DNA of 64,000 bases from Streptomyces europaeiscabiei (lineage in GTDB: Bacteria > Actinomycetota > Actinomycetes > Streptomycetales > Streptomycetaceae). A model generated the notes under the pieces. The model saw only the letters and a program-made list of their open reading frames with translations. It was not told the origin of the DNA and ran no database searches. The position numbers were made by a program, and so were the translations under genes. Where the stretch lies: positions 2,484,001-2,548,000 of the forward strand of contig NZ_CP107841.1 in the NCBI RefSeq assembly GCF_036346855.1. The letters run 5' to 3'. Shown here piece by piece: positions 1 through 64,000 of the stretch (the stretch's first letter is position 1; the number at the start of each line of letters is the position of its first letter).

Positions 1-773
1 ACGATCCGGCGTACGGCGGTCCCGCCCGGTTCGATCGGGAGGCGCTCGGTGTGGGCGAGGGAGGAGCCGACGCCCGGGTACTCGTCGGCGCGGACGAACC
101 ACGGATCGCGGCGGGTGGTGTCGGTGGCCCCCGCGAAGACGAGCGTCCAGTTGCCGCCGGCCAGGGCGAGCCAGTCGGCGCGGGCCCCGTGGACCTCGGA
201 CTCGCCCTCCGCGTCGGCGGTGAAGACGCGGGGTGGGGCGGCCTCCTTGCGGGCCCGCCAGAAGAAACCGCCGTACGCGGCGCCGGGGCGGCCGTTGGTG
301 GCGGGGCTGCCGATCGACACCGGGGCGTCGGTGATGTTGGTGAGGGAGAAGGTGAAGTCCAGCGCCCAGGCGGCGTCGGTGAGTTCCGTGGCCGCGACCG
401 TACGGCGCTCGCGCAGCAGCTCCCTGCCGGACGCCACCCAGCGCAGTTCCTCGACGAAACCGTCGGGGTCGCGCAGCTGGAAGGCGGTGTGGCGCTGGGA
501 GCCGTGGTTGTCGAGCTCGGTCGGGCCCAGGTCGCGGACGTAGGTCCGCCCGCCCCAGAAGTTGTGCCCCTCGACGTCGGGAACGGCGACACCGACGCCG
601 AGGTGGTGGAGGTGGTCGGCGGGGCTCAGTTCGGTGACCGCCGTACCGGACAGGGTGGTGACGGGATGCAGATAGGGGCGGGGGGAGTGCCGCTCCGGCA
701 GTTCGGGCCGGGTGAGGTAGCGGCCCACCGGACGGCCCGCCACCCGCAGGACCAGGGACTCGTCGGTCGTCAT
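1..773 (-). CDS. DUF6807 (PmoA-like) family protein, 3' end outside window
   Basis: The reading frame opens at an ATG (773-771) and runs leftward off the window edge with about 257 codons visible and no stop. The N-terminal half has the HxHHxG-like run ADHLHHLGVGV followed by NFWGGRTYV, and later GRPGAAYGGFFWRA, patterns of DUF6807 proteins, often annotated PmoA family after a neighbouring-gene name and not shown to be methane enzymes. The start overlaps the stop of the upstream oxidoreductase by one base (TGATG), so the two are translationally coupled. Genes of this family usually travel with Gfo/Idh oxidoreductases in sugar-utilisation loci. The biochemical role is unknown. Confidence 0.8.
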   Translation of the reverse strand, partial: MTTDESLVLRVAGRPVGRYLTRPELPERHSPRPYLHPVTTLSGTAVTELSPADHLHHLGVGVAVPDVEGHNFWGGRTYVRDLGPTELDNHGSQRHTAFQLRDPDGFVEELRWVASGRELLRERRTVAATELTDAAWALDFTFSLTNITDAPVSIGSPATNGRPGAAYGGFFWRARKEAAPPRVFTADAEGESEVHGARADWLALAGGNWTLVFAGATDTTRRDPWFVRADEYPGVGSSLAHTERLPIEPGGTAVRRI

Positions 774-1972
774 CAAGTGCTCACCTCTTTCGCCGGTGCT
801 GCGGGAAGCGCCCAGGAGGCGCCCAGTTCGGAGTAGAGGGCGAGGTTGTCGGCGGCGGCCACGACCAGGCCGTCGATGCCGTCGACGACCCGGCGGTCCT
901 CGTCGGGCAGCCGGTGCCAGGCCTCGGCCGGGAGCGCGATCGGGTCCGGGGCGACCCGGATCGCCTCGACGACCTTCATGAACGCGCCGGCCACCTCCGG
1001 CGGGACCAGCAGATCGGCGCCGTCGACGAGGTGGTCGACGAGGTTCTCCAGCAGGTCCGTGCGGTGGTACTCGATCTCCTCCGGGCCGTGTCCGGCCCGC
1101 TGGACGAGTACGCGGTCCTGCTTGTACCAGAAGGTGATCCGGCCGCTGGTGCCGTGCACGACGTTGTACGGCTCGCCCGGGTCCTCGGCGCACAGCGTGG
1201 CGGCGACGGTGATCCGGCCGCCGTCGGCGGTGGTGACCCGTACGCACGAGGTGTCGTCGGACTCGATGTCGTTGGCGCGCAGCAGCTCGGTCTCGATGGC
1301 GGTGACGTCCTCGGCACGGCCCGCGCCGGCGAGCGCGAGGCCGGTGGCGACGGCGTGCGCGAGGGGGTTGGTCAGCGCCCCGTCGATCACGTCCACGCCG
1401 TTCAGGCGTCGTTTGCCGGCCCAGGGCGCCCGCCGGTAGTACGCCTCGGCGCGGGCCCAGGCCCCGGCACCGCCGATGCCGACGACCTCACCGATCAGGC
1501 CCTGGGCGACCATCTTCCGGATCGCGGGCACGGCGTGCGAGCCCAGCGACTGGAAGCCGATCTGGCAGACCACGCCGGCTTCCGCGACCCCGTCCGCCAT
1601 CCGGCGGAACTCGGCGTAGGACGGGGCCGGCGGCTTCTCCAGCAGCACGTGCACGCCCCGCCGGGCCGCGGCCAGCGCCAGGTCGGTGTGGGTCGGGATC
1701 GGGGTGCAGATCACGGCGATCGCCGCGCCCGTCGAGTCGAGGAGAGCCCCGAAGTCGGCGGACTGTTCGGGCGTGCCGAGGCCGTCCGGGATCTCGTCCG
1801 CGCCCAGCGGGGTCAGCTCGCAGATGCCGGCGAGCCGGACGATGCCCTTGTCCTGCAGCCGCCGGATGTTCTCCAGGTGCCAGCGGCCGTGGCCCCGGGC
1901 ACCCGCGAGGACGAGCGGAAGCGGGGTGTCGTACGTGGCGGTGTCCGGGTTCTTCTGGTTCATCGGGTTCAT
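773..1972 (-). CDS. Gfo/Idh/MocA family NAD(P)-dependent oxidoreductase
   Basis: A 399-residue cytoplasmic protein with an N-terminal Rossmann fold (LAGARGHGRWHLENI near residue 21) and the family EKP motif (LLEKPPAPSY near 115), where the lysine normally contacts substrate. The family oxidises or epimerises sugars, inositols and sugar acids; the substrate here is not readable. A strong GGAGGA ribosome site lies 4 bases before the first ATG, and that ATG overlaps the pectate lyase stop as ATGA, which supports the start. It is the sixth gene of a leftward sugar-acid operon and is coupled to the DUF6807 gene, so a sugar released from pectin is a reasonable inferred substrate. Confidence 0.88.
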   Translation of the reverse strand: MNPMNQKNPDTATYDTPLPLVLAGARGHGRWHLENIRRLQDKGIVRLAGICELTPLGADEIPDGLGTPEQSADFGALLDSTGAAIAVICTPIPTHTDLALAAARRGVHVLLEKPPAPSYAEFRRMADGVAEAGVVCQIGFQSLGSHAVPAIRKMVAQGLIGEVVGIGGAGAWARAEAYYRRAPWAGKRRLNGVDVIDGALTNPLAHAVATGLALAGAGRAEDVTAIETELLRANDIESDDTSCVRVTTADGGRITVAATLCAEDPGEPYNVVHGTSGRITFWYKQDRVLVQRAGHGPEEIEYHRTDLLENLVDHLVDGADLLVPPEVAGAFMKVVEAIRVAPDPIALPAEAWHRLPDEDRRVVDGIDGLVVAAADNLALYSELGASWALPAAPAKEVST

Positions 1973-3276
1973 CGGATCCTCCCTGCGCCCGCGCCGCGTG
2001 CCACCTCTCGGGCGGCCTTCCCGGCGCTGTCGATCTTTTGGTGCAGGGTAGGCGTCCAGCCCACGTCGGCCGTGAGGTCACGCTCGCTGCCGGAGTTGTA
2101 GGCGTTGTGGATGGCCAGGAGATCCACCGGATAGCCGTTGAAGAGGGTGCCCGTCTGGTGCAGAGCGGTGCCGTTCCAGCTCTTCACCAGGTCGGCGGCC
2201 TCGACATGGCCGGGCGTGGTGAAGGCGTTGTTCTCGGCGTACACGGCGGACTCGGTGGAGACGCCCAGGGAGTAGCGGTAGTCGTGGGCGTCGGCCGGGA
2301 CGACGTACCGGTTGTTGTAGAGGTGCACCTGTCCGAAGCGGACGCGCGGCGCGCGCTGTACGACGTTCTCGAACTGGTTGTGGTGCAGCGTCACCCGGAG
2401 CTTGCCCCGGTCGCCCGTCGCCGTGTCGCCGTTGCCGATCAGGATCCCCTTGTCGTGGTCGACGAAGCGGCTCCACGAGACGGTGACCAGGTCGGAGGCG
2501 TTGGTGATGTCGAGCAGGCCGTCGTGACGGAGGTAGTTGCGGCCGTAGTACGTCGGCTCGTCCGCATCCGGGTGGCCCTTGTCGGAGATCGTGACGTGGT
2601 CGATCCACACATGGCTGGAGCCGCGCACCCAGATGTTGTCGTAGGCCGTCTTCCAGTCGCCGAGGCCGCCGGTGTTGGGCTGCCAGACGGGGAAGCAGTC
2701 GTAGGCGTCGCGGAGTTCGAGGTTGCGGACGATGACGTTGTCCACGCCCGTGAGCTGGAGACTGGCGCCCTTCAGGACCGCCGACGAACCCAGGCCGATG
2801 ATCGTGGTGTTGGGGCCGACGGCCAGTTGGATCCGCTCGGCCTGCTTCGCCGCCGACGCCTGGCGGGCCTCCTCCTGGGGGCCGCTGGGCCTGGCGGAGC
2901 CCCAGGTACGCGGGTCGTACGCGGCCAGGTACTCCTTCACGTCGTAGCCGTCGGTCGCGTAGTCGGCGCAGTCGAGCCGGTCCCCGTCGTCGGCGGTGTT
3001 GGCGTCGACGGTCCCCGCGATCCGGATGATCTTCGGAGTGGCGCTGCCGCCGTCCAGCGCGCGGACCAACTCGCTCCGGTTGCGTACGGTGAAGACATGG
3101 GCGTCGTCTGCGGTGGAACCCCCCGTGGTACCACCGTCGGCGGCCGCCCAGCCGTCGTCCGCCGCGAGCGTGTCCCGGCCGATGTCCTGGGCCTCGGCCC
3201 CGGCCGGGGTGGTGAGCGTGGCGCCCAACACCCCCGCGAGAGCGACGAGTTGAACGGCTCTCCTGCGTACGGTCAT
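1969..3276 (-). CDS. secreted pectate lyase, polysaccharide lyase family 1
   Basis: A 435-residue protein with a Sec signal peptide (MTVRRR, a hydrophobic stretch, then AGAEA near 25-29). The parallel beta-helix carries the PL1 signatures VWIDH (about 219-223) and RAPRVRFG (about 304-311), whose arginine is the usual catalytic base, plus several His/Asp in between that fit the calcium site. PL1 enzymes cleave alpha-1,4-galacturonan by beta-elimination and need Ca2+. The ATG overlaps the stop of the upstream permease gene (ATGA) and its own stop overlaps the next start. Location inside an ABC-importer operon says that extracellular pectin cleavage and uptake of products are co-expressed. Confidence 0.93.
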   Translation of the reverse strand: MTVRRRAVQLVALAGVLGATLTTPAGAEAQDIGRDTLAADDGWAAADGGTTGGSTADDAHVFTVRNRSELVRALDGGSATPKIIRIAGTVDANTADDGDRLDCADYATDGYDVKEYLAAYDPRTWGSARPSGPQEEARQASAAKQAERIQLAVGPNTTIIGLGSSAVLKGASLQLTGVDNVIVRNLELRDAYDCFPVWQPNTGGLGDWKTAYDNIWVRGSSHVWIDHVTISDKGHPDADEPTYYGRNYLRHDGLLDITNASDLVTVSWSRFVDHDKGILIGNGDTATGDRGKLRVTLHHNQFENVVQRAPRVRFGQVHLYNNRYVVPADAHDYRYSLGVSTESAVYAENNAFTTPGHVEAADLVKSWNGTALHQTGTLFNGYPVDLLAIHNAYNSGSERDLTADVGWTPTLHQKIDSAGKAAREVARGAGAGRIR

Positions 3277-4175
3277 CCCTTCACCGCCCCGGCGCTGAAG
3301 CCCGTGATCAGCCACTTCTGGATGAAGGCGAAGACGATGACCACCGGTACGGCGGCGATGATGCCGCCGGCCGCCAGTGCGCCAAGATCGACGCTGTCCG
3401 CGCTGAGCAGGGTGTTGAGGCCGACCGGGATGGTCTGCTTGTCCTGGTTGCTGAGGAACATCAGGGCGAACAGGAAGTGGTTCCAGGAGTGCACGAAGGC
3501 GAAGGAGCCGACGGCGATCAGACCGGGCCGCAGCAGCGGCAGCACGATCACCCGGAACGCGGTGAACCGGTTGCAGCCGTCCACCCAGGCCGCTTCCTCC
3601 AGCGTGTACGGCACGTTCTTGATGAAGTTGCTGATCAGGATGATCGACAGCGGCAGCTGGAAGACCGTCTCGGCGAGGATGACACTGCCGAGCGAGTTGA
3701 TCATCTGCAGTTCGGCGAAGATCTGGAACAGCGGGACGAGGAGCAGCGCGCCCGGCACGAACTGGGAGCACAGCAGCGCCAGCATGAACCCGCGCTTGAT
3801 CTTGAAGTCGAAGCGGGCGAGGGCGTAACCGCCGGCCAGGGCGACGAGCGTGGTCATCAGCAGGGTGACGACACCGACGAGCACGCTGTTCTGGAAGTAG
3901 ACCCCGAAGCTGCGCTCGTTCCACACCTTCTCGAAGTGCTCGAACGTGATCGGCCACGGCACCAGCGAGGTCGAGCCGGGCTTGCGCAGCGCGAAGAGCA
4001 GGATCCAGTAGAAGGGGACGAGGGTGAAGACCAGGTAGATCCCCAGCGGCAGGTAGATCTGCCAGCGCGGGACCTCGTCCCAGGCGCGGCGCACCTTGCC
4101 CGGCCGCTGCGGGGGCTCCTCGGCAACGGGCGCGGGCCGCGGCGGAGCGACCTTCTCGGCGTCCTTGGTGATCAC
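3273..4175 (-). CDS. carbohydrate ABC transporter permease, MalG type
   Basis: A 300-residue inner-membrane protein with about six hydrophobic helices after a Pro/Arg-rich cytoplasmic N-terminus of about 40 residues. The EAA loop reads EEAAWVDGCNRFTAFRVIVLP near residues 188-208, the contact site for the ATPase. It belongs to the CUT1 sugar importers and pairs with the permease encoded just upstream. Its start overlaps that gene's stop and its stop overlaps the pectate lyase start, both by four bases. No ATPase gene is nearby, as expected where streptomycetes use the shared MsiK ATPase (family knowledge, not shown here). Confidence 0.93.
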   Translation of the reverse strand: MITKDAEKVAPPRPAPVAEEPPQRPGKVRRAWDEVPRWQIYLPLGIYLVFTLVPFYWILLFALRKPGSTSLVPWPITFEHFEKVWNERSFGVYFQNSVLVGVVTLLMTTLVALAGGYALARFDFKIKRGFMLALLCSQFVPGALLLVPLFQIFAELQMINSLGSVILAETVFQLPLSIILISNFIKNVPYTLEEAAWVDGCNRFTAFRVIVLPLLRPGLIAVGSFAFVHSWNHFLFALMFLSNQDKQTIPVGLNTLLSADSVDLGALAAGGIIAAVPVVIVFAFIQKWLITGFSAGAVKG

Positions 4176-5107
4176 TTGGACTCGCCTCCGAACTTGCTGA
4201 GCCGCAGATAGACCATCGAGCAGAAGAGGAGGATCACGAACGCGACCGTGGTCAGGGCGGACGCGTAGCCGAAGTTGTGGGCGTCGACCGAGGTGTTGGC
4301 GATGTAGAGCGGGAGCGTCGTGGTCTCACCCGCCGGCCCACCGCCGGTCAGCGTGTAGAGGAGGTCGACGTTGTTGAACTCCCACACCGCGCGCAGCAGC
4401 GTGGAGAGGATGATCGCGTCCTTCAGGTGCGGCAGCGTGATGTGCAGGAACTGCCGGACACGGCTGGCGCCGTCGACCTCGGCGGCCTCGTACAGGTCCT
4501 TCGAGACGGACTGGAGGTCGGCGAGGATGAGGATCGCGAAGAAGGGGACACCGCGCCACAGGTCGGCGACGATCGCCGCCGAGAAGACGGTGGAGGTGTC
4601 GGAGAGCCAGCTGGTGCCGTACTCACCGATGCCCATGTCCGCGAGGTAACGGGTGATGCCCGTCTGGGAGTTGTAGAGGAGCACCCAGATCGCCGAGGTC
4701 AGTACGCCGGAGACGGCCCAGGGCGAGAAGACCAGCGCGCGGCCGACCGCCCGCCCGACGAACGTCTGGTTCACGATCAGCGCGAGCGCCAGACCGAACA
4801 GCAGCTGCAGCGAGACCTCGACGAGCACCCACTTGGCGCTGAAGACGAGAGTGTCCCAGAACAGGGGGTCCTCGGTGAAGGCGTGGACGAAGTTGTCGAA
4901 GCCGGCAAAGCCGTTCCGCCAGGGCTTGGTGGGGTTGTAGTGCTGCAGGCTGTAGTAGAAGACGCTGATGACCGGGTAGGCGATGAAGCCCAGCATGAGC
5001 AGGCCGGCCGGGGCGATCAGCAGGTAGGGCAGCCTGCGCGGTGTCGCGGAGGCACGGCGCCGCCGGGGTGGCGCGGGCGGTTTCGCCACGGCTGCGGCTT
5101 GGGCCAT
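4172..5107 (-). CDS. sugar ABC transporter permease, MalF type
   Basis: A 311-residue permease with an arginine-rich N-terminal tail (RRRRASATPRRL) and six predicted transmembrane helices. The EAA motif EAAEVDGASRVRQFLHITLP sits near residues 207-226. It forms the heteromeric membrane channel with the MalG-type protein. It is the first gene after a 182-base gap that carries a LacI-type palindrome, so transcription of the permease-lyase part of the operon can be controlled separately from the catabolic genes upstream. No solute-binding protein is encoded between here and the dehydratase; it must be beyond the left edge or elsewhere. Confidence 0.92.
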   Translation of the reverse strand: MAQAAAVAKPPAPPRRRRASATPRRLPYLLIAPAGLLMLGFIAYPVISVFYYSLQHYNPTKPWRNGFAGFDNFVHAFTEDPLFWDTLVFSAKWVLVEVSLQLLFGLALALIVNQTFVGRAVGRALVFSPWAVSGVLTSAIWVLLYNSQTGITRYLADMGIGEYGTSWLSDTSTVFSAAIVADLWRGVPFFAILILADLQSVSKDLYEAAEVDGASRVRQFLHITLPHLKDAIILSTLLRAVWEFNNVDLLYTLTGGGPAGETTTLPLYIANTSVDAHNFGYASALTTVAFVILLFCSMVYLRLSKFGGESK

Positions 5108-5150
5108 GACTGGGGCTCCGTTTCTGGTACGTCGTCGTACGTCGTCGTGC

Positions 5151-5164
5151 AGGAAGCGCTTTCT
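5151..5164. promoter_or_regulatory. LacI-family-type operator upstream of sugar permeases
   Basis: AGGAAGCGCTTTCT is a 14-base inverted repeat with one mismatched pair around the core AAGCGCTT. Centre CG flanked by AAGC/GCTT is the usual look of LacI/GalR-family operators. It lies 44 bases upstream of the MalF-type start, next to a short direct repeat of ACGTCGT (5129-5150). No LacI-family gene is in the window. Confidence 0.5.
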
Positions 5165-5243
5165 CGCTGTGCGTGGGTGTGCTGGTTCGCGCGATACGGG
5201 GTGCCTCTTGCGGTCGTGTGGCGCGTGCGGGTGCGTTCTGGCT

Positions 5244-5265
5244 GGTCGCGCGGTTCCCCGCGCCC
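5244..5265. repeat. copy of a dispersed intergenic repeat
   Basis: This stretch differs by one base (CGG for CAG) from the repeat family also found at 22663-22684 and 59085-59106/59165-59186. It lies in the gap between the dehydratase stop and the permease start. Function unknown. Confidence 0.55.
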
Positions 5266-5289
5266 GTCGAGGGCCCGGGATCGGGGTGT

Positions 5290-7029
5290 TCAGCCCGCGT
5301 ACGGGTCCGGGACCTTGCCCGGTCTGGCCAGGAACTCGAAGTCGCAGCCGGTGTCCGCCTGGGTGATCTGGTCGTTGTAGAGCACGCCGTAGCCGCGTTC
5401 GTAGCGGGTGGGCGGTGGGGTCCAGTCCGCCCGCCGGCGATCCAACTCCTCTTCGTCCACGTTGAGTTGGAGGCTACGGGCCTCGACGTCGAGGGTGATC
5501 GAGTCGCCGGTGCGCACGAGGGCGAGGGGTCCGCCGACGTACGACTCCGGTGCGATGTGCAGGGCGCAGGCGCCGTAACTCGTCCCGCTCATCCGGGCGT
5601 CGGAGATCCGCACCATGTCCCGTACGCCCTGCTTCAGCAGATGGTCGGGGATGGGCAGCATCCCGTACTCGGGCATGCCCGGTCCGCCCTTGGGTCCGGA
5701 GTTGCGCAGCACCAGCACGCTGTCGGCGGTGATGCCCAACTCCGGGTCGTTGATGGTCCGTTGCATGGTCCGGTAGTCGTCGAAGACGACCGCAGGACCG
5801 GTGTGCTTGAGCAGGTGCGGCTCGGCGGAGATGTGCTTGATGACCGCGCCGTCCGGGCAGAGGTTGCCGCGCAGGACGGCGACCCCGCCCTCGGTGGCGA
5901 CCGGGTTGTCCCGGGTACGGATCACGTCGTCGTTGTGCACGAGCGCGCCGTCGAGCTGCTCACGCATCGTGTCGAACGCGACGGTCGGCCGGTCCAGGTG
6001 GAGCAGGTCGGTGATCCGGGACAGGAAGCCGGGGAGGCCGCCGGCGAAGTGGAAGTCCTCCATCAGATACCTCTGGCCGCCGGGGCGGACGTTGGCGAGC
6101 ACCGGGACGGTACGGGCGATGCGGTCGAAGTCGTCGAGGGTGAGCTTGACACCCGCGCGGCCGGCCATGGCGATGAGATGGATGACCGCGTTGGTCGAGC
6201 CGCCGAGTCCGAGGACGGTGGTGACGGCGTCCTCGAAGGCGTCGGCGGTGAGGATGTCGTTCAGCTTCCGGTCCTTGTGGACCAGTTCGACGATCCTGAG
6301 CCCGGCGGCGGCGGCCATGCGGTCGTGGCCCGAGTCGACGGCCGGGATGCTGGACGCGCCCGGGACCGTGACGCCGAGCGCCTCGGCGGCGGCGGTGAGC
6401 GTGGACGCCGTACCCATCGTCATGCAGTGGCCCGGCGAGCGCGCGAGACCGGACTCCAGCTCGGTCATCTCGCAGTCGCCGATGAGCCCGGCGCGCTTGT
6501 CGTCCCAGTACTTCCACATGTCGGTGCCGGAGCCGAGGACCTCGTTGCGCCAGTGCCCCGGCAGCATCGGCCCGGCGGGCACGAACACGGCCGGCAGGTC
6601 GACGGACGCGGCACCCATGAGCAGCGCGGGTGTCGACTTGTCGCAGCCGCCCATCAGCACGGCCCCGTCGACCGGGTACGAGCGGAGCAGCTCCTCGGTC
6701 TCCATCGCGAGCATGTTGCGGTAGAGCATCGGGGTCGGCTTCTGGAAGGTCTCGGAGAGGGTCGAGACCGGGAACTCCAGCGGGAAGCCACCCGCCTGCC
6801 ACACACCCCGCTTGACCGCCTGTGCGCGATCCCGGAGGTGCACATGACAGGGGTTGATGTCGGACCAGGTGTTGAGGATCGCGATGACCGGCTTGCCGAG
6901 GTGCTCCTCGGGAAGGTAGCCGAGCTGGCGGGTGCGGGCGCGGTGGCTGAAGGAGCGCAACCCCGACGAGACGCCGCTGCCGTACCACTGGTGGCTTCTG
7001 AGTTCTTCCGGCTTCTTCACATCGACCAC
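5290..7029 (-). CDS. IlvD/Edd-family sugar-acid dehydratase, probably L-arabinonate dehydratase
   Basis: A 579-residue protein matching the length of L-arabinonate dehydratases. Conserved cysteines for the Fe-S cluster are visible in NPCHVHL (about 60), GGCDKSTPALLMG (about 128) and SPGHCMTMGTAST (about 197). These enzymes remove water from an aldonate to give a 2-keto-3-deoxy acid. The head SSGLRSFSHRARTRQLGY and MLYRNMLAMETEELLRSYP resemble arabinonate rather than branched-chain DHADs; xylonate, fuconate or galactonate remain possible. The GTG at 7029 overlaps the upstream gene by 13 bases; a second GTG at 7020 would give a clean GTGA overlap and may be the true start. Confidence 0.85.
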   Translation of the reverse strand: MVDVKKPEELRSHQWYGSGVSSGLRSFSHRARTRQLGYLPEEHLGKPVIAILNTWSDINPCHVHLRDRAQAVKRGVWQAGGFPLEFPVSTLSETFQKPTPMLYRNMLAMETEELLRSYPVDGAVLMGGCDKSTPALLMGAASVDLPAVFVPAGPMLPGHWRNEVLGSGTDMWKYWDDKRAGLIGDCEMTELESGLARSPGHCMTMGTASTLTAAAEALGVTVPGASSIPAVDSGHDRMAAAAGLRIVELVHKDRKLNDILTADAFEDAVTTVLGLGGSTNAVIHLIAMAGRAGVKLTLDDFDRIARTVPVLANVRPGGQRYLMEDFHFAGGLPGFLSRITDLLHLDRPTVAFDTMREQLDGALVHNDDVIRTRDNPVATEGGVAVLRGNLCPDGAVIKHISAEPHLLKHTGPAVVFDDYRTMQRTINDPELGITADSVLVLRNSGPKGGPGMPEYGMLPIPDHLLKQGVRDMVRISDARMSGTSYGACALHIAPESYVGGPLALVRTGDSITLDVEARSLQLNVDEEELDRRRADWTPPPTRYERGYGVLYNDQITQADTGCDFEFLARPGKVPDPYAG

Positions 7030-7928
7030 CCGGCGGCTATGGCGGCGACCTCGGCGCGTTCGCCCTCGGGCAGGTGCCTGCTGGGGGCCCGGACGTCGCG
7101 GCGGCAGAGGCCGAGGGAGGCGAGGGCCTCCTTGACGACGGTGACGTTGTTGGCGGAGCCGTTGGCGGCGCGCAGCTCCTCGAAGCGGCGGATCTGCTCC
7201 CAGACCTTCATGGCGGCCGGGAAGTCACCCGATCGAAGCGCTTCGATCATGTTCAGCGAGACGGCCGGGGCGACGTTCACCAGCCCCGAGGTGAAGCCGG
7301 TGGCACCGGCCGAGAAGTAGGAGGGCGCGTACGGCTCGGCGAGACCGGCCACCCAGACGAAGCGCTCCAGGCCCGCGTCACGGGCGAAGGCGGCGAACCG
7401 CGCGGCGTCCGGCACGGCGTACTTGACCCCGATCACGTTCGGGCAGGTGTCGGCGAGTTCGGCGAGCCGGACACCGGTGAGCTGCGCGTTGCGGATGTAG
7501 GGCACGACGCCCAGCTCGGGCACGGCCTCCGCGATGGCCCGGTGGTAGTCGACCCAGCCGTCCTGCGACACGTAGGGGTGCACCGGCTGATGGACCATCA
7601 CCATCTGCGCCCCGATCTCGCGGGCGTGCTCGGCGGAGGCGATCGCGGTCGGCACGTCGTGCCCGACGCCGACCAGGATCACGGCCCGGTCGCCGACCTC
7701 GTCCATGGTCAGCTCGGTGACGAGACGCCGCTCTTCGGGGGTGAGGGCGTAGAACTCGCCGGTGTTGCCGTTCGGGGTGAGGGTGGTGATCCCTCCGTCG
7801 AGCAGCCGACGCAGCAGGGCCCGGTGGGCGCTCTGGTCGACGGTGCCGTCCTCGGCGAACGGAGTCACCGGGATGGCCACCACGTCGGCCAGAGCCGCCC
7901 GTTGGGTCTCGAACGTCACGCTGCTCAT
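7017..7928 (-). CDS. dihydrodipicolinate synthase/KDG-aldolase family protein (2-keto-3-deoxy-sugar-acid lyase or dehydratase)
   Basis: A 303-residue TIM-barrel of the DapA superfamily. Visible are the substrate carboxylate-binding loop NGNTGEFYALTPEE (about 46-59), the Tyr of VVPYIRN (about 143) and the Schiff-base Lys of GVKYAVPD (about 170). Encoded directly before an arabinonate-type dehydratase, it most likely takes that enzyme's 2-keto-3-deoxy product, either dehydrating it toward 2-oxoglutarate semialdehyde or cleaving it to pyruvate plus an aldehyde; sequence alone does not decide. It is not the biosynthetic DapA, which lies at 29.6 kb. A GAGGAAGG ribosome site stands 6 bases before the ATG. 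Confidence 0.85.
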   Translation of the reverse strand: MSSVTFETQRAALADVVAIPVTPFAEDGTVDQSAHRALLRRLLDGGITTLTPNGNTGEFYALTPEERRLVTELTMDEVGDRAVILVGVGHDVPTAIASAEHAREIGAQMVMVHQPVHPYVSQDGWVDYHRAIAEAVPELGVVPYIRNAQLTGVRLAELADTCPNVIGVKYAVPDAARFAAFARDAGLERFVWVAGLAEPYAPSYFSAGATGFTSGLVNVAPAVSLNMIEALRSGDFPAAMKVWEQIRRFEELRAANGSANNVTVVKEALASLGLCRRDVRAPSRHLPEGERAEVAAIAAGWSM

Positions 7929-8025
7929 TGATGACCTTCCTCTGCAAGGACTTCTTGGAGGACTGCGGAGGGCTGGCGGGTCCGCCGCGTCGGGCGGGCT
8001 CGCCGTGCCTCGTGGACTCGGGGGC

Positions 8026-8700
8026 TTACTGGGCCTGCTGAACTTGGTGGGCCTGCTGTTCCTCGCGGGCCCCGGGGAAGGCCCGTTCGACGAACGAGGC
8101 GATGTGTGCGTGCAGGGCGGCGGCCGCGCCGTCGGCGTCGCCGTCGAGGGCGAGCCGCAGGATCTCCCGGTGCTCGGCGGCCTCCCGCTCCCAGGACGGG
8201 TCGGCGGCCCAGGCGACGGCCGACACCAGGGCGGCCTGGTCGCGCACCTCGTCGAGCATCCGGCCGAGCAGCGGGTTCCCGCACGGCACGTACAGCGCGC
8301 GGTGGAACTCCCGGTTGGCCAGCGACCGTTCGGCGGTGTCCGAAGCCTCGTCGGCCCTGGCCAGCGCGTCACTCGCCGCGTTCCACGGGGCACCGCGCCG
8401 CACCGAGCGCCGCAGGGCCTCCGGCTCCAGGAGCAGTCGTACGTCGTAGACCTCGCGCGCCATGTCCGCGTCCACCATGCGCACCGTGACGCCCTTGTAC
8501 TGGTTCATCACGACGAGCCCGGTCCCGGCCAGCGTCTTGAGCGCCTCGCGCACAGGCGTCTTGGACACGCCGAACTGCGCGGCCAGCTCGGTCTCGACCA
8601 GGGCCTGACCGGGCGTCAACTGCCCGGTGAGGATGCGGTGCTTGATCCCCTCCAGCACGAACTGCGTGCGGGACGGGATCGGCATGGGCACAGAGGTCAT
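8026..8700 (-). CDS. GntR-family transcriptional regulator, FadR subfamily
   Basis: A 224-residue protein with an N-terminal winged helix (ETELAAQFGVSKTPVREALKTL, about 36-57) and an all-helical FCD ligand domain with metal-type histidines (FHRALY, AAEHREIL, LHAHI). The extreme C-terminus is Gln-rich (EEQQAHQVQQAQ). FadR-type proteins sense acids such as sugar acids and repress adjacent operons. It is the first gene of the leftward operon and is separated by 97 bases from the aldolase-family gene it probably controls; palindromes in front of its own start suggest autoregulation. Confidence 0.92.
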   Translation of the reverse strand: MTSVPMPIPSRTQFVLEGIKHRILTGQLTPGQALVETELAAQFGVSKTPVREALKTLAGTGLVVMNQYKGVTVRMVDADMAREVYDVRLLLEPEALRRSVRRGAPWNAASDALARADEASDTAERSLANREFHRALYVPCGNPLLGRMLDEVRDQAALVSAVAWAADPSWEREAAEHREILRLALDGDADGAAAALHAHIASFVERAFPGAREEQQAHQVQQAQ

Positions 8701-8714
8701 GCGCGCCTCTCGGT

Positions 8715-8766
8715 TCTCACGTATGGGATTCCATATGGGATCTCACGTATCGCGTCTCATATATGA
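8715..8766. promoter_or_regulatory. putative operator cluster for the GntR regulator
   Basis: Just upstream of the GntR start are GATTCCATATGGGATC (8727-8742, 16-base palindrome with one mismatched pair), TCATATATGA (8757-8766, perfect) and a direct repeat TCTCACGTAT at 8715 and 8741. These AT-richer palindromes in GC-rich DNA are where an autoregulating GntR dimer would bind. Confidence 0.55.
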
Positions 8767-8889
8767 CGTACGAAGTACGACGCGTTGAAGGTAGGGAGGG
8801 GCTCCGTGTTTCGTCAATGCTTCCGACAAAAGAAGATGTGGCCGCCGCCACGCGATCTTGATGCCCTAGGCCTTCCTGACGGCCCTGCC

Positions 8890-8937
8890 GAAGGCTCTGC
8901 CGACGGTTCTGCCGACGGTTCTGCCGACGGTTCTGCT
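8890..8937. repeat. 12-bp tandem repeat, four units
   Basis: The unit GACGGTTCTGCC is present three times at 8902-8937 (last base of the last unit changed) with a diverged copy GAAGGCTCTGCC at 8890-8901. It ends one base before the stop of the minus-strand hydrolase gene. Confidence 0.85.
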
Positions 8938-8938
8938 G

Positions 8939-9688
8939 TCACACGATCTTGGTGTCGCCCTCACGCGCGCTCTCGGTCGGCCCGCCGAAGACGACGGCCG
9001 CCCGCCCGGTCGCCCCCTCCGGGGTGAGCGTGGGCCCCACATGCGTGATCAGCAGCCGGCTCGCGCTCTTCGCGTACGTCCCGGCCTCCTCCGGGGTGAG
9101 ATGCACCCGGGGTTCGCCTTCGCGATGCGTGTCGACGTCCGCCTCGCACAGGAACAGGTCTGCACCGGCGGCCAGTTGACCGAGCGCGTCGCACGGACCG
9201 CTGTCACCCGAGTACGCGAAGACCCGCCCCTGGCACTCGGCGCGCAGCCCGTAGGACTCCACGTCGTGCACCACGGCGCGGGCGGTGAGGGTCAGATTCC
9301 AGTGCCGGACCGAATGACCGTCGTACAGGGGGCGGAAGTCGAACACCCCGCTCAGGAAAGCCGTGTCCGGCCGCCCGAAGAAGCCCGCGAGCCGCCCCGC
9401 GCAGTCGCCGGGCGCGTAGACGGGCAGCGGCGCGGGCAGGGTGAGGCCGCCGTACGCGAACCCGTACGTCGCGGCCACCAGATCCGCGCTGTGGTCCGCG
9501 TGCAGATGGGAGATCCAGATCGCCGTGAGCCGGGTGGGATCCGTGTGCCGCTGCAACTCGGCGAACGTCCCGAACCCCGCGTCCACCCATATCTCGGCGC
9601 CCCCGCCGCGCAGCAGGTATCCGGAGGCCGGCCGGCCCGGGCGGGGGTGCGGAGAGGCGGTACCGAGGACGGTGAGGCTCAGGGGCAT
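8939..9688 (-). CDS. MBL-fold metallohydrolase (RNase Z/arylsulfatase-like)
   Basis: A 249-residue cytoplasmic protein with the zinc-binding motif HLHADH (about 74-79), a second-shell YSGDSGPCD (about 172-180) and LITHVG (about 218-223). These fit the beta-CASP-free, RNase Z-like branch of the metallo-beta-lactamase superfamily. The start PLSLTVLGTASPHPRPG is the usual N-terminus of this branch; longer upstream frames run through a minisatellite and are not coding. Substrate unknown. It stands alone between two tandem-repeat tracts. Confidence 0.88.
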   Translation of the reverse strand: MPLSLTVLGTASPHPRPGRPASGYLLRGGGAEIWVDAGFGTFAELQRHTDPTRLTAIWISHLHADHSADLVAATYGFAYGGLTLPAPLPVYAPGDCAGRLAGFFGRPDTAFLSGVFDFRPLYDGHSVRHWNLTLTARAVVHDVESYGLRAECQGRVFAYSGDSGPCDALGQLAAGADLFLCEADVDTHREGEPRVHLTPEEAGTYAKSASRLLITHVGPTLTPEGATGRAAVVFGGPTESAREGDTKIV

Positions 9689-9789
9689 GTCCGGGAGCGT
9701 ACGGAGGCGGGCGGGCGCGCGCGCCGCGTTTGCGGGTTCTGTCCTGGATGCGCCTACGGCGTCCCGACGGTCGGCGGCGCGGGCTGTTC

Positions 9790-9873
9790 GGTCGTCCCGT
9801 CGTTCGGTCGTCCCGTCCCCCCGTCGTCCCGTCCCCCCGTCGTCCCGTCCCCCCGTCGTCCCGTCGTCCCGTA
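9790..9873. repeat. minisatellite of CCGTCGTCCCGTCCCC-type units
   Basis: About five imperfect 16-base units built from GTCGTCCC and GTCCCC lie between the hydrolase promoter side and the stop of the next minus-strand gene. In two frames it gives meaningless DDGG-rich peptides, so it is not coding. Confidence 0.8.
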
Positions 9874-9881
9874 GCGGGAAT

Positions 9882-10475
9882 CTACGGCTTCCAGATCGGA
9901 TCGCGTCCACTCAGCCCGATCACGCGGTCCAGCAGCGGCGCGTCGTCCGGCACGGGCACCACGGGGCCGAAGATGTCGCCGCGCGAGGGATCGTCGACCG
10001 AGGCGGCGAGGAAGGGGTGCGTCGCGGCGAGGGCAGCCGGATCGGGGTCGTACGCCTGACCGGTCGCCCGCGCGAGGTCCCAGCCGTGTACGACCAGCTC
10101 GTCCGCCGCCACGGCCCCGGCGATCGCCCCCGGCAGCGGCACCCCGCCCGCCCGGGTCTCCCCCGTCCATGCGGCCGCGTCCCGCCAGGCCGCGCCGAGC
10201 TCGTCGAGAACCTGCGGCAGAGCCTCGCGCCAGCCCGGTCCGACGTCGGGCAGTGCCGCCTGCGGGTTGGTGTCCGTCGTCGGCCCCAGATCCTTCCGGC
10301 CCGCGTCACGGAAGGCTACGGCCAGGCCGAGCAGATGGCCGAGGAGGTTGTGCACGGCGTACTCCGGGCACGGAGTGGGGTCGGAGAGCTGGTCGTCGCG
10401 GACGCCTTGGGCGAGGCGGGCGACGATGCGGGCCTGTGGGGCGAGGTCGAGGGGGATCGGGGCGTGGTCTGTCAT
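9882..10475 (-). CDS. maleylpyruvate isomerase N-terminal/DinB-like family protein (TIGR03086 type)
   Basis: A 197-residue protein with the four-helix-bundle pattern of mycothiol-dependent maleylpyruvate isomerase N-terminal domains: PTPCPEYAVHNLLGHLLG (about 33-50), a central conserved block, and ADELVVHGWDLARATG (about 124-139). The three histidines in these blocks would bind a divalent metal. Such proteins are many in actinomycetes; some are thiol transferases that use mycothiol, most are unstudied. A GAGGAG ribosome site precedes the ATG. No operon partner is visible. Confidence 0.85.
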   Translation of the reverse strand: MTDHAPIPLDLAPQARIVARLAQGVRDDQLSDPTPCPEYAVHNLLGHLLGLAVAFRDAGRKDLGPTTDTNPQAALPDVGPGWREALPQVLDELGAAWRDAAAWTGETRAGGVPLPGAIAGAVAADELVVHGWDLARATGQAYDPDPAALAATHPFLAASVDDPSRGDIFGPVVPVPDDAPLLDRVIGLSGRDPIWKP

Positions 10476-10482
10476 GCGGTGC

Positions 10483-10545
10483 TCCTCGGATGGTTCTCGG
10501 GTGGTTCTCGGGTGGCTCTCGGGTGCTTCTTGGGTGGCTCTCGAA
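10483..10545. repeat. degenerate 12-bp tandem repeat upstream of the DinB-like gene
   Basis: Units of the form GGTGGTTCTCGG occur about five times with drift. It immediately precedes the ribosome site of the minus-strand gene, so it lies in its 5' untranslated or promoter region. Confidence 0.7.
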
Positions 10546-10694
10546 ACTGGGCCGGAGGCCTGTGTCTCCCTTGTCAGGTAGACCCTCGACGCCCCGAAAA
10601 CTCATCGCTCGCCCGCGCCCACCCCTCCCGGCGACGATTCCCAGGGCATCCGCCCGATCCGGACGGCGGGTCCTTAGCACCACGATCACCAGCC

Positions 10695-11066
10695 ATGACA
10701 TCCACACCCACGACCCGCACGACCTGGCGGACCGGACGCGTCCTCGGGGACCGCGACGCGGGGCCGTACCTGGCCGCAGTGGTGGTCTCGGGCCTCGGCT
10801 CGTCGGCGATGTGGCTGGTCGCGGGCGTCCGGGTCAAGGACCTCACCGGCTCGGACGCGCTGGCGGCGCTGTGCGCGTTCGCCCTGTGGGCCCCGCTCCT
10901 CGCCGGCCCCCTCCTGGGCACCCGCGCGGACCGCCCACACCGCCGCGCCCTCCTCATCACCACCAATCTGGGCCTGGCAGCCCTCCTCCTCGCCCTCTTC
11001 GCCGTGGACACCCCGGGCGACCTGTGGCTCAGGGGTTGCCTGTCCGGCGCCGGTGATCGATGGTGA
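10695..11066 (+). pseudogene. truncated major facilitator superfamily transporter (N-terminal fragment)
   Basis: The ATG at 10695 opens a frame of 123 codons whose sequence (GPYLAAVVVSGLGSSAMWLVAGV, then TGSDALAALCAFALWAPLLAGP, RADRPHRRALLITTNLG) is the first three helices and the loop 2-3 RADR motif of a 12-helix MFS exporter of about 400 residues. After DTPGDLWLRG the frame loses membrane character and stops at 11064-11066. The remaining nine helices are absent on either strand. The deletion end lies about 80 bases before a secreted-protein gene, so a deletion or replacement joined the two. Confidence 0.8.
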
Positions 11067-11124
11067 AGAACCGCCGACCGCCGTACTTGGAGCGCGAGTT
11101 GGCGGCACAGGGAGGGGATTTCTC

Positions 11125-11586
11125 ATGGCACTACGCAAGTTGGCCGCGGCACTGTTCGCGGCAGCGGCGATCGCGGCCTCGACGGTCGGGCTGAACGGTA
11201 CGGCCGCCGCCCACACCGACAGCGCCGACGCCGGCGGCGGCGTCCTCACCTCTGAGGAGGCCCGGCAGCCGTCGCTGACGGCGGCCCAGATGAAGAACGC
11301 CGTCGTACCCGAAGCGGCCGGGTCCGGCGCGGTCGCCGCCTCGCTGAACTGCGCGTACTACTACGTGTGCGGGAAGGGCGGGAACGGCAACAGATTCGAC
11401 TACACCACGTGCGGCAGGACGTACACCCTGCCCAACCTCTTGGGCTGGGGCTCCCTGCACAACAACCAGACGCCGGGCACCAGGGCGCACTTCTACGACG
11501 TGAACGGTGCCTGGATGTTCTCCATCGACGCTCCCGACAAGAACGACGTGTTCTGGACCCCGGTCTGGTACGTCATCGCCTGCTGA
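11125..11586 (+). CDS. small secreted protein, possibly I36 peptidase inhibitor-like
   Basis: A 153-residue precursor with a clear signal peptide (MALRK, hydrophobic run, GTAAAHT cleavage near 31). The mature part has a flexible Ala/Ser-rich linker and a C-terminal domain with four cysteines (LNCAYYYVC, TTC, and the last residue C) and many aromatics. The spacing and Gly/Asn/Tyr content recall beta-gamma-crystallin-like I36 inhibitors, but the match is weak and no function is claimed. GGAGGGG lies 7 bases upstream of the ATG. The more 5' GTG in frame would place the signal peptide internally and is rejected. Confidence 0.7.
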   Translation: MALRKLAAALFAAAAIAASTVGLNGTAAAHTDSADAGGGVLTSEEARQPSLTAAQMKNAVVPEAAGSGAVAASLNCAYYYVCGKGGNGNRFDYTTCGRTYTLPNLLGWGSLHNNQTPGTRAHFYDVNGAWMFSIDAPDKNDVFWTPVWYVIAC

Positions 11587-11633
11587 GCCGACGGCCCGGC
11601 CCGGTCGGTGCGCGGTGGGGTGAACCCGACGGT

Positions 11634-12800
11634 TCACCCCACCGCCGTCAACGCCTCCCGCACCGCCGCCAGGTCCTGGTCCGACGCCAACCCCGCGTGA
11701 TACAGCCGCAGTTCGGTCGCGCCCAACGCCACGGCCCGCCCCGCGTCCTCGGCCAGGGTGACCGGGCTGCCGCCCATGCCCGACACGATGCCGAAGTTGG
11801 CGGCCAGCACGGCGCCCTTCGCCCCGGCCCCGGCGAAGGCGGGCAGCAGGCCCGGTCCGCCCGCGCACGGCACGACGACCCCGTCCGCGACGCCCAGGAT
11901 GTGCGCGGGGTCGACGCCGGGGTTCGCCCCGCAGTGGTACGTGACCGGGTCCGCGTGCAGCAGGATCTGGAAGCCCGCGGGCGCGGCGGCGCGGACCGCT
12001 CCCACCGTCTCCTCCTGGAGCGAGCGGGCGATCGCGTCGCGCCACACCCGCGTGGCCGCCGCCCGGTCCGCGCCGAGGAGCTTCTCGACGGCCGGCCAGC
12101 CCTCGTCGACGCCCTCGCCCCTCCACAGCGGCTCCAACGCCTCCCGCACGGCCGCCGCCAGCGCGTCCGGGGCCTGCCCGGCCTCGGCGTACCCGTCGCG
12201 GCAGGTGCCGCAGAAGCAGAGCGACATCAGGTACTGCCCGGCGTCCCCGAGCCCGACCCCGCCCGTCTTGTCATGGGCGTGGAGGTGGGAGATGCCGTAC
12301 CAGCCGAGCGACTCCAGTTCCGTGCCGCGCGCGCCCGGCCGGACCGCCGCCTCCACCGCCAGATCGACGAGGTACTCACGGGTCGCTCCCTGCGCGACGC
12401 ACGGGGCCCACGGATACCGGTCCCCGTACGCGTTGACCACGGAGGTCGAGGGGTGCTCGGCGCCCAGGCGGGAGTTGTGCGCCAGGACCACCCAGGTGTG
12501 CACTTCGAGACCGGCGTGCGCGAGCGCCGTCGCCGCCTCCCCGAACGCGTCGCCGGGGGCCCACTCCCCCGCCGCGTACGGCCGCAGCGTACGGCCTCGC
12601 CAACGCGCACCCGGCGGATACAGCACGGCCGCGTGCTCGGCGGTGACGATGCGCTGCCGGGGGTGGCGGGGGGTGAGCGCGCGGGTGGAGTGGTAGGCGG
12701 AGGCGAGCGTCGCCTGCCGCACGCCCAGCCCCGCGATGCGCTCCGCGGCGGCCGGATCCCCGTTGACGTCCCACGGGTAGACGAACGTCGACGCCTTCAC
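11634..12800 (-). CDS. uncharacterised protein of the uronate locus, possible TIM-barrel glycosidase-like
   Basis: A 388-residue soluble protein without signal peptide. It starts with GTG overlapping the kdgD stop as GTGA, so it is made together with that dehydratase. Regular beta-alpha spacing, conserved-looking acidic and aromatic blocks (VYPWDVNGD, LESLGWYGISHLHAHDK, LHADPVTYHCG) and a CFCGTC cysteine motif near residue 186 are reminiscent of TIM-barrel glycoside hydrolase-like proteins, but I do not recognise a named family. The context suggests a substrate of the hexuronate or glucarate pathway. Function unknown. Confidence 0.75.
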   Translation of the reverse strand: MKASTFVYPWDVNGDPAAAERIAGLGVRQATLASAYHSTRALTPRHPRQRIVTAEHAAVLYPPGARWRGRTLRPYAAGEWAPGDAFGEAATALAHAGLEVHTWVVLAHNSRLGAEHPSTSVVNAYGDRYPWAPCVAQGATREYLVDLAVEAAVRPGARGTELESLGWYGISHLHAHDKTGGVGLGDAGQYLMSLCFCGTCRDGYAEAGQAPDALAAAVREALEPLWRGEGVDEGWPAVEKLLGADRAAATRVWRDAIARSLQEETVGAVRAAAPAGFQILLHADPVTYHCGANPGVDPAHILGVADGVVVPCAGGPGLLPAFAGAGAKGAVLAANFGIVSGMGGSPVTLAEDAGRAVALGATELRLYHAGLASDQDLAAVREALTAVG

Positions 12801-13789
12801 TTGCCCTCCTGGCACTCTTCCAGCAGCGCGTGACCGCGCTCGATCAACTGGCCCAGCTGCTTGACGTGTTCCTCGGCAGGCTCGTGCAGCGGCGGCCGTA
12901 CCTCTCCCACGTCCAGCCCCCGTAGCCGTACCCCGGCCTTGACCAACGACACGGCGTAGCCGCGTCCCCGGGCCCGGAGTTCGACGAAGGGGCGGTAGAA
13001 GCCGTCGAGCAGCCGTTCCACGATCGCATCGTCTCCCGCGCCGAGCGCCCTGTGAAACGCGAGGGCGATCTCCGGTGCGAAGCAGAAGACGGCCGACGAG
13101 TACAGGGGGACCCCGACGGCCCGGTAGGCGGGCTGGGTCAGCTCGGCGGTCGGCAGGCCGTTGAAGTAGAGGAAGTCGTCCGGGCCGGGGGCTTCGCCAC
13201 GCACCGCGCTGACGATCCGCGTCATCAGGTCCAGGTCGCCGACGCCGTCCTTGAGGCCGACGATCCCTTCCGTGCGGGCCAGTTCGACCACCGTCTCCGG
13301 CGTGAACACGGCGTTGTCGCGCTGATAGACGACGACGGGGAGGGAGGTCGCCGCGGCGAGTTCCCGGTAGTGGCGCAGCAGCCCTTCCTGAGCGGCCACG
13401 ACGAGGTACGGCGGCATGGCGAGGAGGCCGTCGGCACCGGCCTCCTCGGCCAGACGCGCATAGCACACGGCGAGGGCGGTGCCGTAGCCCGCGCCGGCCA
13501 CCACCGGCACCCGGCCGGCCGTCTCCGCGACGGCGGCCCGTACGCACTCCTGGAACTCCTCCGGCGTGAGCGCGTGGAACTCGCCGGTGCCGCAGCAGGC
13601 GAAGACCGCGGCCGCCCCGGCCTCGACGCCCTGGCGTACGTGCGCGCGGTAGGCGTCGAGATCGACCGCGCCGTCCGGGCCGTACGCCGTGACGGGGAAG
13701 AACAGTGGTCCGCTGGGGACCATGAGCCGGGCGGCGAGAGGTGCCGACGTCACGGGCTCTGCCAAGTCCACAGGCTCTCCCAAGTCCAT
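12797..13789 (-). CDS. kdgD: 5-dehydro-4-deoxyglucarate dehydratase
   Basis: A 330-residue DapA-superfamily TIM-barrel. FFPVTAYGPDG (about 30-40), CGTGEFHALTPEEF (about 66-79), the Tyr of VVVYQRDN and the Schiff-base Lys of GIVGLKDG (about 188) fit the KDGDH branch, which decarboxylates and dehydrates 5-keto-4-deoxyglucarate to 2-oxoglutarate semialdehyde in the oxidative hexuronate pathway. Uronate dehydrogenase, the first enzyme of the same route, is encoded divergently 204 bases away. The ATG has no ribosome site but abuts a perfect palindrome, which suggests a leaderless message; an ATG at 13723 would also give a complete domain. Confidence 0.9.
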   Translation of the reverse strand: MDLGEPVDLAEPVTSAPLAARLMVPSGPLFFPVTAYGPDGAVDLDAYRAHVRQGVEAGAAAVFACCGTGEFHALTPEEFQECVRAAVAETAGRVPVVAGAGYGTALAVCYARLAEEAGADGLLAMPPYLVVAAQEGLLRHYRELAAATSLPVVVYQRDNAVFTPETVVELARTEGIVGLKDGVGDLDLMTRIVSAVRGEAPGPDDFLYFNGLPTAELTQPAYRAVGVPLYSSAVFCFAPEIALAFHRALGAGDDAIVERLLDGFYRPFVELRARGRGYAVSLVKAGVRLRGLDVGEVRPPLHEPAEEHVKQLGQLIERGHALLEECQEGK

Positions 13790-13791
13790 GT

Positions 13792-13803
13792 CACTGATCA
13801 GTG
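13792..13803. promoter_or_regulatory. perfect palindrome at the kdgD start, probable operator
   Basis: CACTGATCAGTG is a perfect 12-base palindrome that ends two bases before the kdgD ATG, in the 204-base gap shared with the divergent uronate dehydrogenase gene. A repressor bound here would block kdgD initiation. Confidence 0.55.
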
Positions 13804-13902
13804 TTTACATTTCTGAACAACAGCACGCTAAGGCGCCCCCTTGCGGCCGGTCAAGCCGGGCAACGCGCGCCGCACCAGCGATTTCACGTCTCGGCGCCAC
13901 AC

Positions 13903-13932
13903 TTGACGCACGGGACCCACACTCCCTAGCGT
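13903..13932 (+). promoter_or_regulatory. promoter of the uronate dehydrogenase gene
   Basis: TTGACG (13903-13908) and TAGCGT (13927-13932) are separated by 18 bases, a good housekeeping-type promoter. The predicted start point near 13939 gives a leader of about 55 bases that includes a GTCC/GGAC inverted repeat around ATGAATGTGAATG. Confidence 0.65.
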
Positions 13933-13993
13933 GTCCATGAATGTGAATGTCGGACGCCCATGTGCACAGATGGCGATGCAAGGAGATCCACGG

Positions 13994-14803
13994 ATGCCCG
14001 CTCCCCGCACCGTTCTGCTCACCGGCGCCGCCGGTGGTCTCGGCACCCTGATGCGGGACCTGCTCCCGGCCCACGGCTACGAGCTGCGCCTGATGGACCT
14101 GCTGCCCGTCGAGGGCGCGCCGGACGCGATCACGGCCGACCTCGCCGACAAGGACGCCCTGCGCGAGGCCGTACGGGGCGTCGACGCGATCATCCACCTC
14201 GCGGGCATCTCCCTGGAAGCCTCCTTCGAGAAGATCCTCAGGGCGAACATCGAGGGGACGTACAACCTGTACGAGGCCGCCCGCGCGGAGGGCGTCCCCC
14301 GTATCGTCTTCGCGTCCTCCAACCACGCGGTGGGCTTCACGCCGCGCCCGATCGGCAGGGATCCGCTGATCCCGGTCGACACCCCGCACCGCCCCGACAC
14401 CTTCTACGGCCTGTCCAAGTCCTTCGGCGAGGACCTGGCCCAGCTCTACTGGGACAAGCACGGCCTGGAGACGGTCTCCGTGCGCATCGGCTCGTGCTTC
14501 CCCGAGCCCACCAGCGTCCGCATGCTCTCCCTGTGGATGAGCCCGGCCGACGGCGCCCGCCTCTTCGACGCGGCCCTGACCGCCGAGAACGTCGGCCACA
14601 CCGTCGTCTACGGCTCCTCCGCCAACACCCGCCTGTGGTGGGACCTCTCCACCGCCCGCGCCCTCGGCTACGAGCCCCAGGACGACTCCGAGCCGTACGC
14701 CGAGAAGCTGATCGCCGAGCAGGGCGAACTGGACCCCGAGAACGTGGCCCACGCCAACCTGGGCGGCCACTTCGTGAGCGACCCGCCGATCTGGCCGTAC
14801 TGA
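13994..14803 (+). CDS. udh: NAD-dependent uronate dehydrogenase
   Basis: A 269-residue short-chain dehydrogenase of the extended NAD(P) epimerase type. It has TGAAGGLGTLM (about 12-22) for NAD, the YxxxK catalytic pair in FYGLSKSFGEDLA (about 137-149), and VRIGSCFPEPTSVRMLSLWM (about 167-186), which is characteristic of uronate dehydrogenases. The enzyme oxidises D-galacturonate or D-glucuronate to the aldaro-lactone, feeding the pathway that ends with the divergent kdgD enzyme. AAGGAG lies 8 bases before the ATG; an in-frame upstream ATG at 13937 would add an unconserved tail. A strong hairpin terminator follows. Confidence 0.92.
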   Translation: MPAPRTVLLTGAAGGLGTLMRDLLPAHGYELRLMDLLPVEGAPDAITADLADKDALREAVRGVDAIIHLAGISLEASFEKILRANIEGTYNLYEAARAEGVPRIVFASSNHAVGFTPRPIGRDPLIPVDTPHRPDTFYGLSKSFGEDLAQLYWDKHGLETVSVRIGSCFPEPTSVRMLSLWMSPADGARLFDAALTAENVGHTVVYGSSANTRLWWDLSTARALGYEPQDDSEPYAEKLIAEQGELDPENVAHANLGGHFVSDPPIWPY

Positions 14804-14866
14804 GCGACCGGGCTCACCCGGGTTCGTACGTCGTACGGGATACGAGGGCCGTACCGACGTACGGAA

Positions 14867-14901
14867 GGAGCGGGCGGGCACCGATCGTGCCCGCCCGCTC
14901 C
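14867..14901. terminator. hairpin terminator after udh
   Basis: A perfect 15-base-pair stem (14867-14881 with 14887-14901) and a 5-base loop CGATC. No T run follows, as is usual in Streptomyces. Confidence 0.85.
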
Positions 14902-15027
14902 TACTGCCGTACCGGCCACCACGACCTCTGCGGGCGACGGGCCGCGATCGGGGCACGCGGGACGGCCGGGGACCACCGGGGACGGCCGGGTGACCGAAAT
15001 TCGCTGGGCTGCCGCCACCCCGGCCCC

Positions 15028-15033
15028 TACCAT
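15028..15033 (+). promoter_or_regulatory. -10 element for a leaderless transcript
   Basis: TACCAT is followed by seven bases and the ATG at 15041, the usual spacing for a transcript that starts at the initiation codon. Confidence 0.5.
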
Positions 15034-15040
15034 CCGGGAC

Positions 15041-15262
15041 ATGCCACGTCCCCAAGGATTCACCCACACCCAGCACTCCGACGGCACGGTGACGATCGAC
15101 CACCACGGCCGCGCGGCCACGACGCTGCGCGGTCCGCGAGCCGCCCGGTTCCTCGCCGAGGTGGTGGCGGGCGACCCGCAGCTGGTCATGGCCCGCTGGA
15201 CCGGAAACTACCGGCGGGGCAACGAGCGCACGGCCCGGGACCACCCCCGCAACCGCCGCTGA
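15041..15262 (+). CDS. small conserved hypothetical protein
   Basis: A 73-residue basic protein (HSDGTVTIDHHGRAATTLRG, then RFLAEVVAGDPQLVMARWTGNYRRGNER). It has coding-type third-position GC, an independent start with a leaderless -10 element, and a stop 64 bases before the TerD gene. Conserved aromatic and basic residues at the end (ARWTGNYRRGNE) suggest nucleic acid contact but nothing more can be said. No known family recognised. Confidence 0.65.
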   Translation: MPRPQGFTHTQHSDGTVTIDHHGRAATTLRGPRAARFLAEVVAGDPQLVMARWTGNYRRGNERTARDHPRNRR

Positions 15263-15326
15263 CCCGAACGGCCGCCAGGCAGCGTGGGTAAGGGAACGGT
15301 AAAGCGGCCTGAATCGTTCACCACGC

Positions 15327-16547
15327 ATGACCGCTATGACCCCCGGCTCGAACATCCCGCTGCCCGCCACCCGCGTCGCGGTGGACGTCGCCGCGCCCGT
15401 GCGGCTCGACGTATCGGGCCTGCTGCTCACCGCCGACGGCAAGGTGCGCTCGGACGACGACTTCATCTTCTTCAACCAGCCGACCGGTCCGGGCGTGACG
15501 TACCGCTCCGGCGGCGGTACGACCCCCGACTCGATCACGGTGGACACGACGGCCGTCCCCCCGGGCATCGAGAAGATCGTCATCACGGCCAGCCCGGACG
15601 CGGCGGGCCAGACGTTCCAGGGCATCGAACCGACGGCCACGATCCGCAACGCGGCGGACGGCTCCGTGATCTCCACGTTCACCCCGCCGCAACTGGGCAC
15701 GGAGACGGCCCTGGTGATCGTGGAGATCTATCTGCGCAACGGCGCGTGGAAGGCCCGCGCGGTCGGCCAGGGGTACGCGAACGGGCTCGCGGGCATCGCG
15801 ACGGATTTCGGCGTCACCGTCGAGGAGCCCGCCCCGGCCCCGGCTCGCCCCGCCCCCACCATGCAGCCCCCGGCGGCACCGCCCGCCCCGTCCATGGACC
15901 CGCGTGTCACCGCGCCCCCGGCACCCCCCGCCCCTCCGGCCGCACCCCCGGCCCCGGCCCCCGGCGCGGGCAAGATCAACCTGGACAAGGGCCGCGTCAG
16001 CCTCCAGAAGAACCAGACGGTCTCCCTGGTCAAGGGCGGCCGCCCGCTGCTCTCGCAGGTCAAGATGGGCCTCGGCTGGGAGCCTGCGTACCGGGGCAAG
16101 GACATCGACCTCGACGCGTCGGTCATCGCGTACGGCCCGCAGCGCAACCACATCGACAGCTGCTACTTCGGCAAGCTCTCGATCGTGAACGGCGCGATCA
16201 AGCACTCCGGTGACAACCTCACCGGCGAGGGCGGCGGGGACGACGAGGTGATCGTGGTCGACCTCGGACGGCTGCCCCAGGAGGTCACCGGGCTGGTCTT
16301 CACGGTCAACTCCTTCTCCGGCCAGAAGTTCACCGAGGTCGCCAAGGCCTACTGCCGCCTGCTCGACGCCGCGACGGGCGAGGAGCTGGTCCGCTTCGAC
16401 CTCACCAACGCCGAGGCCCAGACCGGCGTGATGATGGCCAAGCTGATCAAGCAGTTCTCCGGCGAGTGGGACATGACCGCGATGGGCGACTTCGTGAAGT
16501 CCCGCACGGTCAGGGGGATGGTGAAGCCGGCCGCACAGGCACTCTGA
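15327..16547 (+). CDS. tandem TerD-domain (tellurium resistance family) protein
   Basis: A 406-residue cytoplasmic protein with two TerD-like domains joined by a Pro/Ala linker (about 172-215). The first (about 10-165) contains SDDDFIFFNQPTGPGVTY; the second (about 216-400) has GLGWEPAYRGKDIDLDASV, the calcium-binding acidic pattern of TerD, and DDEVIVVDLGRLP. TerD proteins bind Ca2+ and act in stress, tellurite and phage-response systems; streptomycetes use them in development as well. It stands alone, with no other ter genes nearby. The second ATG (15336) is an alternative start; no ribosome site is evident before either. Confidence 0.92.
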   Translation: MTAMTPGSNIPLPATRVAVDVAAPVRLDVSGLLLTADGKVRSDDDFIFFNQPTGPGVTYRSGGGTTPDSITVDTTAVPPGIEKIVITASPDAAGQTFQGIEPTATIRNAADGSVISTFTPPQLGTETALVIVEIYLRNGAWKARAVGQGYANGLAGIATDFGVTVEEPAPAPARPAPTMQPPAAPPAPSMDPRVTAPPAPPAPPAAPPAPAPGAGKINLDKGRVSLQKNQTVSLVKGGRPLLSQVKMGLGWEPAYRGKDIDLDASVIAYGPQRNHIDSCYFGKLSIVNGAIKHSGDNLTGEGGGDDEVIVVDLGRLPQEVTGLVFTVNSFSGQKFTEVAKAYCRLLDAATGEELVRFDLTNAEAQTGVMMAKLIKQFSGEWDMTAMGDFVKSRTVRGMVKPAAQAL

Positions 16548-16564
16548 GGGCACATCCGCACAAC

Positions 16565-16595
16565 GCCGGGCGTCCCCGAGGAGGGTGCGCCCGGC
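16565..16595. terminator. hairpin after the TerD gene
   Basis: GCCGGGCG (16565-16572) pairs perfectly with CGCCCGGC (16588-16595), 18 bases beyond the stop. The rest of the gap to 16828 shows no gene; long frames there are low-complexity Arg/Pro shadows. Confidence 0.6.
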
Positions 16596-16828
16596 TGCCC
16601 GACCGGCGGGAAGCCCTCCGGCGAGAGCCGAGAACCGTCCCCGGCTGCCGGCGGCCCAGGGAAACGGGCACCCTCGGGCCGGCGCCCGCTCGCCGCGCCG
16701 GCGCCCTCTGCCGATCGTCCGCCCGCACGCCGTGCGCGGCATCCGGCCAGACGCCGGGTCAGGCTCCGGCGCCCGGGTCCGGCAGAGGCTCCGATGTCCG
16801 GATCAGCTCCGGAGCAGCGCCTCCGGCG

Positions 16829-17848
16829 TCACTGGATCACTCCGCTGTACGCGTTCAGCGCGGGCTGGCCGCCGAGGTGGGCGTACAGGACGGTGGACTC
16901 CGGGCCGATCTCGCCGCGCTCGATCAGGTCGACCATCCCGGCCATCGACTTGCCCTCGTACACGGGGTCGGTGACCATGCCCTCGGTGCGCGCGGCGAGT
17001 TGCATGGCGACGAGTGTGGCGTCGTCCGGGACACCGTAGATCCCAGCGTGGTAGCGCTCGTCCAACTCGATGTCCGCCAGGGTCAACTTCCGCTTGACGC
17101 CGATGAGTTGCCCGGTGTTCTGGGCGATACGGGCGATCTGCTCGCGGGTGGGGGTCGGCTTGGCCGAGGCGTCGATGCCGAGCACCCGGCGCGGCCGTCC
17201 GCCCGCCTCCTCCAGCGCGGCGAAACCGGCGACCATGCCCGCCTGGGTCGAGCCGGTCACCGAGCACACGATCACCGTGTCGAAGAAGACGCCCAACTCC
17301 CGCTCCTGCTCGGCGACTTCGTACGCCCAGCCCGCGAAGCCGAGGCCACCGAGGGGGTGGTCGGAGGCGCCGGCGGGGATGGCGTACGGCTTGCCACCGT
17401 CCTCCTCGACATCTCTGAGCGCCAGTTCCCAGCTCTCCTTGAAGCCGATACCGAAGCCGGCCCGGACGAGCCGCACGTCGGCCCCGGCCAGCCGGCTGAT
17501 CAGGATGTTGCCCACCTTGTCGTACACGGGGTCCGGCCAGTCCACCCAACTCTCCTGCACGAGCACGCACTTGAGCCCGGCGCGGGCGGCGACGGCGGCG
17601 ACCTGGCGGGTGTGGTTGGACTGCACGCCACCGATGGAGACGAGGGTGTCGCAGCCCTGGGCGAGCGCGTCGGCGACGAGGTACTCCAGCTTGCGGGTCT
17701 TGTTGCCGCCGTACGCGATGCCGGAGTTGCAGTCCTCTCGCTTGGCCCAGACGGAGGCGCCGCCGAGGTGGGCGGTCAGCCGCTCCAGCGGGTGGACCGG
17801 CGAGGGCCCGAAGAGGAGCGGGTAGCGCTCGAAGGAAGAAAGGGACAC
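16829..17848 (-). CDS. acdS: 1-aminocyclopropane-1-carboxylate deaminase
   Basis: A 339-residue PLP enzyme. [13 protein letters not shown] carries the PLP lysine (Lys50), [11 protein letters not shown] the substrate loop, and the residues that separate true ACC deaminases from D-cysteine desulfhydrases are present: Tyr-Glu in DPVYEGKSM (about 297-298) and Leu in LYAHLGG (about 325). The enzyme opens ACC to 2-oxobutyrate and ammonia, which lowers plant ethylene and supplies nitrogen. It starts with GTG behind GGGAG and is 45 bases downstream of a GntR-family regulator in the same direction, so the two form an operon. Confidence 0.95.
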
Positions 17849-17893
17849 GGGTTCTCCCGGGTGGAGTGGGGTGGGGGGGCGAGGTCGGTCGGG

Positions 17894-18760
17894 TCAGTGG
17901 CCCGCTTCGCGCACCGGCACGTCGACGGATTCGTGGGCTGGCTCGTGGGCGGGCCGACGCGCGGATGCATCGACCGGCTCCTCGGCGGACTCAGCGACCG
18001 GCCCGCCGCTCGATCCGGTCCGCTCATCGCACGAAGCCTCGACCGGCTCGCCGGTCGTGCCGTCGACCGGCTCGTCGATCGGGCCGTCGGTCGGGCCGTC
18101 GACCGGCTCGCCGGTCGTGCCGTCGGCGAGTGCGGCCAGGCCGCGCCAGATCTCCGCCGTGACGCGGACCGCCTCGTCCGTGTCACCGGCCGCGCAGGCC
18201 TCGATCAACTGCTCGTGCAGTCCGGCCGAGCGGCAGTTGCCGCCCTCGCCGAATCGCCGTCGCTCCAGTCTGCGGATGAGCGGGGTGTAGCGGGCGATGG
18301 TGGAAGCGGCCGCGCGGTTGCCGCTCACTCGGACAAGGACGTCGTGCAGGGCGTCGTCGGCGACCAGGGCCGCGTCGACGTCTCCCGTGCGGACGGCCGC
18401 CGCGAACCGGGCGTTGGCCGAGCGCATCGTCTCGACGTCCGCCGCGAACAGCCGGGGAACAGCGGTCCGGGTGGCCAGCTCGTGCATGGCGCCGACCACG
18501 GCGGCCGCGTCCCGCACATCGGCGGCGACGACGGGCGTGACCCGCGTATAGCTCTGCGGCTTGCTCTCCAGGAGGCCCTCGTCCACCAGTCGGGAGAACG
18601 CCTCCCGCACCGGCGCCCGCGACAGCCCCAGCAACTCCGCGAACTCGGCGTCCCGGACCACCGCGCCCGGCTCGATCTCCCCGGCCACGATGGCGTCCCG
18701 GATGGCTTGGTAGGCGCGGTCCCTCAGCAGGGTGCGCCCGACCGGTCGTATGGCCTCCAT
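17894..18760 (-). CDS. GntR/FadR-family regulator with a repetitive acidic C-terminal tail
   Basis: A 288-residue protein. Residues 1-75 form the winged helix (DAEFAELLGLSRAPVREAFSRL) and about 80-212 the FCD ligand domain. The final 75 residues are not part of the family: a repetitive stretch of TTGEPVDG, PTDGP, IDEPVDG units ending in an Ala/His/Glu-rich segment. The DNA shows a 27-base exact repeat (18039-18065 and 18099-18125). It probably regulates the ACC deaminase gene that follows it. The tail may be a neutral minisatellite expansion; the frame stays open through it. Confidence 0.88.
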   Translation of the reverse strand: MEAIRPVGRTLLRDRAYQAIRDAIVAGEIEPGAVVRDAEFAELLGLSRAPVREAFSRLVDEGLLESKPQSYTRVTPVVAADVRDAAAVVGAMHELATRTAVPRLFAADVETMRSANARFAAAVRTGDVDAALVADDALHDVLVRVSGNRAAASTIARYTPLIRRLERRRFGEGGNCRSAGLHEQLIEACAAGDTDEAVRVTAEIWRGLAALADGTTGEPVDGPTDGPIDEPVDGTTGEPVEASCDERTGSSGGPVAESAEEPVDASARRPAHEPAHESVDVPVREAGH

Positions 18761-18762
18761 GA

Positions 18763-18783
18763 ACTGAAATGTTAGATGTCAGT
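18763..18783. promoter_or_regulatory. probable operator of the acdS regulator
   Basis: ACTGAAAT-GTTAG-ATGTCAGT is an 8-base inverted repeat with one mismatch and a 5-base spacer, two bases upstream of the regulator's ATG. Position and symmetry fit autoregulation by the FadR-type protein. Confidence 0.55.
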
Positions 18784-18800
18784 ACGACCCACGAACAAGA

Positions 18801-18836
18801 GTGTGGCCCGTATCCCCCATGGGACACGGGCCACAC
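18801..18836. terminator. hairpin terminator downstream of the Ro60 gene
   Basis: GTGTGGCCCGT (18801-18811) pairs perfectly with 18826-18836; an inner TCCC/GGGA extends it. It lies 60 bases past the stop of the leftward TROVE gene. Confidence 0.75.
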
Positions 18837-18897
18837 TCACCCCCCGTTTGCCACCGGCCCACGGACCGGAGTCACTCTGCGACCGCCAGGACCGCCG

Positions 18898-20484
18898 TCA
18901 CTTGGCCGCCCACGGCCAGTCGGCGTCTCGGGCGGCCTCGAGCAGCGGCACCATCCGGAAAGCCGCGTCCGAGAGCCCGCCGAAGGTGTGGCGGTTCGCC
19001 TTGCCGGAGGGGCCGTGGCCCGCCCGGTAGCCGGCGAGGTTCCAGGTGTAGACCGGCACGTGGGCCGGGATCTGCCGGGTCGGGTCGCCGTAGTGGCTGT
19101 AGGTCGCCTGCTCGTCGGTGACGATCAGCACCCGGTCGTGCTTGCGGTAGTGGCGGCGGACGGCCTCGGTCGTGTCGGTGCCGCCCAGGTCGCCGAACCG
19201 CCCGATGATCTTCAGCACGGACTCGCCCGCACCGAACTTCACCATCCGGCTCGTGCTCCCGAACTCGACGAGATCCGCGTCCGCCGCCCGCAGCGCGAGC
19301 GCCGTGCCGAAGATCGCCGCCGCGTCGGCGTACGTGAGCGACGAGCGGTCGGTCAGCCGCGAGCCGAACATCGAGCCCGAGCGGTCGACCAGGACCAGGG
19401 TCCGGCCGGGCAGCGCGGGCACGTTGGCCAGCGAGTGGCCGAGCGCCTGCTCCAGCGGGTACGCCCAGCGCAGCGAGGGCGCGTGGCGGTACGCCGAGAG
19501 GTAGCGGAACGGGAACTGCCGCGAGCGTGCGACCTCCGCCGGGTCACTGATCCGCGCCGCGACCCGCGCCGCGACCTCGTCCGATACACCCGCCTGATCG
19601 AAGTTCCGCAGGTTCCTCGTCAAGGCCATGGCACCCATGGACGGGATGACGGCCTCCCAGGCCGCCTTGTCCATCGGCCCCTGCAGCCAGCCCGCCAGCG
19701 CCTCCCAGGTGATGCCCGCGTCCGCGAGGCGCCGGGCGCCGTGCGCTCCGGTCACGACCTTGCGCCGCTTGGCGGGCCGCAGCTCCATCAGGTCACGGTG
19801 GGCCGCGAGCATCGGCAGAGACCTGGGCACGACGGCCGTGTCCGGGTTGTGGCGCCGGTCGAGGGCGTACTGGAACAGGTCCCCCTGCCACGGCTTGTCC
19901 GGGTCCGGCGCCGCGTGCACCAGGTTGAGGATGTCGCCGAAGCGGTAGCCCTTGGACGCCGTGTCGTACTTCAGCAGCGACTTGGGGCTGTAGAGCCGCC
20001 GTACGGCGTCGGCGACGCCCCGCTTCACCGGCTTGGGGATGTTCCGGCCGTACCGGGAGGTCCAGTAGGCGAGCAGCTCGCCGGGCTCGTCCGGGCGCCG
20101 CAGCACCGAGTCGACGACCTGGCGGTTGGTGGGCCCGTCGGTGACGCCCGCGTCGAGCCGTGCCTTCACGTACTCGGCGGCGCCCACGATGGAGGCCGTA
20201 CGGAGGTTGCCCTCGCCGCGCAGCCAGCCGAGGAGACCGGCCGTCCACCCCGGGTCGGTGACGGCGAGCCGGCCTACGAGCGCGGCGAACCGGTCGTCGC
20301 GGTCCTCGCCGCTCTCGTAGAAGGTCTTCTGCGCGACGAAGTTGGCGATCGACAGCAGGAACAGCTCCGAGCGCTCGTCCCGCTCACGGCCTCGGCCGCC
20401 CTCGTACGTACGGAGCACACGCCCCGTGGAGGTGACCCGCGAGGTGGGCTGTGCCTTGCCGGCCTTCGTGTTGAATCGCGCCAT
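18898..20484 (-). CDS. rsr: TROVE-domain Ro60-like RNA-binding protein
   Basis: A 528-residue ortholog of Ro60/Rsr. The N-terminal about 350 residues are the HEAT-like TROVE ring (GDILNLVHAAPD, MALTRNLRNFDQAG), which binds Y RNAs and ends of misfolded RNAs. The C-terminal part is a von Willebrand A domain with the metal site DRSGSM (about 367-372), GGTDTTEA (about 434) and VTDEQ. Bacterial Ro60 partners with Y RNA and PNPase in structured RNA decay. The ATG with GGGGGAG 6 bases upstream is preferred to an earlier in-frame ATG. Two Y RNA-like genes lie directly upstream on the same strand. Confidence 0.95.
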   Translation of the reverse strand: MARFNTKAGKAQPTSRVTSTGRVLRTYEGGRGRERDERSELFLLSIANFVAQKTFYESGEDRDDRFAALVGRLAVTDPGWTAGLLGWLRGEGNLRTASIVGAAEYVKARLDAGVTDGPTNRQVVDSVLRRPDEPGELLAYWTSRYGRNIPKPVKRGVADAVRRLYSPKSLLKYDTASKGYRFGDILNLVHAAPDPDKPWQGDLFQYALDRRHNPDTAVVPRSLPMLAAHRDLMELRPAKRRKVVTGAHGARRLADAGITWEALAGWLQGPMDKAAWEAVIPSMGAMALTRNLRNFDQAGVSDEVAARVAARISDPAEVARSRQFPFRYLSAYRHAPSLRWAYPLEQALGHSLANVPALPGRTLVLVDRSGSMFGSRLTDRSSLTYADAAAIFGTALALRAADADLVEFGSTSRMVKFGAGESVLKIIGRFGDLGGTDTTEAVRRHYRKHDRVLIVTDEQATYSHYGDPTRQIPAHVPVYTWNLAGYRAGHGPSGKANRHTFGGLSDAAFRMVPLLEAARDADWPWAAK

Positions 20485-20571
20485 GATGAACTCCCCCGAA
20501 TTCTTCAGCACTTCGTGCGTGGAATCCCTGTTTCAGGTTTCTTTTCTCAGGGGGAGGCGCGGCAAAGGGAA

Positions 20572-20722
20572 GGTGCCCGAGGTCGAAGTCGGCGGCGGTG
20601 CTCATAACTGGCGCGTCTGCCGTTCCGCCACACCGACCCTGAGTCGATGACGGGATTTGAACCCGCACGAGGAGTTACCCCCACCAGCTCCCGAAGTATC
20701 CGCTGCCTGCGCACCGGGCACC
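20572..20722 (-). ncRNA. yrlA: YrlA-type Y RNA, copy B (proximal to rsr)
   Basis: On the minus strand the ends GGTGCCCG (20722-20715) and CGGGCACC (20579-20572) pair, continuing with GCAGCGG/CCGCCGC. Inside is a tRNA whose halves are exchanged: T-arm GCGGGTTCAAATCCCGT (20666-20650), acceptor strand CATCGAC (20649-20643), a 5-base loop TCAGG, the other acceptor strand GTCGGTG (20637-20631), TG, then the D-arm GCGGAACGGCAGACGC (20628-20613). The acceptor stem is seven pairs with one G-U. This is the topology described for bacterial YrlA RNAs, which are encoded beside Ro60. It ends 87 bases before the rsr ATG. Confidence 0.8.
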
Positions 20723-20778
20723 CACCGTCTGCCGCGCCTCCCGAGATCGGATCGCACCGGGAGGTGCATGAAGTTTGG

Positions 20779-20921
20779 GTGTCCAGAGATCGAAGCCGGC
20801 GGAACCGACGTAGGTGCTCTAACCTCTGAGCTACACCGGCGTGTTGGTACCGGTGGCGGGAATCGAACCCGCGGCCGCCCCATAATAAGTGGAAGTAGGT
20901 CCTGCCTTCGCACCTGGACAC
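20779..20921 (-). ncRNA. yrlA: YrlA-type Y RNA, copy A (distal)
   Basis: Terminal helix GTGTCCAG (20921-20914) with CTGGACAC (20786-20779), then CGAAG/CTTCG and GCAGGACC/GGTTCCGC. The permuted tRNA domain is T-arm GCGGGTTCGATTCCCGC (20872-20856), acceptor strand CACCGGT (20855-20849), loop ACCAACAC, acceptor strand GCCGGTG (20840-20834), TA, and the classical D-arm GCTCAGAGGTTAGAGC (20831-20816). All seven acceptor pairs form (one G-U). The loop begins ACCA, as if discriminator plus CCA. A promoter -10 box sits 5 bases before the helix start. A hairpin CCTCCCG/CGGGAGG (20764-20736 region) between the two RNAs may end this transcript. Confidence 0.82.
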
Positions 20922-20926
20922 GCATC

Positions 20927-20957
20927 ACTCTAGGAGGCGCACCGCGGGCCGGGCCAA
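20927..20957 (-). promoter_or_regulatory. promoter of the Y RNA genes
   Basis: On the minus strand TTGGCC (20957-20952) and TAGAGT (20932-20927) are 19 bases apart. Five bases later begins the 5' strand of the copy A terminal helix, so the predicted start point and the RNA fold agree. Confidence 0.6.
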
Positions 20958-20965
20958 TGAATTAA

Positions 20966-22480
20966 CTACCGCTTCTGCCGCTTCCACGGACCGGTGATCG
21001 CGAGCAGAATTCCCGGCGTCTGGATGTTGGCGTACAGGGTCTTTCCGTCGGGTGAGAAGGTGACGCCGGCGAACTCGCTGTACTCCGGCTCGTCCTCGGT
21101 GCCGCCCGCTGCGGCAGCAGCTGATGCGATGGCCAGGTCGTTGCGGGCGATCGGGTACGTACGGCCGCTGTCGGTGGCGCCGAACAGGTGCGAGACGCCC
21201 TCGCCGTCCTCGGCCAGGATGATGCCGCCGTAGGGGGAGACGGTGATGTTGTCGGGGCCGTCGAGCGCGCCGTCCACGGACGGGTCGGGATTGACGCCGA
21301 GCAGGACCTTCAGGGTCAGGGTGCGGCGCTTGGGGTCGTAGAACCAGACCTGGCCGTCGTGCGCGGCGCCGGGGCTCTCCGCACGGGCGTAGGAGGAGAC
21401 GATGTACGCGCCGCCGTCGCCCCACCACATGCCCTCCAGCTTGCGGGCGCGGGTGATCTCGGTGGCCGCGAACTGCTTGCGCACGGCGACGGTCTTCGCG
21501 TCACGGTCGGGGACGTCGATCCAGTCGACCCCGTACACCGTGCCGGCCTTCGTGGCGCGGGACAGGTCGTCGACGAACCGGCCGCCGGAGTCGTAGCACC
21601 TGGGGGCCTGGAGGACGCCCGCGTCGTCGGCGAGGGTACGGAACTTCCCGGGGCCGTAGATGAATCCGCGGGGCGGGGTCCAGCGGAAGAAGAGGCCGTT
21701 GGGGGCCGCCGCGTCCTCGGTGAGGTAGGCGTGGCCGCGCCCGGGGTCGATGACGACGGCCTCGTGGTCGTAGCGGCCGAAGAACTTCAGGGGCTTCGGG
21801 GCGCGGTTGGCACGGCGGTCGCAGGGGTCGACCTCGAAGACGTACCCGTGGTCCTTGGTCATGCCGTTGACGCCGGCCCGGTCGGAGTTCTCCTCGCAGG
21901 TGAGCCAGGTGCCCCACGGGGTGCTGCCGCCCGCGCAGTTGGTGGACGTGCCCGCGATCCCGACCCACTCGGCGACGCGCCCGTCGGGCCGGACCTCCAC
22001 CACGGTGCAGCCGCCGGCGGCCGCCGGGTCGTACACCAGTCCCTCGGTGAGCGGCACCGGGAACTCCCAGTTGGCCCGGGGCCCCTTCAGCTCGTGGTTG
22101 TTGACGAGGAGGGTGGTGCCGCGGGGGCCGGGGAAGGCCGCGGTGCCGTCGTGCTTGCCCGGCGTGAACTCGCCCGACTCCAGCTTCGTCTTCCCGCTGT
22201 ACGTGATGATCCGGTACTTGAAGCCGGCGGGCAGCGCCAGGATGCCCTCGGGGTCGGGCACGAGCGGCCCGTATCCGACTCCACCGTGGCGGTCCGCCCC
22301 GCGCTCGGTGGCGTCGCCGGTCGCGTCGCCGTGGTCGGCCACCGCGTCCAGGTCCAGGTCCGTGTCCGTCGACGCGAGGGCGTTCGGCGCGGTGGCGAGC
22401 GCGCCTACGCTGCCCGCCAGCGCGATACCGGCCCCGGTGACCGCGGATCGTCTGGCGAAGTCCCTGCGGGTGAGCGGCAT
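20966..22480 (-). CDS. PhoX-type (DUF839) alkaline phosphatase, Tat-exported
   Basis: A 504-residue protein with a twin-arginine signal (TRRDFARRSAV, hydrophobic region to about 37). The body matches DUF839/PhoX beta-propellers: LLVNNHELKGPRANWE, GGSTPWGTWLTCEENSD, GRYDHEAVVIDPGRGHAYLTED, LDGPDNITVSPYGG. PhoX enzymes release phosphate from esters outside the cell using Ca2+ and Fe3+. The ATG follows AGGAGA; an upstream in-frame ATG lacks the Tat position and is rejected. Two 11-base PHO-box units 70 bases upstream indicate PhoP control under phosphate starvation. Confidence 0.9.
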   Translation of the reverse strand: MPLTRRDFARRSAVTGAGIALAGSVGALATAPNALASTDTDLDLDAVADHGDATGDATERGADRHGGVGYGPLVPDPEGILALPAGFKYRIITYSGKTKLESGEFTPGKHDGTAAFPGPRGTTLLVNNHELKGPRANWEFPVPLTEGLVYDPAAAGGCTVVEVRPDGRVAEWVGIAGTSTNCAGGSTPWGTWLTCEENSDRAGVNGMTKDHGYVFEVDPCDRRANRAPKPLKFFGRYDHEAVVIDPGRGHAYLTEDAAAPNGLFFRWTPPRGFIYGPGKFRTLADDAGVLQAPRCYDSGGRFVDDLSRATKAGTVYGVDWIDVPDRDAKTVAVRKQFAATEITRARKLEGMWWGDGGAYIVSSYARAESPGAAHDGQVWFYDPKRRTLTLKVLLGVNPDPSVDGALDGPDNITVSPYGGIILAEDGEGVSHLFGATDSGRTYPIARNDLAIASAAAAAGGTEDEPEYSEFAGVTFSPDGKTLYANIQTPGILLAITGPWKRQKR

Positions 22481-22548
22481 GCTGTCTCCTGCGTGGCGGT
22501 GGATGACCGTGGGGGCGGACCCGAGCTGTCGCGCCACACGGTCGCGCT

Positions 22549-22570
22549 CGCGCTTGAACGCCGGTTGAAC
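22549..22570 (-). promoter_or_regulatory. PHO box (two 11-bp direct repeat units)
   Basis: On the minus strand GTTCAACCGGC (22570-22560) is followed directly by GTTCAAGCGCG (22559-22549). Streptomyces PhoP operators are direct repeats of 11 bases beginning GTTCA. It is 69 bases upstream of the PhoX start codon. Confidence 0.7.
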
Positions 22571-22616
22571 GGCGGGCGACGCGAGACCCCCGGCTTCGGT
22601 GAACCACCGAAGGGAC

Positions 22617-22684
22617 GCGCCCCTGAGAAGCGAAACAGGGCGCGGCCCCTACTTCGCTCCTCAGGGGCGCGGGGAACTGCGCGA
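22617..22684. terminator. inverted-repeat terminator containing a dispersed repeat
   Basis: 18-base arms (22617-22634 and 22653-22670) pair with one mismatch, 60 bases beyond the stop of the leftward gene at 22731. The right arm runs into AGGGGCGCGGGGAACTGCGC (22663-22682), identical to a repeat at 59165. Confidence 0.7.
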
Positions 22685-22730
22685 CGAGCCCCCGCTCACC
22701 CGCACCCGCCAACCCACAGGCACCCGCGAG

Positions 22731-24209
22731 CTACTGGGCGCCTCCGCCCGGCCCTTTCTGCGACCGCGCCTTGAACGCCGCCTTGCGGGCCTCCTTCGCC
22801 ACCCTCTTGTCGGGGTGGATCCGCCCCATCGCCTCAAGGACATCGGGGGTCGCCGGATGGTCCACCCGCCAGGCCGCCGCGAAGAACGAACCGTGCTGCG
22901 CCGCCAACCCCTCCACCAGCGCCCGCAGTTCCGCGGAGTTCCCCTCCGCGGCGAGCTGCGCGGCGACCGTGTCGATGGTCAGCCAGAAGACCATGGCCTC
23001 GGACGGCGCGGGCACGTCGGCGGCGCCGTGCTCGGTCAGCCACACCCGGGCGAGCCCGCCCAGCTCGGGGTCGTCCAGAACCTCCCGGAGGGCCGGTTCG
23101 GCCACGGCCCCCACGAGGGACAGCGCCTGCTGACAGCGCAGCCGCCGCAGCGGGGCGCCCGCGTCGGAGCCTCGGGCTGCCGCGAGGAGTTCGCGGGCGG
23201 CGGCCGGCGACTCCCGGCGCGCGAGCCACTGCTCGGTCTCGGCCTGGGCCGCCGCCGGCGGGAACCCGGCGGTGCCGTCCAGCAGCGCGTCCGCGCCCTT
23301 GTCGACGAGTTCCCCGACCGCGGGCGCGGGCACGCCCGCCTCCTGGAGCCGCAGCCGCATCCCGTACAGCCCGAGCGGGGTGAGCCGGACCATGCCGTAC
23401 CGCGTGACGTCGGTGTCGTCGGGGGAGGGCGCGCCCGGCCCCTCGGCGGGGGCCTCCTCCGCGTCCGTCATCAGCGCCTCGTCCACCGGCTGGTACTCGA
23501 CCAGCCCGACCGGCTCCAGCACCCGGAACTGGTCGTCGAGCCGCATCATCGCGTCCGAGACCTGCTCCAGTACGTCGTTGGTGGGCTCTCCCATGTCGTC
23601 GGGGACGATCATCGAGGCGGCGAGGGCGGGCAGCGGCACCGGTCCCTCGGGGCCGTCCTCGCTGACGGTGAGGAGGTAGAGGTTGCCGAGCACTCCGTCG
23701 AGGAAGTCCGCCTCGGCCTCGGGGTCCCAGTCCAGTTCGGACAAGTCGATCTCGCCGCCGGAGTCCATGGCGTCGACGAGACCGTCGAGGTCGGGCACGC
23801 TCGCGTCGGCGAGGGCGGTCTCCAGGGCCGTGAGCCAGATGCCGAGCACGTCCTGTGGGCCGCCGGAGATGAGGAGTGCGAGGTCCTCGCCCACGGTGAC
23901 CGTCCCCGCCTCCCCTTCATCCGGGTTCACGATCTCGACGAGACCGGTGTCCACGGCCACTCGCCAGGCCTCACTGGCCGAGGCCGCCGCGTCGGCCACG
24001 TCGACGCCCGCGCCGGTGAGCCCGATCGCCTCGGCGGCGGCGGACAGTTGCTCGTCGACGAGTTCGCCCCCGGCACCCACACGCGTGTCCGGCCCGGCCC
24101 AGCGGGCGAGCCGCGCGGCGCGCGAGAGCAGCGGTGTGGCGAGCGCCTCCCGCGCAAGCTCCGCTTCGGAGAGAAGCCGCACCGGCGGCAGTGGCGAGCT
24201 GTCTGACAT
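22731..24209 (-). CDS. conserved hypothetical acidic protein
   Basis: A 492-residue soluble protein rich in Asp, Glu, Ala and Leu with a short basic tail (KRVAKEARKAAFKARSQK). No signal peptide or membrane segment. It is mostly helical, with repeated leucine-rich blocks (PALREVLDDPELGGLARVWL, LRALVEGLAAQHGSFFAAAWRVDHP) that look like HEAT-type repeats. I recognise it only as a streptomycete conserved hypothetical. The ATG follows AGGAGA by 11 bases. The 5' 290-residue part has several winged-helix-like LTPLGLYGMRLRL segments, but no confident family call is possible. Confidence 0.8.
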   Translation of the reverse strand: MSDSSPLPPVRLLSEAELAREALATPLLSRAARLARWAGPDTRVGAGGELVDEQLSAAAEAIGLTGAGVDVADAAASASEAWRVAVDTGLVEIVNPDEGEAGTVTVGEDLALLISGGPQDVLGIWLTALETALADASVPDLDGLVDAMDSGGEIDLSELDWDPEAEADFLDGVLGNLYLLTVSEDGPEGPVPLPALAASMIVPDDMGEPTNDVLEQVSDAMMRLDDQFRVLEPVGLVEYQPVDEALMTDAEEAPAEGPGAPSPDDTDVTRYGMVRLTPLGLYGMRLRLQEAGVPAPAVGELVDKGADALLDGTAGFPPAAAQAETEQWLARRESPAAARELLAAARGSDAGAPLRRLRCQQALSLVGAVAEPALREVLDDPELGGLARVWLTEHGAADVPAPSEAMVFWLTIDTVAAQLAAEGNSAELRALVEGLAAQHGSFFAAAWRVDHPATPDVLEAMGRIHPDKRVAKEARKAAFKARSQKGPGGGAQ

Positions 24210-24605
24210 CGGTGGGGATCTCCTCGGGACGGGTGGTGACGAACGACTGCCGATCGATTCGGGCGGCCCCTGCGGAGGGGCTCCCATGAGCGGTACGCGA
24301 ACGAGTACGGGTACGCGTACGCAGCCGCTCAGCCTAGACGGATTTGGCCCCATGCCGCCCGGTTCATGTACCTGCCAGGATTCGGGTATGGCTGAAACCT
24401 TGACAACTGGCGTGACCAGGCAGGAGATTGACGCGCGTAGAAACTCACGGGTAGCTCTGGGGTGAATCCGGGGCCGTCCACAGGCATGACCGACGGAGTT
24501 CATCGGGCCTGTCGGGTTCTACGCGCGTCGCGCCGCCCCACCGGTCGCAGGCCACCCCCGTCCACTCTCGTCCCGGCGCCCACGTACGTCCCCGGAGGGA
24601 TCCCC
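24210..24605. other. 396-bp gap with candidate promoters, no gene
   Basis: Divergent intergenic region between the acidic hypothetical protein and the nuclease. TTGACA (24400-24405) and TTGACG (24428-24433) point rightward; TAGCTC (24450-24455) is spaced 16 bases from the second. Frames that cross the region lack coding bias. Confidence 0.45.
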
Positions 24606-26429
24606 TTGCCGAGCAAGAGAACCGCGCGCATCGGCGCGCTGACCGTCGCCACCATCTGCTCCACGGTGTCCGCCGTGGTCCTGACCTCGCCCGCCGAGGC
24701 GGAGTCCATACGCATCCACGACATCCAGGGCACCACCCGGACCTCCCCGCTCACCGGCCAGCAGGTCGCCGGGGTGCAGGGCATCGTCACGGGCGTCCGC
24801 ACCTACGGCTCGCGCGGCTTCTGGATCCAGGACCCCAAGGCGGACACCAACCCGGCCACGAGCGAGGGTGTCTTCGTCTTCACCAGCTCCCGGCCGACGG
24901 TCTCGGTGGGCGACGCGGTGACTGTCTCGGGCACGGTCGGTGAGTTCGTGCCGGGCGGCACTTCGTCCGGAAACCAGTCCGTGACGCAGATCACCCGCCC
25001 GACGATCACGGTGGTCTCCACGGGCAACACCGTCCCGGCCGCGACCGTCATCGACACCAAGTCCGTGCCGAAGAAGTACGCCCCGGTCGGCGACACCGCC
25101 GCCGCGGGCTCGATCAACGGCCTCAAGCTCGCCCCGGCCACGTACGCGCTGGACCGCTACGAGTCCCTGGAGGGCATGAACGTCCAGGTCGCCGACACCC
25201 GCGTGGTCGGCGCCACCGACCCGTTCACCGAGCTGTGGGTCACGGTGAAGCCCCGGGAGAACGACAACCGCCGCGGCGGCGCGCTGTACGACTCCTACAC
25301 CTCGCAGAACACCGGCCGGCTGCAGATCCAGTCGCTGGGCGCGGTCGCCGACTTCCCGAAGGCGAACGTCGGTGACGTCCTGAAGGGCACGACGGCCGGT
25401 CCGCTGGACTACAACCAGTTCGGCGGCTACACACTCGTCGCCAACCGGATCGGCACCCTGAAGCAGGGCGGCCTGGAGCGCGAGACGACCCAGAAGCAGT
25501 CACGCGACGAGCTCGCGGTGGCGACGTACAACGTCGAGAACCTGGACCCCTCGGACGCCTCCTTCGCCGACCACGCGGCCGCGATCGTGCACAACCTGCA
25601 GTCGCCCGACATCGTGGCCCTGGAGGAGATCCAGGACAACAACGGTGCCACCAACGACGGTACGGTCGCCGCCGACAAGACGGTGAAGAAGCTGGTCGAC
25701 GCGATCGCGGCGGCCGGCGGCCCGACGTACGACTGGCGGTCCATCGACCCGGTGAACCTCGCGGACGGCGGTGAGCCCGGCGGCAACATCCGCCAGGTCT
25801 TCCTGTTCAACCCCGCGCGGGTCTCCTTCACCGACCGCGCGGGCGGCAACGCCACGACCGCCACCGGGGTGACGAAGGCGAACGGCAAGGCACAGCTGAC
25901 GGTGTCCCCGGGCCGGATCGACCCGGCGAACGCCGCCTGGACGAACAGCCGCAAGCCGCTCGTCGGCGAGTTCTCCTTCCGCGGCAAGTCCGTCTTCGTG
26001 ATCGCGAACCACTTCGCGTCCAAGGGCGGCGACCAGGCGCTGCACTCGGAGTTCCAGCCGCCGAAGCGGAGCTCGGAGACCCAGCGTCATCTGCAGGCGA
26101 CCGCCGTGAACGCCTTCGTCAAGCAGATCCTGGCGAAGGAGAAGAAGGCGGACGTCATCGCGCTCGGTGACATCAACGACTTCGAGTTCTCCGACACCGC
26201 GGAACTGCTGGAGGACGGCGGCGTCCTGTGGTCGGCGATCAAGTCGCTGCCGAAGAGGGAGCGTTACTCGTACGTCTTCCAGGGCAACGCCCAGGTCCTC
26301 GACCAGATCCTGGTCAGCCGCTCGGTCCGGCGTTCCACCGGGTTCACGTACGACAGCGTGCACGTCAACTCGGAGTTCAACGACCAGATCAGCGACCACG
26401 ACCCGCAGGTGGTGCGGTTCGAGCCGTAG
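24606..26429 (+). CDS. secreted endonuclease/exonuclease/phosphatase-family nuclease (ExeM/NucH type)
   Basis: A 607-residue secreted protein starting with TTG, six bases after GGAGGGA. A signal peptide (SKRTARIGALTVATICSTVSAVV, cleavage after SPAEA) is followed by an OB-fold/lamin-like domain (IHDIQGTTRTSPLTGQ to TVSGTVGEF) and a C-terminal EEP nuclease domain from about 295: VATYNVENLDPSD, VALEEIQDNNG, FVIANHFASKGG, ALGDINDFEFSD, and NDQISDHDPQVV. These hold the Glu, His and Asp catalytic residues for Mg-dependent DNA cleavage. Such enzymes scavenge extracellular DNA for phosphate, in keeping with the neighbouring PhoX. Confidence 0.93.
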   Translation: MPSKRTARIGALTVATICSTVSAVVLTSPAEAESIRIHDIQGTTRTSPLTGQQVAGVQGIVTGVRTYGSRGFWIQDPKADTNPATSEGVFVFTSSRPTVSVGDAVTVSGTVGEFVPGGTSSGNQSVTQITRPTITVVSTGNTVPAATVIDTKSVPKKYAPVGDTAAAGSINGLKLAPATYALDRYESLEGMNVQVADTRVVGATDPFTELWVTVKPRENDNRRGGALYDSYTSQNTGRLQIQSLGAVADFPKANVGDVLKGTTAGPLDYNQFGGYTLVANRIGTLKQGGLERETTQKQSRDELAVATYNVENLDPSDASFADHAAAIVHNLQSPDIVALEEIQDNNGATNDGTVAADKTVKKLVDAIAAAGGPTYDWRSIDPVNLADGGEPGGNIRQVFLFNPARVSFTDRAGGNATTATGVTKANGKAQLTVSPGRIDPANAAWTNSRKPLVGEFSFRGKSVFVIANHFASKGGDQALHSEFQPPKRSSETQRHLQATAVNAFVKQILAKEKKADVIALGDINDFEFSDTAELLEDGGVLWSAIKSLPKRERYSYVFQGNAQVLDQILVSRSVRRSTGFTYDSVHVNSEFNDQISDHDPQVVRFEP

Positions 26430-26450
26430 GCAGTGAGCAGGCAGTGATTC

Positions 26451-27194
26451 TCAGGGCTGGCTGAACACTCCGTTCAGCCAGCCCTGCCATGCGGTCTCGT
26501 CCGCCTTGGCGTCGGCACCCGGCGCGAAGTCGTGGACGCTCATGCCGACGCGGTAACCCCAGTGGTTGCGGCCGAAGAAGCGGATGAGGGCGTCGTCGGT
26601 GCGCAGGCCGATGAAGTACGGGTCGCGGTAGTCGACCACGGCGTCGAGGAGCTGCCCGTCGGGGCCCTCGGCCTGGACGCGGGCTCCTTCGGGGGTGTCG
26701 TCCGTGAGGCCGAGCGCCCGGCCGACGGTGGTGAGCGCGTCGGGGGTCCCGGCCGTCTCGGGCCCGTCGAAGGTGGCGAACGCGGTGACCGTCCGGCCCG
26801 CGAAGCGCGTCAGGTACTGGCGCAGGGTGTGCAGATAGAACCCGGTGTGCTTGGCAGCACCGTCGTACTGGTTGTCCCAGTCGTCCACGAAGATGCCGCT
26901 GTGCACGTAGCGCACCCAGGCCCGCCGGCCGTCGTCGCGCGGTTCGATCGTGTAGTCCAGCTGGTTGCGGGTCTGCTCGGAGATGCCCTCGACGTCCTCG
27001 ACGCGGTTGGTGTACCGGTGCGGCGGATCCCATGCGACGACCTCGGAGCCGAAGGGCCCCTTGCCGCCGACCCTCGGCTCGGGCGCCTCCATCGGCCACA
27101 GCCACCCGCCGGTCCCGGCGGTGACGGCCTCCCACACCTCCTCGGGGGTGGCGTCGACCTCGAACTCCCGGGCGATCTCGAATTCCTTGGACAT
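26451..27194 (-). CDS. SRPBCC/AHSA1-family protein
   Basis: A 247-residue START-like protein made of two halves. The first (FEIAREFEVDATPEEVWEAVTAGTGGWLWP, WDPPHRYTNRV) has the AHSA1 lipid/hydrophobic-ligand cavity pattern. The second half (QLLDAVVDYRDPYFIGLRTDDALIRFFGRNHWG) looks like an additional domain found in actinobacterial members. It lies 22 bases downstream of an ArsR-type regulator, a common pairing in which the regulator controls the SRPBCC gene. Ligand unknown. Confidence 0.88.
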   Translation of the reverse strand: MSKEFEIAREFEVDATPEEVWEAVTAGTGGWLWPMEAPEPRVGGKGPFGSEVVAWDPPHRYTNRVEDVEGISEQTRNQLDYTIEPRDDGRRAWVRYVHSGIFVDDWDNQYDGAAKHTGFYLHTLRQYLTRFAGRTVTAFATFDGPETAGTPDALTTVGRALGLTDDTPEGARVQAEGPDGQLLDAVVDYRDPYFIGLRTDDALIRFFGRNHWGYRVGMSVHDFAPGADAKADETAWQGWLNGVFSQP

Positions 27195-27216
27195 GGCGTG
27201 CGCTCCTCAACGGGTC

Positions 27217-27999
27217 TTACTGGTCGGGCTGGTTGGTCGGGGCGGGCAGTTCGGACCGATCGGAAGGTTCGGGCCGGTGGGATGGTTCGGGCACGTTGGA
27301 AGGTTCAGGCCCGTGGGGCTTGTCAGGCGGGCCGGAGGGTTCGGCCCGGTCGTACCGGTCAGGCAGGCCGGAAGGGTCGGACCGGTCAGGCGGGTCAGGT
27401 ACTCCGGCGGTTGCCTGCGGCTTGACCGTCGGGTGGACGGCGACGACGATCCGGTGGCCGCGGCCGGCCTCGGCGCCGGGCGCGTCGTACTTGCGGATGA
27501 GCGCGCCCACCCCCGCCGTCAGTTCCTGGACGAACGCGGCACGGTCGGCGGCCGAGGCGAAGGTGACCTCGCCGTCGAGCGCATAGGTCGCGAGCCGCTT
27601 GCGAGCCTTGGCCGCGCCCGTGATGAGCAACCCGACGTCCCGGACCAGCCGGGCGCCGAGCGCCAGCAGCCAGCGGGCGGAGAACTGGTCCCGGAAACGG
27701 TCCGGGTCGGGCTGCACCGCTGCCAGCGCGAGCGGCGAGATCACGTACGACGCGGCGGTGGCCCGCATCAGCCGCTCGGTGACGTTGCCCTTGCGGCGCT
27801 CCCCCGCCAGCTCGACCAGGCCGTGCCGCTCCAGCGCCTTGATGTGGTAGTTCACCTTCTGGCGCGGCAGCCCGACCTTCCCGGCCAGCATGGCGGCCGA
27901 CGCGGGCCCGGCCGCCAGCTCGGCGAGCAGCCGGGCCCTGATGGGGTCCAGCGAGACCGCCGCTGCCTCGGGGTCCTCGATCACGGTGACGTCCAACAT
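27217..27999 (-). CDS. ArsR-type helix-turn-helix regulator with repetitive C-terminal tail
   Basis: A 260-residue protein with an N-terminal winged helix (LDPIRARLLAELAAGPASAAMLAGKVGLPRQKVNYHIKALE split over about 17-56) and a helical middle (about 75-190). No metal-type cysteines. The last about 60 residues are low complexity with Pro-Asp-Arg-Ser-Glu units (DPPDRSDPSG, DRAEPSGPPD, PEPSHRPEPSDRS), read from a DNA tract of GGTTCGG-like repeats. Operon with the SRPBCC gene 22 bases downstream. The tail is probably expanded and disordered. Confidence 0.85.
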   Translation of the reverse strand: MLDVTVIEDPEAAAVSLDPIRARLLAELAAGPASAAMLAGKVGLPRQKVNYHIKALERHGLVELAGERRKGNVTERLMRATAASYVISPLALAAVQPDPDRFRDQFSARWLLALGARLVRDVGLLITGAAKARKRLATYALDGEVTFASAADRAAFVQELTAGVGALIRKYDAPGAEAGRGHRIVVAVHPTVKPQATAGVPDPPDRSDPSGLPDRYDRAEPSGPPDKPHGPEPSNVPEPSHRPEPSDRSELPAPTNQPDQ

Positions 28000-28596
28000 G
28001 ACTCCACCGTCTCACCGAAAACTTTTTTTGTCCAGACGGTTGTAATTTTCGGCACCACCAGGTCCCTGGGAACGGTCGGTCAGGGAGGCGCGGGAACGCC
28101 CAGTCAGGGAGGAGGCCGAGTGCGTACTCGTAGCGCCGTGCTGCCCTTCAGTCCGGGCCAGGTTGGGACAGTCACCTGCGCGGCGGAGGGGCGAAGTTCT
28201 GCCCGGCGTACGGCTCAGCGTCCGACAGCCGACCACCACTCACGACCACCGACCACCGGGACGCGCACCTGCGTCATACCCCCGCACCCGGCACCCCCAG
28301 CCCATGAGGACGGCCACCGCGCCCGCACCCACACCCACACCCACACCCACACCCACACCCACCATCGTCCGCGCATGCGGACCACACCCGGCTGCTTCGT
28401 CGCATGCGAACAGGCGGAAGTACCGCCCTCGCCGAGCCTTCCGGGCGCCGAACTCTGGAACCAGGCTCTGGAACCAGGCTCTGGAACCAGGCTCTGGAAC
28501 CGGGCTTGGAACCGGGCTCTGCGCCAGGCGTTTCGAGCTGGGCCTGTAATCGAGGCGAGTCGAGTGGGCGGGTGGGTGGGCAGGAGGGGCCCGAAC
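28000..28596. other. 597-bp gap with microsatellite and minisatellite, no gene
   Basis: It holds a CACCCA-unit microsatellite (28326-28363, about six units) and a 13-base minisatellite CTCTGGAACCAGG (28453-28516, five units, the last two diverged). The first 20 bases beyond the ArsR start are AT-rich and likely its promoter. Open frames over the repeats are compositional artefacts. Confidence 0.75.
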
Positions 28597-28842
28597 CTAG
28601 TGGTAGTGGCGCCAGAGCAGCACTCCCACCGCGACCACGCCGACACCCGCGCCGCCCACGACCACCGCCTCGCGGGGCACCCGCTCCCATGCCGAGTGCA
28701 CCCTCGCCTTCACATCCGCCTTGGCGGCCAGTTCCTCGACCGTGTCGCCGAGCTGCGCCCGGGTCACCTCGATCTGCCGCCGGAGTTCGTCGGGTCCCTT
28801 GGCACCCACCGAACCATCGGCCCTACTGGATGCCTGCGTCAT
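28597..28842 (-). CDS. DUF3618 family small membrane protein
   Basis: An 81-residue protein: a charged N-terminal helix with the DUF3618 core ELRRQIEVTRAQLGDTVEELAAKADVKARV (split across about 19-48) and one C-terminal transmembrane helix (VVVGGAGVGVVAVGVLLW). The ATG overlaps the stop of the upstream holin-like gene as ATGA. These two families are constantly adjacent in actinomycetes and may act together at the membrane under stress; their role is unknown. Confidence 0.9.
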   Translation of the reverse strand: MTQASSRADGSVGAKGPDELRRQIEVTRAQLGDTVEELAAKADVKARVHSAWERVPREAVVVGGAGVGVVAVGVLLWRHYH

Positions 28843-29300
28843 CGCCGAGCCCTCCCTTTGATCTCGTCCATGTCCGCCTTGACGCTGTCGAGTGCCTGCT
28901 CCGGCCTGGGCGGGGTGGCCTGACGAAGCTGCGCGCGCCCGACCGCGGCCAGCACGGCGGCGATCACGAACAGCACGGCCATGACGATGAGCGCGGCGGC
29001 CCACACGTCCAGCACCAGGGAGAGCGCCCCGACCGCGGCGGCGGCGAGGGTCATGAACCCCACGTAGGCGACCGCGCCGGCCGCGCCCAGCAGCCCGCCG
29101 CCGCGCCCGGCACGGCGCCCTTTCTCGGTCAGCTCCTCCTTGGCGAGGGCGATCTCCTGTCGTACGAGCAGGGAGAGCTGTTCGGTGGCCTGCCCGACCA
29201 GCTCGCCCACGGAGTGGTGGTCGTGTTCGCCCGGCCCCGGACGTTCGGATCGCGCAGAGCGCACGAATCGCGTGGGCCTGGCCTCGGTGGTCCCGGTCAC
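28839..29300 (-). CDS. phage holin-like/DUF1469 family membrane protein
   Basis: A 153-residue protein with SVGELVGQATEQLSLLVRQEIALAKEEL (about 30-57), the signature amphipathic helix, and two transmembrane helices (GLLGAAGAVAYVGFMTLAAAAV; WAAALIVMAVLFVIAAVLAAV). The family name recalls holins, but chromosomal members are not lysis proteins. It starts with GTG behind GAGGAGG. A 28-base perfect palindrome lies in its leader 22 bases upstream. Operon with the DUF3618 gene. Confidence 0.9.
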   Translation of the reverse strand: MTGTTEARPTRFVRSARSERPGPGEHDHHSVGELVGQATEQLSLLVRQEIALAKEELTEKGRRAGRGGGLLGAAGAVAYVGFMTLAAAAVGALSLVLDVWAAALIVMAVLFVIAAVLAAVGRAQLRQATPPRPEQALDSVKADMDEIKGRARR

Positions 29301-29321
29301 GGTGTCGCCTCCTCACACATC

Positions 29322-29349
29322 GGGACGCCCCGGGTACCCGGGGCGTCCC
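29322..29349. promoter_or_regulatory. 28-bp perfect palindrome upstream of the holin-like gene
   Basis: Arms GGGACGCCCCGGG and CCCGGGGCGTCCC flank a central TA. As RNA it would be a 13-base-pair hairpin just 5' to the ribosome site; as DNA a large operator. Its position at the 5' end of the leftward operon argues against a terminator for it; it could end a transcript from further right, but no gene there reads leftward. Confidence 0.55.
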
Positions 29350-29570
29350 GCGTTACCCCTGCGACGGCGCCCGGGCCGTCGCCCCGCACACACAGGGCCC
29401 GGGGGTGGCGGTCCGCACCCGCTGCCGGACGCACCAGAGCCGCACCCGAAACGGGGGGGGAGACACCGGCGACGCGGAAAACCCGTAAGGCAGCGCGCCG
29501 CCCAGCTCATCACTCACCTTCGTAGCAAAGCTCCCATATATCTCGTAGAAGAATTAAGTGGAGCTTCACA

Positions 29571-29597
29571 ATGACCACGCCGAGACTACCCGTATGA
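29571..29597 (+). CDS. eight-codon leader peptide overlapping dapA
   Basis: ATG at 29571, seven bases after GTGGAG, encodes MTTPRLPV and stops with the TGA of 29595-29597, which overlaps the dapA ATG as ATGA. The GTGGAG site is also half of an inverted repeat (AAGCTCC at 29528-29534 with GGAGCTT at 29560-29566). If translated it would couple initiation at dapA to ribosome arrival at the leader. Evidence is only positional. Confidence 0.4.
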   Translation: MTTPRLPV

Positions 29598-30493
29598 CCC
29601 TCACCCACCGCCCCACCCCCTTCGGCCGCGCCCTCTGCGCGATGATCACGCCCTTCACCCCCTCCGGCGCACTCGACCTGGACGGAGCCCAGCGGCTGGC
29701 CGACCGGCTGGTGGCCGAGGGGTGCGACGGGCTGGTGCTCTCCGGCACGACGGGCGAGTCGCCGACGACGACGGACGCGGAGAAGGAGGAGCTGATCCGG
29801 GCCGTGCGCGGGGCGGTCGGCGACCGGGCCGTGATCGTGGCCGGGGTGGGCACCGCCGACACCCGGCACACCGTGGAACTGGCGCTGGCGGCCGAGAAGG
29901 CGGGCGCGGACGGTCTGCTGGCGGTCACGCCGTACTACAGCACGCCCCCACAGGACGCGGTCGAGGCCCATTTCCTGGAACTCGCCGACGCCTCGGGGCT
30001 GCCCGTCGTCCTGTACGACATCCCCGGCCGCACCGGCACCCGCATCGCCCCGGAGACCATGATCCGCCTGGCGGACCATCCGATGATCGTGGCGGTGAAG
30101 GACTGCGCGTACGACCTCCTGGGCACCCAGAAGGTGCTGGCGGAGACGGAGCTGGCGTACTACACGGGCTGCGACGAGTACGTTCTCGCGCTGTACGCGA
30201 TCGGCGGGTCGGGTTACGTGAGCACGGTCGCGAACGCGGTCCCCCGTCAGGTCCGGGCGGTCGTCGACGCGTTCGACGCGGGCGACACCGCCGGGGCGGC
30301 CCGGCTCCAGCGGCGCGCCGTCCCCCTCATCGAGCTGATGATGTCCTCGGGCCTGCCCGGCACGGTCACGGCGAAGGCGCTCCTGGGACGGCTCGGCCTG
30401 CCCGCCGGCCCGGTCCGCGCACCGCTGCGGCCCGCCGGTCATGAAGTGACCGACGGGCTGCTGGCGGCGTACGAACGGCTGGTGGCCGTCTGA
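29594..30493 (+). CDS. dapA: 4-hydroxy-tetrahydrodipicolinate synthase
   Basis: A 299-residue class I aldolase: GTTGESPTTTDAEKEEL (about 50-66), TPYYSTPPQ (about 115-123), the Tyr of VLYDIPGRTGT (about 140) and the Schiff-base Lys of IVAVKDC (about 168). It condenses pyruvate and aspartate semialdehyde, the entry to lysine and diaminopimelate; dapD for a later step lies 2.3 kb on. The start chosen is ATG 29594, consistent with conserved N-termini; a GTG at 29558 is an alternative. GAGACT seven bases upstream may be a leaderless -10 box. Confidence 0.9.
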   Translation: MTLTHRPTPFGRALCAMITPFTPSGALDLDGAQRLADRLVAEGCDGLVLSGTTGESPTTTDAEKEELIRAVRGAVGDRAVIVAGVGTADTRHTVELALAAEKAGADGLLAVTPYYSTPPQDAVEAHFLELADASGLPVVLYDIPGRTGTRIAPETMIRLADHPMIVAVKDCAYDLLGTQKVLAETELAYYTGCDEYVLALYAIGGSGYVSTVANAVPRQVRAVVDAFDAGDTAGAARLQRRAVPLIELMMSSGLPGTVTAKALLGRLGLPAGPVRAPLRPAGHEVTDGLLAAYERLVAV

Positions 30494-30503
30494 GGACGGG
30501 TGG

Positions 30504-31733
30504 TCAGCGGGTGGCGAAGACCGGGTTCCAGCGACCGGGAGCCCCGTCGTTGCCCTTGAGGGCGCCACTGAGCGCGATCGTCCTGTCGCTGCCGATGGTG
30601 ACGAGCACGAGAGCGCTGTGGAACTCGTTGTCGCCGGCCTTGATGTCCCAGGCGATGAGCCGCTTGTTGTCGACCCAGGTGAGCAGTTGCTGTCCGCGGA
30701 TCTTGTGGAGCCGCTTGCCGGTGTAGGGATCGATGATCTCGGAGGCGGTCGTCCTGACACCGCCGGCGAAACCACCGGCCGCGAGCTTGCCGTCCGGGGA
30801 GAGCCGCGCCTTGACCGACCAGGTCAGGTACTTCTCGTTGGCCGGCTTGGCCACCTTGTTGCCCTGGAGGTCGTAGTACTGGTCGTGCGGCTCCACCGCC
30901 AGCCCGGAGCGGACCAGCTTGCCGTCGCGGCTGAAGGAGAAGTCCTGACGGGGATTGACGATCGGCACGTCGTCGTCCTTCTCCGGGGGGACCTCGCTCC
31001 ACTTGGTCCGGCCGGAGTCGACGTCGACGAGATAGAAGCCGGTCCGGTACGACTCGGACCAGTTCGGGATGAAGTCGTTCTTCTTGCCGTCACCGTCGAC
31101 GTCGTTCCCGGCGACGGTCAGGGCGTCGGGGTTCTTGCTGTAGGTGGTGGCGACCAGCCTGCCGCCGTCGGACGAGAAATCGACGCTCGCGACACCCCGG
31201 TCGACGGGGATCCAGCGCTCGACCTCGCCGGTGAGCAGGTCGAGGAGGCCGATCCGCCGGGCGGGCAGGTCCTTCTCCAGCACCGCGGCGGTCCGCATGC
31301 CGGGGGCGACCGCGACCTGGGACCAGCGGGTGTCCTTGACGTACTTGCCGGTCTCCTGGTCGAGGATCCAGTAGGCGCGTGCGCTGACCGCGGTGTCCTT
31401 CGAGGTCTTGACGGTTTCGAGGGTGTACCAGGCCGCCATCGCCACGTCCCCCGCCGCGATCAGATCGCGCGGCGGCGACTGGTCGGGGTGGGCGATGATG
31501 TCGCTCCGGTTCATCTCGGTGGCGAGCCGCACCTCGTCCCTGCCGGAGTCCAGCAGCGGCACGGCCACCGCGACGGCGACCACGGCGGCGGTCGCCGCGG
31601 CGACGGTCGCGATCGACCGGTTCCGGCGGCGGCGCCGGGCGGTCAGGACCCGGTCGGCGAAGCCGGGGCCCAGGGGCTGTTGTTCGGCGGCCTGCTCCCG
31701 CAGGGAGTCGCGCACCAGTTCGTCGACGTTCAC
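30504..31733 (-). CDS. membrane-anchored beta-propeller-like protein paired with an ECF sigma factor
   Basis: A 409-residue protein: cytoplasmic N-terminus of about 36 residues (VDELVRDSLREQAAEQ), one transmembrane helix (TVAAATAAVVAVAVAVPLL, about 43-61) and an extracytoplasmic TolB/WD40-like repeat domain (VASVDFSSDGGRLVATTY, FSFSRDGKLVRSG, KARLSPDGKLAAGG). It overlaps the sigma factor stop by four bases, so it is a likely regulator or sensor of that sigma factor. It lacks a recognisable zinc anti-sigma motif. It converges on dapA with only 10 bases between stops. Confidence 0.82.
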   Translation of the reverse strand: MNVDELVRDSLREQAAEQQPLGPGFADRVLTARRRRRNRSIATVAAATAAVVAVAVAVPLLDSGRDEVRLATEMNRSDIIAHPDQSPPRDLIAAGDVAMAAWYTLETVKTSKDTAVSARAYWILDQETGKYVKDTRWSQVAVAPGMRTAAVLEKDLPARRIGLLDLLTGEVERWIPVDRGVASVDFSSDGGRLVATTYSKNPDALTVAGNDVDGDGKKNDFIPNWSESYRTGFYLVDVDSGRTKWSEVPPEKDDDVPIVNPRQDFSFSRDGKLVRSGLAVEPHDQYYDLQGNKVAKPANEKYLTWSVKARLSPDGKLAAGGFAGGVRTTASEIIDPYTGKRLHKIRGQQLLTWVDNKRLIAWDIKAGDNEFHSALVLVTIGSDRTIALSGALKGNDGAPGRWNPVFATR

Positions 31734-32287
31734 GGACGCACCTCCACGGGCGAGAAGTCACGGGACGGGATTCGCTCGGCGGCGGGCCCGAGCATGCCCA
31801 GCTCGGGCGCGAGTTCGCGCAGCCGGGCGAGCGAGCGGTGGGTCGTGGACCGGACGGTGCCGACGGAGCACCCGAGGATCCGGGCCACCTCCGCCTCGGG
31901 CAGGTCCTCGAAGTAGCGGAGCACGAGGACGGTGCGCTGCCGGGCGGTGAGCCGGGCAAGCGCCCCGCGCATCACGAGCCGCAACTCCACCCCGGCCGCC
32001 CCGTCGGCGGCGCCGCTCTCGGGCGGCTCGGCGACGGTCAGCTCCCGGCGCCGCCACTTCAGCCGCCATCGGCTGACCTGCTGGCGGTAGAGGATCCGCC
32101 GTACGTACGCCTCCGGCTCGTCGATGCGCTGCCAGCGCCCGGCGGCCTTGATCAGCGCATTCTGCAGCAGGTCCTCGCCCGCGTGCCGGTCCCCGCCGCT
32201 CAGCAGCACGGCCGTCTTCAGCAGAGCCGACGACCGCCCCGCCACGAACTCCCGGAAACTCTCCTGCCCTGCGGCATCCATCGTCAC
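31730..32287 (-). CDS. SigE-family ECF RNA polymerase sigma factor
   Basis: A 185-residue sigma factor with region 2 (SSALLKTAVLLSGGDRHAGEDLLQNALIKAAGRW) and region 4 (LTARQRTVLVLRYFEDLPEAEVARILGCSVGTVRSTTHR), the DNA-binding helix-turn-helix for the -35 element. The C-terminal 25 residues are short, so there is no SnoaL extension. GTG 32287 is followed by an in-frame ATG at 32281; the site GGAAGAGAAGG serves either. The next gene is coupled and encodes its likely membrane partner. Confidence 0.92.
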   Translation of the reverse strand: MTMDAAGQESFREFVAGRSSALLKTAVLLSGGDRHAGEDLLQNALIKAAGRWQRIDEPEAYVRRILYRQQVSRWRLKWRRRELTVAEPPESGAADGAAGVELRLVMRGALARLTARQRTVLVLRYFEDLPEAEVARILGCSVGTVRSTTHRSLARLRELAPELGMLGPAAERIPSRDFSPVEVRP

Positions 32288-32401
32288 CTTCTCTTCCCCG
32301 GCGGGCCCCGTGTCCCGCCCCTGTGCCCCTAGTGACGCGCGGACCCGCGCCCGGCTATGCCACCCCGGAGAAGAAAGTCGTGCGGGCGCCGGAGAACGGC
32401 G

Positions 32402-32437
32402 CCGGGCCCGTACGCGCCTCTGCGCGTACGGGCCCGG
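32402..32437. terminator. strong hairpin terminator
   Basis: A perfect 16-base-pair stem (32402-32417 with 32422-32437) and loop CTCT, 19 bases beyond the stop of the small secreted protein gene. Confidence 0.85.
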
Positions 32438-32455
32438 ATTCCGACGACGGCCGGG

Positions 32456-32710
32456 TCAGCCCCAGCGGTACCCGTCACCGAACAGCAGGGTGTGCTCCAG
32501 CACGTCCTCCATCGGGTCGTCGACCTGACCGACGTTGACGAGCCCGATGCGGGGGCCGTTGTGCGAGGAGGTGTTGGTCTCGTCCGCGTGCGCGGCCCCG
32601 GCGGGAAGCCAGCACAGCGTCGCCCCGGCCAGCACCCCCGTGACCACGCGCGCCACGGTCCTCACCCTGTCGGTCCTCGCCCGGTCGTTCCTCATCCCTC
32701 GGCCCCTCAT
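32456..32710 (-). CDS. small secreted protein
   Basis: An 84-residue precursor with a basic N-terminus, hydrophobic core (VARVVTGVLAGATLCWLP) and cleavage near AHA-DE at 41-43. The mature peptide of about 42 residues is acidic and has NTSSHNGPRIGLVNVGQVDDP, somewhat like short hydrophobic/Asn-Gly segments of streptomycete surface proteins, but it lacks chaplin cysteines. GAGGGG lies 8 bases before the first ATG; a second ATG at 32695 has no spacing for a ribosome site. Function unknown. Confidence 0.7.
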   Translation of the reverse strand: MRGRGMRNDRARTDRVRTVARVVTGVLAGATLCWLPAGAAHADETNTSSHNGPRIGLVNVGQVDDPMEDVLEHTLLFGDGYRWG

Positions 32711-32826
32711 CTCGTCGGCCCCTCATCTCGTCGGCTCGGCTGCTGATCGGACTCCATGTCCGCCCGTTCATCTGCCTGGACCGCCCGAAGGTCACGCCGA
32801 GTAACCCGTACGTGGGGCCGCGGGAC

Positions 32827-33816
32827 TCAGTTGTGGCTGTGCAGGATCTCGTTCAGGCCGCCCCAGACCGCGTTGTTCGGGCGGGCCTCGACCGTGCCGG
32901 TCACCGAGTTGCGGCGGAAGAGGATGTTGGAGGCGCCGGAGAGGTCGCGGGCCTTGACGACCTGTCCGTCGGGCATGGTGACGCGGGTGCCGGCGGTGAC
33001 GTAGAGGCCGGCCTCGACGACGCACTCGTCGCCCAGCGCGATGCCGACGCCCGCCTCGGCGCCGATCAGGCAGCGCTCGCCGATGGAGATGATGACGTTG
33101 CCGCCGCCGGACAGGGTGCCCATGGTGGAGGCGCCGCCGCCGATGTCCGAGCCGTCGCCGACGACGACGCCGGCGGAGATCCGGCCCTCGACCATCGACG
33201 TGCCGAGGGTGCCCGCGTTGAAGTTGACGAAGCCCTCGTGCATGACCGTGGTGCCCTCGGCGAGGTGCGCGCCGAGGCGGACGCGGTCGGCGTCGGCGAT
33301 CCGGACGCCCTTGGGTGCCACGTAGTCCGTCATGCGCGGGAACTTGTCGACGGACGTGACCTGGAGGTGCAGGCCCTCGGCGCGGGCGTTGAGCCGCACC
33401 TTCTCGATGTCGTCGACGGCGACCGGGCCGAGCGAGGTCCAGGCGACGTTGGCGAGGAGGCCGAAGACGCCGTCCAGGCTCTGGCCGTGCGGCTTGACCA
33501 GGCGGTGGGAGAGCAGGTGGAGGCGGAGGTAGGCGTCGTGCGTGTCGATCGGCTTCTCGTCGAGCGAGGAGATGACCGTGCGGACCGCGACGACCTCGAC
33601 GCCCCGGCGCGAGTCCTGACCGAGCGCGGCGGTCGCGCCACCGCCCAGCAGCTCCGCGGCCCGCTCTGCGGTCAGCCGCTCGGTGCCGGAGGGGCCCGGC
33701 TCGGCGGACAGCTCGGGCGCGGGGAACCAGGTGTCGAGAACGGTGCCGTCGGCGGCGATCGTGGCGAGGCCGGCGGCCACGGCGCCGGTGGTACGAGGAG
33801 CAGTCGTGTCGGTCAT
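32827..33816 (-). CDS. dapD: 2,3,4,5-tetrahydropyridine-2,6-dicarboxylate N-succinyltransferase
   Basis: A 329-residue actinobacterial-type DapD. The N-terminal domain is followed by left-handed beta-helix hexapeptide turns ([64 protein letters not shown]). The enzyme transfers succinyl from succinyl-CoA to THDP, the third step after DapA toward meso- or LL-diaminopimelate for peptidoglycan and lysine. It is monocistronic here. Confidence 0.95.
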
Positions 33817-33901
33817 GAGGGCAACCTAACTGTCGGGAGGCTGTGCGGGCCAACCCGCGCCGGGGGCGTCTCAGGAGCCGGGCACGTTGCGGACATACGG
33901 T

Positions 33902-33942
33902 GCCGGGCGGCCCGCCCACCCCCGTGGGACGGGCCGCCCGGC
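33902..33942. terminator. hairpin terminator
   Basis: GCCGGGCGGCCCG (33902-33914) pairs perfectly with 33930-33942, with CCCAC/GTGGG extending inside. It follows the stop of the CU044_5270-type gene by 15 bases. Confidence 0.8.
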
Positions 33943-33956
33943 GTCAGGGGCCGAGG

Positions 33957-34925
33957 TCAGTCGCGCTCGCCCGCCTTGTCCACGACGGCTCTGCTGATGA
34001 GCGAGTTGCCGCCGATCACCTTGCCGCCCCGGATGTGCTGCGTACCGAGAACGTCGTACGTCTCCGGGTCGATCAGCCAGTACCGGTCGGCAGTCGTGCC
34101 CTCGCCCAACGCGATGACCTGCCGTCCCGTGGCGTCCTTGACCAGGTGGTCGACCAGGGAGAGGTCGGGCAGGGTGGCCAGGGCCCGGTAGAGGCCGGCC
34201 AGGCCTTTGGACGGCTTGATGTCGGCGTCGAGGAGGGCGGAGATCTCGACGGCGTCCTGCTCGGCCTGGGTGCTCCCCTCCTCCGCGGGGATGGCGTCCT
34301 CCTCCCGGATGGCCTCCAGCGCTCTCCCGCCGTCGGACGGCAGGGTGGTCAGGAAGCGGTACAGCTCCTGCGGGGAACGGTCGTCACCCTCGGCCGGGCT
34401 CCCCGGCTTCGTCTCCGTGATGCGGAGCTTGATGTCGCCGTCCTTCGTGGAACGCCACCCGTGGGCCGTCGCCCCACCGTCGTAGCGCGTCCAGATCTCC
34501 TGCGCGAACGGCGCCGTACCGACGACTTGCACCTCCTCCTCGTCCGGAGCCTCAAGCGTCGACTTGGTGTAGATCCACTGCTTGGCCCTCGGCTCCGGAA
34601 CCGTCGGCTGCCCCTCCACCGCCTTCGCCGCCCGCTCCAGCAGCTCGGCCGCGCTCATCCCCGACAGGTCGGCGTCGGTCGGCGCCGCAGGTGACCCCTG
34701 CTCGCGGGTCCGGTCCCCTCCCACCAGCAGCGACGCGGTCACCGCCACCGCGGTCACCGTCGCCACGACCCCGACGATCGCCAGCTGGGGCCGCGCCCAC
34801 ACCCGACGCCGCCGCTCCCCGGCCCGCACCGCGTCCAGCAGCAGGGTGCGTCCTGGCGCCAGCCGTGCCCGGTCGGGGGTCTGTACCCCGGTCCGCAACT
34901 GCCGTACCTCGGTCAACTCGTCCAC
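33957..34925 (-). CDS. CU044_5270 family membrane protein paired with a sigma factor
   Basis: A 322-residue protein with a cytoplasmic N-terminus (ELTEVRQLRTGVQTPDRARLAPGRTLLLDAV), a transmembrane helix (QLAIVGVVATVTAVAVTASLLV, about 47-68) and an extracytoplasmic domain with KQWIYTKS, ELYRFLTTLPSD and LGTQHIRGG, the pattern of CU044_5270 proteins. Such genes follow sigma factor genes and may act as anti-sigma factors, though this is not established. The GTG start lies one base beyond the sigma gene's TGA. Confidence 0.85.
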   Translation of the reverse strand: MDELTEVRQLRTGVQTPDRARLAPGRTLLLDAVRAGERRRRVWARPQLAIVGVVATVTAVAVTASLLVGGDRTREQGSPAAPTDADLSGMSAAELLERAAKAVEGQPTVPEPRAKQWIYTKSTLEAPDEEEVQVVGTAPFAQEIWTRYDGGATAHGWRSTKDGDIKLRITETKPGSPAEGDDRSPQELYRFLTTLPSDGGRALEAIREEDAIPAEEGSTQAEQDAVEISALLDADIKPSKGLAGLYRALATLPDLSLVDHLVKDATGRQVIALGEGTTADRYWLIDPETYDVLGTQHIRGGKVIGGNSLISRAVVDKAGERD

Positions 34926-34926
34926 G

Positions 34927-35538
34927 TCAGACCACCTCCGCAGTGTTACCGACGAACGCCGGGTCGGCTCCCAGCGCCGTACGCACCTTCCGCCGCGCGC
35001 GGTTGAGCCGCGAGCGGACCGTCCCCACCGGTATGTCCAGTGCCTGGGCGACCTCCTGATAGCCGAGGTCCGCCCAGGCGACGAGCAACAGCACGTGCCG
35101 GTCCCCCGCCGACAGAGCCGCCAGCGCTCCGGCGAGCGGTACCTGTGCGGCCACCCGGCTGTCGGTCTGCTCGACCCAGGTCTCGCTCCAGGACGCCGCG
35201 ACCGGGTCGTGGCCGGTACGCGCCAGCGCCTTGAGGGCCCGCACCTCGGTACGGCGGTGCTTGCCGATGAGGTTCCCCGCGATGCCGTACAGCCAGGGAC
35301 GGGCGTTGGCGTGGGTCCGGTCGTAGCGGCCGCGGATGCGGAACGCCGTGAGGAAGGTGTCGGCGGTGATGTCGTCGGCCATGCCGTCGCCGAGTCGCCG
35401 GGCCACGTAGCGGTGGATGTCCGGGGCGTAGCGGTCGTAGAGCCGTGCGAACAGCTCCGGCTGTTCCAGCGACTGGGTGACGACCTCGGCGTCGTCCTCC
35501 AACTGCGCCTGCGCCTGCGGTGGTGGTGGTCCGCTCAC
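34927..35538 (-). CDS. ECF-type RNA polymerase sigma factor
   Basis: A 203-residue sigma-70 family protein with region 2 (ELFARLYDRYAPDIHRYVARRLG, ADDITADTFLTAFRIRGRYD, WLYGIAGNLIGKHRR) and region 4 (LSAGDRHVLLLVAWADLGYQEVAQALDIPVGTVRSRLNRARRKVR). GTG at 35538 with GGGGAGA five bases upstream is a better start than the longer open frame, which lacks conserved residues. It is followed after one base by its probable membrane partner. Confidence 0.92.
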   Translation of the reverse strand: MSGPPPPQAQAQLEDDAEVVTQSLEQPELFARLYDRYAPDIHRYVARRLGDGMADDITADTFLTAFRIRGRYDRTHANARPWLYGIAGNLIGKHRRTEVRALKALARTGHDPVAASWSETWVEQTDSRVAAQVPLAGALAALSAGDRHVLLLVAWADLGYQEVAQALDIPVGTVRSRLNRARRKVRTALGADPAFVGNTAEVV

Positions 35539-35648
35539 CTGGTTCTCCCCCTGCTGGTCACAAGTTCCCCCTCTGCTCCGCCGTGTTCCTGTCACCCCCT
35601 GTTCCCCGATGGGCCAGAGAAGGTTCACGACTCGCGCCGGGGGGTTCT

Positions 35649-36185
35649 TCAGGGAATCACCCGCGCCAGTACCTCCCGCGCGTACTCCTCGTCGTAGGGC
35701 GCCCCCGTCAGCAGCACCTGCAGACAGATGCCGTCGATCAGGGCGACCAGCGCCCGCGCGGTCACCGGGTCGGTGCGGCGGGCGAGCGAGTCGGCGAAGG
35801 CCCGGCCCCACTCGTCGGCCACGGGCCGCAGGGCGGGCCTGCGCAGAGCGGCGAGGTAGAGCTCGTACTCCACCTCCAGGCCCGTGCGGTCACCGGCGAA
35901 CCATTCACCGCCCAGTGCGGCCAGTTCGGCGGCGAGGTCGGTGCCGGGGTCCCGCAGGGCGTCGCGCGCGGCGACGGTTTTCGCGAAACCCTCGTTGGCC
36001 TGTCGCAGGGCGGCGACCATCAGATCGTCGAGGGTCTTGAAGTGGTACGTCGTCGAGCCGAGCGGGACGTCCGCCTCGGCGGCCACGGTCCGGTGGCTCA
36101 GCCCGGCGATGCCCTTCTCCCCCACGACCCGGATCGCGGCATCGATGATCCGCTGGCGCCGCTCGGGATCGTAACGCCGGGCCAT
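35649..36185 (-). CDS. TetR-family repressor of the adjacent SMR pump
   Basis: A 178-residue protein with an N-terminal TetR helix-turn-helix (RQRIIDAAIRVVGEKGIAGLSHRTVAAEADVPLGSTTYHFKTLDDLM, about 10-56) and a helical ligand domain. It overlaps the SMR stop by one base (TGATG), so pump and regulator form an operon. TGTAC-type palindromes in front of the SMR gene are its likely operators. Inducer unknown. Confidence 0.92.
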   Translation of the reverse strand: MARRYDPERRQRIIDAAIRVVGEKGIAGLSHRTVAAEADVPLGSTTYHFKTLDDLMVAALRQANEGFAKTVAARDALRDPGTDLAAELAALGGEWFAGDRTGLEVEYELYLAALRRPALRPVADEWGRAFADSLARRTDPVTARALVALIDGICLQVLLTGAPYDEEYAREVLARVIP

Positions 36186-36505
36186 CAGTGGGCGCCTCCC
36201 AGATTGAGCACGACCACTCCCGCGATGATCAGCACGATCCCGGCGACCTTGGCGAAGCTGAGCCCCTCCCCGAAGAGGACCAGTCCGAGCGCGGCGACGG
36301 CCGCGGTGCCGGCGCCGGACCAGATCGCGTACGCCGTGCCGATCGACATCGACTTCAACGCCTGGGCGAGCAGGACGAAAGAGACGAGGTACCCCACACC
36401 GGTGACCAGCGACGGCCACAACTTGCTGAAGCCCTCGCTGTACTTCATGGCCGTGGTGGCGGCCACTTCGGCGGCTATGGCGCCGGCGAGCAACAGATAT
36501 CCCAT
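36185..36505 (-). CDS. small multidrug resistance (SMR) efflux transporter
   Basis: A 106-residue protein with four transmembrane helices and the essential glutamate in GAIAAEVAAT (Glu13, the EmrE Glu14 equivalent), KLWPSLVTGVGYLVSFVLLAQALK, and AYAIWSGAGTA. SMR dimers exchange protons for cationic or guanidinium compounds. A longer frame upstream reads through the operator and is not used; MGYLLLAGAI is the family N-terminus. The start codon shares two bases with a 20-base palindrome. Only one SMR gene is present, so it should be a homodimer. Confidence 0.93.
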   Translation of the reverse strand: MGYLLLAGAIAAEVAATTAMKYSEGFSKLWPSLVTGVGYLVSFVLLAQALKSMSIGTAYAIWSGAGTAAVAALGLVLFGEGLSFAKVAGIVLIIAGVVVLNLGGAH

Positions 36506-36555
36506 GTGTACGATCGTACACATCATATGTACGGGTGTACACATCGGGTGTACAG
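36504..36555 (-). promoter_or_regulatory. promoter and multiple TetR operators of the SMR operon
   Basis: A perfect 20-base palindrome ATGTGTACGATCGTACACAT (36504-36523), a second site TGTACGGGTGTACA (36528-36541) and a third GTGTACA half (36548-36554). Between the first two, on the minus strand, is TATGAT (36527-36522), a near-consensus -10 box. Repressor bound to these would cover the promoter and the start codon. Confidence 0.75.
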
Positions 36556-36755
36556 GCGCACTTATGGGCGGAATTGGCCGTCGCCGACCCTCAAGGGGCC
36601 CTTCTTTCGGGGCCGTTCCGTTATGGAAGCGCTCACTGAAAGGGCTCCCCGCGCACCACTTGGTGAACTACTGTTTCAACGGTCAATCTCCCGGATGTGT
36701 GACGACCGCCAGGGTTTTCACACATCGGTGACACGTAACACCCTCCCTGATCCGC

Positions 36756-37727
36756 ATGACGAATTTGCGTCCGCCTGTGGCGACGCCGAGGGAACTGCGC
36801 ATGCCGCCGACAAAGCCCGGACCCGATCCGGACCAGACCCCGCCCAGCCTTCCGGTGCTCAGATCCGCGAAGGTGTGGGAGACGGGCGTCGCCCCGAACG
36901 ACACCCGCATACCGGGCACGCGCCGCCTTTGGCTGGCCGGTGCCCTCGCTCTCGCCGTGGTCTCCTCCTGCGTGACCGCGATCACCCTGCAGGGCTCAAA
37001 GCCTGACGACTCGTCAGAGAGGAACGGGCGTACCACCGCCGCCGACGACCGTGTCCTCCCGGCCGTCTCCCTCCCGCCCGAGTCGCCCCTCGCGACCTCG
37101 GCACCGGACGACAAGAGCGGCCTGTCGGAACCGCAGGGCTCCGAGGGCGACGCGAAGGGCGACGCGGACAAGGACAAGGACAAGGACTCCGGTTCCAAGG
37201 ACTCCGACTCGTCCGACGACAAGCAGCAGGGCGGCTCGAAGCCGACCGCCGAGCCGTCGAAGTCGACGTCGCCCGCGAAGAACCCGCCGTCCTCGTCGAC
37301 GTACCGGAAGTCCGTACAGGCGGTCAACTACACGGACCGGTACTGGCATCTGCAGAGCGGTGTGATCCGGCTGGACCAGGTGAGCTCCCGCAGCGGAAGC
37401 GAGACCCGGGAGGACTCGTCCTTCAAGGTCGTCTCCGGCCTCGCCAAGTCTTCCTGCTACTCCTTCAAGATGGCGGACGGCCGCTACGTCCGGCACCAGA
37501 ACTTCCGGCTCCGCGTCAGCGGCAACGACGGCTCGCAGCTCTTCCGGCAGGACGCCACCTTCTGCCCCGTGCAGTCGCCGTACTCGGACGCCGTGATGCT
37601 GCAGGCGGTGAACTATCCCGACCGCTACCTGCGCCACAAGAACTTCGAGCTGGTCCTGGACCCGTACGGCTACAACACGACCGGCCGGCAGGACTTCTTC
37701 TTCCGCCTGGTGAAGGGTCTCGGCTGA
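36756..37727 (+). CDS. membrane-anchored AbfB (CBM42-like) domain protein
   Basis: A 323-residue protein: Pro-rich cytoplasmic N-terminus, one transmembrane segment (RLWLAGALALAVVSSCVTAI, about 57-76), a long Asp/Lys/Ser/Pro linker (SEGDAKGDADKDKDKDSGSK and onward), and a C-terminal beta-trefoil of about 140 residues with the repeats VQAVNYTDRYWHLQSG, FKMADGRYVRHQNFRLRVS and LQAVNYPDRYLRHKNFELVL. AbfB domains bind arabinofuranose side chains of arabinoxylan and arabinan. No catalytic domain is attached. The linker suggests reach across the cell wall. The ATG at 36804 is an alternative start. Confidence 0.85.
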   Translation: MTNLRPPVATPRELRMPPTKPGPDPDQTPPSLPVLRSAKVWETGVAPNDTRIPGTRRLWLAGALALAVVSSCVTAITLQGSKPDDSSERNGRTTAADDRVLPAVSLPPESPLATSAPDDKSGLSEPQGSEGDAKGDADKDKDKDSGSKDSDSSDDKQQGGSKPTAEPSKSTSPAKNPPSSSTYRKSVQAVNYTDRYWHLQSGVIRLDQVSSRSGSETREDSSFKVVSGLAKSSCYSFKMADGRYVRHQNFRLRVSGNDGSQLFRQDATFCPVQSPYSDAVMLQAVNYPDRYLRHKNFELVLDPYGYNTTGRQDFFFRLVKGLG

Positions 37728-37749
37728 GCGGCGTGACACCCGCACACGA

Positions 37750-37782
37750 GTGTGGCCCCCGGCGAATCGCCGGGGGCCACAC
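37750..37782. terminator. bidirectional hairpin terminator
   Basis: Perfect 16-base arms (37750-37765 and 37767-37782) between two convergent genes, 23 bases after the AbfB gene and 15 bases before the end of the suf operon. Confidence 0.85.
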
Positions 37783-37796
37783 CCATGTCACAGATC

Positions 37797-38129
37797 TCAG
37801 ACGTTGAACCCGAGCGCCCGCAGCTGCTCGCGGCCGTCGTCGGTGATCTTGTCGGGGCCCCACGGGGGCATCCAGACCCAGTTGATGCGGAGCTCGTTGA
37901 CGATGCCGTCCGTGGCGGACTTGGCCTGGTCCTCGATGACGTCCGTCAGCGGGCAGGCCGCGGAGGTCAGGGTCATGTCGATCGTCGCGATGTTCGCGTC
38001 GTCGATGTGGATGCCGTAGATGAGTCCGAGGTTGACGACGTCGATGCCCAGTTCCGGGTCCACGACGTCGTACAGGGCCTCGCGGACCTCCTCCTCGGAG
38101 GCCGGCTTCATCTCCAGGGTCTCGCTCAT
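37797..38129 (-). CDS. SufT-like MIP18/DUF59 metal-sulfur cluster assembly factor
   Basis: A 110-residue protein of the DUF59 fold: VREALYDVVDPELGIDVVNLGLIYGI (about 16-41) and MTLTSAACPLTDVIEDQAK with the conserved cysteine (about 62), plus WVWMPPWGPDKITDDGREQLRALGF. Proteins of this type help move Fe-S clusters to target enzymes. It is the last gene of the suf operon; the start overlaps the sufU stop (ATGA). Confidence 0.93.
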   Translation of the reverse strand: MSETLEMKPASEEEVREALYDVVDPELGIDVVNLGLIYGIHIDDANIATIDMTLTSAACPLTDVIEDQAKSATDGIVNELRINWVWMPPWGPDKITDDGREQLRALGFNV

Positions 38130-38596
38130 GCCGTCTTCCTTTCGACGTCGGCGTCGGCGCCCAGCGCCTGGGCCGTCGCGTCCTTCCACGCCATCCAGCT
38201 GAGGAGGGCGCACTTCACCCGCGCGGGGTACTTGGAGACACCGGCGAACGCGACCGCGTCCTCCAGCACCTCCTCCATCGCGTCGTCCGGCTCGATCTTC
38301 CCCTTGGACTGCATCAGCTCCAGGAAGGTCTCCTGGATCCTTTGCGCGTCCGCGAGGTCCTTGCCGACGAGGAGGTCGTTCAGCACGGAGGCCGACGCCT
38401 GGCTGATCGAACAACCCTGGCCCTCGTACGAGACGTCCCGCACGGTCGTGCCGTCGTACTTCACTCTCAGGGTGATCTCGTCGCCGCACGTGGGGTTCAC
38501 GTGGTGCACCTCGGCGTCACCGTCCCGCAAGCCCCGCCCGTGCGGGTGCTTGTAGTGGTCCAGGATGACTTCCTGGTACATCGAATCCAGCTTCAT
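38126..38596 (-). CDS. sufU: SufU, zinc-dependent sulfurtransferase of the SUF system
   Basis: A 156-residue protein with the three cysteines of SufU: NPTCGDEI (about 37), GQGCSISQAS (about 62) and RVKCALLSW (about 128), and the Asp of the first motif, which coordinate Zn. SufU takes persulfide sulfur from SufS and passes it to SufBCD. It is typical of Gram-positive SUF operons. It is 16 bases downstream of sufS. Confidence 0.95.
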   Translation of the reverse strand: MKLDSMYQEVILDHYKHPHGRGLRDGDAEVHHVNPTCGDEITLRVKYDGTTVRDVSYEGQGCSISQASASVLNDLLVGKDLADAQRIQETFLELMQSKGKIEPDDAMEEVLEDAVAFAGVSKYPARVKCALLSWMAWKDATAQALGADADVERKTA

Positions 38597-38612
38597 GCGA
38601 TCGCTCGTCCCC

Positions 38613-39869
38613 TCAGCCGAAGAAGTTCCGTACGTGCTCCAGGCCTTCGACCAGGGCGTCGACCTCGGCCGGGGTGGAGTACAGATAGAACGACGCTCGG
38701 GTGGTCGCGGGAATTCCGTAGCGCAGGCAGACGGGGCGGGCGCAGTGGTGGCCGACCCGGACCGCGATGCCCTGCTCGTCGAGGACCTGGCCCACGTCGT
38801 GCGGGTGGATGTCGCCGAGCGTGAAGGAGATCGCCGCGCCCCGGTCCTCGGCCGTCGGGGGGCCGATGATCCTGAGGTCCGGGACCTCCGTCAGCCGCTT
38901 CACCGCGTACTCGGTGATCGCGTGCTCGTGGGCGAGGATCTTGTCCATGCCGATCGAGTTCAGGTAGTCGATCGCCGCTCCCAGACCGACCGCCTGCGCG
39001 ATCGGCGGGGTGCCCGCCTCGAACTTGTGCGGGGCGGGGGCGTACGTCGACGAGTGCATCGACACCGTCTCGATCATCTCGCCGCCGCCGAGGAACGGAG
39101 GCAGGTCCTCCAGGAGCTCCTGGCGGCCCCAGAGCACGCCGATGCCCGTCGGACCGCACATCTTGTGGCCGGTGAAGGCCACGAAGTCGGCCTGGAGGGC
39201 CTGTACGTCCAACGGCATGTGCGGCGCGGCCTGCGAGGCGTCGATGCAGACCAGGGCACCGACCTCCTGCGCCCGGCGCACTATCGCCTCGACGGGGTTG
39301 ACCGTACCGAGGATGTTGGAGACCAGGACGAAGGAGACGATCTTCGTCTTCTCCGTGATGACCTCTTCGATGTTGGAGAGGTCGAGGCGGCCGTCGTCGG
39401 TCAGCCCGAACCACTTCAGCTTCGCGCCCGTGCGCTGCGAGAGCAGCTGCCACGGCACGATGTTGGAGTGGTGCTCCATCTCCGTGATGACGATCTCGGT
39501 CTCGGCGTCCACCCGGTAGGGCTCGTCGGCCCAGCCGAGCATGTTCGCCACGAGGTTCAGCGACTCGGAGGCGTTCTTGGTGAAGATCACCTCGTCGCGG
39601 CTGGGCGCGTTGATGAACGCGGCAGCCTTGTCGCGCGCTCCCTCGTACAGCGCCGTGGCCTCCTCGGCGAGCACATGCACACCGCGGTGGACGTTGGCGT
39701 TGTAGCGCTCGTAGTACTCGTTCAGGGCGTCCAGCACCTGGCGCGGCTTCTGCGAGGTCGCCGCGTTGTCCAGGTACACGAGCTTCTTACCGTCGTGGAC
39801 CTGGCGGTCCAGGATGGGGAAGTCCTTGCGGATCGCCTCGGTGTCGAGGAGGCCCGGCAGCTGTGTCAC
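38613..39869 (-). CDS. sufS: SufS cysteine desulfurase
   Basis: A 418-residue PLP enzyme, group II. Visible: YLDNAATSQKP near 32, TEMEHHSNIVPW near 127, the PLP lysine in FTGHKMCGPTG near 230 and the catalytic cysteine loop RVGHHCARPV near 372. It converts cysteine to alanine and an enzyme persulfide, the sulfur source for Fe-S assembly. The start overlaps the sufC stop by four bases. Confidence 0.97.
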   Translation of the reverse strand: MTQLPGLLDTEAIRKDFPILDRQVHDGKKLVYLDNAATSQKPRQVLDALNEYYERYNANVHRGVHVLAEEATALYEGARDKAAAFINAPSRDEVIFTKNASESLNLVANMLGWADEPYRVDAETEIVITEMEHHSNIVPWQLLSQRTGAKLKWFGLTDDGRLDLSNIEEVITEKTKIVSFVLVSNILGTVNPVEAIVRRAQEVGALVCIDASQAAPHMPLDVQALQADFVAFTGHKMCGPTGIGVLWGRQELLEDLPPFLGGGEMIETVSMHSSTYAPAPHKFEAGTPPIAQAVGLGAAIDYLNSIGMDKILAHEHAITEYAVKRLTEVPDLRIIGPPTAEDRGAAISFTLGDIHPHDVGQVLDEQGIAVRVGHHCARPVCLRYGIPATTRASFYLYSTPAEVDALVEGLEHVRNFFG

Positions 39870-40630
39870 GCGGATGCGCCACCCTTCACGTACTTGTCGT
39901 AGCCCTCGGCCTCGAGCTGGTCGGCGAGCTCCGGGCCACCGGACTCGGCGATACGGCCGTTCGCGAACACGTGCACGTGGTCGGGCTTGATGTAGCGCAG
40001 GATGCGCGTGTAGTGGGTGATCAGCAGGGTGCCGACCTCACCGGTCTCGCGGACGCGGTTCACGCCCTCCGACACGATGCGCAGCGCGTCGACGTCCAGC
40101 CCGGAGTCCGTCTCGTCGAGGATCGCGACCTTCGGACGGAGCAGTTCGAGCTGGAGGATCTCGTGGCGCTTCTTCTCACCGCCGGAGAAGCCCTCGTTCA
40201 CGTTGCGCTCGGCGAAGGCGGGGTCCATGTTGAGGCGCTGCATGGCCTCCTTGACCTCCTTGACCCACAGGCGGAGCTTGGGGGCCTCGCCGCGGATCGC
40301 GGTGGCGGAGGTGCGCAGGAAGTTGGAGACGGAGACACCGGGGACCTCGACCGGGTACTGCATGGCGAGGAACAGGCCCGCGCGGGCGCGCTCGTCGACG
40401 GACATCTCGAGGACGTCCTCGCCGTCGAGGGTGACGGTGCCGCCGGTGATCGTGTACTTCGGGTGACCCGCGAGGGAGTAGGCGAGGGTCGACTTGCCGG
40501 AGCCGTTGGGGCCCATGATGGCGTGCGTCTCGCCCTGCTTCACGGTGAGGTCGACGCCCTTGAGGATCTCCTTCGTGGCGTTGTCGGCCTCGACGGTGAC
40601 GTGCAGGTCGTGGATTTCAAGCGTTGCCAT
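39866..40630 (-). CDS. sufC: SufC ATPase
   Basis: A 254-residue ABC-type ATPase with Walker A MGPNGSGKST (about 39-48), the signature FSGGEKKRHEILQ (about 147-159) and Walker B ILDETDSGLD (about 170-179). SufC powers the SufBCD scaffold in the cytoplasm; no membrane domain is present. It follows the Rieske-type gene by 7 bases. Confidence 0.97.
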   Translation of the reverse strand: MATLEIHDLHVTVEADNATKEILKGVDLTVKQGETHAIMGPNGSGKSTLAYSLAGHPKYTITGGTVTLDGEDVLEMSVDERARAGLFLAMQYPVEVPGVSVSNFLRTSATAIRGEAPKLRLWVKEVKEAMQRLNMDPAFAERNVNEGFSGGEKKRHEILQLELLRPKVAILDETDSGLDVDALRIVSEGVNRVRETGEVGTLLITHYTRILRYIKPDHVHVFANGRIAESGGPELADQLEAEGYDKYVKGGASA

Positions 40631-40637
40631 GGGTTCC

Positions 40638-40967
40638 TCAGGACTCCTGGGTGAGGGAGACGAGCACGTCGTCCCCTTCGATCTTTACGGGGTAAACGGG
40701 GACGGGGCGCGTCGCGGGAAGGCCGGACGGCTTGCCGGTTCTGAGGTCGAACGCGGAGCCGTGCAGCCAGCACTCGATCTGACAGTCCTCCACCTCGCCC
40801 TCGGAGAGCGAGACGTTCGCGTGGGAGCAGATGTCGTGGATGGCGAACACCTCGCCCTCGGTCTGCACGACCGAGACCGGCGTGCCGTCGAGTTCCACCC
40901 GCTTCGGGGTGTCCTCCTCCAGCTCGCTCAGCCCGCAGGCGCGTAGGTACGTCGAAGAGGCAGTCAT
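40638..40967 (-). CDS. Rieske-type ferredoxin of the SUF operon
   Basis: A 109-residue small Rieske protein with CSHANVSLSEGEV (about 46-58) and CWLHGSAFDLRTGKP (about 64-78), the two Cys-His pairs of a [2Fe-2S] Rieske cluster. Annotated elsewhere as non-haem iron oxygenase ferredoxin subunit. Its place between sufD and sufC suggests electron delivery for cluster assembly. The ATG overlaps the sufD stop by one base. Confidence 0.93.
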   Translation of the reverse strand: MTASSTYLRACGLSELEEDTPKRVELDGTPVSVVQTEGEVFAIHDICSHANVSLSEGEVEDCQIECWLHGSAFDLRTGKPSGLPATRPVPVYPVKIEGDDVLVSLTQES

Positions 40968-42148
40968 CAGACCGACGCCTCCAGCTCCTCGTCGATCCGC
41001 ACGAGAAGGCGTTCCTGGATGTCGGCCACGCCGATCTGCTGGACCAGCTCGGCGAAGAAACCGCGGACCACCAGGCGACGGGCTTCGTCGGCCGGGATGC
41101 CACGGGCCATCAGGTAGAAGAGCTGCTCGTCGTCGAAGCGGCCGGTCGCGGAGGCGTGGCCGGCACCGACGATCTCGCCGGTCTCGATCTCCAGGTTCGG
41201 CACCGAGTCGACCCGGGCGCCGTCCGTGAGGACCAGGTTCCGGTTCATCTCGTAGGTGTCGGTGCCCTCGGCCGTGGCCTCGATGAGCACGTCGCCGATC
41301 CACACCGCGTGGGCACCCTCGCCCTGGAGCGCGCCCTTGTAGACGGCGTTCGACTTGCAGTGCGGGACGTTGTGGTCGACCAGGAGGCGGTGCTCCTGGT
41401 GCTGGCCGGCGTCCGTGAAGTACAGACCGAAGAGCTCGGCCTCGCCGCCGGTGCCGGCGTAGGCCACGCGCGGGTGCAGTCGTACGACGTCGCCGCCGAA
41501 GGTGACCACGACGGACTTGAAGGAGGCGTCGCGGCCGATGAGGGCGTTGTGCTGGGCCACGTGCACGGCCTTGTCGTCCCAGTCCTGGACGGAGACGACG
41601 GTCAGCTTGGCACCGTCACCCAGGATGTAGTCGACGCCCGCTGCGAGCACGGCGTCACCGGTGTGGTCGATGACGACGACGGCCTCGGCGAAGGCGCCCA
41701 GCTCGACGACCTGGTGGGCGAAGGCGGTGCCGCCCTCGCCGTGCACGGCGATACGGATCGGCTCGGTGGGGACCGTCTCCTTGGGGACGGTGATCACACC
41801 GGCCTTCTCGAACGCCGAGTACGCCTGGGCGGCGACACGGTCCACCGGCATGCCGGCCCGGCCGAGGCGCGGGTCGTCACGGCCGACCAGCTCGACGGTG
41901 ACGCCCTCGGGCGCCTGGACGTCGACCTTCACGGCGTCGCCGGTGGCGACGGCGGTGCCGTCGTGCAGCCCGCGCAGCCGCTCCAGCGGGGTGAACCGCC
42001 ACTCCTCCTCGCGGCCGTGCGGCACGGGGAAGTCCGCCACGTCGAAGGACGGGGGCGCGCTCATGCGCGTGGCGACGGTCGACTCGGCGGCCACCGCGAT
42101 CTGGCCGGCGGTGGTCGAACCCACCGGGATGTTCTGAGCCTCAGCCAT
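40967..42148 (-). CDS. sufD: SufD scaffold subunit
   Basis: A 393-residue right-handed beta-helix protein. HNVPHCKSNAVYKGALQGEG, GRDASFKSVVVTFGGDVVRL, GHASATGRFDDEQLFYLMARGIP and EARRLVVRGFFAEL match SufD. It forms the SufBC2D scaffold. It lies 63 bases after sufB. Confidence 0.96.
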   Translation of the reverse strand: MAEAQNIPVGSTTAGQIAVAAESTVATRMSAPPSFDVADFPVPHGREEEWRFTPLERLRGLHDGTAVATGDAVKVDVQAPEGVTVELVGRDDPRLGRAGMPVDRVAAQAYSAFEKAGVITVPKETVPTEPIRIAVHGEGGTAFAHQVVELGAFAEAVVVIDHTGDAVLAAGVDYILGDGAKLTVVSVQDWDDKAVHVAQHNALIGRDASFKSVVVTFGGDVVRLHPRVAYAGTGGEAELFGLYFTDAGQHQEHRLLVDHNVPHCKSNAVYKGALQGEGAHAVWIGDVLIEATAEGTDTYEMNRNLVLTDGARVDSVPNLEIETGEIVGAGHASATGRFDDEQLFYLMARGIPADEARRLVVRGFFAELVQQIGVADIQERLLVRIDEELEASV

Positions 42149-42211
42149 GGCTGTCGGTCTGCTCTCTTCCTTCGTCAGATTTCGCTAGCTGTATCCGAAA
42201 GGGGGCGGGGG

Positions 42212-43636
42212 TTAACCGACCGCGCCTTCCATCTGCAGCTCGATCAGCCGGTTGAGCTCCAGCGCGTACTCCATCGGCAGCTCCTTCGCGATCGGCTCGA
42301 CGAAGCCGCGCACGATCATCGCCATCGCCTCGAACTCGGTCATGCCACGGCTCATCAGGTAGAAGAGCTGGTCGTCGCTGACCTTGGAGACCGTCGCCTC
42401 GTGCCCCATGGACACGTCGTCCTCACGGACGTCGACGTACGGGTAGGTGTCCGAGCGCGAGATGGTGTCGACGAGCAGCGCGTCGCACAGCACGTTCGAC
42501 TTGGAGCCGTGAGCGCCCTCGCCGATCTCGACGAGACCACGGTAGGACGTACGGCCGCCACCGCGCGCCACCGACTTGGAGACGATGTTGGAGGAGGTGT
42601 TCGGCGCCATGTGGACCATCTTGGAGCCGGCGTCCTGGTGCTGCCCCTCGCCCGCGAAGGCGATGGAGAGGGTCTCGCCCTTGGCGTGCTCGCCCATCAG
42701 GTAGACGGCCGGGTACTTCATGGTGACCTTGGAGCCGATGTTGCCGTCGATCCACTCCATGGTCGCGCCCTCGTACGCCACGGCGCGCTTGGTGACCAGG
42801 TTGTAGACGTTGTTCGACCAGTTCTGGATGGTCGTGTAGCGGCAGCGGGCGCCCTTCTTGACGATGATCTCGACGACCGCGGAGTGCAGGGAGTCCGACT
42901 TGTAGATCGGGGCCGTACAACCCTCGACGTAGTGGACGTAGGCGTCCTCGTCGACGATGATCAGCGTCCGCTCGAACTGGCCCATGTTCTCCGTGTTGAT
43001 GCGGAAGTAGGCCTGGAGCGGGATCTCCACGTGCACGCCCTTCGGCACGTAGATGAAGGAGCCGCCGGACCACACGGCCGTGTTCAGCGACGCGAACTTG
43101 TTGTCGCCGACCGGGATGACGGTCCCGAAGTACTCCTTGAAGAGATCCGGGTGCTCCTTGAGGGCGGTGTCGGTGTCCAGGAAGATGACACCCTGCTCCT
43201 CCAGGTCCTCGCGGATCTGGTGGTAGACGACCTCGGACTCGTACTGGGCCGCGACACCGGCGACGAGGCGCTGCTTCTCCGCCTCGGGGATGCCGAGCCT
43301 GTCGTACGTGTTCTTGATGTCCTCGGGCAGGTCCTCCCAGGACTCCGCCTGCTTCTCCGTGGAGCGCACGAAGTACTTGATGTTGTCGAAGTCGATGCCG
43401 GAGAGGTCCGAGCCCCAGTTCGGCATGGGCTTCTTCTCGAAGAGGCGCAGGCCCTTGAGACGGAGCTTGGTCATCCACTCCGGCTCGTTCTTCTTCGCGG
43501 AGATGTCGCGGACGACGTCCTCGTTGATACCGCGCTTGGCAGAGGCACCGGCCACGTCGGAGTCGGCCCAGCCGTATTCGTAGTTGCCCAGACCCTCGAG
43601 CTCGGGGTGGGCAGTCTCCTCGATGGGGAGCGTCAT
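42212..43636 (-). CDS. sufB: SufB scaffold subunit
   Basis: A 474-residue protein with [31 protein letters not shown], the cluster-binding C-terminal region with [21 protein letters not shown] and [21 protein letters not shown]. SufB builds the nascent cluster with SufC and SufD. Its ATG overlaps the sufR stop by four bases. Confidence 0.97.
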
Positions 43637-44367
43637 GCGGGGTTCCTCCCGGCGGTACTTGCAGATGCGGTGTCGGTGGCTGTCTTGGAAATTCTGGGGA
43701 TGAACGTCGTGCAGACGCCGTCGCCGTGGGCGATGGTGGCCAGCCGCTGGACGTGCGTGCCGAGCAGTTCGGCGAAGAGTTCGGTCTCGGCCTCGCAGAG
43801 CTGCGGGAACTGCTCGGCCACATGGGCCACCGGGCAGTGGTGCTGGCAGAGCTGCTCACCCTGGTGGGGATGGGGCGCGCTGCGCGCCGTTGCAGCGTAC
43901 CCGTCAGCGCTCAGGGCCTTGGCCAGGGCTTCGGTCTTCCGATCGGGGTCCGCGGCCTCGACGGCCGTGCGGTAGGCACCGGCCTCGGCGGCGACCCGGG
44001 CGCGGGCGAAGGCGGCGACCGCCTGCTCCCCGCCCTCCTGGTCCGCGATCCAGCGGAGCGCGTCCGTGGCGAGCTTGTCGTACGACTGGTCGAAGGCGTC
44101 CCGCCCGCAGTCCGTCAGGGCGAACACCTTGGCCGGGCGTCCGCGCGTACGCGCGCCGTAGACGCGCTGCTCACGGGGTTGCACGACATCGTCGCCGACC
44201 AGTGCGTCGAGGTGACGGCGGACGGCCGCCTGGGTGAGCCCGAGGCGCCCGGCGAGGTCGGCCACGGTGGACGGGCCGTGGGACAGGATGGACCGCGCGA
44301 CCCGGTTGCGTGTGGACCGCTCCCCGGTCGCGAGTTCCTCCTGCGGAGCCTCGCCAACGTTTTTCAC
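43633..44367 (-). CDS. sufR: SufR, Fe-S-sensing repressor of the suf operon
   Basis: A 244-residue winged-helix protein ([36 protein letters not shown] split over about 22-56) with a C-terminal cluster-binding set [18 protein letters not shown] (about 174-191). SufR holds an Fe-S cluster and represses the operon when clusters are plentiful. I place the start at GTG 44367, where homologs begin with [11 protein letters not shown]; a longer frame to 44439 runs across an operator and a palindrome. No ribosome site is seen, so the message may be leaderless. Confidence 0.9.
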
Positions 44368-44380
44368 AACGCCATTGTTG
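44367..44380. promoter_or_regulatory. SufR operator
   Basis: CAAC-GCCATT-GTTG, the CAAC-N6-GTTG inverted repeat known for SufR. It begins at the sufR start codon, so binding would stop its own transcription. Confidence 0.7.
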
Positions 44381-44438
44381 CGTAATTCCTCAGAGAGGGG
44401 CAAGCCGCGGCCGGACGGGCGGGCGGTGCCGTGCATCA

Positions 44439-44454
44439 CTTAGGTATACCTAAG
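44439..44454. promoter_or_regulatory. 16-bp perfect palindrome between sufR and the AAC(3) gene
   Basis: CTTAGGTATACCTAAG has TTAGGT/ACCTAA half-sites like those of iron boxes, but the half-sites are only two bases apart instead of seven. It lies 72 bases upstream of sufR and 75 bases upstream of the rightward gene. A further palindrome TTGATCGATCAA is at 44475-44486. Confidence 0.55.
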
Positions 44455-44528
44455 ATGACCTGCGGAAACGATCATTGATCGATCAAACGGGTGGCGCCGC
44501 GCGGGTCGCTCCGGAAGACTGCCACACC

Positions 44529-45362
44529 ATGTCGACAACCCCTCCCACCGGCCCACTTGTCACTCGTGCCGGCTTGGCGGCGGACCTGCGCGCCGCCGGT
44601 GTCGAGCCCGGTGAGACCCTCCTCGTGCACTCCTCGCTCCGTGCGCTCGGCTGGGTCTGCGGAGGTGCCGGCGCGGTCGTCGAGGCGCTGCTCGACGTAC
44701 TGGGTCCGGACGGCACCCTGGTCGTCCCCAGCCAGTCCGGGCAGCTCTCCGACCCGGCGTTTTGGGCGTACCCGCCGGTGCCCGAGGAGTGGTGGGAGCT
44801 GATCCGGGCGACCATGCCGGCGTACGACCCCCGGACCACGCCCACGCGCGGGATCGGCGTGATCCCCGAGACTGTGCGGACCTGGCCGGGCGCCCTGCGC
44901 AGCGCGCACCCGCAGACGTCGTTCGCGGCGATCGGCGCGGGCGCGGCGGCGATCCTCGCGGACCACGCCCCCGACTGCCGCCTCGGCGAGCGCAGCCCCC
45001 TGGCCCGGCTGGAGAAGGCGGGCGCCCGCGTGCTCCTGCTCGGCGCGGGCTACGACACCTGCACCAGCTTCCACCTCGCCGAATACCGGATCCCCTCGCC
45101 CCGGGTCGAGGTCGGCAGGCCGGGCCCGGACGGCTGGGAGGTGGTGACCGAGGTGGCGATCGACTCGGACCGGTTCGACGAGCTGGGGTACGACTTCGAG
45201 CGCGACCGCGGGGTCGTCCGCGGAAAGGCCGGCGCGGCGGACGTACGTCTGTTCCCGGTGGCCGACGCGGTGGCGTACGCCGAGCGCTGGCTCCCGTTGC
45301 ACCGTCCCCGTGAGGAGGAGATCTCCGGACCCGGCCGCCTCGGCACCCGGCCGCCTACCTAG
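44529..45362 (+). CDS. AAC(3)-family N-acetyltransferase
   Basis: A 277-residue member of the antibiotic acetyltransferase fold: [20 protein letters not shown] (about 31-50), [24 protein letters not shown] (about 124-137) and [17 protein letters not shown] (about 175-191) with conserved Ser, His and Asp. The family acetylates the 3-amino group of 2-deoxystreptamine aminoglycosides, but chromosomal actinobacterial members often have other amine substrates. ATG 44529 is used; an ATG at 44475 lies in a palindrome and lacks conservation. Read rightward, divergent from suf. Confidence 0.88.
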
Positions 45363-45365
45363 ACT
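45360..45365 (+). promoter_or_regulatory. -10 element of a leaderless ABC transporter transcript
   Basis: TAGACT, seven bases, then the ATG at 45373. The element overlaps the stop of the acetyltransferase gene (TAG at 45360-45362). Confidence 0.6.
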
Positions 45366-45372
45366 CGGGCCC

Positions 45373-46296
45373 ATGCGAAGCGACCCCGTGGTCCAGGTCC
45401 GGTCCCTGGTGAAACGGTACGGCGACAAGACCGCGGTGGACGGCCTGGACCTGGCGGCCGGGGCGGGCGTCACCGCCGTGCTCGGCCCCAACGGCGCGGG
45501 GAAGACGACCACGATCGAGACCTGCGAGGGCTACCGGAAGCCGGACTCCGGTTCGGTGTCCGTCCTCGGCCTCGACCCGGTCCGCGAGGCCGCCGCGCTG
45601 CGCCCCCGGATAGGCGTGATGCTCCAGTCCGGTGGCGTCTACTCCGGCGCCCGCGCCGACGAGATGCTCCGGCACGTGGCCGGGCTGCACGCCCACCCCC
45701 TCGACGTGGACGCCCTCGTCGAGCGCCTCGGGCTCGGAAGCTGCGGCCGTACGACCTACCGGCGGCTCTCCGGCGGCCAGCAGCAGCGCCTCGCCCTCGC
45801 GATGGCCGTGGTCGGCCGCCCCGAGCTGGTCTTCCTCGACGAGCCGACCGCCGGCCTCGACCCGCAGGCCCGCCGGGCCACCTGGGAGCTGGTCCGGGAC
45901 CTGCGCGCGGACGGCGTCTCGGTCATCCTCACCACGCACTACATGGACGAGGCCGAGCAGCTCGCCGACGACGTCGCGATCATCGACGGCGGCAGGGTCA
46001 TCGCCCAGGGCCCCCCGGAGGAGCTGTGCCGGGGCGGCGCCGAGAACACTCTGCGCTTCACCGGCCGCCCGGCCCTCGATGTGGGCTCCCTGCTCAAGGC
46101 CCTCCCGGCGGACTCCACCGCCGTCGAACTGACGCCCGGCGTCTACCGGGTGACCGGCAAGATCGACCCGCAGCTCCTCGCGACCGTCGCCTCCTGGTGC
46201 GCCCAGCACGGGGTGATGCCGGACCGGATCTCGGTGGAACGGCACACCCTAGAAGACGTCTTCCTGGAGCTGACCGGCAAGGAGCTGCGTTCATGA
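45373..46296 (+). CDS. ABC-2 type exporter, ATP-binding protein
   Basis: A 307-residue protein: Walker A LGPNGAGKTTT (about 37-47), Q-loop MLQSGG, signature LSGGQQQRLALAM (about 133-145), Walker B LVFLDEPTAGLDP (about 153-165), switch His in TTHYMDEAEQ, and a C-terminal domain typical of DrrA/antibiotic exporter ATPases. It ends LELTGKELRS, a sequence that is repeated twice more in the following tandem duplication. The stop overlaps the first duplicated mini-ORF by ATGA. Substrate unknown. Confidence 0.93.
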   Translation: MRSDPVVQVRSLVKRYGDKTAVDGLDLAAGAGVTAVLGPNGAGKTTTIETCEGYRKPDSGSVSVLGLDPVREAAALRPRIGVMLQSGGVYSGARADEMLRHVAGLHAHPLDVDALVERLGLGSCGRTTYRRLSGGQQQRLALAMAVVGRPELVFLDEPTAGLDPQARRATWELVRDLRADGVSVILTTHYMDEAEQLADDVAIIDGGRVIAQGPPEELCRGGAENTLRFTGRPALDVGSLLKALPADSTAVELTPGVYRVTGKIDPQLLATVASWCAQHGVMPDRISVERHTLEDVFLELTGKELRS

Positions 46297-46476
46297 TTCC
46301 GGCGAGCACACGGATCGGCCGGGGGTCCGGGGGTCGTCCCCCGGAAAGGCACAGCCTGGAGCTGACCGGCAAGGAGTTGCGTTCATGATTCCGGCGAGCA
46401 CACGGATCGGCCGGGGGTCCGGGGGTCGTCCCCCGGAAAGGCACAGCCTGGAGCTGACCGGCAAGGAGCTGCGTTC
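46264..46476 (+). repeat. 92-bp tandem duplication between the ABC ATPase and permease genes
   Basis: Unit 1 is 46293-46384 and unit 2 is 46385-46476; the last 29 bases of the unit also form the 3' end of the ATPase gene (46264-46292). Units differ at one base (GAGTTG versus GAGCTG). Each contains a hairpin CCGGGGG-TCGT-CCCCCGG and ends with the ATPase's own last codons and ATGA. Confidence 0.95.
46293..46388 (+). CDS. duplication-generated mini-ORF 1 (31 residues)
   Basis: Starts at the ATGA of the ATPase stop and ends at the ATGA that opens mini-ORF 2. The peptide begins MIPASTRIGRGSGGRPPERH and ends with the ATPase tail SLELTGKELRS. A GCAAGGAG site copied from the ATPase end precedes it. 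It is probably translated by coupling but need not have a function. Confidence 0.5.
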   Translation: MIPASTRIGRGSGGRPPERHSLELTGKELRS

Positions 46477-46480
46477 ATGA
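46385..46480 (+). CDS. duplication-generated mini-ORF 2 (31 residues)
   Basis: Identical peptide to mini-ORF 1. It starts at the first one's stop (ATGA) and its own stop overlaps the permease ATG (ATGA), so ribosomes can pass ATPase, peptide 1, peptide 2, permease in order. Confidence 0.5.
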   Translation: MIPASTRIGRGSGGRPPERHSLELTGKELRS

Positions 46481-47256
46481 GCGCGCGTACGAACACGGGC
46501 ATGTACACGCCGAAGCCGGGTGCCGCCCCCCTTCCCCGCATGATCGCGGCGCAGGCGGCCCTGGAGACGAGGATGCTGCTGCGCAACGGCGAGCAGCTGC
46601 TTCTGACGGTCGTCATCCCGACCCTGCTGCTGGTGCTGTTCGGCTCGGTGGACATCGTCGACACGGGCGCGGGCAGGCCGGTCGACTTCCTTGCCCCCGG
46701 CGTCCTCGCGCTCGCCGTGATGTCGACGGCGTTCACCGGCCAGGCCATCGCCACCGGCTTCGAACGCCGCTACGGCGTGCTGAAGCGGCTGGCGGTCTCG
46801 CCGCTCCCCCGCTGGGGCCTGATGACCGCGAAGACACTGTCCGTACTGGTCACGGAGATCCTCCAGGTCGTCCTGCTCACCGTGGTCGCCTTCGCGATGG
46901 GCTGGAACCCGCACGGCAACCCCTTCGCCGTGCTGCTCCTGCTGATCCTCGGCACGGCCGCCTTCTCGGGTCTCGGTCTGCTGATGGCGGGCACGCTGAA
47001 GGCGGAGGCGACGCTCGCGGCGGCGAACCTGGTCTTCCTGCTGCTGCTCGTGGGCGGTGGCGTCGTCGTCCCGCTGGACAAGTTCCCGGACGCGGCACAG
47101 AGCGTGCTCGGGCTGCTGCCGATCGCCGCCCTGTCGGACGGGCTGCGGGACGTCCTCCAGCACGGCGCCGGGATGCCGTGGGGCGACCTCGGAATCCTCG
47201 CCGTGTGGGCGATGCTCGGGCTGGGCGCTGCCGCCCGGTTCTTCCGCTGGGAATAG
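46477..47256 (+). CDS. ABC-2 type exporter permease
   Basis: A 259-residue protein with six transmembrane helices (for example LLLTVVIPTLLLVLFG, VLALAVMSTAFTGQAI, AAFSGLGLLMAGTL, LVFLLLLVGGGVVVPL). FERRYGVLKRLAVSPLPRW is the conserved cytoplasmic loop of this family. It works with the ATPase upstream to export a drug, lipid or peptide. Its ATG is the end of the tandem duplication. Confidence 0.92.
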   Translation: MSARTNTGMYTPKPGAAPLPRMIAAQAALETRMLLRNGEQLLLTVVIPTLLLVLFGSVDIVDTGAGRPVDFLAPGVLALAVMSTAFTGQAIATGFERRYGVLKRLAVSPLPRWGLMTAKTLSVLVTEILQVVLLTVVAFAMGWNPHGNPFAVLLLLILGTAAFSGLGLLMAGTLKAEATLAAANLVFLLLLVGGGVVVPLDKFPDAAQSVLGLLPIAALSDGLRDVLQHGAGMPWGDLGILAVWAMLGLGAAARFFRWE

Positions 47257-47315
47257 CCGCAGCTCACAGCCATGGCCACACCCTCGTGAACGCGTGCACA
47301 AGCGGCGGGCCTACC

Positions 47316-48329
47316 ATGGTGCGCGTGCCGAAACCGACCCGCGACGACCTCGTCTCCGCTGCGCGCAACCCGCTCGCCTTCATCGCCGACCGCTGGACCC
47401 CGGACCCCAGAACGGTCCGGCGCGCGGCCCTCGCCGCCCTCGTCATGGCGGTGGCCATCGTGGTGACCGGTGGTGCCGTGCGGCTCACCGGGTCGGGCCT
47501 CGGCTGCCCGACCTGGCCCAAGTGCACCGACGACTCGCTCACCGCGACCCGGGCGATGGGTGTGCACGGCGCCATCGAGTTCGGCAACCGCATGCTGACG
47601 TACGTACTGTGCGCGGCGGTCGGCTGGGCGATCGTCGCCGCGCGCTCGCAGAAGCCGTACCGGCGCAGCCTGACCAGGCTTGGCTGGACGCAGTTCTGGG
47701 TGGTCATGAGCAACGCGGTGCTCGGCGGGATCGTCGTGCTGGTCGGCCTCAACCCGTACACGGTGGCCGCGCACTTCATGCTCTCCACCGCGCTCATCGC
47801 CGTCGCGGCCGTGATGTGGCACCGCACCGGCGAGGCCGACACCGCCCCGCGTCCGCTGGTCGGCAAGGCGGTGCAGCAGCTGGTGTGGGTCCTGGTGGGC
47901 GTCACGCTGCTGCTGATCGCGGTGGGCACCGTCGTCACGGGCGCCGGCCCGCACGCCGGTGACTCCAGCAAGGTCGAGCGCATCCCGCTGAACTGGGAGA
48001 ACGTCACCAAGCTGCACGCGGTCCTGGCCTGGATCGTGGTGACGCTCGCCTTCGCCCTGTGGTTCGTCCTGAAGGCGGTCGACGCCCCGCGCGGACCGCT
48101 GGACCGCACCCGCGACCTGTTCCTGGTCCTCCTCGCCCAGGGCGCCATCGGCTACGTCCAGTACTTCACCGACCTCCCGGAAGTCCTGGTCGGCGCCCAC
48201 ATGTTCGGCTCCTGCCTGGTGTGGATCGCCACCCTCCGGGTGCTGCTGGCCCTGCGTGAACGACCGGCGGACGCGGTGGACGTGCCGGGTCCGGCCGTCG
48301 CGGAGTCGCCGGTCGCCGCGCGCGGCTGA
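47316..48329 (+). CDS. ctaA: haem A synthase, CtaA/Cox15
   Basis: A 337-residue membrane protein with eight predicted helices and the haem-ligand histidines (GVHGAIEFGNR, VAAHFMLSTAL, TKLHAVLAW, VGAHMFGSCL). The loop cysteines in GLGCPTWPKC are those of the ESK-type redox pair. It oxidises the C8 methyl of haem O to haem A for cytochrome aa3. ctaB lies at 50.9 kb. ATG 47316 is listed; TACCAT at 47312 followed by seven bases points to leaderless initiation at GTG 47325, nine bases later. Confidence 0.95.
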   Translation: MVRVPKPTRDDLVSAARNPLAFIADRWTPDPRTVRRAALAALVMAVAIVVTGGAVRLTGSGLGCPTWPKCTDDSLTATRAMGVHGAIEFGNRMLTYVLCAAVGWAIVAARSQKPYRRSLTRLGWTQFWVVMSNAVLGGIVVLVGLNPYTVAAHFMLSTALIAVAAVMWHRTGEADTAPRPLVGKAVQQLVWVLVGVTLLLIAVGTVVTGAGPHAGDSSKVERIPLNWENVTKLHAVLAWIVVTLAFALWFVLKAVDAPRGPLDRTRDLFLVLLAQGAIGYVQYFTDLPEVLVGAHMFGSCLVWIATLRVLLALRERPADAVDVPGPAVAESPVAARG

Positions 48330-48356
48330 GGCCGGGACGGGCCTGCGCCCGCCGGG

Positions 48357-49124
48357 TCAGCCGTACGTGCGTACGAGGTCGTCGATCGCCGGGCCGAGGA
48401 ACCGCCGGGTCAGCTCGCCCCGATACGGCACCTCCTCGGCCCGCTGCCCGTAGCGGCGCCGCCTGATGTCCTCGACCACCTCGGCGGGCGCTTCCAGGGT
48501 GGGCAGCAGGTCAAGGGCCTCGCGCTTGGAGATCAGGCGGTCCTCGCGCAGGGTGGCGGTGGCGCGGGCGAAGGTGAGCAGTCCGAGGTCGACCCAGATG
48601 TCCTGCTCCCAGAGATGGGCCCTGTCGACCGCCGGGCGCCAGAACTCCCGCTGGTCGCGGACGACGAAGGCGCCCAGCTCGATGACGGAGACCGGTGGCA
48701 GCAGTGCCTCGGGCGGTTCACCGTGCAGGACCAGGCCGAAGGTGTGCAGCTCGCGTCGGGTGACCGGGGTGACCGTCCGCCGGAACAGCTTTCGGTGGGC
48801 CCAGGTGAGGTGCTTGCGCTCGGCGTCGTCCGCCGTGCCGGGGGCCAGGTAGGTGCAGTGCAGGTGGGCGGCGAGCGGCTCGTCACGCAGACGGGCGTGG
48901 AGCCGCCCCGCCCGCCAGGCCGTCCGGGCGGTGACCGGACCGTCCAGGACGGCGATCAGGTCCAGGTCGCTGCGGCCCTCCTGGTAGTCGCCTCCGCCGA
49001 GGGAGCCGTGGGCCCAGACGGCGAGCGGGCCGAGTTCCCGGAGCTCGTCGAGGAAGCGTCGGACCAAAACCGCGGTGTCGCCGACGAGGTCGGGTAAGCC
49101 GGCGATCGCCTTGTCACGTGTCAT
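48357..49124 (-). CDS. nucleotidyltransferase-fold protein (aminoglycoside adenylyltransferase-like)
   Basis: A 255-residue protein. VWAHGSLGGGDYQEGRSDLDLIAVLD (split about 36-61) has the GS...DxD catalytic signature of DNA polymerase beta-like nucleotidyltransferases. The C-terminal helices (LWEQDIWVDLGLLTFARATATLREDRLISKREAL) resemble AadA-type adenylyltransferases. Substrate could be an aminoglycoside or another small molecule. No resistance should be assumed. Converges with ctaA. Confidence 0.85.
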   Translation of the reverse strand: MTRDKAIAGLPDLVGDTAVLVRRFLDELRELGPLAVWAHGSLGGGDYQEGRSDLDLIAVLDGPVTARTAWRAGRLHARLRDEPLAAHLHCTYLAPGTADDAERKHLTWAHRKLFRRTVTPVTRRELHTFGLVLHGEPPEALLPPVSVIELGAFVVRDQREFWRPAVDRAHLWEQDIWVDLGLLTFARATATLREDRLISKREALDLLPTLEAPAEVVEDIRRRRYGQRAEEVPYRGELTRRFLGPAIDDLVRTYG

Positions 49125-49141
49125 GCCGCCAGTCTCTCCGG

Positions 49142-49203
49142 CTCACCCCAGCCCGTACACCCGCACATCAGTTCTCTCCGACTCACCCCAGCCCGTACAC
49201 CCG
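49142..49203. repeat. 22-bp direct repeat at the end of the amidohydrolase gene
   Basis: CTCACCCCAGCCCGTACACC and two following bases occur at 49142-49163 and 49182-49203. The second copy is the 3' end of the amidohydrolase reading frame, so the first is a duplicate of its last codons and stop, 40 bases downstream. Confidence 0.8.
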
Positions 49204-50289
49204 TCGCGCGTTCCCCGCCGCGATCAGTCCCGCCACGCGCTGCGCGTCCGCCAGTGACCAGGCGCCCTCCGCCACCCAGGTCCCCAGCACCCGGGCCAGC
49301 GCCTCACGGAACAGCCGGGCCCCGACCACGTGCAGCTCGGGCAGGCCCTGGGCGCCGCTGGAGAAGAGGAGCTTGCCGAAGGGGGCGAGTTCGAGGACCT
49401 CGGCGAGTACGGCGGTGGCGCGTGCGCCGGTGCGGACGAGTTCGGCGCCCAGGTCGGCGTAGACGTGCGGGAAGACACCGGCGAGGTGGGCCGCGTGGCG
49501 GTGGTACGGGTAGCCGTGCAGCAGGACCAGGTCGGTGCCGAGGCCCGCCGTGGCGCGGGCGAAGTCGGTGAGCAGGACGGGGTCGGTGGCGTCGATGCGC
49601 AGGCCCGGTTCGCCGAGGCCCGCGTGGAGTTGGAGGGGGCGGCCCGAGGCGACGGCGATCCACAGCAGGTGGCGCAGCAGGACCGGGTCGGTGAGCACTC
49701 CGCCGACCGGCCGGTGCGCGAGCCAGCGCCCCACCGCGCCGCGCACCTCCCCCGGGCCGGGCGGCTCGGGCGCGAACGCCAGGCCGTGCCGTACGCCCGC
49801 CACCGACGCGAAGGCGACGGCGTTCGCGGCGGCCGCGTGCACCGACTCGGCGAGATTGGCCAGGAACGACTCGACGGTGCCGGAGGTGTCCGCGACCTGC
49901 TCGGCGAGGAGTTCGAGGCGGACGATCTCGTGGGCGTCCGCGTCCGCGGTGGAGGCCATCTCGCCCGGCCCGGTGAGGTCCCCAGGCAGCCCCGTGTCGA
50001 CGAGGTAGGTCGTGATGCCACTGCCCCGGAGCAGCCTGCGCCCCGCCTCCAGTACGCCCAGCTCGCGGCGCCGGGCCAGGTAACGGGCCGGTGGGCAGTG
50101 CGGTTCCAGGCCCAGCAGGGGCGGGCACCAGCGGCGCACGGCGAAGCCCGTCTGGGTGTCGAAGAAGGTGGTGCCGGGCGCCGGCGGGCCCTCACTGCGG
50201 GCGAGGTGGGCCTCGAAGGTGCCGAGGCCCAGCTCCGTTCGCAGTACGCCGTGGCAGTACTGGTCCACGAGGGACGGCGTTTCGATCAT
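49183..50289 (-). CDS. amidohydrolase-family protein
   Basis: A 368-residue TIM-barrel metal hydrolase. The N-terminal DQYCHGVL replaces the classical HxH; LQLHAGLGEPG (about 245), LVLLHGYPYHRHAAHLAGVFPHVYADL (about 276-302) and LLFSSGAQGLPE (about 328) fit the branch related to the FluG N-terminal domain and amidohydrolase 2, often associated with glutamine synthetase-like gamma-glutamyl ligases. None of those is adjacent here. Substrate unknown. Confidence 0.8.
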   Translation of the reverse strand: MIETPSLVDQYCHGVLRTELGLGTFEAHLARSEGPPAPGTTFFDTQTGFAVRRWCPPLLGLEPHCPPARYLARRRELGVLEAGRRLLRGSGITTYLVDTGLPGDLTGPGEMASTADADAHEIVRLELLAEQVADTSGTVESFLANLAESVHAAAANAVAFASVAGVRHGLAFAPEPPGPGEVRGAVGRWLAHRPVGGVLTDPVLLRHLLWIAVASGRPLQLHAGLGEPGLRIDATDPVLLTDFARATAGLGTDLVLLHGYPYHRHAAHLAGVFPHVYADLGAELVRTGARATAVLAEVLELAPFGKLLFSSGAQGLPELHVVGARLFREALARVLGTWVAEGAWSLADAQRVAGLIAAGNARRVYGLG

Positions 50290-50346
50290 CGGGCTCCCCG
50301 AGGCTGGACCTGTGAACTCCCACAGGTCCTAACGGGTGAGCCGGGC

Positions 50347-50709
50347 TCAGGTGTTGCTGTTGGCGGGGCCGCCGACCTGGATTCCGGCCATCCGCGACCA
50401 CTCGTACGGGCCGGTCCGCACCTTGGCGGCGAACTCTCCGTCGAAGTCCTCGTGGACGGTGACGCCGGCCTTCTGCACGGCCTGCTCGGCGATGGGGTGG
50501 CTGGGGGCCACCAGGTCGCCCCAGCCGCCGTCCTCACCGACGAGCACGATGCGGGCTCCGAGCCGGCCGATGTAGGCGACCTGGGCCTCGGCTCCGCCGT
50601 GGGCCTTGGAGAAGGCGGTGATCTGCTTGGCGAGCTTGGCCGCCTTGCGCTCGGCCTTGGCGGCCTGCTTGGCGTCGGTGCCCTCGTCAACCTGCTTGGT
50701 GTCTGCCAT
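50347..50709 (-). CDS. conserved hypothetical protein
   Basis: A 120-residue soluble protein: a Lys/Ala-rich N-terminal helix (DAKQAAKAERKAAKLAKQ) and a small alpha/beta part (VAYIGRLGARIVLVGEDGGWGDLVAPS, VHEDFDGEFAAKVRTGPYEWSRMAGIQVGG). A leaderless -10 box TAGCAT (minus strand, 50722-50717) stands seven bases before the ATG. Conserved in streptomycetes next to ctaB as far as I recall. No family name recognised. Confidence 0.8.
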   Translation of the reverse strand: MADTKQVDEGTDAKQAAKAERKAAKLAKQITAFSKAHGGAEAQVAYIGRLGARIVLVGEDGGWGDLVAPSHPIAEQAVQKAGVTVHEDFDGEFAAKVRTGPYEWSRMAGIQVGGPANSNT

Positions 50710-50871
50710 GGCCAGGATGCTACCGATGGGTAGAGCAGGGGACGACGCCAGGCCCACGTGGCCTTGAACACGAAACCCGCGCCCTTTGTTCTTCAGAGGC
50801 GCGGGGATCCGCGTTCTTCGGGAGCGCGGAGATCCGCGCGACAGGCCACGAACCACCCGCGGCCGAAGGAT

Positions 50872-51834
50872 TCAGCGCAGGAACGGGTCCACCGCCACTG
50901 CCACGAACAGCAGCGACACGTACGTGATCGACCAGTGGAACAGACGCATTTCCTTGAGCTTGCCGCCGGTCGCGCCGCTCTTCGCGCGGTTCTGGAGGGC
51001 GTGGGCCTCCCAGAGCCACCAGCCGCCGGTCACCACGGCGACCGCCGTGTAGAACCAGCCCGTGTAGCCGAGCGGGGTCAGCATCAGGGAGACCGCCACC
51101 ATCACCCAGCTGTAGAGGACGATCTGCCGCGCGACCACCCTGTTGGAGGCGACCACCGGAAGCATCGGGACGCCGACGCGGGCGTAGTCGTCCTTGACCT
51201 TCATGGAGAGCGGCCAGTAGTGCGGCGGCGTCCAGAAGAAGATGACCAGGAAGAGGATCACCGCGGCCCACGACATCGAGTTCGTGACGGCGGACCAGCC
51301 GATGAGGACCGGCATGCAGCCGGCGATGCCGCCCCAGACGATGTTCTGGGACGTACGTCGTTTGAGGATCATGGTGTAGACGACGACGTAGAAGAGGAGC
51401 GCCCCGAGCGACAGCCAGGCGGACAGCCAGTTGACGAGGAGCCCGAACCAGGCGGTGGCGACGACCGCGAGGGTGATGCCGAAGACGAGGCCCTCACGGG
51501 GGGTGACCATGCCGGTGACCAGCGGGCGCTGCGAGGTGCGCTCCATGAGCGCGTCGATGTCCCGGTCGATGTACATGTTGAGCGCGTTGGCACCGCCCGC
51601 CGAGAGGTAGCCGCCGATGCATGTGGCGAGCACCAGCCAGAGATCCGGGACGCCCTGCTCCGCGAGGAACATCACCGGAACGGTGGTGATCAGCAGAAGC
51701 TCGATGATCCGTGGCTTCGTGAGCGCCACGAACGCCTTGGCTCGGGCCCCGATCGGCCGCTGACCCCGGCTGCTGCTCGTGCTGCTCGCCCCGAGCACTC
51801 CCGGTGGACGGGATTCGACGGCCGTCACGCACAC
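50872..51834 (-). CDS. ctaB: protohaem IX farnesyltransferase (haem O synthase), CtaB
   Basis: A 320-residue UbiA-family prenyltransferase with about nine helices. The two Asp-rich sites are [18 protein letters not shown] (about 85-102) and the cytoplasmic [13 protein letters not shown] (about 213-225); [12 protein letters not shown] lies before the second. It adds a farnesyl group to haem B to form haem O, the CtaA substrate. GTG 51834 or the GTG six bases on (51828) may be the start. Confidence 0.95.
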
Positions 51835-52204
51835 CCCTGACAGAGACTCCCAGCAAGCCTTTCGGTTGTGAACTCCCCGTAACGGCTCGCGCGTACCACG
51901 CCACTGTAGACGTTGCCCAGAGCCAGCCTTTCAAGGGGGTGGGGTCGTGTTTGGGAGGCACCCCGTGGCGAGCCGAACACACTTCGGTTGAGCAGTCGGA
52001 TGAGCGGTTCCGTATTCAGATGTCGAACAGCGGAACCCCCTGGTCTCAGCATGCGAGCCACTGGTCGGGAGGCGGACCTGACACAGTCCCGGCAGTCTGG
52101 AAATGACTCGAAAAAATGCGCGTTCCTACGGGGGTAGGCTCGACAACGGCCGGTGCCGTGAAGAACACCGGCACGAGACATGTGGAGAGGAGCCCTGACC
52201 CAGG
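51835..52204. other. 370-bp divergent promoter region of ctaB and tkt
   Basis: No gene. It has a relatively AT-rich patch near 52100-52125, TAGGCT (52134-52139) as a possible rightward -10 box, and a GCCGGTG/CACCGGC hairpin (about 52149-52172) in the tkt leader before the GGAGAGGAG ribosome site. Confidence 0.5.
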
Positions 52205-54292
52205 GTGAGCAGCAAGCCGACCACTACAGACCTCGCGTGGACCGAGTTGGACCAGCGTGCCGTCGACACGGCCCGAGTCCTGGCAGCCGACGCCGTACAG
52301 AAGGTCGGCAACGGCCATCCGGGTACGGCGATGAGCCTCGCGCCCGCCGCGTACACCCTCTTCCAGAAGGTGATGCGCCACGACCCCGCCGACCCCGACT
52401 GGGTGGGCCGTGACCGGTTCGTCCTGTCCGCCGGCCACTCCTCCCTGACCCTCTACATCCAGCTGTACCTGGGTGGCTTCGGCCTGGAGCTGGAGGACCT
52501 GGAGTCCTTCCGCACCTGGGGTTCGAAGACCCCGGGCCACCCGGAGTACGGGCACACCAAGGCCGTCGAGACGACGACCGGGCCGCTGGGCCAGGGTGTC
52601 GCCAACGCGGTGGGCATGGCGATGGCCGCCCGTTACGAGCGCGGTCTGTTCGACCCCGAGACCGCCGTCGGCGAGTCGCCGTTCGATCACCACATCTTCG
52701 TGATCGCCGGTGACGGCTGTCTCCAGGAGGGCATCTCCGCCGAGGCGTCCTCGCTGGCCGGTCACCAGAAGCTCGGCAACCTGGTCCTGTTGTGGGACGA
52801 CAACCACATCTCGATCGAGGGCGACACCGAGACGGCCGTCTCCGAGGACACCGCCAAGCGGTACGAGGCGTACGGCTGGCACGTGCAGCGCGTCGAGCCG
52901 AAGGCGAACGGCGACCTCGACCCGGCCGCGCTGTTCGAGGCGATCGAGGCCGCGAAGGCCGTCACCGACAGGCCGTCGTTCATCGCGATGCGCTCGATCA
53001 TCGCCTGGCCCGCCCCCAACGCGCAGAACACCGAGGCCGCGCACGGCTCGGCACTCGGCGCGGACGAGGTCGCGGCCACCAAGCGGGTTCTCGGCTTCGA
53101 CCCGGAGAAGAACTTCGAGGTCGCGGGCGAGGTCATCGCGCACACGCGCGCCCTGGGCGAGCGTGGCCGTGAGGCCCGTGCCGTCTGGGAGAAGCAGCTC
53201 CAGGAGTGGCGCGACGGCAACGCCGAGCGGGCCGCGGAGTTCGACCGGATCAGCGCGGGCGAGCTGCCCGAGGGCTGGGAGTCGCACCTGCCGGAGTTCG
53301 AGACGGGCAAGAGCGTCGCGACGCGTGCCGCGTCCGGCAAGGTCCTGCAGGCGCTCGGCGCGGTCGTCCCCGAACTGTGGGGCGGCTCGGCCGACCTCGC
53401 CGGTTCGAACAACACGACGATCGACAAGACGTCGTCCTTCCTCCCGGCGGACAACCCGCTGGCGGAGGCGAACCCCTACGGCCGCACGATCCACTTCGGC
53501 ATCCGCGAGCACTCCATGGCCGCGGAGATGAACGGCATCGCGCTGCACGGCAACACCCGTATCTTCGGCGGCACGTTCCTGGTGTTCTCCGACTACATGC
53601 GCAACGCCGTACGCCTGTCCGCGCTGATGCACCTGCCGGTGACGTACGTCTGGACGCACGACTCCATCGGTCTCGGCGAGGACGGCCCGACCCACCAGCC
53701 GGTCGAACACCTGGCCTCCCTGCGGGCGATCCCGGGCCTGAACATCGTCCGCCCGGCCGACGCCAACGAGACGACGATCGCCTGGCGCGAGATCCTCAAG
53801 CGCTGGACCAAGGAGTTCGGCAAGGGCGCCCCGCACGGTCTGGCGCTCACCCGCCAGGGCGTGCCGACGTACGAGGCCAACGAGAATGCCGCCAAGGGTG
53901 GTTACGTCCTGTTCGACGCCGAGGGCGGCGACGCCCAGGTCGTCCTGATCGCCACCGGGTCCGAGGTGCACGTGGCCGTGGAGGCCCGTGAGCGGCTCCA
54001 GGCGCAGGGCGTGCCCACCCGGGTGGTGTCCATGCCGTCCGTGGAGTGGTTCGAGGAGCAGGACCAGGGGTACCGGGACAGCGTTCTGCCGCCGGCCGTC
54101 AAGGCGCGGGTCGCGGTCGAGGCCGGTATCGGTCTGACCTGGCACCGGTACGTCGGTGACGCCGGCCGCATCGTTTCGCTGGAGCACTTCGGCGCTTCGG
54201 CCGACGGCAAGGTCCTCTTCCAGGAGTTCGGCTTCACTGCCGAGAACGTGGCCGCGGTCGCGCAGGAATCGCTCGCAGCCGCTCAGCGCTGA
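52205..54292 (+). CDS. tkt: transketolase
   Basis: A 695-residue thiamine diphosphate enzyme. [16 protein letters not shown] (about 35-50), the ThDP motif beginning [13 protein letters not shown] (about 162), [15 protein letters not shown] (about 427-441) and [20 protein letters not shown] (about 483-502) are complete. It moves two-carbon units between sugar phosphates in the non-oxidative pentose phosphate pathway. GTG start with a GGAGAGGAG site about 14 bases upstream. First gene of the operon tkt-tal-zwf-opcA-pgl. Confidence 0.96.
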
Positions 54293-54327
54293 CGCTCTAC
54301 ACACGACACGTAGGAGATGGAATTTCC

Positions 54328-55446
54328 ATGACAGACGCACTCAAGCGCCTCTCCGAGGAGGGCGTCGCGATCTGGCTGGACGACCTGTCGCGCAAGCGCA
54401 TCACGTCCGGCAACCTCGCCGAGCTGCTCGACCAGCAGCACGTCGTGGGCGTCACCACCAACCCGTCGATCTTCCAGAAGGCGATCAGCAGCGGTGACGG
54501 CTACGAGCAGCAGGTCTCCGACCTCGCCGCCCGCAAGGTCACCGTCGAAGAGGCCATCCGCATGATCACGACGGCGGACGTCCGCGACGCCGCCGACATC
54601 CTGCGCCCGGTCTTCGACGCGACCGGCGGCCAGGACGGCCGGGTCTCCATCGAGGTCGACCCGCGCCTGGCGCACAACACCAAGGCCACCGTGGCCGAGG
54701 CCAAGCAGCTTGCCTGGCTGGTGGACCGCCCCAACACGCTGATCAAGATCCCGGCCACGCTGGGCGGCCTGCCGGCCATCACCGAGGTCATCGGTCTCGG
54801 CATCAGCGTCAACGTCACGCTGATCTTCTCGCTCGAGCGTTACCGCCTGGTCATGGACGCCTACCTCGCCGGTCTGGAGAAGGCCAAGGAGCGCGGCCTG
54901 GACCTGTCGAAGATCCACTCCGTGGCGTCCTTCTTCGTGTCCCGCGTGGACACCGAGATCGACAAGCGGATCGACGCGCTCGGCACCGACGAGGCCAAGG
55001 CCGCCCGTGGCAAGGCCGGTGTCGCCAACGCCCGCCTCGCCTACCAGGCGTACGAAGAGGTCTTCGACGGCAAGCGCTGGAGCGACCTGGAGGGCGCGGG
55101 CGCCAACAAGCAGCGTCCGCTGTGGGCCTCGACCGGCGTCAAGGACCCGGCGTACAAGAGCACGCTGTACGTCGACGAGCTGGTCGCGCCGAACACGGTG
55201 AACACCATGCCGGAGGCCACGCTGGAGGCCACCGCGGCGAGCGGCGAGATCCGCGGCAACGCGATCGCCGGGACGTACGAGCAGTCGCGTGCCGAGCTGG
55301 ACGCGGTCGAGAAGCTCGGGATCTCGTACGACGAGGTCGTCCAGCTGCTGGAGGCCGAGGGCGTCGAGAAGTTCGAGGCGTCCTGGAACGACCTGCTCAA
55401 GTCGACCGAGGCGGAGCTTCAGCGCCTCGCACCCTCGGAGGGCTGA
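54328..55446 (+). CDS. tal: transaldolase
   Basis: A 372-residue TIM-barrel of the actinobacterial/plant-type transaldolase group. [13 protein letters not shown] (about 36-48), the Schiff-base lysine in TLIKIPAT (about 137), [12 protein letters not shown] and [17 protein letters not shown] are present. It transfers dihydroxyacetone between sugar phosphates. The ATG has GGAGATGG upstream, and the gene is 35 bases from tkt. Confidence 0.96.
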
Positions 55447-55451
55447 ACACC

Positions 55452-56975
55452 TTGTCGAGCAGCAATCCGCTGCGTGACGCCGCGGACCGACGGCTCCCGC
55501 GTATCGCGGGGCCGTCGGGCCTGGTCATCTTCGGCGTCACAGGCGATTTGTCACGTAAAAAGCTGATGCCTGCCGTGTACGACCTCGCCAACCGCGGACT
55601 GCTGCCGCCGGGCTTCTCGCTCGTCGGCTTCGCACGCCGGGAGTGGGCGAACGAGGACTTCGCGCAGGAGGTGCACGACGCGGTCAAGGAGCACGCCCGT
55701 ACACCCTTCCGCGAGGAGGTCTGGCAGCAGCTCATCCAGGGCATGCGGTTCGTCCAGGGCACCTTCGACGACGACGAGTCCTTCGAGCGGCTGCGCGACA
55801 CCATCGAGGAACTGGACAAGGCACAGGGCACGGGCGGCAACTTCGCCTTCTACCTCTCCGTGCCGCCGTCCGCGTTCCCGGTCGTCATCCAGCAGCTGAA
55901 GAAGCACGGCCTGGCCGACCAGAGCAGCGGCTCCTGGCGGCGCGCGGTCATCGAGAAGCCGTTCGGCCACAACCTGGAGTCGGCGGAGGACCTCAACAAG
56001 GTCGTCCACGAGGTCTTCGCCCCGGACCAGGTCTTCCGCATCGACCACTACCTGGGCAAGGAGACCGTCCAGAACATTCTGGCGCTCCGTTTCGCCAACA
56101 CGATGTTCGAGCCGATCTGGAACCGGTCGTTCGTCGACCACGTGCAGATCACGATGGCCGAGGACATCGGCATCGGCGGCCGCGCCGGCTACTACGACGG
56201 CATCGGCGCCGCCCGTGACGTCATCCAGAACCACCTGCTCCAGCTGATGGCGCTGACCGCGATGGAGGAGCCCGCCTCCTTCGACGCGGACGCGCTCGCC
56301 GCCGAGAAGACCAAGGTCCTCGGCGCGGTGAAGCTGCCGAAGGACCTGGGCCGGGACACCGTGTTCGCGCAGTACGCGGCCGGCTGGCAGGGCGGCGAGA
56401 AGGTCATCGGCTACCTCGAAGAGGACGGCATCGACCGCAAGTCGAAGACCGACACCTACGCGGCGATCAAGGTCCAGGTCGACAACCGCCGCTGGGCGGG
56501 CGTCCCCTTCTATCTGCGGACGGGCAAGCGCCTCGGCCGCCGGGTGACGGAGATCGCGGTGGTCTTCCAGCGCGCCCCGCACTCCCCGTTCGACTCCACC
56601 GCCACCGAGGAACTGGGCCAGAACGCGATCGTCATCCGCGTCCAGCCCGACGAGGGCGTGACGGTCCGCTTCGGCTCCAAGGTGCCCGGCACGTCGATGG
56701 AGATCCGGGACGTGTCGATGGACTTCGCGTACGGCGAGTCCTTCACCGAGTCGTCGCCCGAGGCGTACGAGCGCCTCATCCTGGACGTCCTCCTCGGCGA
56801 CTCGAACCTCTTCCCGCGCACCGAGGAGGTCGAGCTGTCCTGGAAGATCCTCGACCCGATCGAGGAGTACTGGGACAGGAGCGGCAGGCCCGCGCAGTAC
56901 CAGGCGGGCACGTGGGGTCCCGTCGAGGCGGACGAGATGCTCGAGCGAGACGGACGGAGCTGGCGTCGGCCATGA
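55452..56975 (+). CDS. zwf: glucose-6-phosphate 1-dehydrogenase
   Basis: A 507-residue protein with the nucleotide fold GVTGDLSRKKLMPAVYDL (about 30-47) and the catalytic RIDHYLGKE (about 196-204). It makes 6-phosphogluconolactone and NADPH. The start is TTG at 55452, nine bases after CGGAGGG, which overlaps the tal stop region; homolog N-termini (SSNPLRDAADRRLPRIAGP) agree. Longer frames upstream are inside tal. Confidence 0.95.
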   Translation: MSSSNPLRDAADRRLPRIAGPSGLVIFGVTGDLSRKKLMPAVYDLANRGLLPPGFSLVGFARREWANEDFAQEVHDAVKEHARTPFREEVWQQLIQGMRFVQGTFDDDESFERLRDTIEELDKAQGTGGNFAFYLSVPPSAFPVVIQQLKKHGLADQSSGSWRRAVIEKPFGHNLESAEDLNKVVHEVFAPDQVFRIDHYLGKETVQNILALRFANTMFEPIWNRSFVDHVQITMAEDIGIGGRAGYYDGIGAARDVIQNHLLQLMALTAMEEPASFDADALAAEKTKVLGAVKLPKDLGRDTVFAQYAAGWQGGEKVIGYLEEDGIDRKSKTDTYAAIKVQVDNRRWAGVPFYLRTGKRLGRRVTEIAVVFQRAPHSPFDSTATEELGQNAIVIRVQPDEGVTVRFGSKVPGTSMEIRDVSMDFAYGESFTESSPEAYERLILDVLLGDSNLFPRTEEVELSWKILDPIEEYWDRSGRPAQYQAGTWGPVEADEMLERDGRSWRRP

Positions 56976-58201
56976 AGACAGACCTCACGGACACCACGGC
57001 CAGCAAGATCAACAAGGCGCTGGTGAAAGCCCGCCGGGAGATAGGCACCCCGGCCGTCGGCATGGTGCTCACGCTGGTCATCGTGACGGACGAGGAGAAC
57101 GCGTACGACGCGCTCAAGTCCGCCAACGACGCCTCCCGCGAGCACCCGTCGCGCACGATCGTGGTCATCAAGCGCGTCTCCCGCTCCGCCCGCGACCGCA
57201 CGAAGTCCCGCCTCGACGCCGAGGTACGGGTGGGCGCGGACGCGGGCACCGGCGACACGGTCGTGCTGCGGCTGTACGGCGAGGTCGCGGACCACGCCCA
57301 GTCGGTCGTGCTTCCGCTGCTGCTGCCGGACGCGCCGGTGGTCGTCTGGTGGCCGGTCAACGCGCCGCTCGACCCGGCCCGAGACCCGCTGGGCGCGCTC
57401 GGCCAGCGCCGGGTCACCGACAGCTACGCCGCCGAGAAGCCCATCGACGAGCTGCGGACCCGCGCCGACAACTACGAGCCCGGCGACACGGATCTGGCCT
57501 GGACCCGGATCACCCCGTGGCGTTCCATGCTGGCCGCCGCGCTCGACCAGGTGGACTGCGAGGTCATCTCCGCGGAGGTGCAGGGCGAGCAGTACAACCC
57601 GAGCGTGGAGCTGCTGGCGATGTGGCTGGCGGACCGGCTCCACGTCCATGTACGGCGTGGGGTGTCGGCCGGGCCCGGCCTCAACGAGGTGCGGTTGCTG
57701 ACCAGCACCGGTCCCATCCGGCTGTACCGCCCCAATGGGGGCCTCGCCCTCCTCACGCTGGAGGACCAGCCGGACCGGGCGGTCGCGCTGAAGCGCCGCG
57801 AGACGTCCGAGCTGCTGGCGGAGGAGCTGCGCAGGCTCGACCCCGACGACACGTACGCGTCGGCACTGCGGTTCGGGGTGGACCGGCTGGGAGGCACCGG
57901 TGCGCTCGGGGGTTCGGCGAGTGCGCTGACGGCTGCCACGGCCGGGGCGACCTCCACGGCCGCGACGACCGCTGCGGCCGATGCTCCGAGGACTGCTTCG
58001 GCTCCCGTTTCCGGCTACGAGCCGGGTTCGGCCGTCGCGCCGTCGTCCTCTCCGGCCCGTCCGTCCGGGTTGGCGTTGCCGCCTGCGGCTCCGTCGGCTT
58101 CGGAGGCATCAGCGGGATCGGCGGGATCGGCCGGTGACGACGACTCCGAGCGGCCCACTCCGGCGCAGATGCCGCCCGTGAAGAAGGCGGCCGCGCCGTG
58201 A
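56972..58201 (+). CDS. opcA: OpcA, glucose-6-phosphate dehydrogenase assembly/allosteric protein
   Basis: A 409-residue protein matching OpcA up to about residue 315 (RTIVVIKRVSRSARDRTKSRLDAEV, VVWWPVNAPLDPARDPLGALGQRR, DTDLAWTRITPWRSMLAAALDQ). OpcA is needed for full activity of G6PDH in cyanobacteria and actinobacteria. The last about 90 residues are a low-complexity Ala/Ser/Pro tail (TAATAGATSTAATTAAADAP) not seen in the core family. ATGA overlap with zwf, GTGA overlap with pgl. Confidence 0.93.
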   Translation: MKTDLTDTTASKINKALVKARREIGTPAVGMVLTLVIVTDEENAYDALKSANDASREHPSRTIVVIKRVSRSARDRTKSRLDAEVRVGADAGTGDTVVLRLYGEVADHAQSVVLPLLLPDAPVVVWWPVNAPLDPARDPLGALGQRRVTDSYAAEKPIDELRTRADNYEPGDTDLAWTRITPWRSMLAAALDQVDCEVISAEVQGEQYNPSVELLAMWLADRLHVHVRRGVSAGPGLNEVRLLTSTGPIRLYRPNGGLALLTLEDQPDRAVALKRRETSELLAEELRRLDPDDTYASALRFGVDRLGGTGALGGSASALTAATAGATSTAATTAAADAPRTASAPVSGYEPGSAVAPSSSPARPSGLALPPAAPSASEASAGSAGSAGDDDSERPTPAQMPPVKKAAAP

Positions 58202-58980
58202 GTACTCCGCAGTTGGTCGTGCACCGCGACAAGGAGCTGATGGCTCAGGCGGCGGCGGCCCGGCTGATCACCAAGGTCGTGGACGCGCAGGCCTCGCGCG
58301 GCTACGCCTCGGTGGTCCTCACGGGTGGCCGCAACGGCAACGGGCTGCTCGCCGCGCTGGCGGCGGCGCCCGCCCGGGACGCGATCGACTGGGGCCGGCT
58401 GGACCTGTGGTGGGGTGACGAGCGGTTCCTGCCCGAGGGCGACTCCGAGCGCAATGTCACCCAGGCTCGGGAGGCGCTGCTGGACTCGGTGCCGCTGGAC
58501 CCGAAGCGGGTGCATGCCATGCCCGCGTCGGACGGGCCGTGGGGTGCCGATGTGGACGCGGCGGCCGCGGCGTACGCGGAGGAGCTGGCGCGGGCGGCGG
58601 GGCCGGAGAACCGTGGCTCGGTGCCCACGTTCGACGTGCTGATGCTGGGGGTCGGCCCGGACACCCATGTGGCCTCGCTCTTCCCCGAGTTGCCGGCCGT
58701 GCGGGAGACCGAACGGACGGTCGTGGGGGTCCGTGGTGCGCCGAAGCCGCCGCCGACGCGGGTCACGCTGACGCTGCCCGCGATCCGTGCGGCGCGTGAG
58801 GTGTGGCTCCTCGCCGCCGGTGAGGACAAGGCGCGGGCCTCGGCCATCGCGTTGTCCGGTGCGGGGGAGATCCAGGCTCCGGCCGCGGGTGCGTACGGAA
58901 GGTCGCGCACCCTGTGGCTGCTGGACTCGGCGGCGGCCTCGCAACTGCCGCGGTCGCTGTATCCGCCGGCGTCGCCCTGA
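58198..58980 (+). CDS. pgl: 6-phosphogluconolactonase
   Basis: A 260-residue NagB/RpiA-fold enzyme of the DevB type. VLTGGRNGNGLLAAL (about 40-54), LWWGDERFLPEGDSERN (about 70-86) and LMLGVGPDTHVASLFP (about 150-165) form the active site. It hydrolyses the lactone made by Zwf. GTG start overlapping the opcA stop. It ends the pentose phosphate operon and is followed by a large inverted repeat. Confidence 0.95.
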   Translation: MSTPQLVVHRDKELMAQAAAARLITKVVDAQASRGYASVVLTGGRNGNGLLAALAAAPARDAIDWGRLDLWWGDERFLPEGDSERNVTQAREALLDSVPLDPKRVHAMPASDGPWGADVDAAAAAYAEELARAAGPENRGSVPTFDVLMLGVGPDTHVASLFPELPAVRETERTVVGVRGAPKPPPTRVTLTLPAIRAAREVWLLAAGEDKARASAIALSGAGEIQAPAAGAYGRSRTLWLLDSAAASQLPRSLYPPASP

Positions 58981-59256
58981 CGGCTTGTTTCGCCCCCACC
59001 GCCCCTACCCGTTCCCATCCCCAGGGGCGCTGCACCTTCGACCCCGAGAGGGTGCGTTGTCGGGTGCGGGCGGGTGGGGGCTGGTCGCGCAGTTCCCCGC
59101 GCCCCTCAAAAAACCAGGGGCCGCGTCCCATCGTTTTTCGGCGGCCCGCAGGGCCGTCGCCTTCAGGGGCGCGGGGAACTGCGCGAGCACCCCCCACCGG
59201 ACCCGCGGACAGAGGTCGAAGGGGCGCTGCCCCTGGGGATGGCGGGGGCGAAAAAC
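58981..59256. repeat. nested inverted repeats between convergent genes
   Basis: Perfect 22-base arms at 59085-59106 and 59165-59186 form the core. Outside them, TTTCGCCCCC... and CCCCAGGGGCGCTGC (58986-59032) are mirrored by 59222-59254. The core arm is identical to a 22-base copy at 22663-22684. It probably terminates both pgl and the MFS gene. Confidence 0.8.
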
Positions 59257-60621
59257 TCAGGCCACGAAGTCTCCCTCACGGGTCTCCGGCAGTGCCACCA
59301 GACACAGCAGGCTCACCAGGCACAACCCACCCGTGTAGAACCCGAGCACCAGCGGAGACGACCACTGGCTGTTCAGCCACGTCGCGACCAGCGGAGCGAA
59401 GCCGCCGCCCAGCGTGTTCGCCAGGATGAACGCCGCCGACGCCCCCGTGTAGCGCAACCTCGCCGGGAACAGCTCCGCGAGGAACGCCGCCACCGGGGAG
59501 AACATCAGTGCGAGCAGCATGAGCCCGATGGTGTACGCACCGGTGATGACGAGCCCGTTGCCCGTGCTGAGGGACGCGTACATGGGGACGGCCCACACGA
59601 CGCAGCCGGCCGCACCCGTCAGCATGATCGGCCGGCGTCCGATCCGGTCGGCGAGCCGGGCGACGGGCAGGGTGATCGCGATCCCGGCCGCCGCCCCGAC
59701 ACTCGCGGCGGTGAGCATCGTGTTCTGGGGGATGCCGAGCGACTTCGGCCCGTAGGACAGGCTGTAGACGATCGTCAGGTAGTACACGGCGGAGCCGCCG
59801 ATCGCCGCGCCCGTGCCGAGCAGCAGCCGGCCGGGGTACCGCGCGATGAGCGCACCGAGCGGGAAGCGCGCCGCCGGGGACGCCGGGGAGTCCGCCTGCG
59901 ATACCGAGCCCTTGAACACCGGAGACTCCGACACCGTCGTCCGTACCCACAACCCGACCAGGACGAGCACCGCGCTGAGCAGGAACGGAATGCGCCAGGC
60001 CCACTCGGTGAAGCCGTCGCGGCCCACGATGTTGAGGGTGGGGAGGATGACGGCGCTGGAGAGCAGGAAGCCGAGGGAGGGGCCGATGTTCGGGACGGCT
60101 GCGTACAGCGCGCGACGGCCGGGCGGGGCGTGCTCGGCGGCCAGCAGCACCGCGCCGCCCCACTCGCCGCCCATGCTGACGCCCTGCAGCAGACGGAGGG
60201 TCACCAGGAGGACGGGGGCGAGGAGTCCGGCGCTCTCGTAGGTCGGGAGCAGGCCGACGCCGACCGTCGCGATGCCCATGAGCAGGAGGGACGCGACCAG
60301 GGCCCGCCGACGGCCCAGCCGGTCGCCGATCGTGCCGAAGAGGACGACCCCGAGGGGACGGGACAGGAAGGCCGCGGCGAAGGTGAGGAACGCGGCGAGG
60401 GAGGAGACGGTCGGGTTGCCGGAGGGGAAGAACGCGGGTCCGAGGACGAGCGCGGAGGCCGTTCCGTAGACGGCGAAGTCGTAGTACTCGATCGTCGTGC
60501 CGATGAGGCTCGCGGCGGCGACCTTGGGCGCCTTGCTCGACTCGGCCGGCGCGGAGGCCGGTAACGCGACCGGTCTGGGGTCCACTGCCTCGGCGACGGT
60601 CTCGGACGGGGATTCGGGCAT
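59257..60621 (-). CDS. MFS metabolite:H+ symporter (MHS family)
   Basis: A 454-residue, 12-helix transporter. SLIGTTIEYYDFAVYGTASAL (about 39-59) and GDRLGRRRALVAS (about 98-110), QGVSMGGEWGGAVLLAAEHAP (about 145-165) are MHS-family marks, seen in shikimate, proline/betaine, citrate and alpha-ketoglutarate carriers. The start MPESPSETVAEAV is preferred; a longer frame adds a Pro-rich stretch without conservation. Substrate unknown; proximity to the biosynthetic genes may be coincidental. Confidence 0.9.
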   Translation of the reverse strand: MPESPSETVAEAVDPRPVALPASAPAESSKAPKVAAASLIGTTIEYYDFAVYGTASALVLGPAFFPSGNPTVSSLAAFLTFAAAFLSRPLGVVLFGTIGDRLGRRRALVASLLLMGIATVGVGLLPTYESAGLLAPVLLVTLRLLQGVSMGGEWGGAVLLAAEHAPPGRRALYAAVPNIGPSLGFLLSSAVILPTLNIVGRDGFTEWAWRIPFLLSAVLVLVGLWVRTTVSESPVFKGSVSQADSPASPAARFPLGALIARYPGRLLLGTGAAIGGSAVYYLTIVYSLSYGPKSLGIPQNTMLTAASVGAAAGIAITLPVARLADRIGRRPIMLTGAAGCVVWAVPMYASLSTGNGLVITGAYTIGLMLLALMFSPVAAFLAELFPARLRYTGASAAFILANTLGGGFAPLVATWLNSQWSSPLVLGFYTGGLCLVSLLCLVALPETREGDFVA

Positions 60622-61163
60622 GGGGGACTCACTTCCGGTACGCCCGGACACGAATGGTCCGGGCCCAGATGGTGGGGACGGCCACGCATGAAACACGAAC
60701 CGGAGTGCGACTGTCACCCTAGGCCGGGAAATTCGATTCCCACAAGGAAGTCCCGGGGGGAAACTCACCGGAGGCTTCGTCGAATTATTTCGACGGAAAG
60801 GCAGAGTAAGCGTCGATTACACGCGACAACGACATTTAAAGCAGGTGATCCCATGAATCCCATGGATCCCATGTGATCCCGCTATGTGCGGGGACAGGTC
60901 GCCAGAATGTGCCACGAACACCACGCCTGGACGCCGTCAACCCCGTGGATCCTGTCAAGCAGCTATCAAATAGTCATGTGTCGGCGTGCATAAAAATTTG
61001 CCGATGGTCACGCCTTGCCAACCCCCGATCACCCACGGAATGCTGACGTGCGGCAGAACTTGAAAGTTCTACGACCATCGTTTTTCGGACATGGAGACCG
61101 CATCGGGTTGCCGCGGTTCGACTTTCTGAAATGCGGCCTCAGAGCCGGGAAGGCGCATTACCC
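60622..61163. other. 542-bp AT-richer regulatory gap before the biosynthetic genes
   Basis: No gene. GC content is clearly lower than in the surroundings. It contains a hairpin CGTCGAA-TTAT-TTCGACG (60778-60795), a seven-codon ATG frame MNPMDPM (60853-60876), and a palindrome AGAACTT-GA-AAGTTCT (61055-61070) about 95 bases before the aldolase start. These are candidate operator and promoter sites of the cluster. Confidence 0.6.
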
Positions 61164-61997
61164 ATGCTGAAAACTGGCAAGCCATTACGTTGGAGAAGAC
61201 TTTCGCTGGCCGGTGACGACCGGCATTTGCTCATACCGCTCGATCACAGCGTTTCGGACGGTCCGGTCGCCCCTCCGGGCCAATGGGACGAGCTGCTGAG
61301 GGAACTGGTGGCCGGCGGGGCTGACGGGATCATCGTCCACAAGGGGCGGGCCCGCACGCTCGCCCCGGACCTCCTCAAGAGCTGCGCGCTGGTGGTGCAT
61401 CTGAGCGCCAGTACGGCCTGTTCCGCCGATGTCGACGCCAAGGTACTGGTCGGTGATGTCGAGGAGGCGGTGGCACTCGGCGCGGACGCGGTCAGCGTCC
61501 ATGTGAACATCGGCTCGGACACCGAGGGGCGGCAGCTCTCCGACCTTGGCGCGGTGGCACGTTCGTGCGACACCTGGGGCATGCCGCTGATCGCGATGGT
61601 GTATCCGCGCGGCCCCCGGATCGAGAACCCGCACGATCCCGTCCTCCTCGCGCACATCGTGAACGTCGCCGCCGATCTGGGCGCCGACATGGTGAAGACC
61701 ACCGTCGCCCTGCCCCTGGACCGGATGGCCGAGGTGGTGGCCCACAGCCCCATCCCCGTCCTCGCGGCCGGCGGTCCACCGGACGGCTCCGACCTGATCG
61801 AGTACGGCACCGCCGTGATGGCGGCCGGCTGCCGGGGGCTCGCCGTCGGCCGCCGGATCTTCTCCTCCCCCTCCCCCGCCGCCCTGGTGGCCCGGCTCGC
61901 CGCGGTGGTGCACGGGCACACCGGCGACGGCCTCCCGGATGGCATGAGCATGACCACCCACACCCATTACTCGACGATCGTGGCAGGTGTCGCATGA
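61164..61997 (+). CDS. GriI-like aldolase, 2-amino-4,5-dihydroxy-6-oxo-7-(phosphooxy)heptanoate synthase
   Basis: A 277-residue class I aldolase of the DhnA/ADH-synthase family. LLIPLDHSVSDGP (about 22-34), VHVNIGSDTEG, IAMVYPRGPRI (catalytic Tyr, about 152) and ADMVKTTVALP (Schiff-base Lys, about 178) are visible. GriI joins aspartate semialdehyde and dihydroxyacetone phosphate in the grixazone pathway; the archaeal relatives make ADH for shikimate. Coupling to a GriH-like gene favours the former. Codon 8 is TTA (61185-61187). The upstream stretch reads GAAGG ten bases before the ATG. Confidence 0.88.
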   Translation: MLKTGKPLRWRRLSLAGDDRHLLIPLDHSVSDGPVAPPGQWDELLRELVAGGADGIIVHKGRARTLAPDLLKSCALVVHLSASTACSADVDAKVLVGDVEEAVALGADAVSVHVNIGSDTEGRQLSDLGAVARSCDTWGMPLIAMVYPRGPRIENPHDPVLLAHIVNVAADLGADMVKTTVALPLDRMAEVVAHSPIPVLAAGGPPDGSDLIEYGTAVMAAGCRGLAVGRRIFSSPSPAALVARLAAVVHGHTGDGLPDGMSMTTHTHYSTIVAGVA

Positions 61998-63232
61998 GGT
62001 TCGCATGGATCGATCTCCGTGAAGTACCCCGTCCGCAGCTCCAGGCGGTGGTGGACGCGGCCGTCCACGCCCGGATGGCCGGAGTGGTCTGTGCCGACGC
62101 CGAGTTGCTGGGGACTCTGCCGCCGACGGTGACCCGGGTGCTGGTGTCCGGGGAGCCGGCCGCGGCGGTCGCGCGGAAGGCCGGCGAGAAGGCCGCCGAC
62201 AAGGGGGGCAAGGAGGCCAAGGGCACGGGCGAGGCCAAGCCCGCCGGCACCGGCGAGGCCCTCGCCGGCGCCGGGATCGACGTCCTGCTGCGGAAGTTCA
62301 CCACCCAGGACGAGCTGGACGCCCTCGCCGCGGAGAACCGGGCCGCCACCCGTGCGTCCGCCACGGGTACGCCGGTCACCGGTACGCCCGTGGCCGGCTT
62401 CGTCGACGTACGGGACGACCGCACCCTCCAGCTGTCGTGCGTGGGCGCGATGGCACTGCCGTACACGGTGATCCACTTCGCCGACCCGACGAAGATCCCG
62501 CTGGAGATCGTGCTCGCGGCGGCCGAGTCGGCTGAGGGCAAGCTGGTGACGGTCGTCGGCGATCTGGAGGAGGCGGCCATCGTCTTCGACGTGCTCGAAC
62601 GCGGTTCGGACGGCATCCTGTTCACGCCCCGCAGCGCCGACGACGTGTTCGCGCTGGCCCGGCTGCTGGAGGCGACGACACCGCAGCTGGAGCTGTCCAC
62701 GCTGACGGTGGAGAGCATCCGGCACGTCGGGCTCGGCGACCGGGTCTGTGTGGACACCTGCTCGCACTTCGAGGAGGACGAGGGCATCCTCGTCGGCTCG
62801 TACTCGTCCGGTTTCGTGCTCTGCTGCAGCGAGACACACCCGCTGCCGTACATGCCGACCCGGCCGTTCCGGGTCAACGCCGGTGCCCTGCACTCGTACA
62901 CGCTGGGCCCCGACAACCGCACCAACTACCTCAGCGAGGTCGGCTCCGGCAGCGCCCTGCTGGCCGTCGGCGCCGACGGCCGCACCCGGCGGGTGGTGGT
63001 CGGACGGGCCAAGCTGGAGTCCCGGCCGCTGCTGGAGATCCGTACCCACGCGGAGGACGGGCGGCTGGTGAGCCTGACCGTGCAGGACGACTGGCATGTA
63101 CGGGTGCTCGGTCCGGGCGGCAAGGTCCTCAACGTCACCGAGTTGCAGACCGGTGACGAGCTGCTCGGCTATCTGGCGCAGGACAAGCGCCACGTGGGCC
63201 TGCCCATCGGCGAGTTCTGCAAGGAGGTCTGA
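61994..63232 (+). CDS. GriH-like 3-amino-4-hydroxybenzoate synthase (3-dehydroquinate synthase II family)
   Basis: A 412-residue protein of the archaeal-type DHQ synthase II family. VGSYSSGFVLCCSETHPLPYMPTRPFRVNAG (split about 275-305), LSEVGSGSALLAVGADGRTR and VVVGRAKLESRPLLEI are conserved. GriH cyclises the GriI product to 3-amino-4-hydroxybenzoic acid with metal. ATGA overlap with the aldolase gene. A Lys/Ala/Gly-rich insertion (residues about 57-93, KAGEKAADKGGKEAKGTGEA and on) interrupts the N-terminal region and is atypical. Confidence 0.88.
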   Translation: MRFAWIDLREVPRPQLQAVVDAAVHARMAGVVCADAELLGTLPPTVTRVLVSGEPAAAVARKAGEKAADKGGKEAKGTGEAKPAGTGEALAGAGIDVLLRKFTTQDELDALAAENRAATRASATGTPVTGTPVAGFVDVRDDRTLQLSCVGAMALPYTVIHFADPTKIPLEIVLAAAESAEGKLVTVVGDLEEAAIVFDVLERGSDGILFTPRSADDVFALARLLEATTPQLELSTLTVESIRHVGLGDRVCVDTCSHFEEDEGILVGSYSSGFVLCCSETHPLPYMPTRPFRVNAGALHSYTLGPDNRTNYLSEVGSGSALLAVGADGRTRRVVVGRAKLESRPLLEIRTHAEDGRLVSLTVQDDWHVRVLGPGGKVLNVTELQTGDELLGYLAQDKRHVGLPIGEFCKEV

Positions 63233-63238
63233 GGCCAC

Positions 63239-64000
63239 ATGGGCGAACTCGTGGCGGCCGCGGCCCGCGAGGACGGGATGGGCGTCCTGGTCCAACGGCT
63301 GTTCGACGCGCGGGACGACGGCCTGCCGTATCTGACACACCGGCAGGAGTCCGTCGGGCGGGGCGAGTTACGGGAACGGGTGGCCAAGCAGGCCGCCGTG
63401 TTCGCCGGCTATGACATCGGGCCCGGCAGCACGGTGGGGCTGCGGACGCCGCCCAGTTTCACCCAGGTCGAGGTGCTGCTCGCGCTGTGGCGGCTGGGCG
63501 CTCAGGTGATGCTGTTCGACTTCCGGCTGAAGCCCGCCGAGGTGGACGCGCTCTGCGCCACCTGCCGGCCTCAGTTCATGGTCCGGGCCGGGTCCAACGT
63601 CCGGGCTGCGTTCGGCTTCCGGCCCGAGTACGAGGTCGCCACCGAGTGCCGCAGGGCCGGGCAACCGGCTGCGGGCCCGCACCGGCTGGTCCAGTTCAGC
63701 TCGGGCTCCACCGGGCGGCCGAAGGTGATCGGCAGGACCGCCGCGTCGATCGCCGCCGAGATCGAGTCGTTCGGGGCGGTCCCCGGTATGCCGGGCGAGG
63801 GCGACCGGCTGTTGCTGCTCAGCTCGACAGCGCACAGCTTCGGACTGCTCGGCGGGCTGCTGCACTCGCTGGCCGCCGGCGTCTCCGTCGTCTTCGCGCC
63901 CCGGGTCTCGGCCCGCGACATCCTGCGAACCTCGGTCGAGCACCGCATCACGCACCTGTTCGGGGTGCCGATGCACTTCGAACTGCTCGCCGCCGCCCTC
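63239..64000 (+). CDS. acyl/aryl-AMP ligase (adenylate-forming), 3' end outside window
   Basis: 254 codons are visible and the frame is open to the window edge. GPHRLVQFSSGSTGRPKVIGR (about 145-165) is the AMP-binding signature; LRTPPSFTQVEVLLALWRLGAQVMLFDFRLKP matches the N-terminal domain of benzoate/fatty-acid-type ligases, and SSTAHSFGLLGGLLHSLAAG follows. AAGGAGG lies 11 bases before the ATG, overlapping the previous stop. It probably activates 3-amino-4-hydroxybenzoate or a derived acyl chain. Codon 44 is TTA (63368-63370). Confidence 0.88.
   Translation, partial: MGELVAAAAREDGMGVLVQRLFDARDDGLPYLTHRQESVGRGELRERVAKQAAVFAGYDIGPGSTVGLRTPPSFTQVEVLLALWRLGAQVMLFDFRLKPAEVDALCATCRPQFMVRAGSNVRAAFGFRPEYEVATECRRAGQPAAGPHRLVQFSSGSTGRPKVIGRTAASIAAEIESFGAVPGMPGEGDRLLLLSSTAHSFGLLGGLLHSLAAGVSVVFAPRVSARDILRTSVEHRITHLFGVPMHFELLAAAL

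Follow-up and report, generated by a model that had tools for sequence, protein, structure and literature searches.

The Y RNA of Deinococcus and the YrlB RNA of Salmonella are Y RNAs without a tRNA part. For the tRNA part of bacterial Y RNAs, we know of no settled role. Bacterial Y RNAs bind Rsr through their lower stem and tether PNPase, as described in two papers (PMC4726728, PMC8394870), the first of which reports tethering of Ro60 to PNPase by the Y RNA for Deinococcus. According to PMC8394870, YrlA resembles the D, T and acceptor arms of a tRNA. In PMC7790460, the tRNA part of YrlA, which is itself uncut, was proposed to inhibit an anticodon nuclease by competition, and that paper offers only possibilities for the role of this part.

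The window (the whole 64,000-nucleotide stretch analysed, G000:C1:2484001-2548000) is part of a 10.95 Mb genome. It contains a stretch of Y RNA units located between phoX and a gene for a TROVE/Ro60-like protein, all three on the minus strand. Judged by sequence, this stretch is very probably a Y RNA array placed before a Ro60-type gene, in which unit 1 would be a complete permuted tRNA and unit 2 a class II one. The features of the locus are as follows.

20966-22537, minus strand: phoX (PF05787).
20927-20957, minus strand: likely promoter, with a -10 box TAGAGT (20932-20927) and a weak -35-like TTGGCC (20957-20952).
20779-20921, minus strand: unit 1, Y RNA with a complete permuted tRNA (H-type), from sequence and alignment.
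20921-20914 with 20786-20779, minus strand: basal stem of unit 1, GTGTCCAG with CTGGACAC, 8 pairs.
20907-20914, minus strand: 5' side of the putative Ro60 site of unit 1, GGTGCGAA, with its 3' side at 20794-20787, from sequence conservation.
20878-20892, minus strand: Y-side part of the anticodon arm of unit 1, CCA (20892-20890, nt 29-31), loop CTTATTA (20889-20883) and TGGGG (20882-20878, nt 39-43).
20856-20872, minus strand: T-arm of unit 1, from sequence.
20834-20855, minus strand: acceptor stem of unit 1, 3' strand first, closed by the 8-nt loop ACCAACAC.
20816-20831, minus strand: D-arm of unit 1, from sequence.
20813-20814, minus strand: nt 27-28 (CC) of unit 1, after A26 (20815), pairing with nt 42-43.
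20735-20766, minus strand: unit M, a shrunken third Y RNA, from alignment with copies of 68-78 nt in relatives.
20572-20722, minus strand: unit 2 (S-type), Y RNA whose class II permuted tRNA is broken in the anticodon loop and has a Leu-like D-arm, from sequence comparison.
20722-20715 with 20579-20572, minus strand: basal stem of unit 2, GGTGCCCG with CGGGCACC, 8 pairs.
20667-20688, minus strand: 3' strand of the anticodon stem of unit 2 (GCTGG, 20688-20684) and long variable arm (20683-20667).
20666-20650, minus strand: T-arm of unit 2, from sequence.
20649-20631, minus strand: acceptor of unit 2, from sequence.
20630-20612, minus strand: Leu-type D-arm of unit 2, from sequence.
20607-20611, minus strand: 5' strand of the anticodon stem of unit 2, CCAGT, after the D-arm.
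18898-20511, minus strand: gene for the TROVE/Ro60-like protein (PF05731, E 7.4e-13), downstream of the Y RNA units.

An earlier note on this DNA had placed two tandem Y RNA genes beside a Ro60-type gene. Both units lie where it put them and the downstream gene encodes a TROVE protein; a third, shrunken Y RNA (20766-20735) between the two had been missed. The layout that it gave for both units, with a basal stem and permuted T-arm, acceptor and D-arm, is borne out together with its coordinates, and for unit 1 it overlooked a complete anticodon arm. The doubled set that it had thought worth a closer look in a streptomycete belongs to an array of three genes in reduced form, of a type usual among the genus loci that we read.

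The TROVE protein scores 18.7 bits against the Rsr model NCBIfam NF041674, below the cut-off of 900, and so falls outside that model. The solved chains closest to it by sequence are 9kop/9l5y, a "TROVE domain-containing protein" (E 1.6e-26), and PADLOC returned no match for the three proteins submitted to it. Matches to the TROVE protein were found in 75 of 121 genus, 60 of 101 family and 52 of 394 class genomes, these samples overlapping. Some streptomycetes (G013, G030, G101, G498 and others) harbor a second or third, more distant TROVE gene. The GTG start assigned by the ORF finder in the window (20482-20511) is probably too early; the motif GGGGGAG (20497-20491) precedes an ATG at 20484, the likely start. 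Elsewhere in the window, ARAGORN called a tRNA-Pro(tgg) at 52471-52543 that is absent among the RF00005 matches listed for the genome.

We searched the window with the Rfam models, and none matched at the family cut-offs. At a lax threshold, unit 1 matches YrlA (RF02553) with 32.8 bits (E 2.9e-5), below the cut-off of 69; unit 2 gave no YrlA match up to E 10. The RF02553 cut-off was reached in none of 121 Streptomyces genomes, the best score being 60.8 bits beside a TROVE gene, and in 0 of 20 and 0 of 18 loci tried that hold units with a full anticodon arm. A low YrlA bit score was rejected as a detector, as a 38.4-bit match runs across two tandem tRNAs. In this match (G000:C1:3411288-3411401), the T-arm and acceptor of one tRNA gene and the acceptor and D-arm of the next mimic a permuted tRNA. 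The full Rfam YrlA consensus comprises a 4-bp remnant of the anticodon stem and 4 nt before the T-arm, with no anticodon hairpin. With YrlA and other bacterial Y RNAs, units 1 and 2 share a TROVE neighbor, a closing basal stem and a permuted T/acceptor/D domain. YrlA has no separate anticodon arm; unit 1 has one, and unit 2 is without an anticodon loop, as YrlA is.

Comparison with related units shows unit 1 to be, at the level of sequence, a complete circularly permuted tRNA whose ends lie inside the anticodon stem, between nt 28 and nt 29. Its basal stem is flanked by GTGCGAA and TTCGATCT, and all 22 Streptomyces copies of unit 1, found with a search pattern that tolerated two errors, have GGTGCGA unchanged. 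The 5' strand of the anticodon stem is split, with nt 27-28 located after the D-arm and nt 29-31 on the Y side; the Y body is thus inserted inside the anticodon stem. In the window, CC and CCA face UGGGG with Watson-Crick pairs throughout and close the 7-nt loop CUUAUUA, whose anticodon is UAU. In tRNA order, unit 1 is closest among 56 distinct tRNAs of its own genome to elongator tRNA-Met (55 of 73 positions identical), followed by tRNA-His (54), in keeping with the elongator-like character attributed to it earlier.

Unit 2 is shown by the same kind of comparison to be a class II permuted tRNA with its ends in the anticodon loop. The 5' strand of its anticodon stem comes wholly from after the D-arm and forms 5 pairs at a variable length of 17; the anticodon loop is missing. 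In a sample of 63 S-type copies with a D-arm (59 distinct), class I copies form 5 pairs at spacer 5 in 31 of 45 and at least 4 pairs in 41 of 45, and copies with a Leu-type D-arm form 5 pairs at spacers of 17-19 in 10 of 14. The tRNA-Leu-like D-arm described earlier is borne out, and the 5' half of unit 2 is closest to tRNA-Leu(gag) (27 of 32, against the same 56 tRNAs), but its 3' half is closest to tRNA-Pro(ggg) (36 of 47, with 32 of 47 for Leu(gag)). Unit M is reduced in the window to 32 nt, which hold only a basal stem and a putative Ro60 site, the inner hairpin being lost. Elsewhere it measures about 68-78 nt, and some copies are also shrunk (L003, L040). The middle units of L058, L061, L062, L064 and L068, all from one sister genus, contain a variable-arm-like hairpin and a T-arm with no recognisable D-arm or acceptor, and we read them as further tRNA fragments serving as inserts.

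The anticodon arm was examined in a geometry scan of 122 units with a T-arm, with hairpin loops of 4-11 nt and spacers of 0-11 nt. Hairpins of 5 bp peak at a 7-nt loop and a 5-nt spacer (36 of 122 units; next cell, 11), and hairpins of 4 pairs have no such peak, with 17 at the spacing of a tRNA and up to 52 in other cells. In many units the Y box (UACUUC) is separated from the T-arm by a hairpin whose loop has 7 nt, followed by 4-5 nt as in a tRNA. We also scanned public genomes and viral contigs with a pattern that left nt 30, 31, 39, 40, 42 and 43 free, except that the genome scan barred C at nt 30. These scans gave at least 118 and at least 120 stretches, respectively, and stretches from a Y-box scan of viral contigs were analysed as well. 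Among the matches listed, 25 genome hits and 48 viral hits are distinct and have an upstream Y box. In these, 30:40 pairs in 24 of 25 and 47 of 48, and 31:39 in 23 of 25 and 48 of 48, so that each forms in 71 of the 73 distinct hits listed, compared with 9-45 of 73 in slid controls. The 30:40 pairs are CG in 25 hits, GC in 22, UA in 19 and AU in 5. Among the matches listed without a Y box, 30:40 and 31:39 form in 30 and 66 of 96 genome hits, and in 87 and 84 of 89 viral hits. The latter are mostly Y RNAs with another Y box and provide no control, because they are mostly paired and, among the matches listed, 67 of the 80 in which the anticodon and T stems pair have a Ro60-type gene in their locus.

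The pairs on the other side of the split were counted in 99 distinct units, drawn from 121 of which 116 had a located D-arm; units upstream of 72 loci had been preselected for at least 3 of 5 hairpin pairs. Both 27:43 and 28:42 are Watson-Crick in 96 of the 99. The former is CG in 81, GC in 12, UA in 2 and AU in 1, and the latter CG in 60, UA in 33 and GC in 3. Controls moved by one nucleotide give 4 and 50 Watson-Crick pairs at -1, and 48 and 23 at +1 (81 and 71 with G-U included). Among the matches listed without the actinobacterial Y box, restricted to hits with a paired hairpin and T-stem, the two pairs form in 21 and 21 of 22 distinct genome units and in 66 and 64 of 68 distinct units from viral contigs. 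A plain 5-bp hairpin with UUC of the Y box as nt 27-29 was tried and dropped. The split stem is preferred since nt 42-43 covary with the nucleotides that follow A26, the UU of the Y box being invariant.

Covariation over the whole structure was measured in an alignment of 30 diverse units (identity of no more than 80% over the first 60 nt), selected by motif and paired basal stem; 31 had been picked, and a duplicate reading of L142 was removed. Over all 28 pairs, 96.7% of cells are paired, and 22 pairs have double changes in 204 cells, versus 70.6%, 15.8 pairs and 62.3 cells in shuffles. A test on 15 pairs leaves out the basal stem, the T-stem and 29:41, all touched by selection. Here 96.2% of cells are paired versus 66.2% when shuffled, with 127 double-change cells versus 40.1 (reached in 0 of 500 shuffles) and 13 pairs with double changes versus 9.9 (1 of 500). 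Slid versions of this test give at most 52.5% paired cells and 28 double-change cells. Covariation in homologous RNAs, on which the earlier reading had been made to depend, is present. The basal stem is paired in 95.2% of cells in the aligned rows, partly by construction as the rows were picked for it; its many different pair types are not by construction. RNAalifold recovers the hairpin, the T, acceptor and D arms and the inner Y stem unprompted. For nt 42-43, however, it chooses the UU of the Y box as partner, where only one-sided changes occur.

The loop itself follows a tRNA-like rule. Of 195 distinct units whose arms are paired, 136 have U36, 133 of them with A37 next to it, and 29 have G36, 26 of them with G37, a link which we take to reflect t6A37 and m1G37. 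The loop of unit 1 in the window has U37 and is off this rule. These 195 units display 35 anticodons, none of which matches a stop codon, and G46 is present in 140 of 143 five-nucleotide variable regions. Because the contig pattern imposed U33, a purine at 37 and A38, the independent features are limited to the 36-37 link and the variable region. The 28 Streptomyces unit 1 copies carry the anticodons CAU (11), GAU (9), CUU (6), GUU (1) and UAU (1); positions 34-35 vary in them and 32, 33, 36 and 38 are invariant.

Folding of single sequences gave a weak signal, with z -2.94 for unit 1 and z 0.09 for unit 2, the latter piece lacking the first two nucleotides of the basal stem. The minimum-energy fold of unit 1 in the window has no anticodon arm. 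Of the corresponding folds of the 30 units, 10 show the 29-31 hairpin, 2 the 27-28 part and 22 the T-stem. Forcing the model structure on these 30 units costs a median of 7.1 kcal/mol. We weigh covariation above these folds since the folding algorithm ignores tRNA tertiary contacts and protein. ARAGORN was given units rearranged into tRNA order, with nt 27-31 all taken from the Y side (13 of 119 could not be parsed). It called 103 of 106 rearranged units tRNA, and 0 of 106 in native order. After shuffling of the anticodon arm, 91.5 were still called on average; ARAGORN is thus no test of this arm, and its calls were rejected as evidence for it.

Arrays of Y RNA units are usual in the genus loci that we read and are not special to the strain of the window. 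All 30 genus loci with the best matches (L002-L031) have two or more units upstream of the TROVE gene, and we identified unit 1 in 22 of them, L010 being truncated by its contig end. The commonest order in Streptomyces is unit 1, unit M, unit 2. With loose patterns, 4 of 30 unit M matches, and the unit 2 matches of unit 1 loci, fell on unit 1 and were excluded. An approximate parser counted 191 units in the oriented upstream regions of 72 actinobacterial loci (L002-L073), with three units in 39 loci, two in 26, four in 5 and one in 2; it labelled unit 2 of the window as T-arm only and merged or cut some other units. A linker AACUUCA stood out by eye, but a loose motif occurs in only 29 of 115 linkers, and it is not claimed. 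In 44 of 69 loci, a TANNNT box begins exactly 18 nt 5' of GGTGCG in the first unit, and in Streptomyces loci without unit 1 it mostly lies 29-31 nt before unit M. A scan for the sigma-70 consensus gave no hit.

Units of this kind extend beyond the Actinobacteria. Among the matches listed, 19 of the 23 genome hits that have paired anticodon and T stems but another Y box are accompanied in their locus by a Ro60-type gene, compared with 2 of 73 unpaired hits; of the paired hits with the Y box, 15 of 21 are, the other 6 having none in the stretch examined. H-type loci with a Ro60-type gene include Acidobacteriaceae (L080), Taibaiella (L082), Bacteroidetes (L088), Bradyrhizobium (L094), Ruminococcus (L105), Hyphomonadaceae (L111), Paenibacillus (L133) and Clostridia (L144). 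Viral loci with a Y box match the TROVE protein in 67 of 82 cases, and 87 GenBank phage records match it. Seven of these records were examined: annotated tRNA genes lie on both sides in four and on one side in one. In phages L430, L432, L435 and L436, tRNA genes flank the Ro-like gene, and the upstream units with a Y box are not annotated as Y RNA. Annotated tRNAs that look like Y RNA parts occur in 3 of the 7 records, each containing a Y box and read by us as part of a Y RNA: tRNA-Arg(tct) of VanLee (L431:1216-1287), tRNA-Pro(tgg) of Frankenweenie (L434:1269-1359) and tRNA-Ser(gct) of Alone3 (L435:1283-1356).

Most likely, the units are tRNA mimics that would be bound by Ro60 and could not be charged. 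The likely promoter just upstream would drive synthesis of the Y RNAs, and the Ro60 protein would bind and protect their basal part. The tRNA part would dock enzymes that normally handle tRNA and should escape charging, since its acceptor end is a closed loop. Unit 1 could offer an anticodon loop in addition to D, T and acceptor arms. Alternatively, RNase P cleavage and 3' trimming might turn the same RNAs into working tRNAs, either in two pieces or circularised, for which the Y body would be a spacer. This would fit the retained bases of tertiary contacts (G46 in 140 of 143), the ARAGORN calls on rearranged units and the ACCA that follows the acceptor strand in the window. It is highly improbable: the CCA at this place is not kept in relatives, copies of unit 2 often have short end loops such as UUCG, the anticodon stem is interrupted and unit 2 has no anticodon loop. 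That decayed tandem tRNA genes merely mimic a permutation, as the 38.4-bit YrlA match in the genome of the window does, has next to no probability in view of the closing stems beyond the tRNA part, the Ro60-type neighbor and covariation across phyla. The array might also act in cis as a leader for autoregulation of the Ro60 protein, which is compatible with the mimic model. In the 72 actinobacterial loci, of which only upstream regions were sampled, the units immediately precede the gene and share its strand, and a promoter-like box precedes the first unit. We consider this role unlikely; the array exceeds the needs of a leader because every unit is closed by a stem of its own and as many as four units repeat per locus, and in L088 (Bacteroidetes) and L161 the H-type unit follows the Ro60-type gene on its downstream side.

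That several phyla, and phages too, keep a complete anticodon arm with a tRNA-like 36/37 link suggests partners by which this arm is read. Our preferred role, held tentatively, is that the tRNA mimics may act as bait or adaptor for nucleases or modification enzymes that read the anticodon. With a limited probability, both units could instead be ordinary YrlA RNAs and the anticodon-like hairpin of unit 1 only a neutral leftover of the ancestral tRNA. The tRNA-derived look of the loops and D-arms would fit such an origin, as would the unfixed identity of the anticodon (five anticodons in 28 Streptomyces copies). Across phyla and phages, however, the arm is kept by many different compensatory changes of its stem, and in these same 28 copies 34-35 vary while 32, 33, 36 and 38 are identical. 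H-type members would present the anticodon loop itself, and their anticodons differ among close relatives. More speculatively, and with a low probability, H-type Y RNAs might be widespread complete tRNA mimics held by Ro60 and also borne by phages. They would act as baits for, or sensors of, anticodon nucleases or enzymes modifying the anticodon loop, with the triplet free to change in a host-phage contest and the rest of the arm kept.

In the literature covered, which did not extend to the founding Y RNA papers, we found neither Streptomyces Y RNAs nor a bacterial Y RNA with an anticodon arm mentioned; the arm may have been noticed earlier in those founding papers. The closest described system is YrlA (RF02553; Salmonella, 6CU1), which likewise has D, T and acceptor arms permuted within a closing stem, with an adjacent Ro60 gene. 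Unit 2 shares its topology, the strand after the D-arm pairing with the strand before the T-arm; both are without an anticodon loop, and unit 2 adds a long variable arm. Unit 1 alone has a complete anticodon arm, with its split stem. The Deinococcus Y RNA and YrlB resemble unit M of relatives, a closing stem with a short upper hairpin, of which the window keeps the closing stem only. Permuted tmRNA (RF04321) matches weakly, with 19.1 bits (cut-off 47), and only the T-arm/acceptor part. The permuted tRNA genes of algae and archaea mature into working tRNAs. In these genes the 3' half likewise precedes the 5' half and a spacer joins the acceptor ends; in the present units, unlike in them, the CCA is not conserved and the Y body lies inside the anticodon stem.
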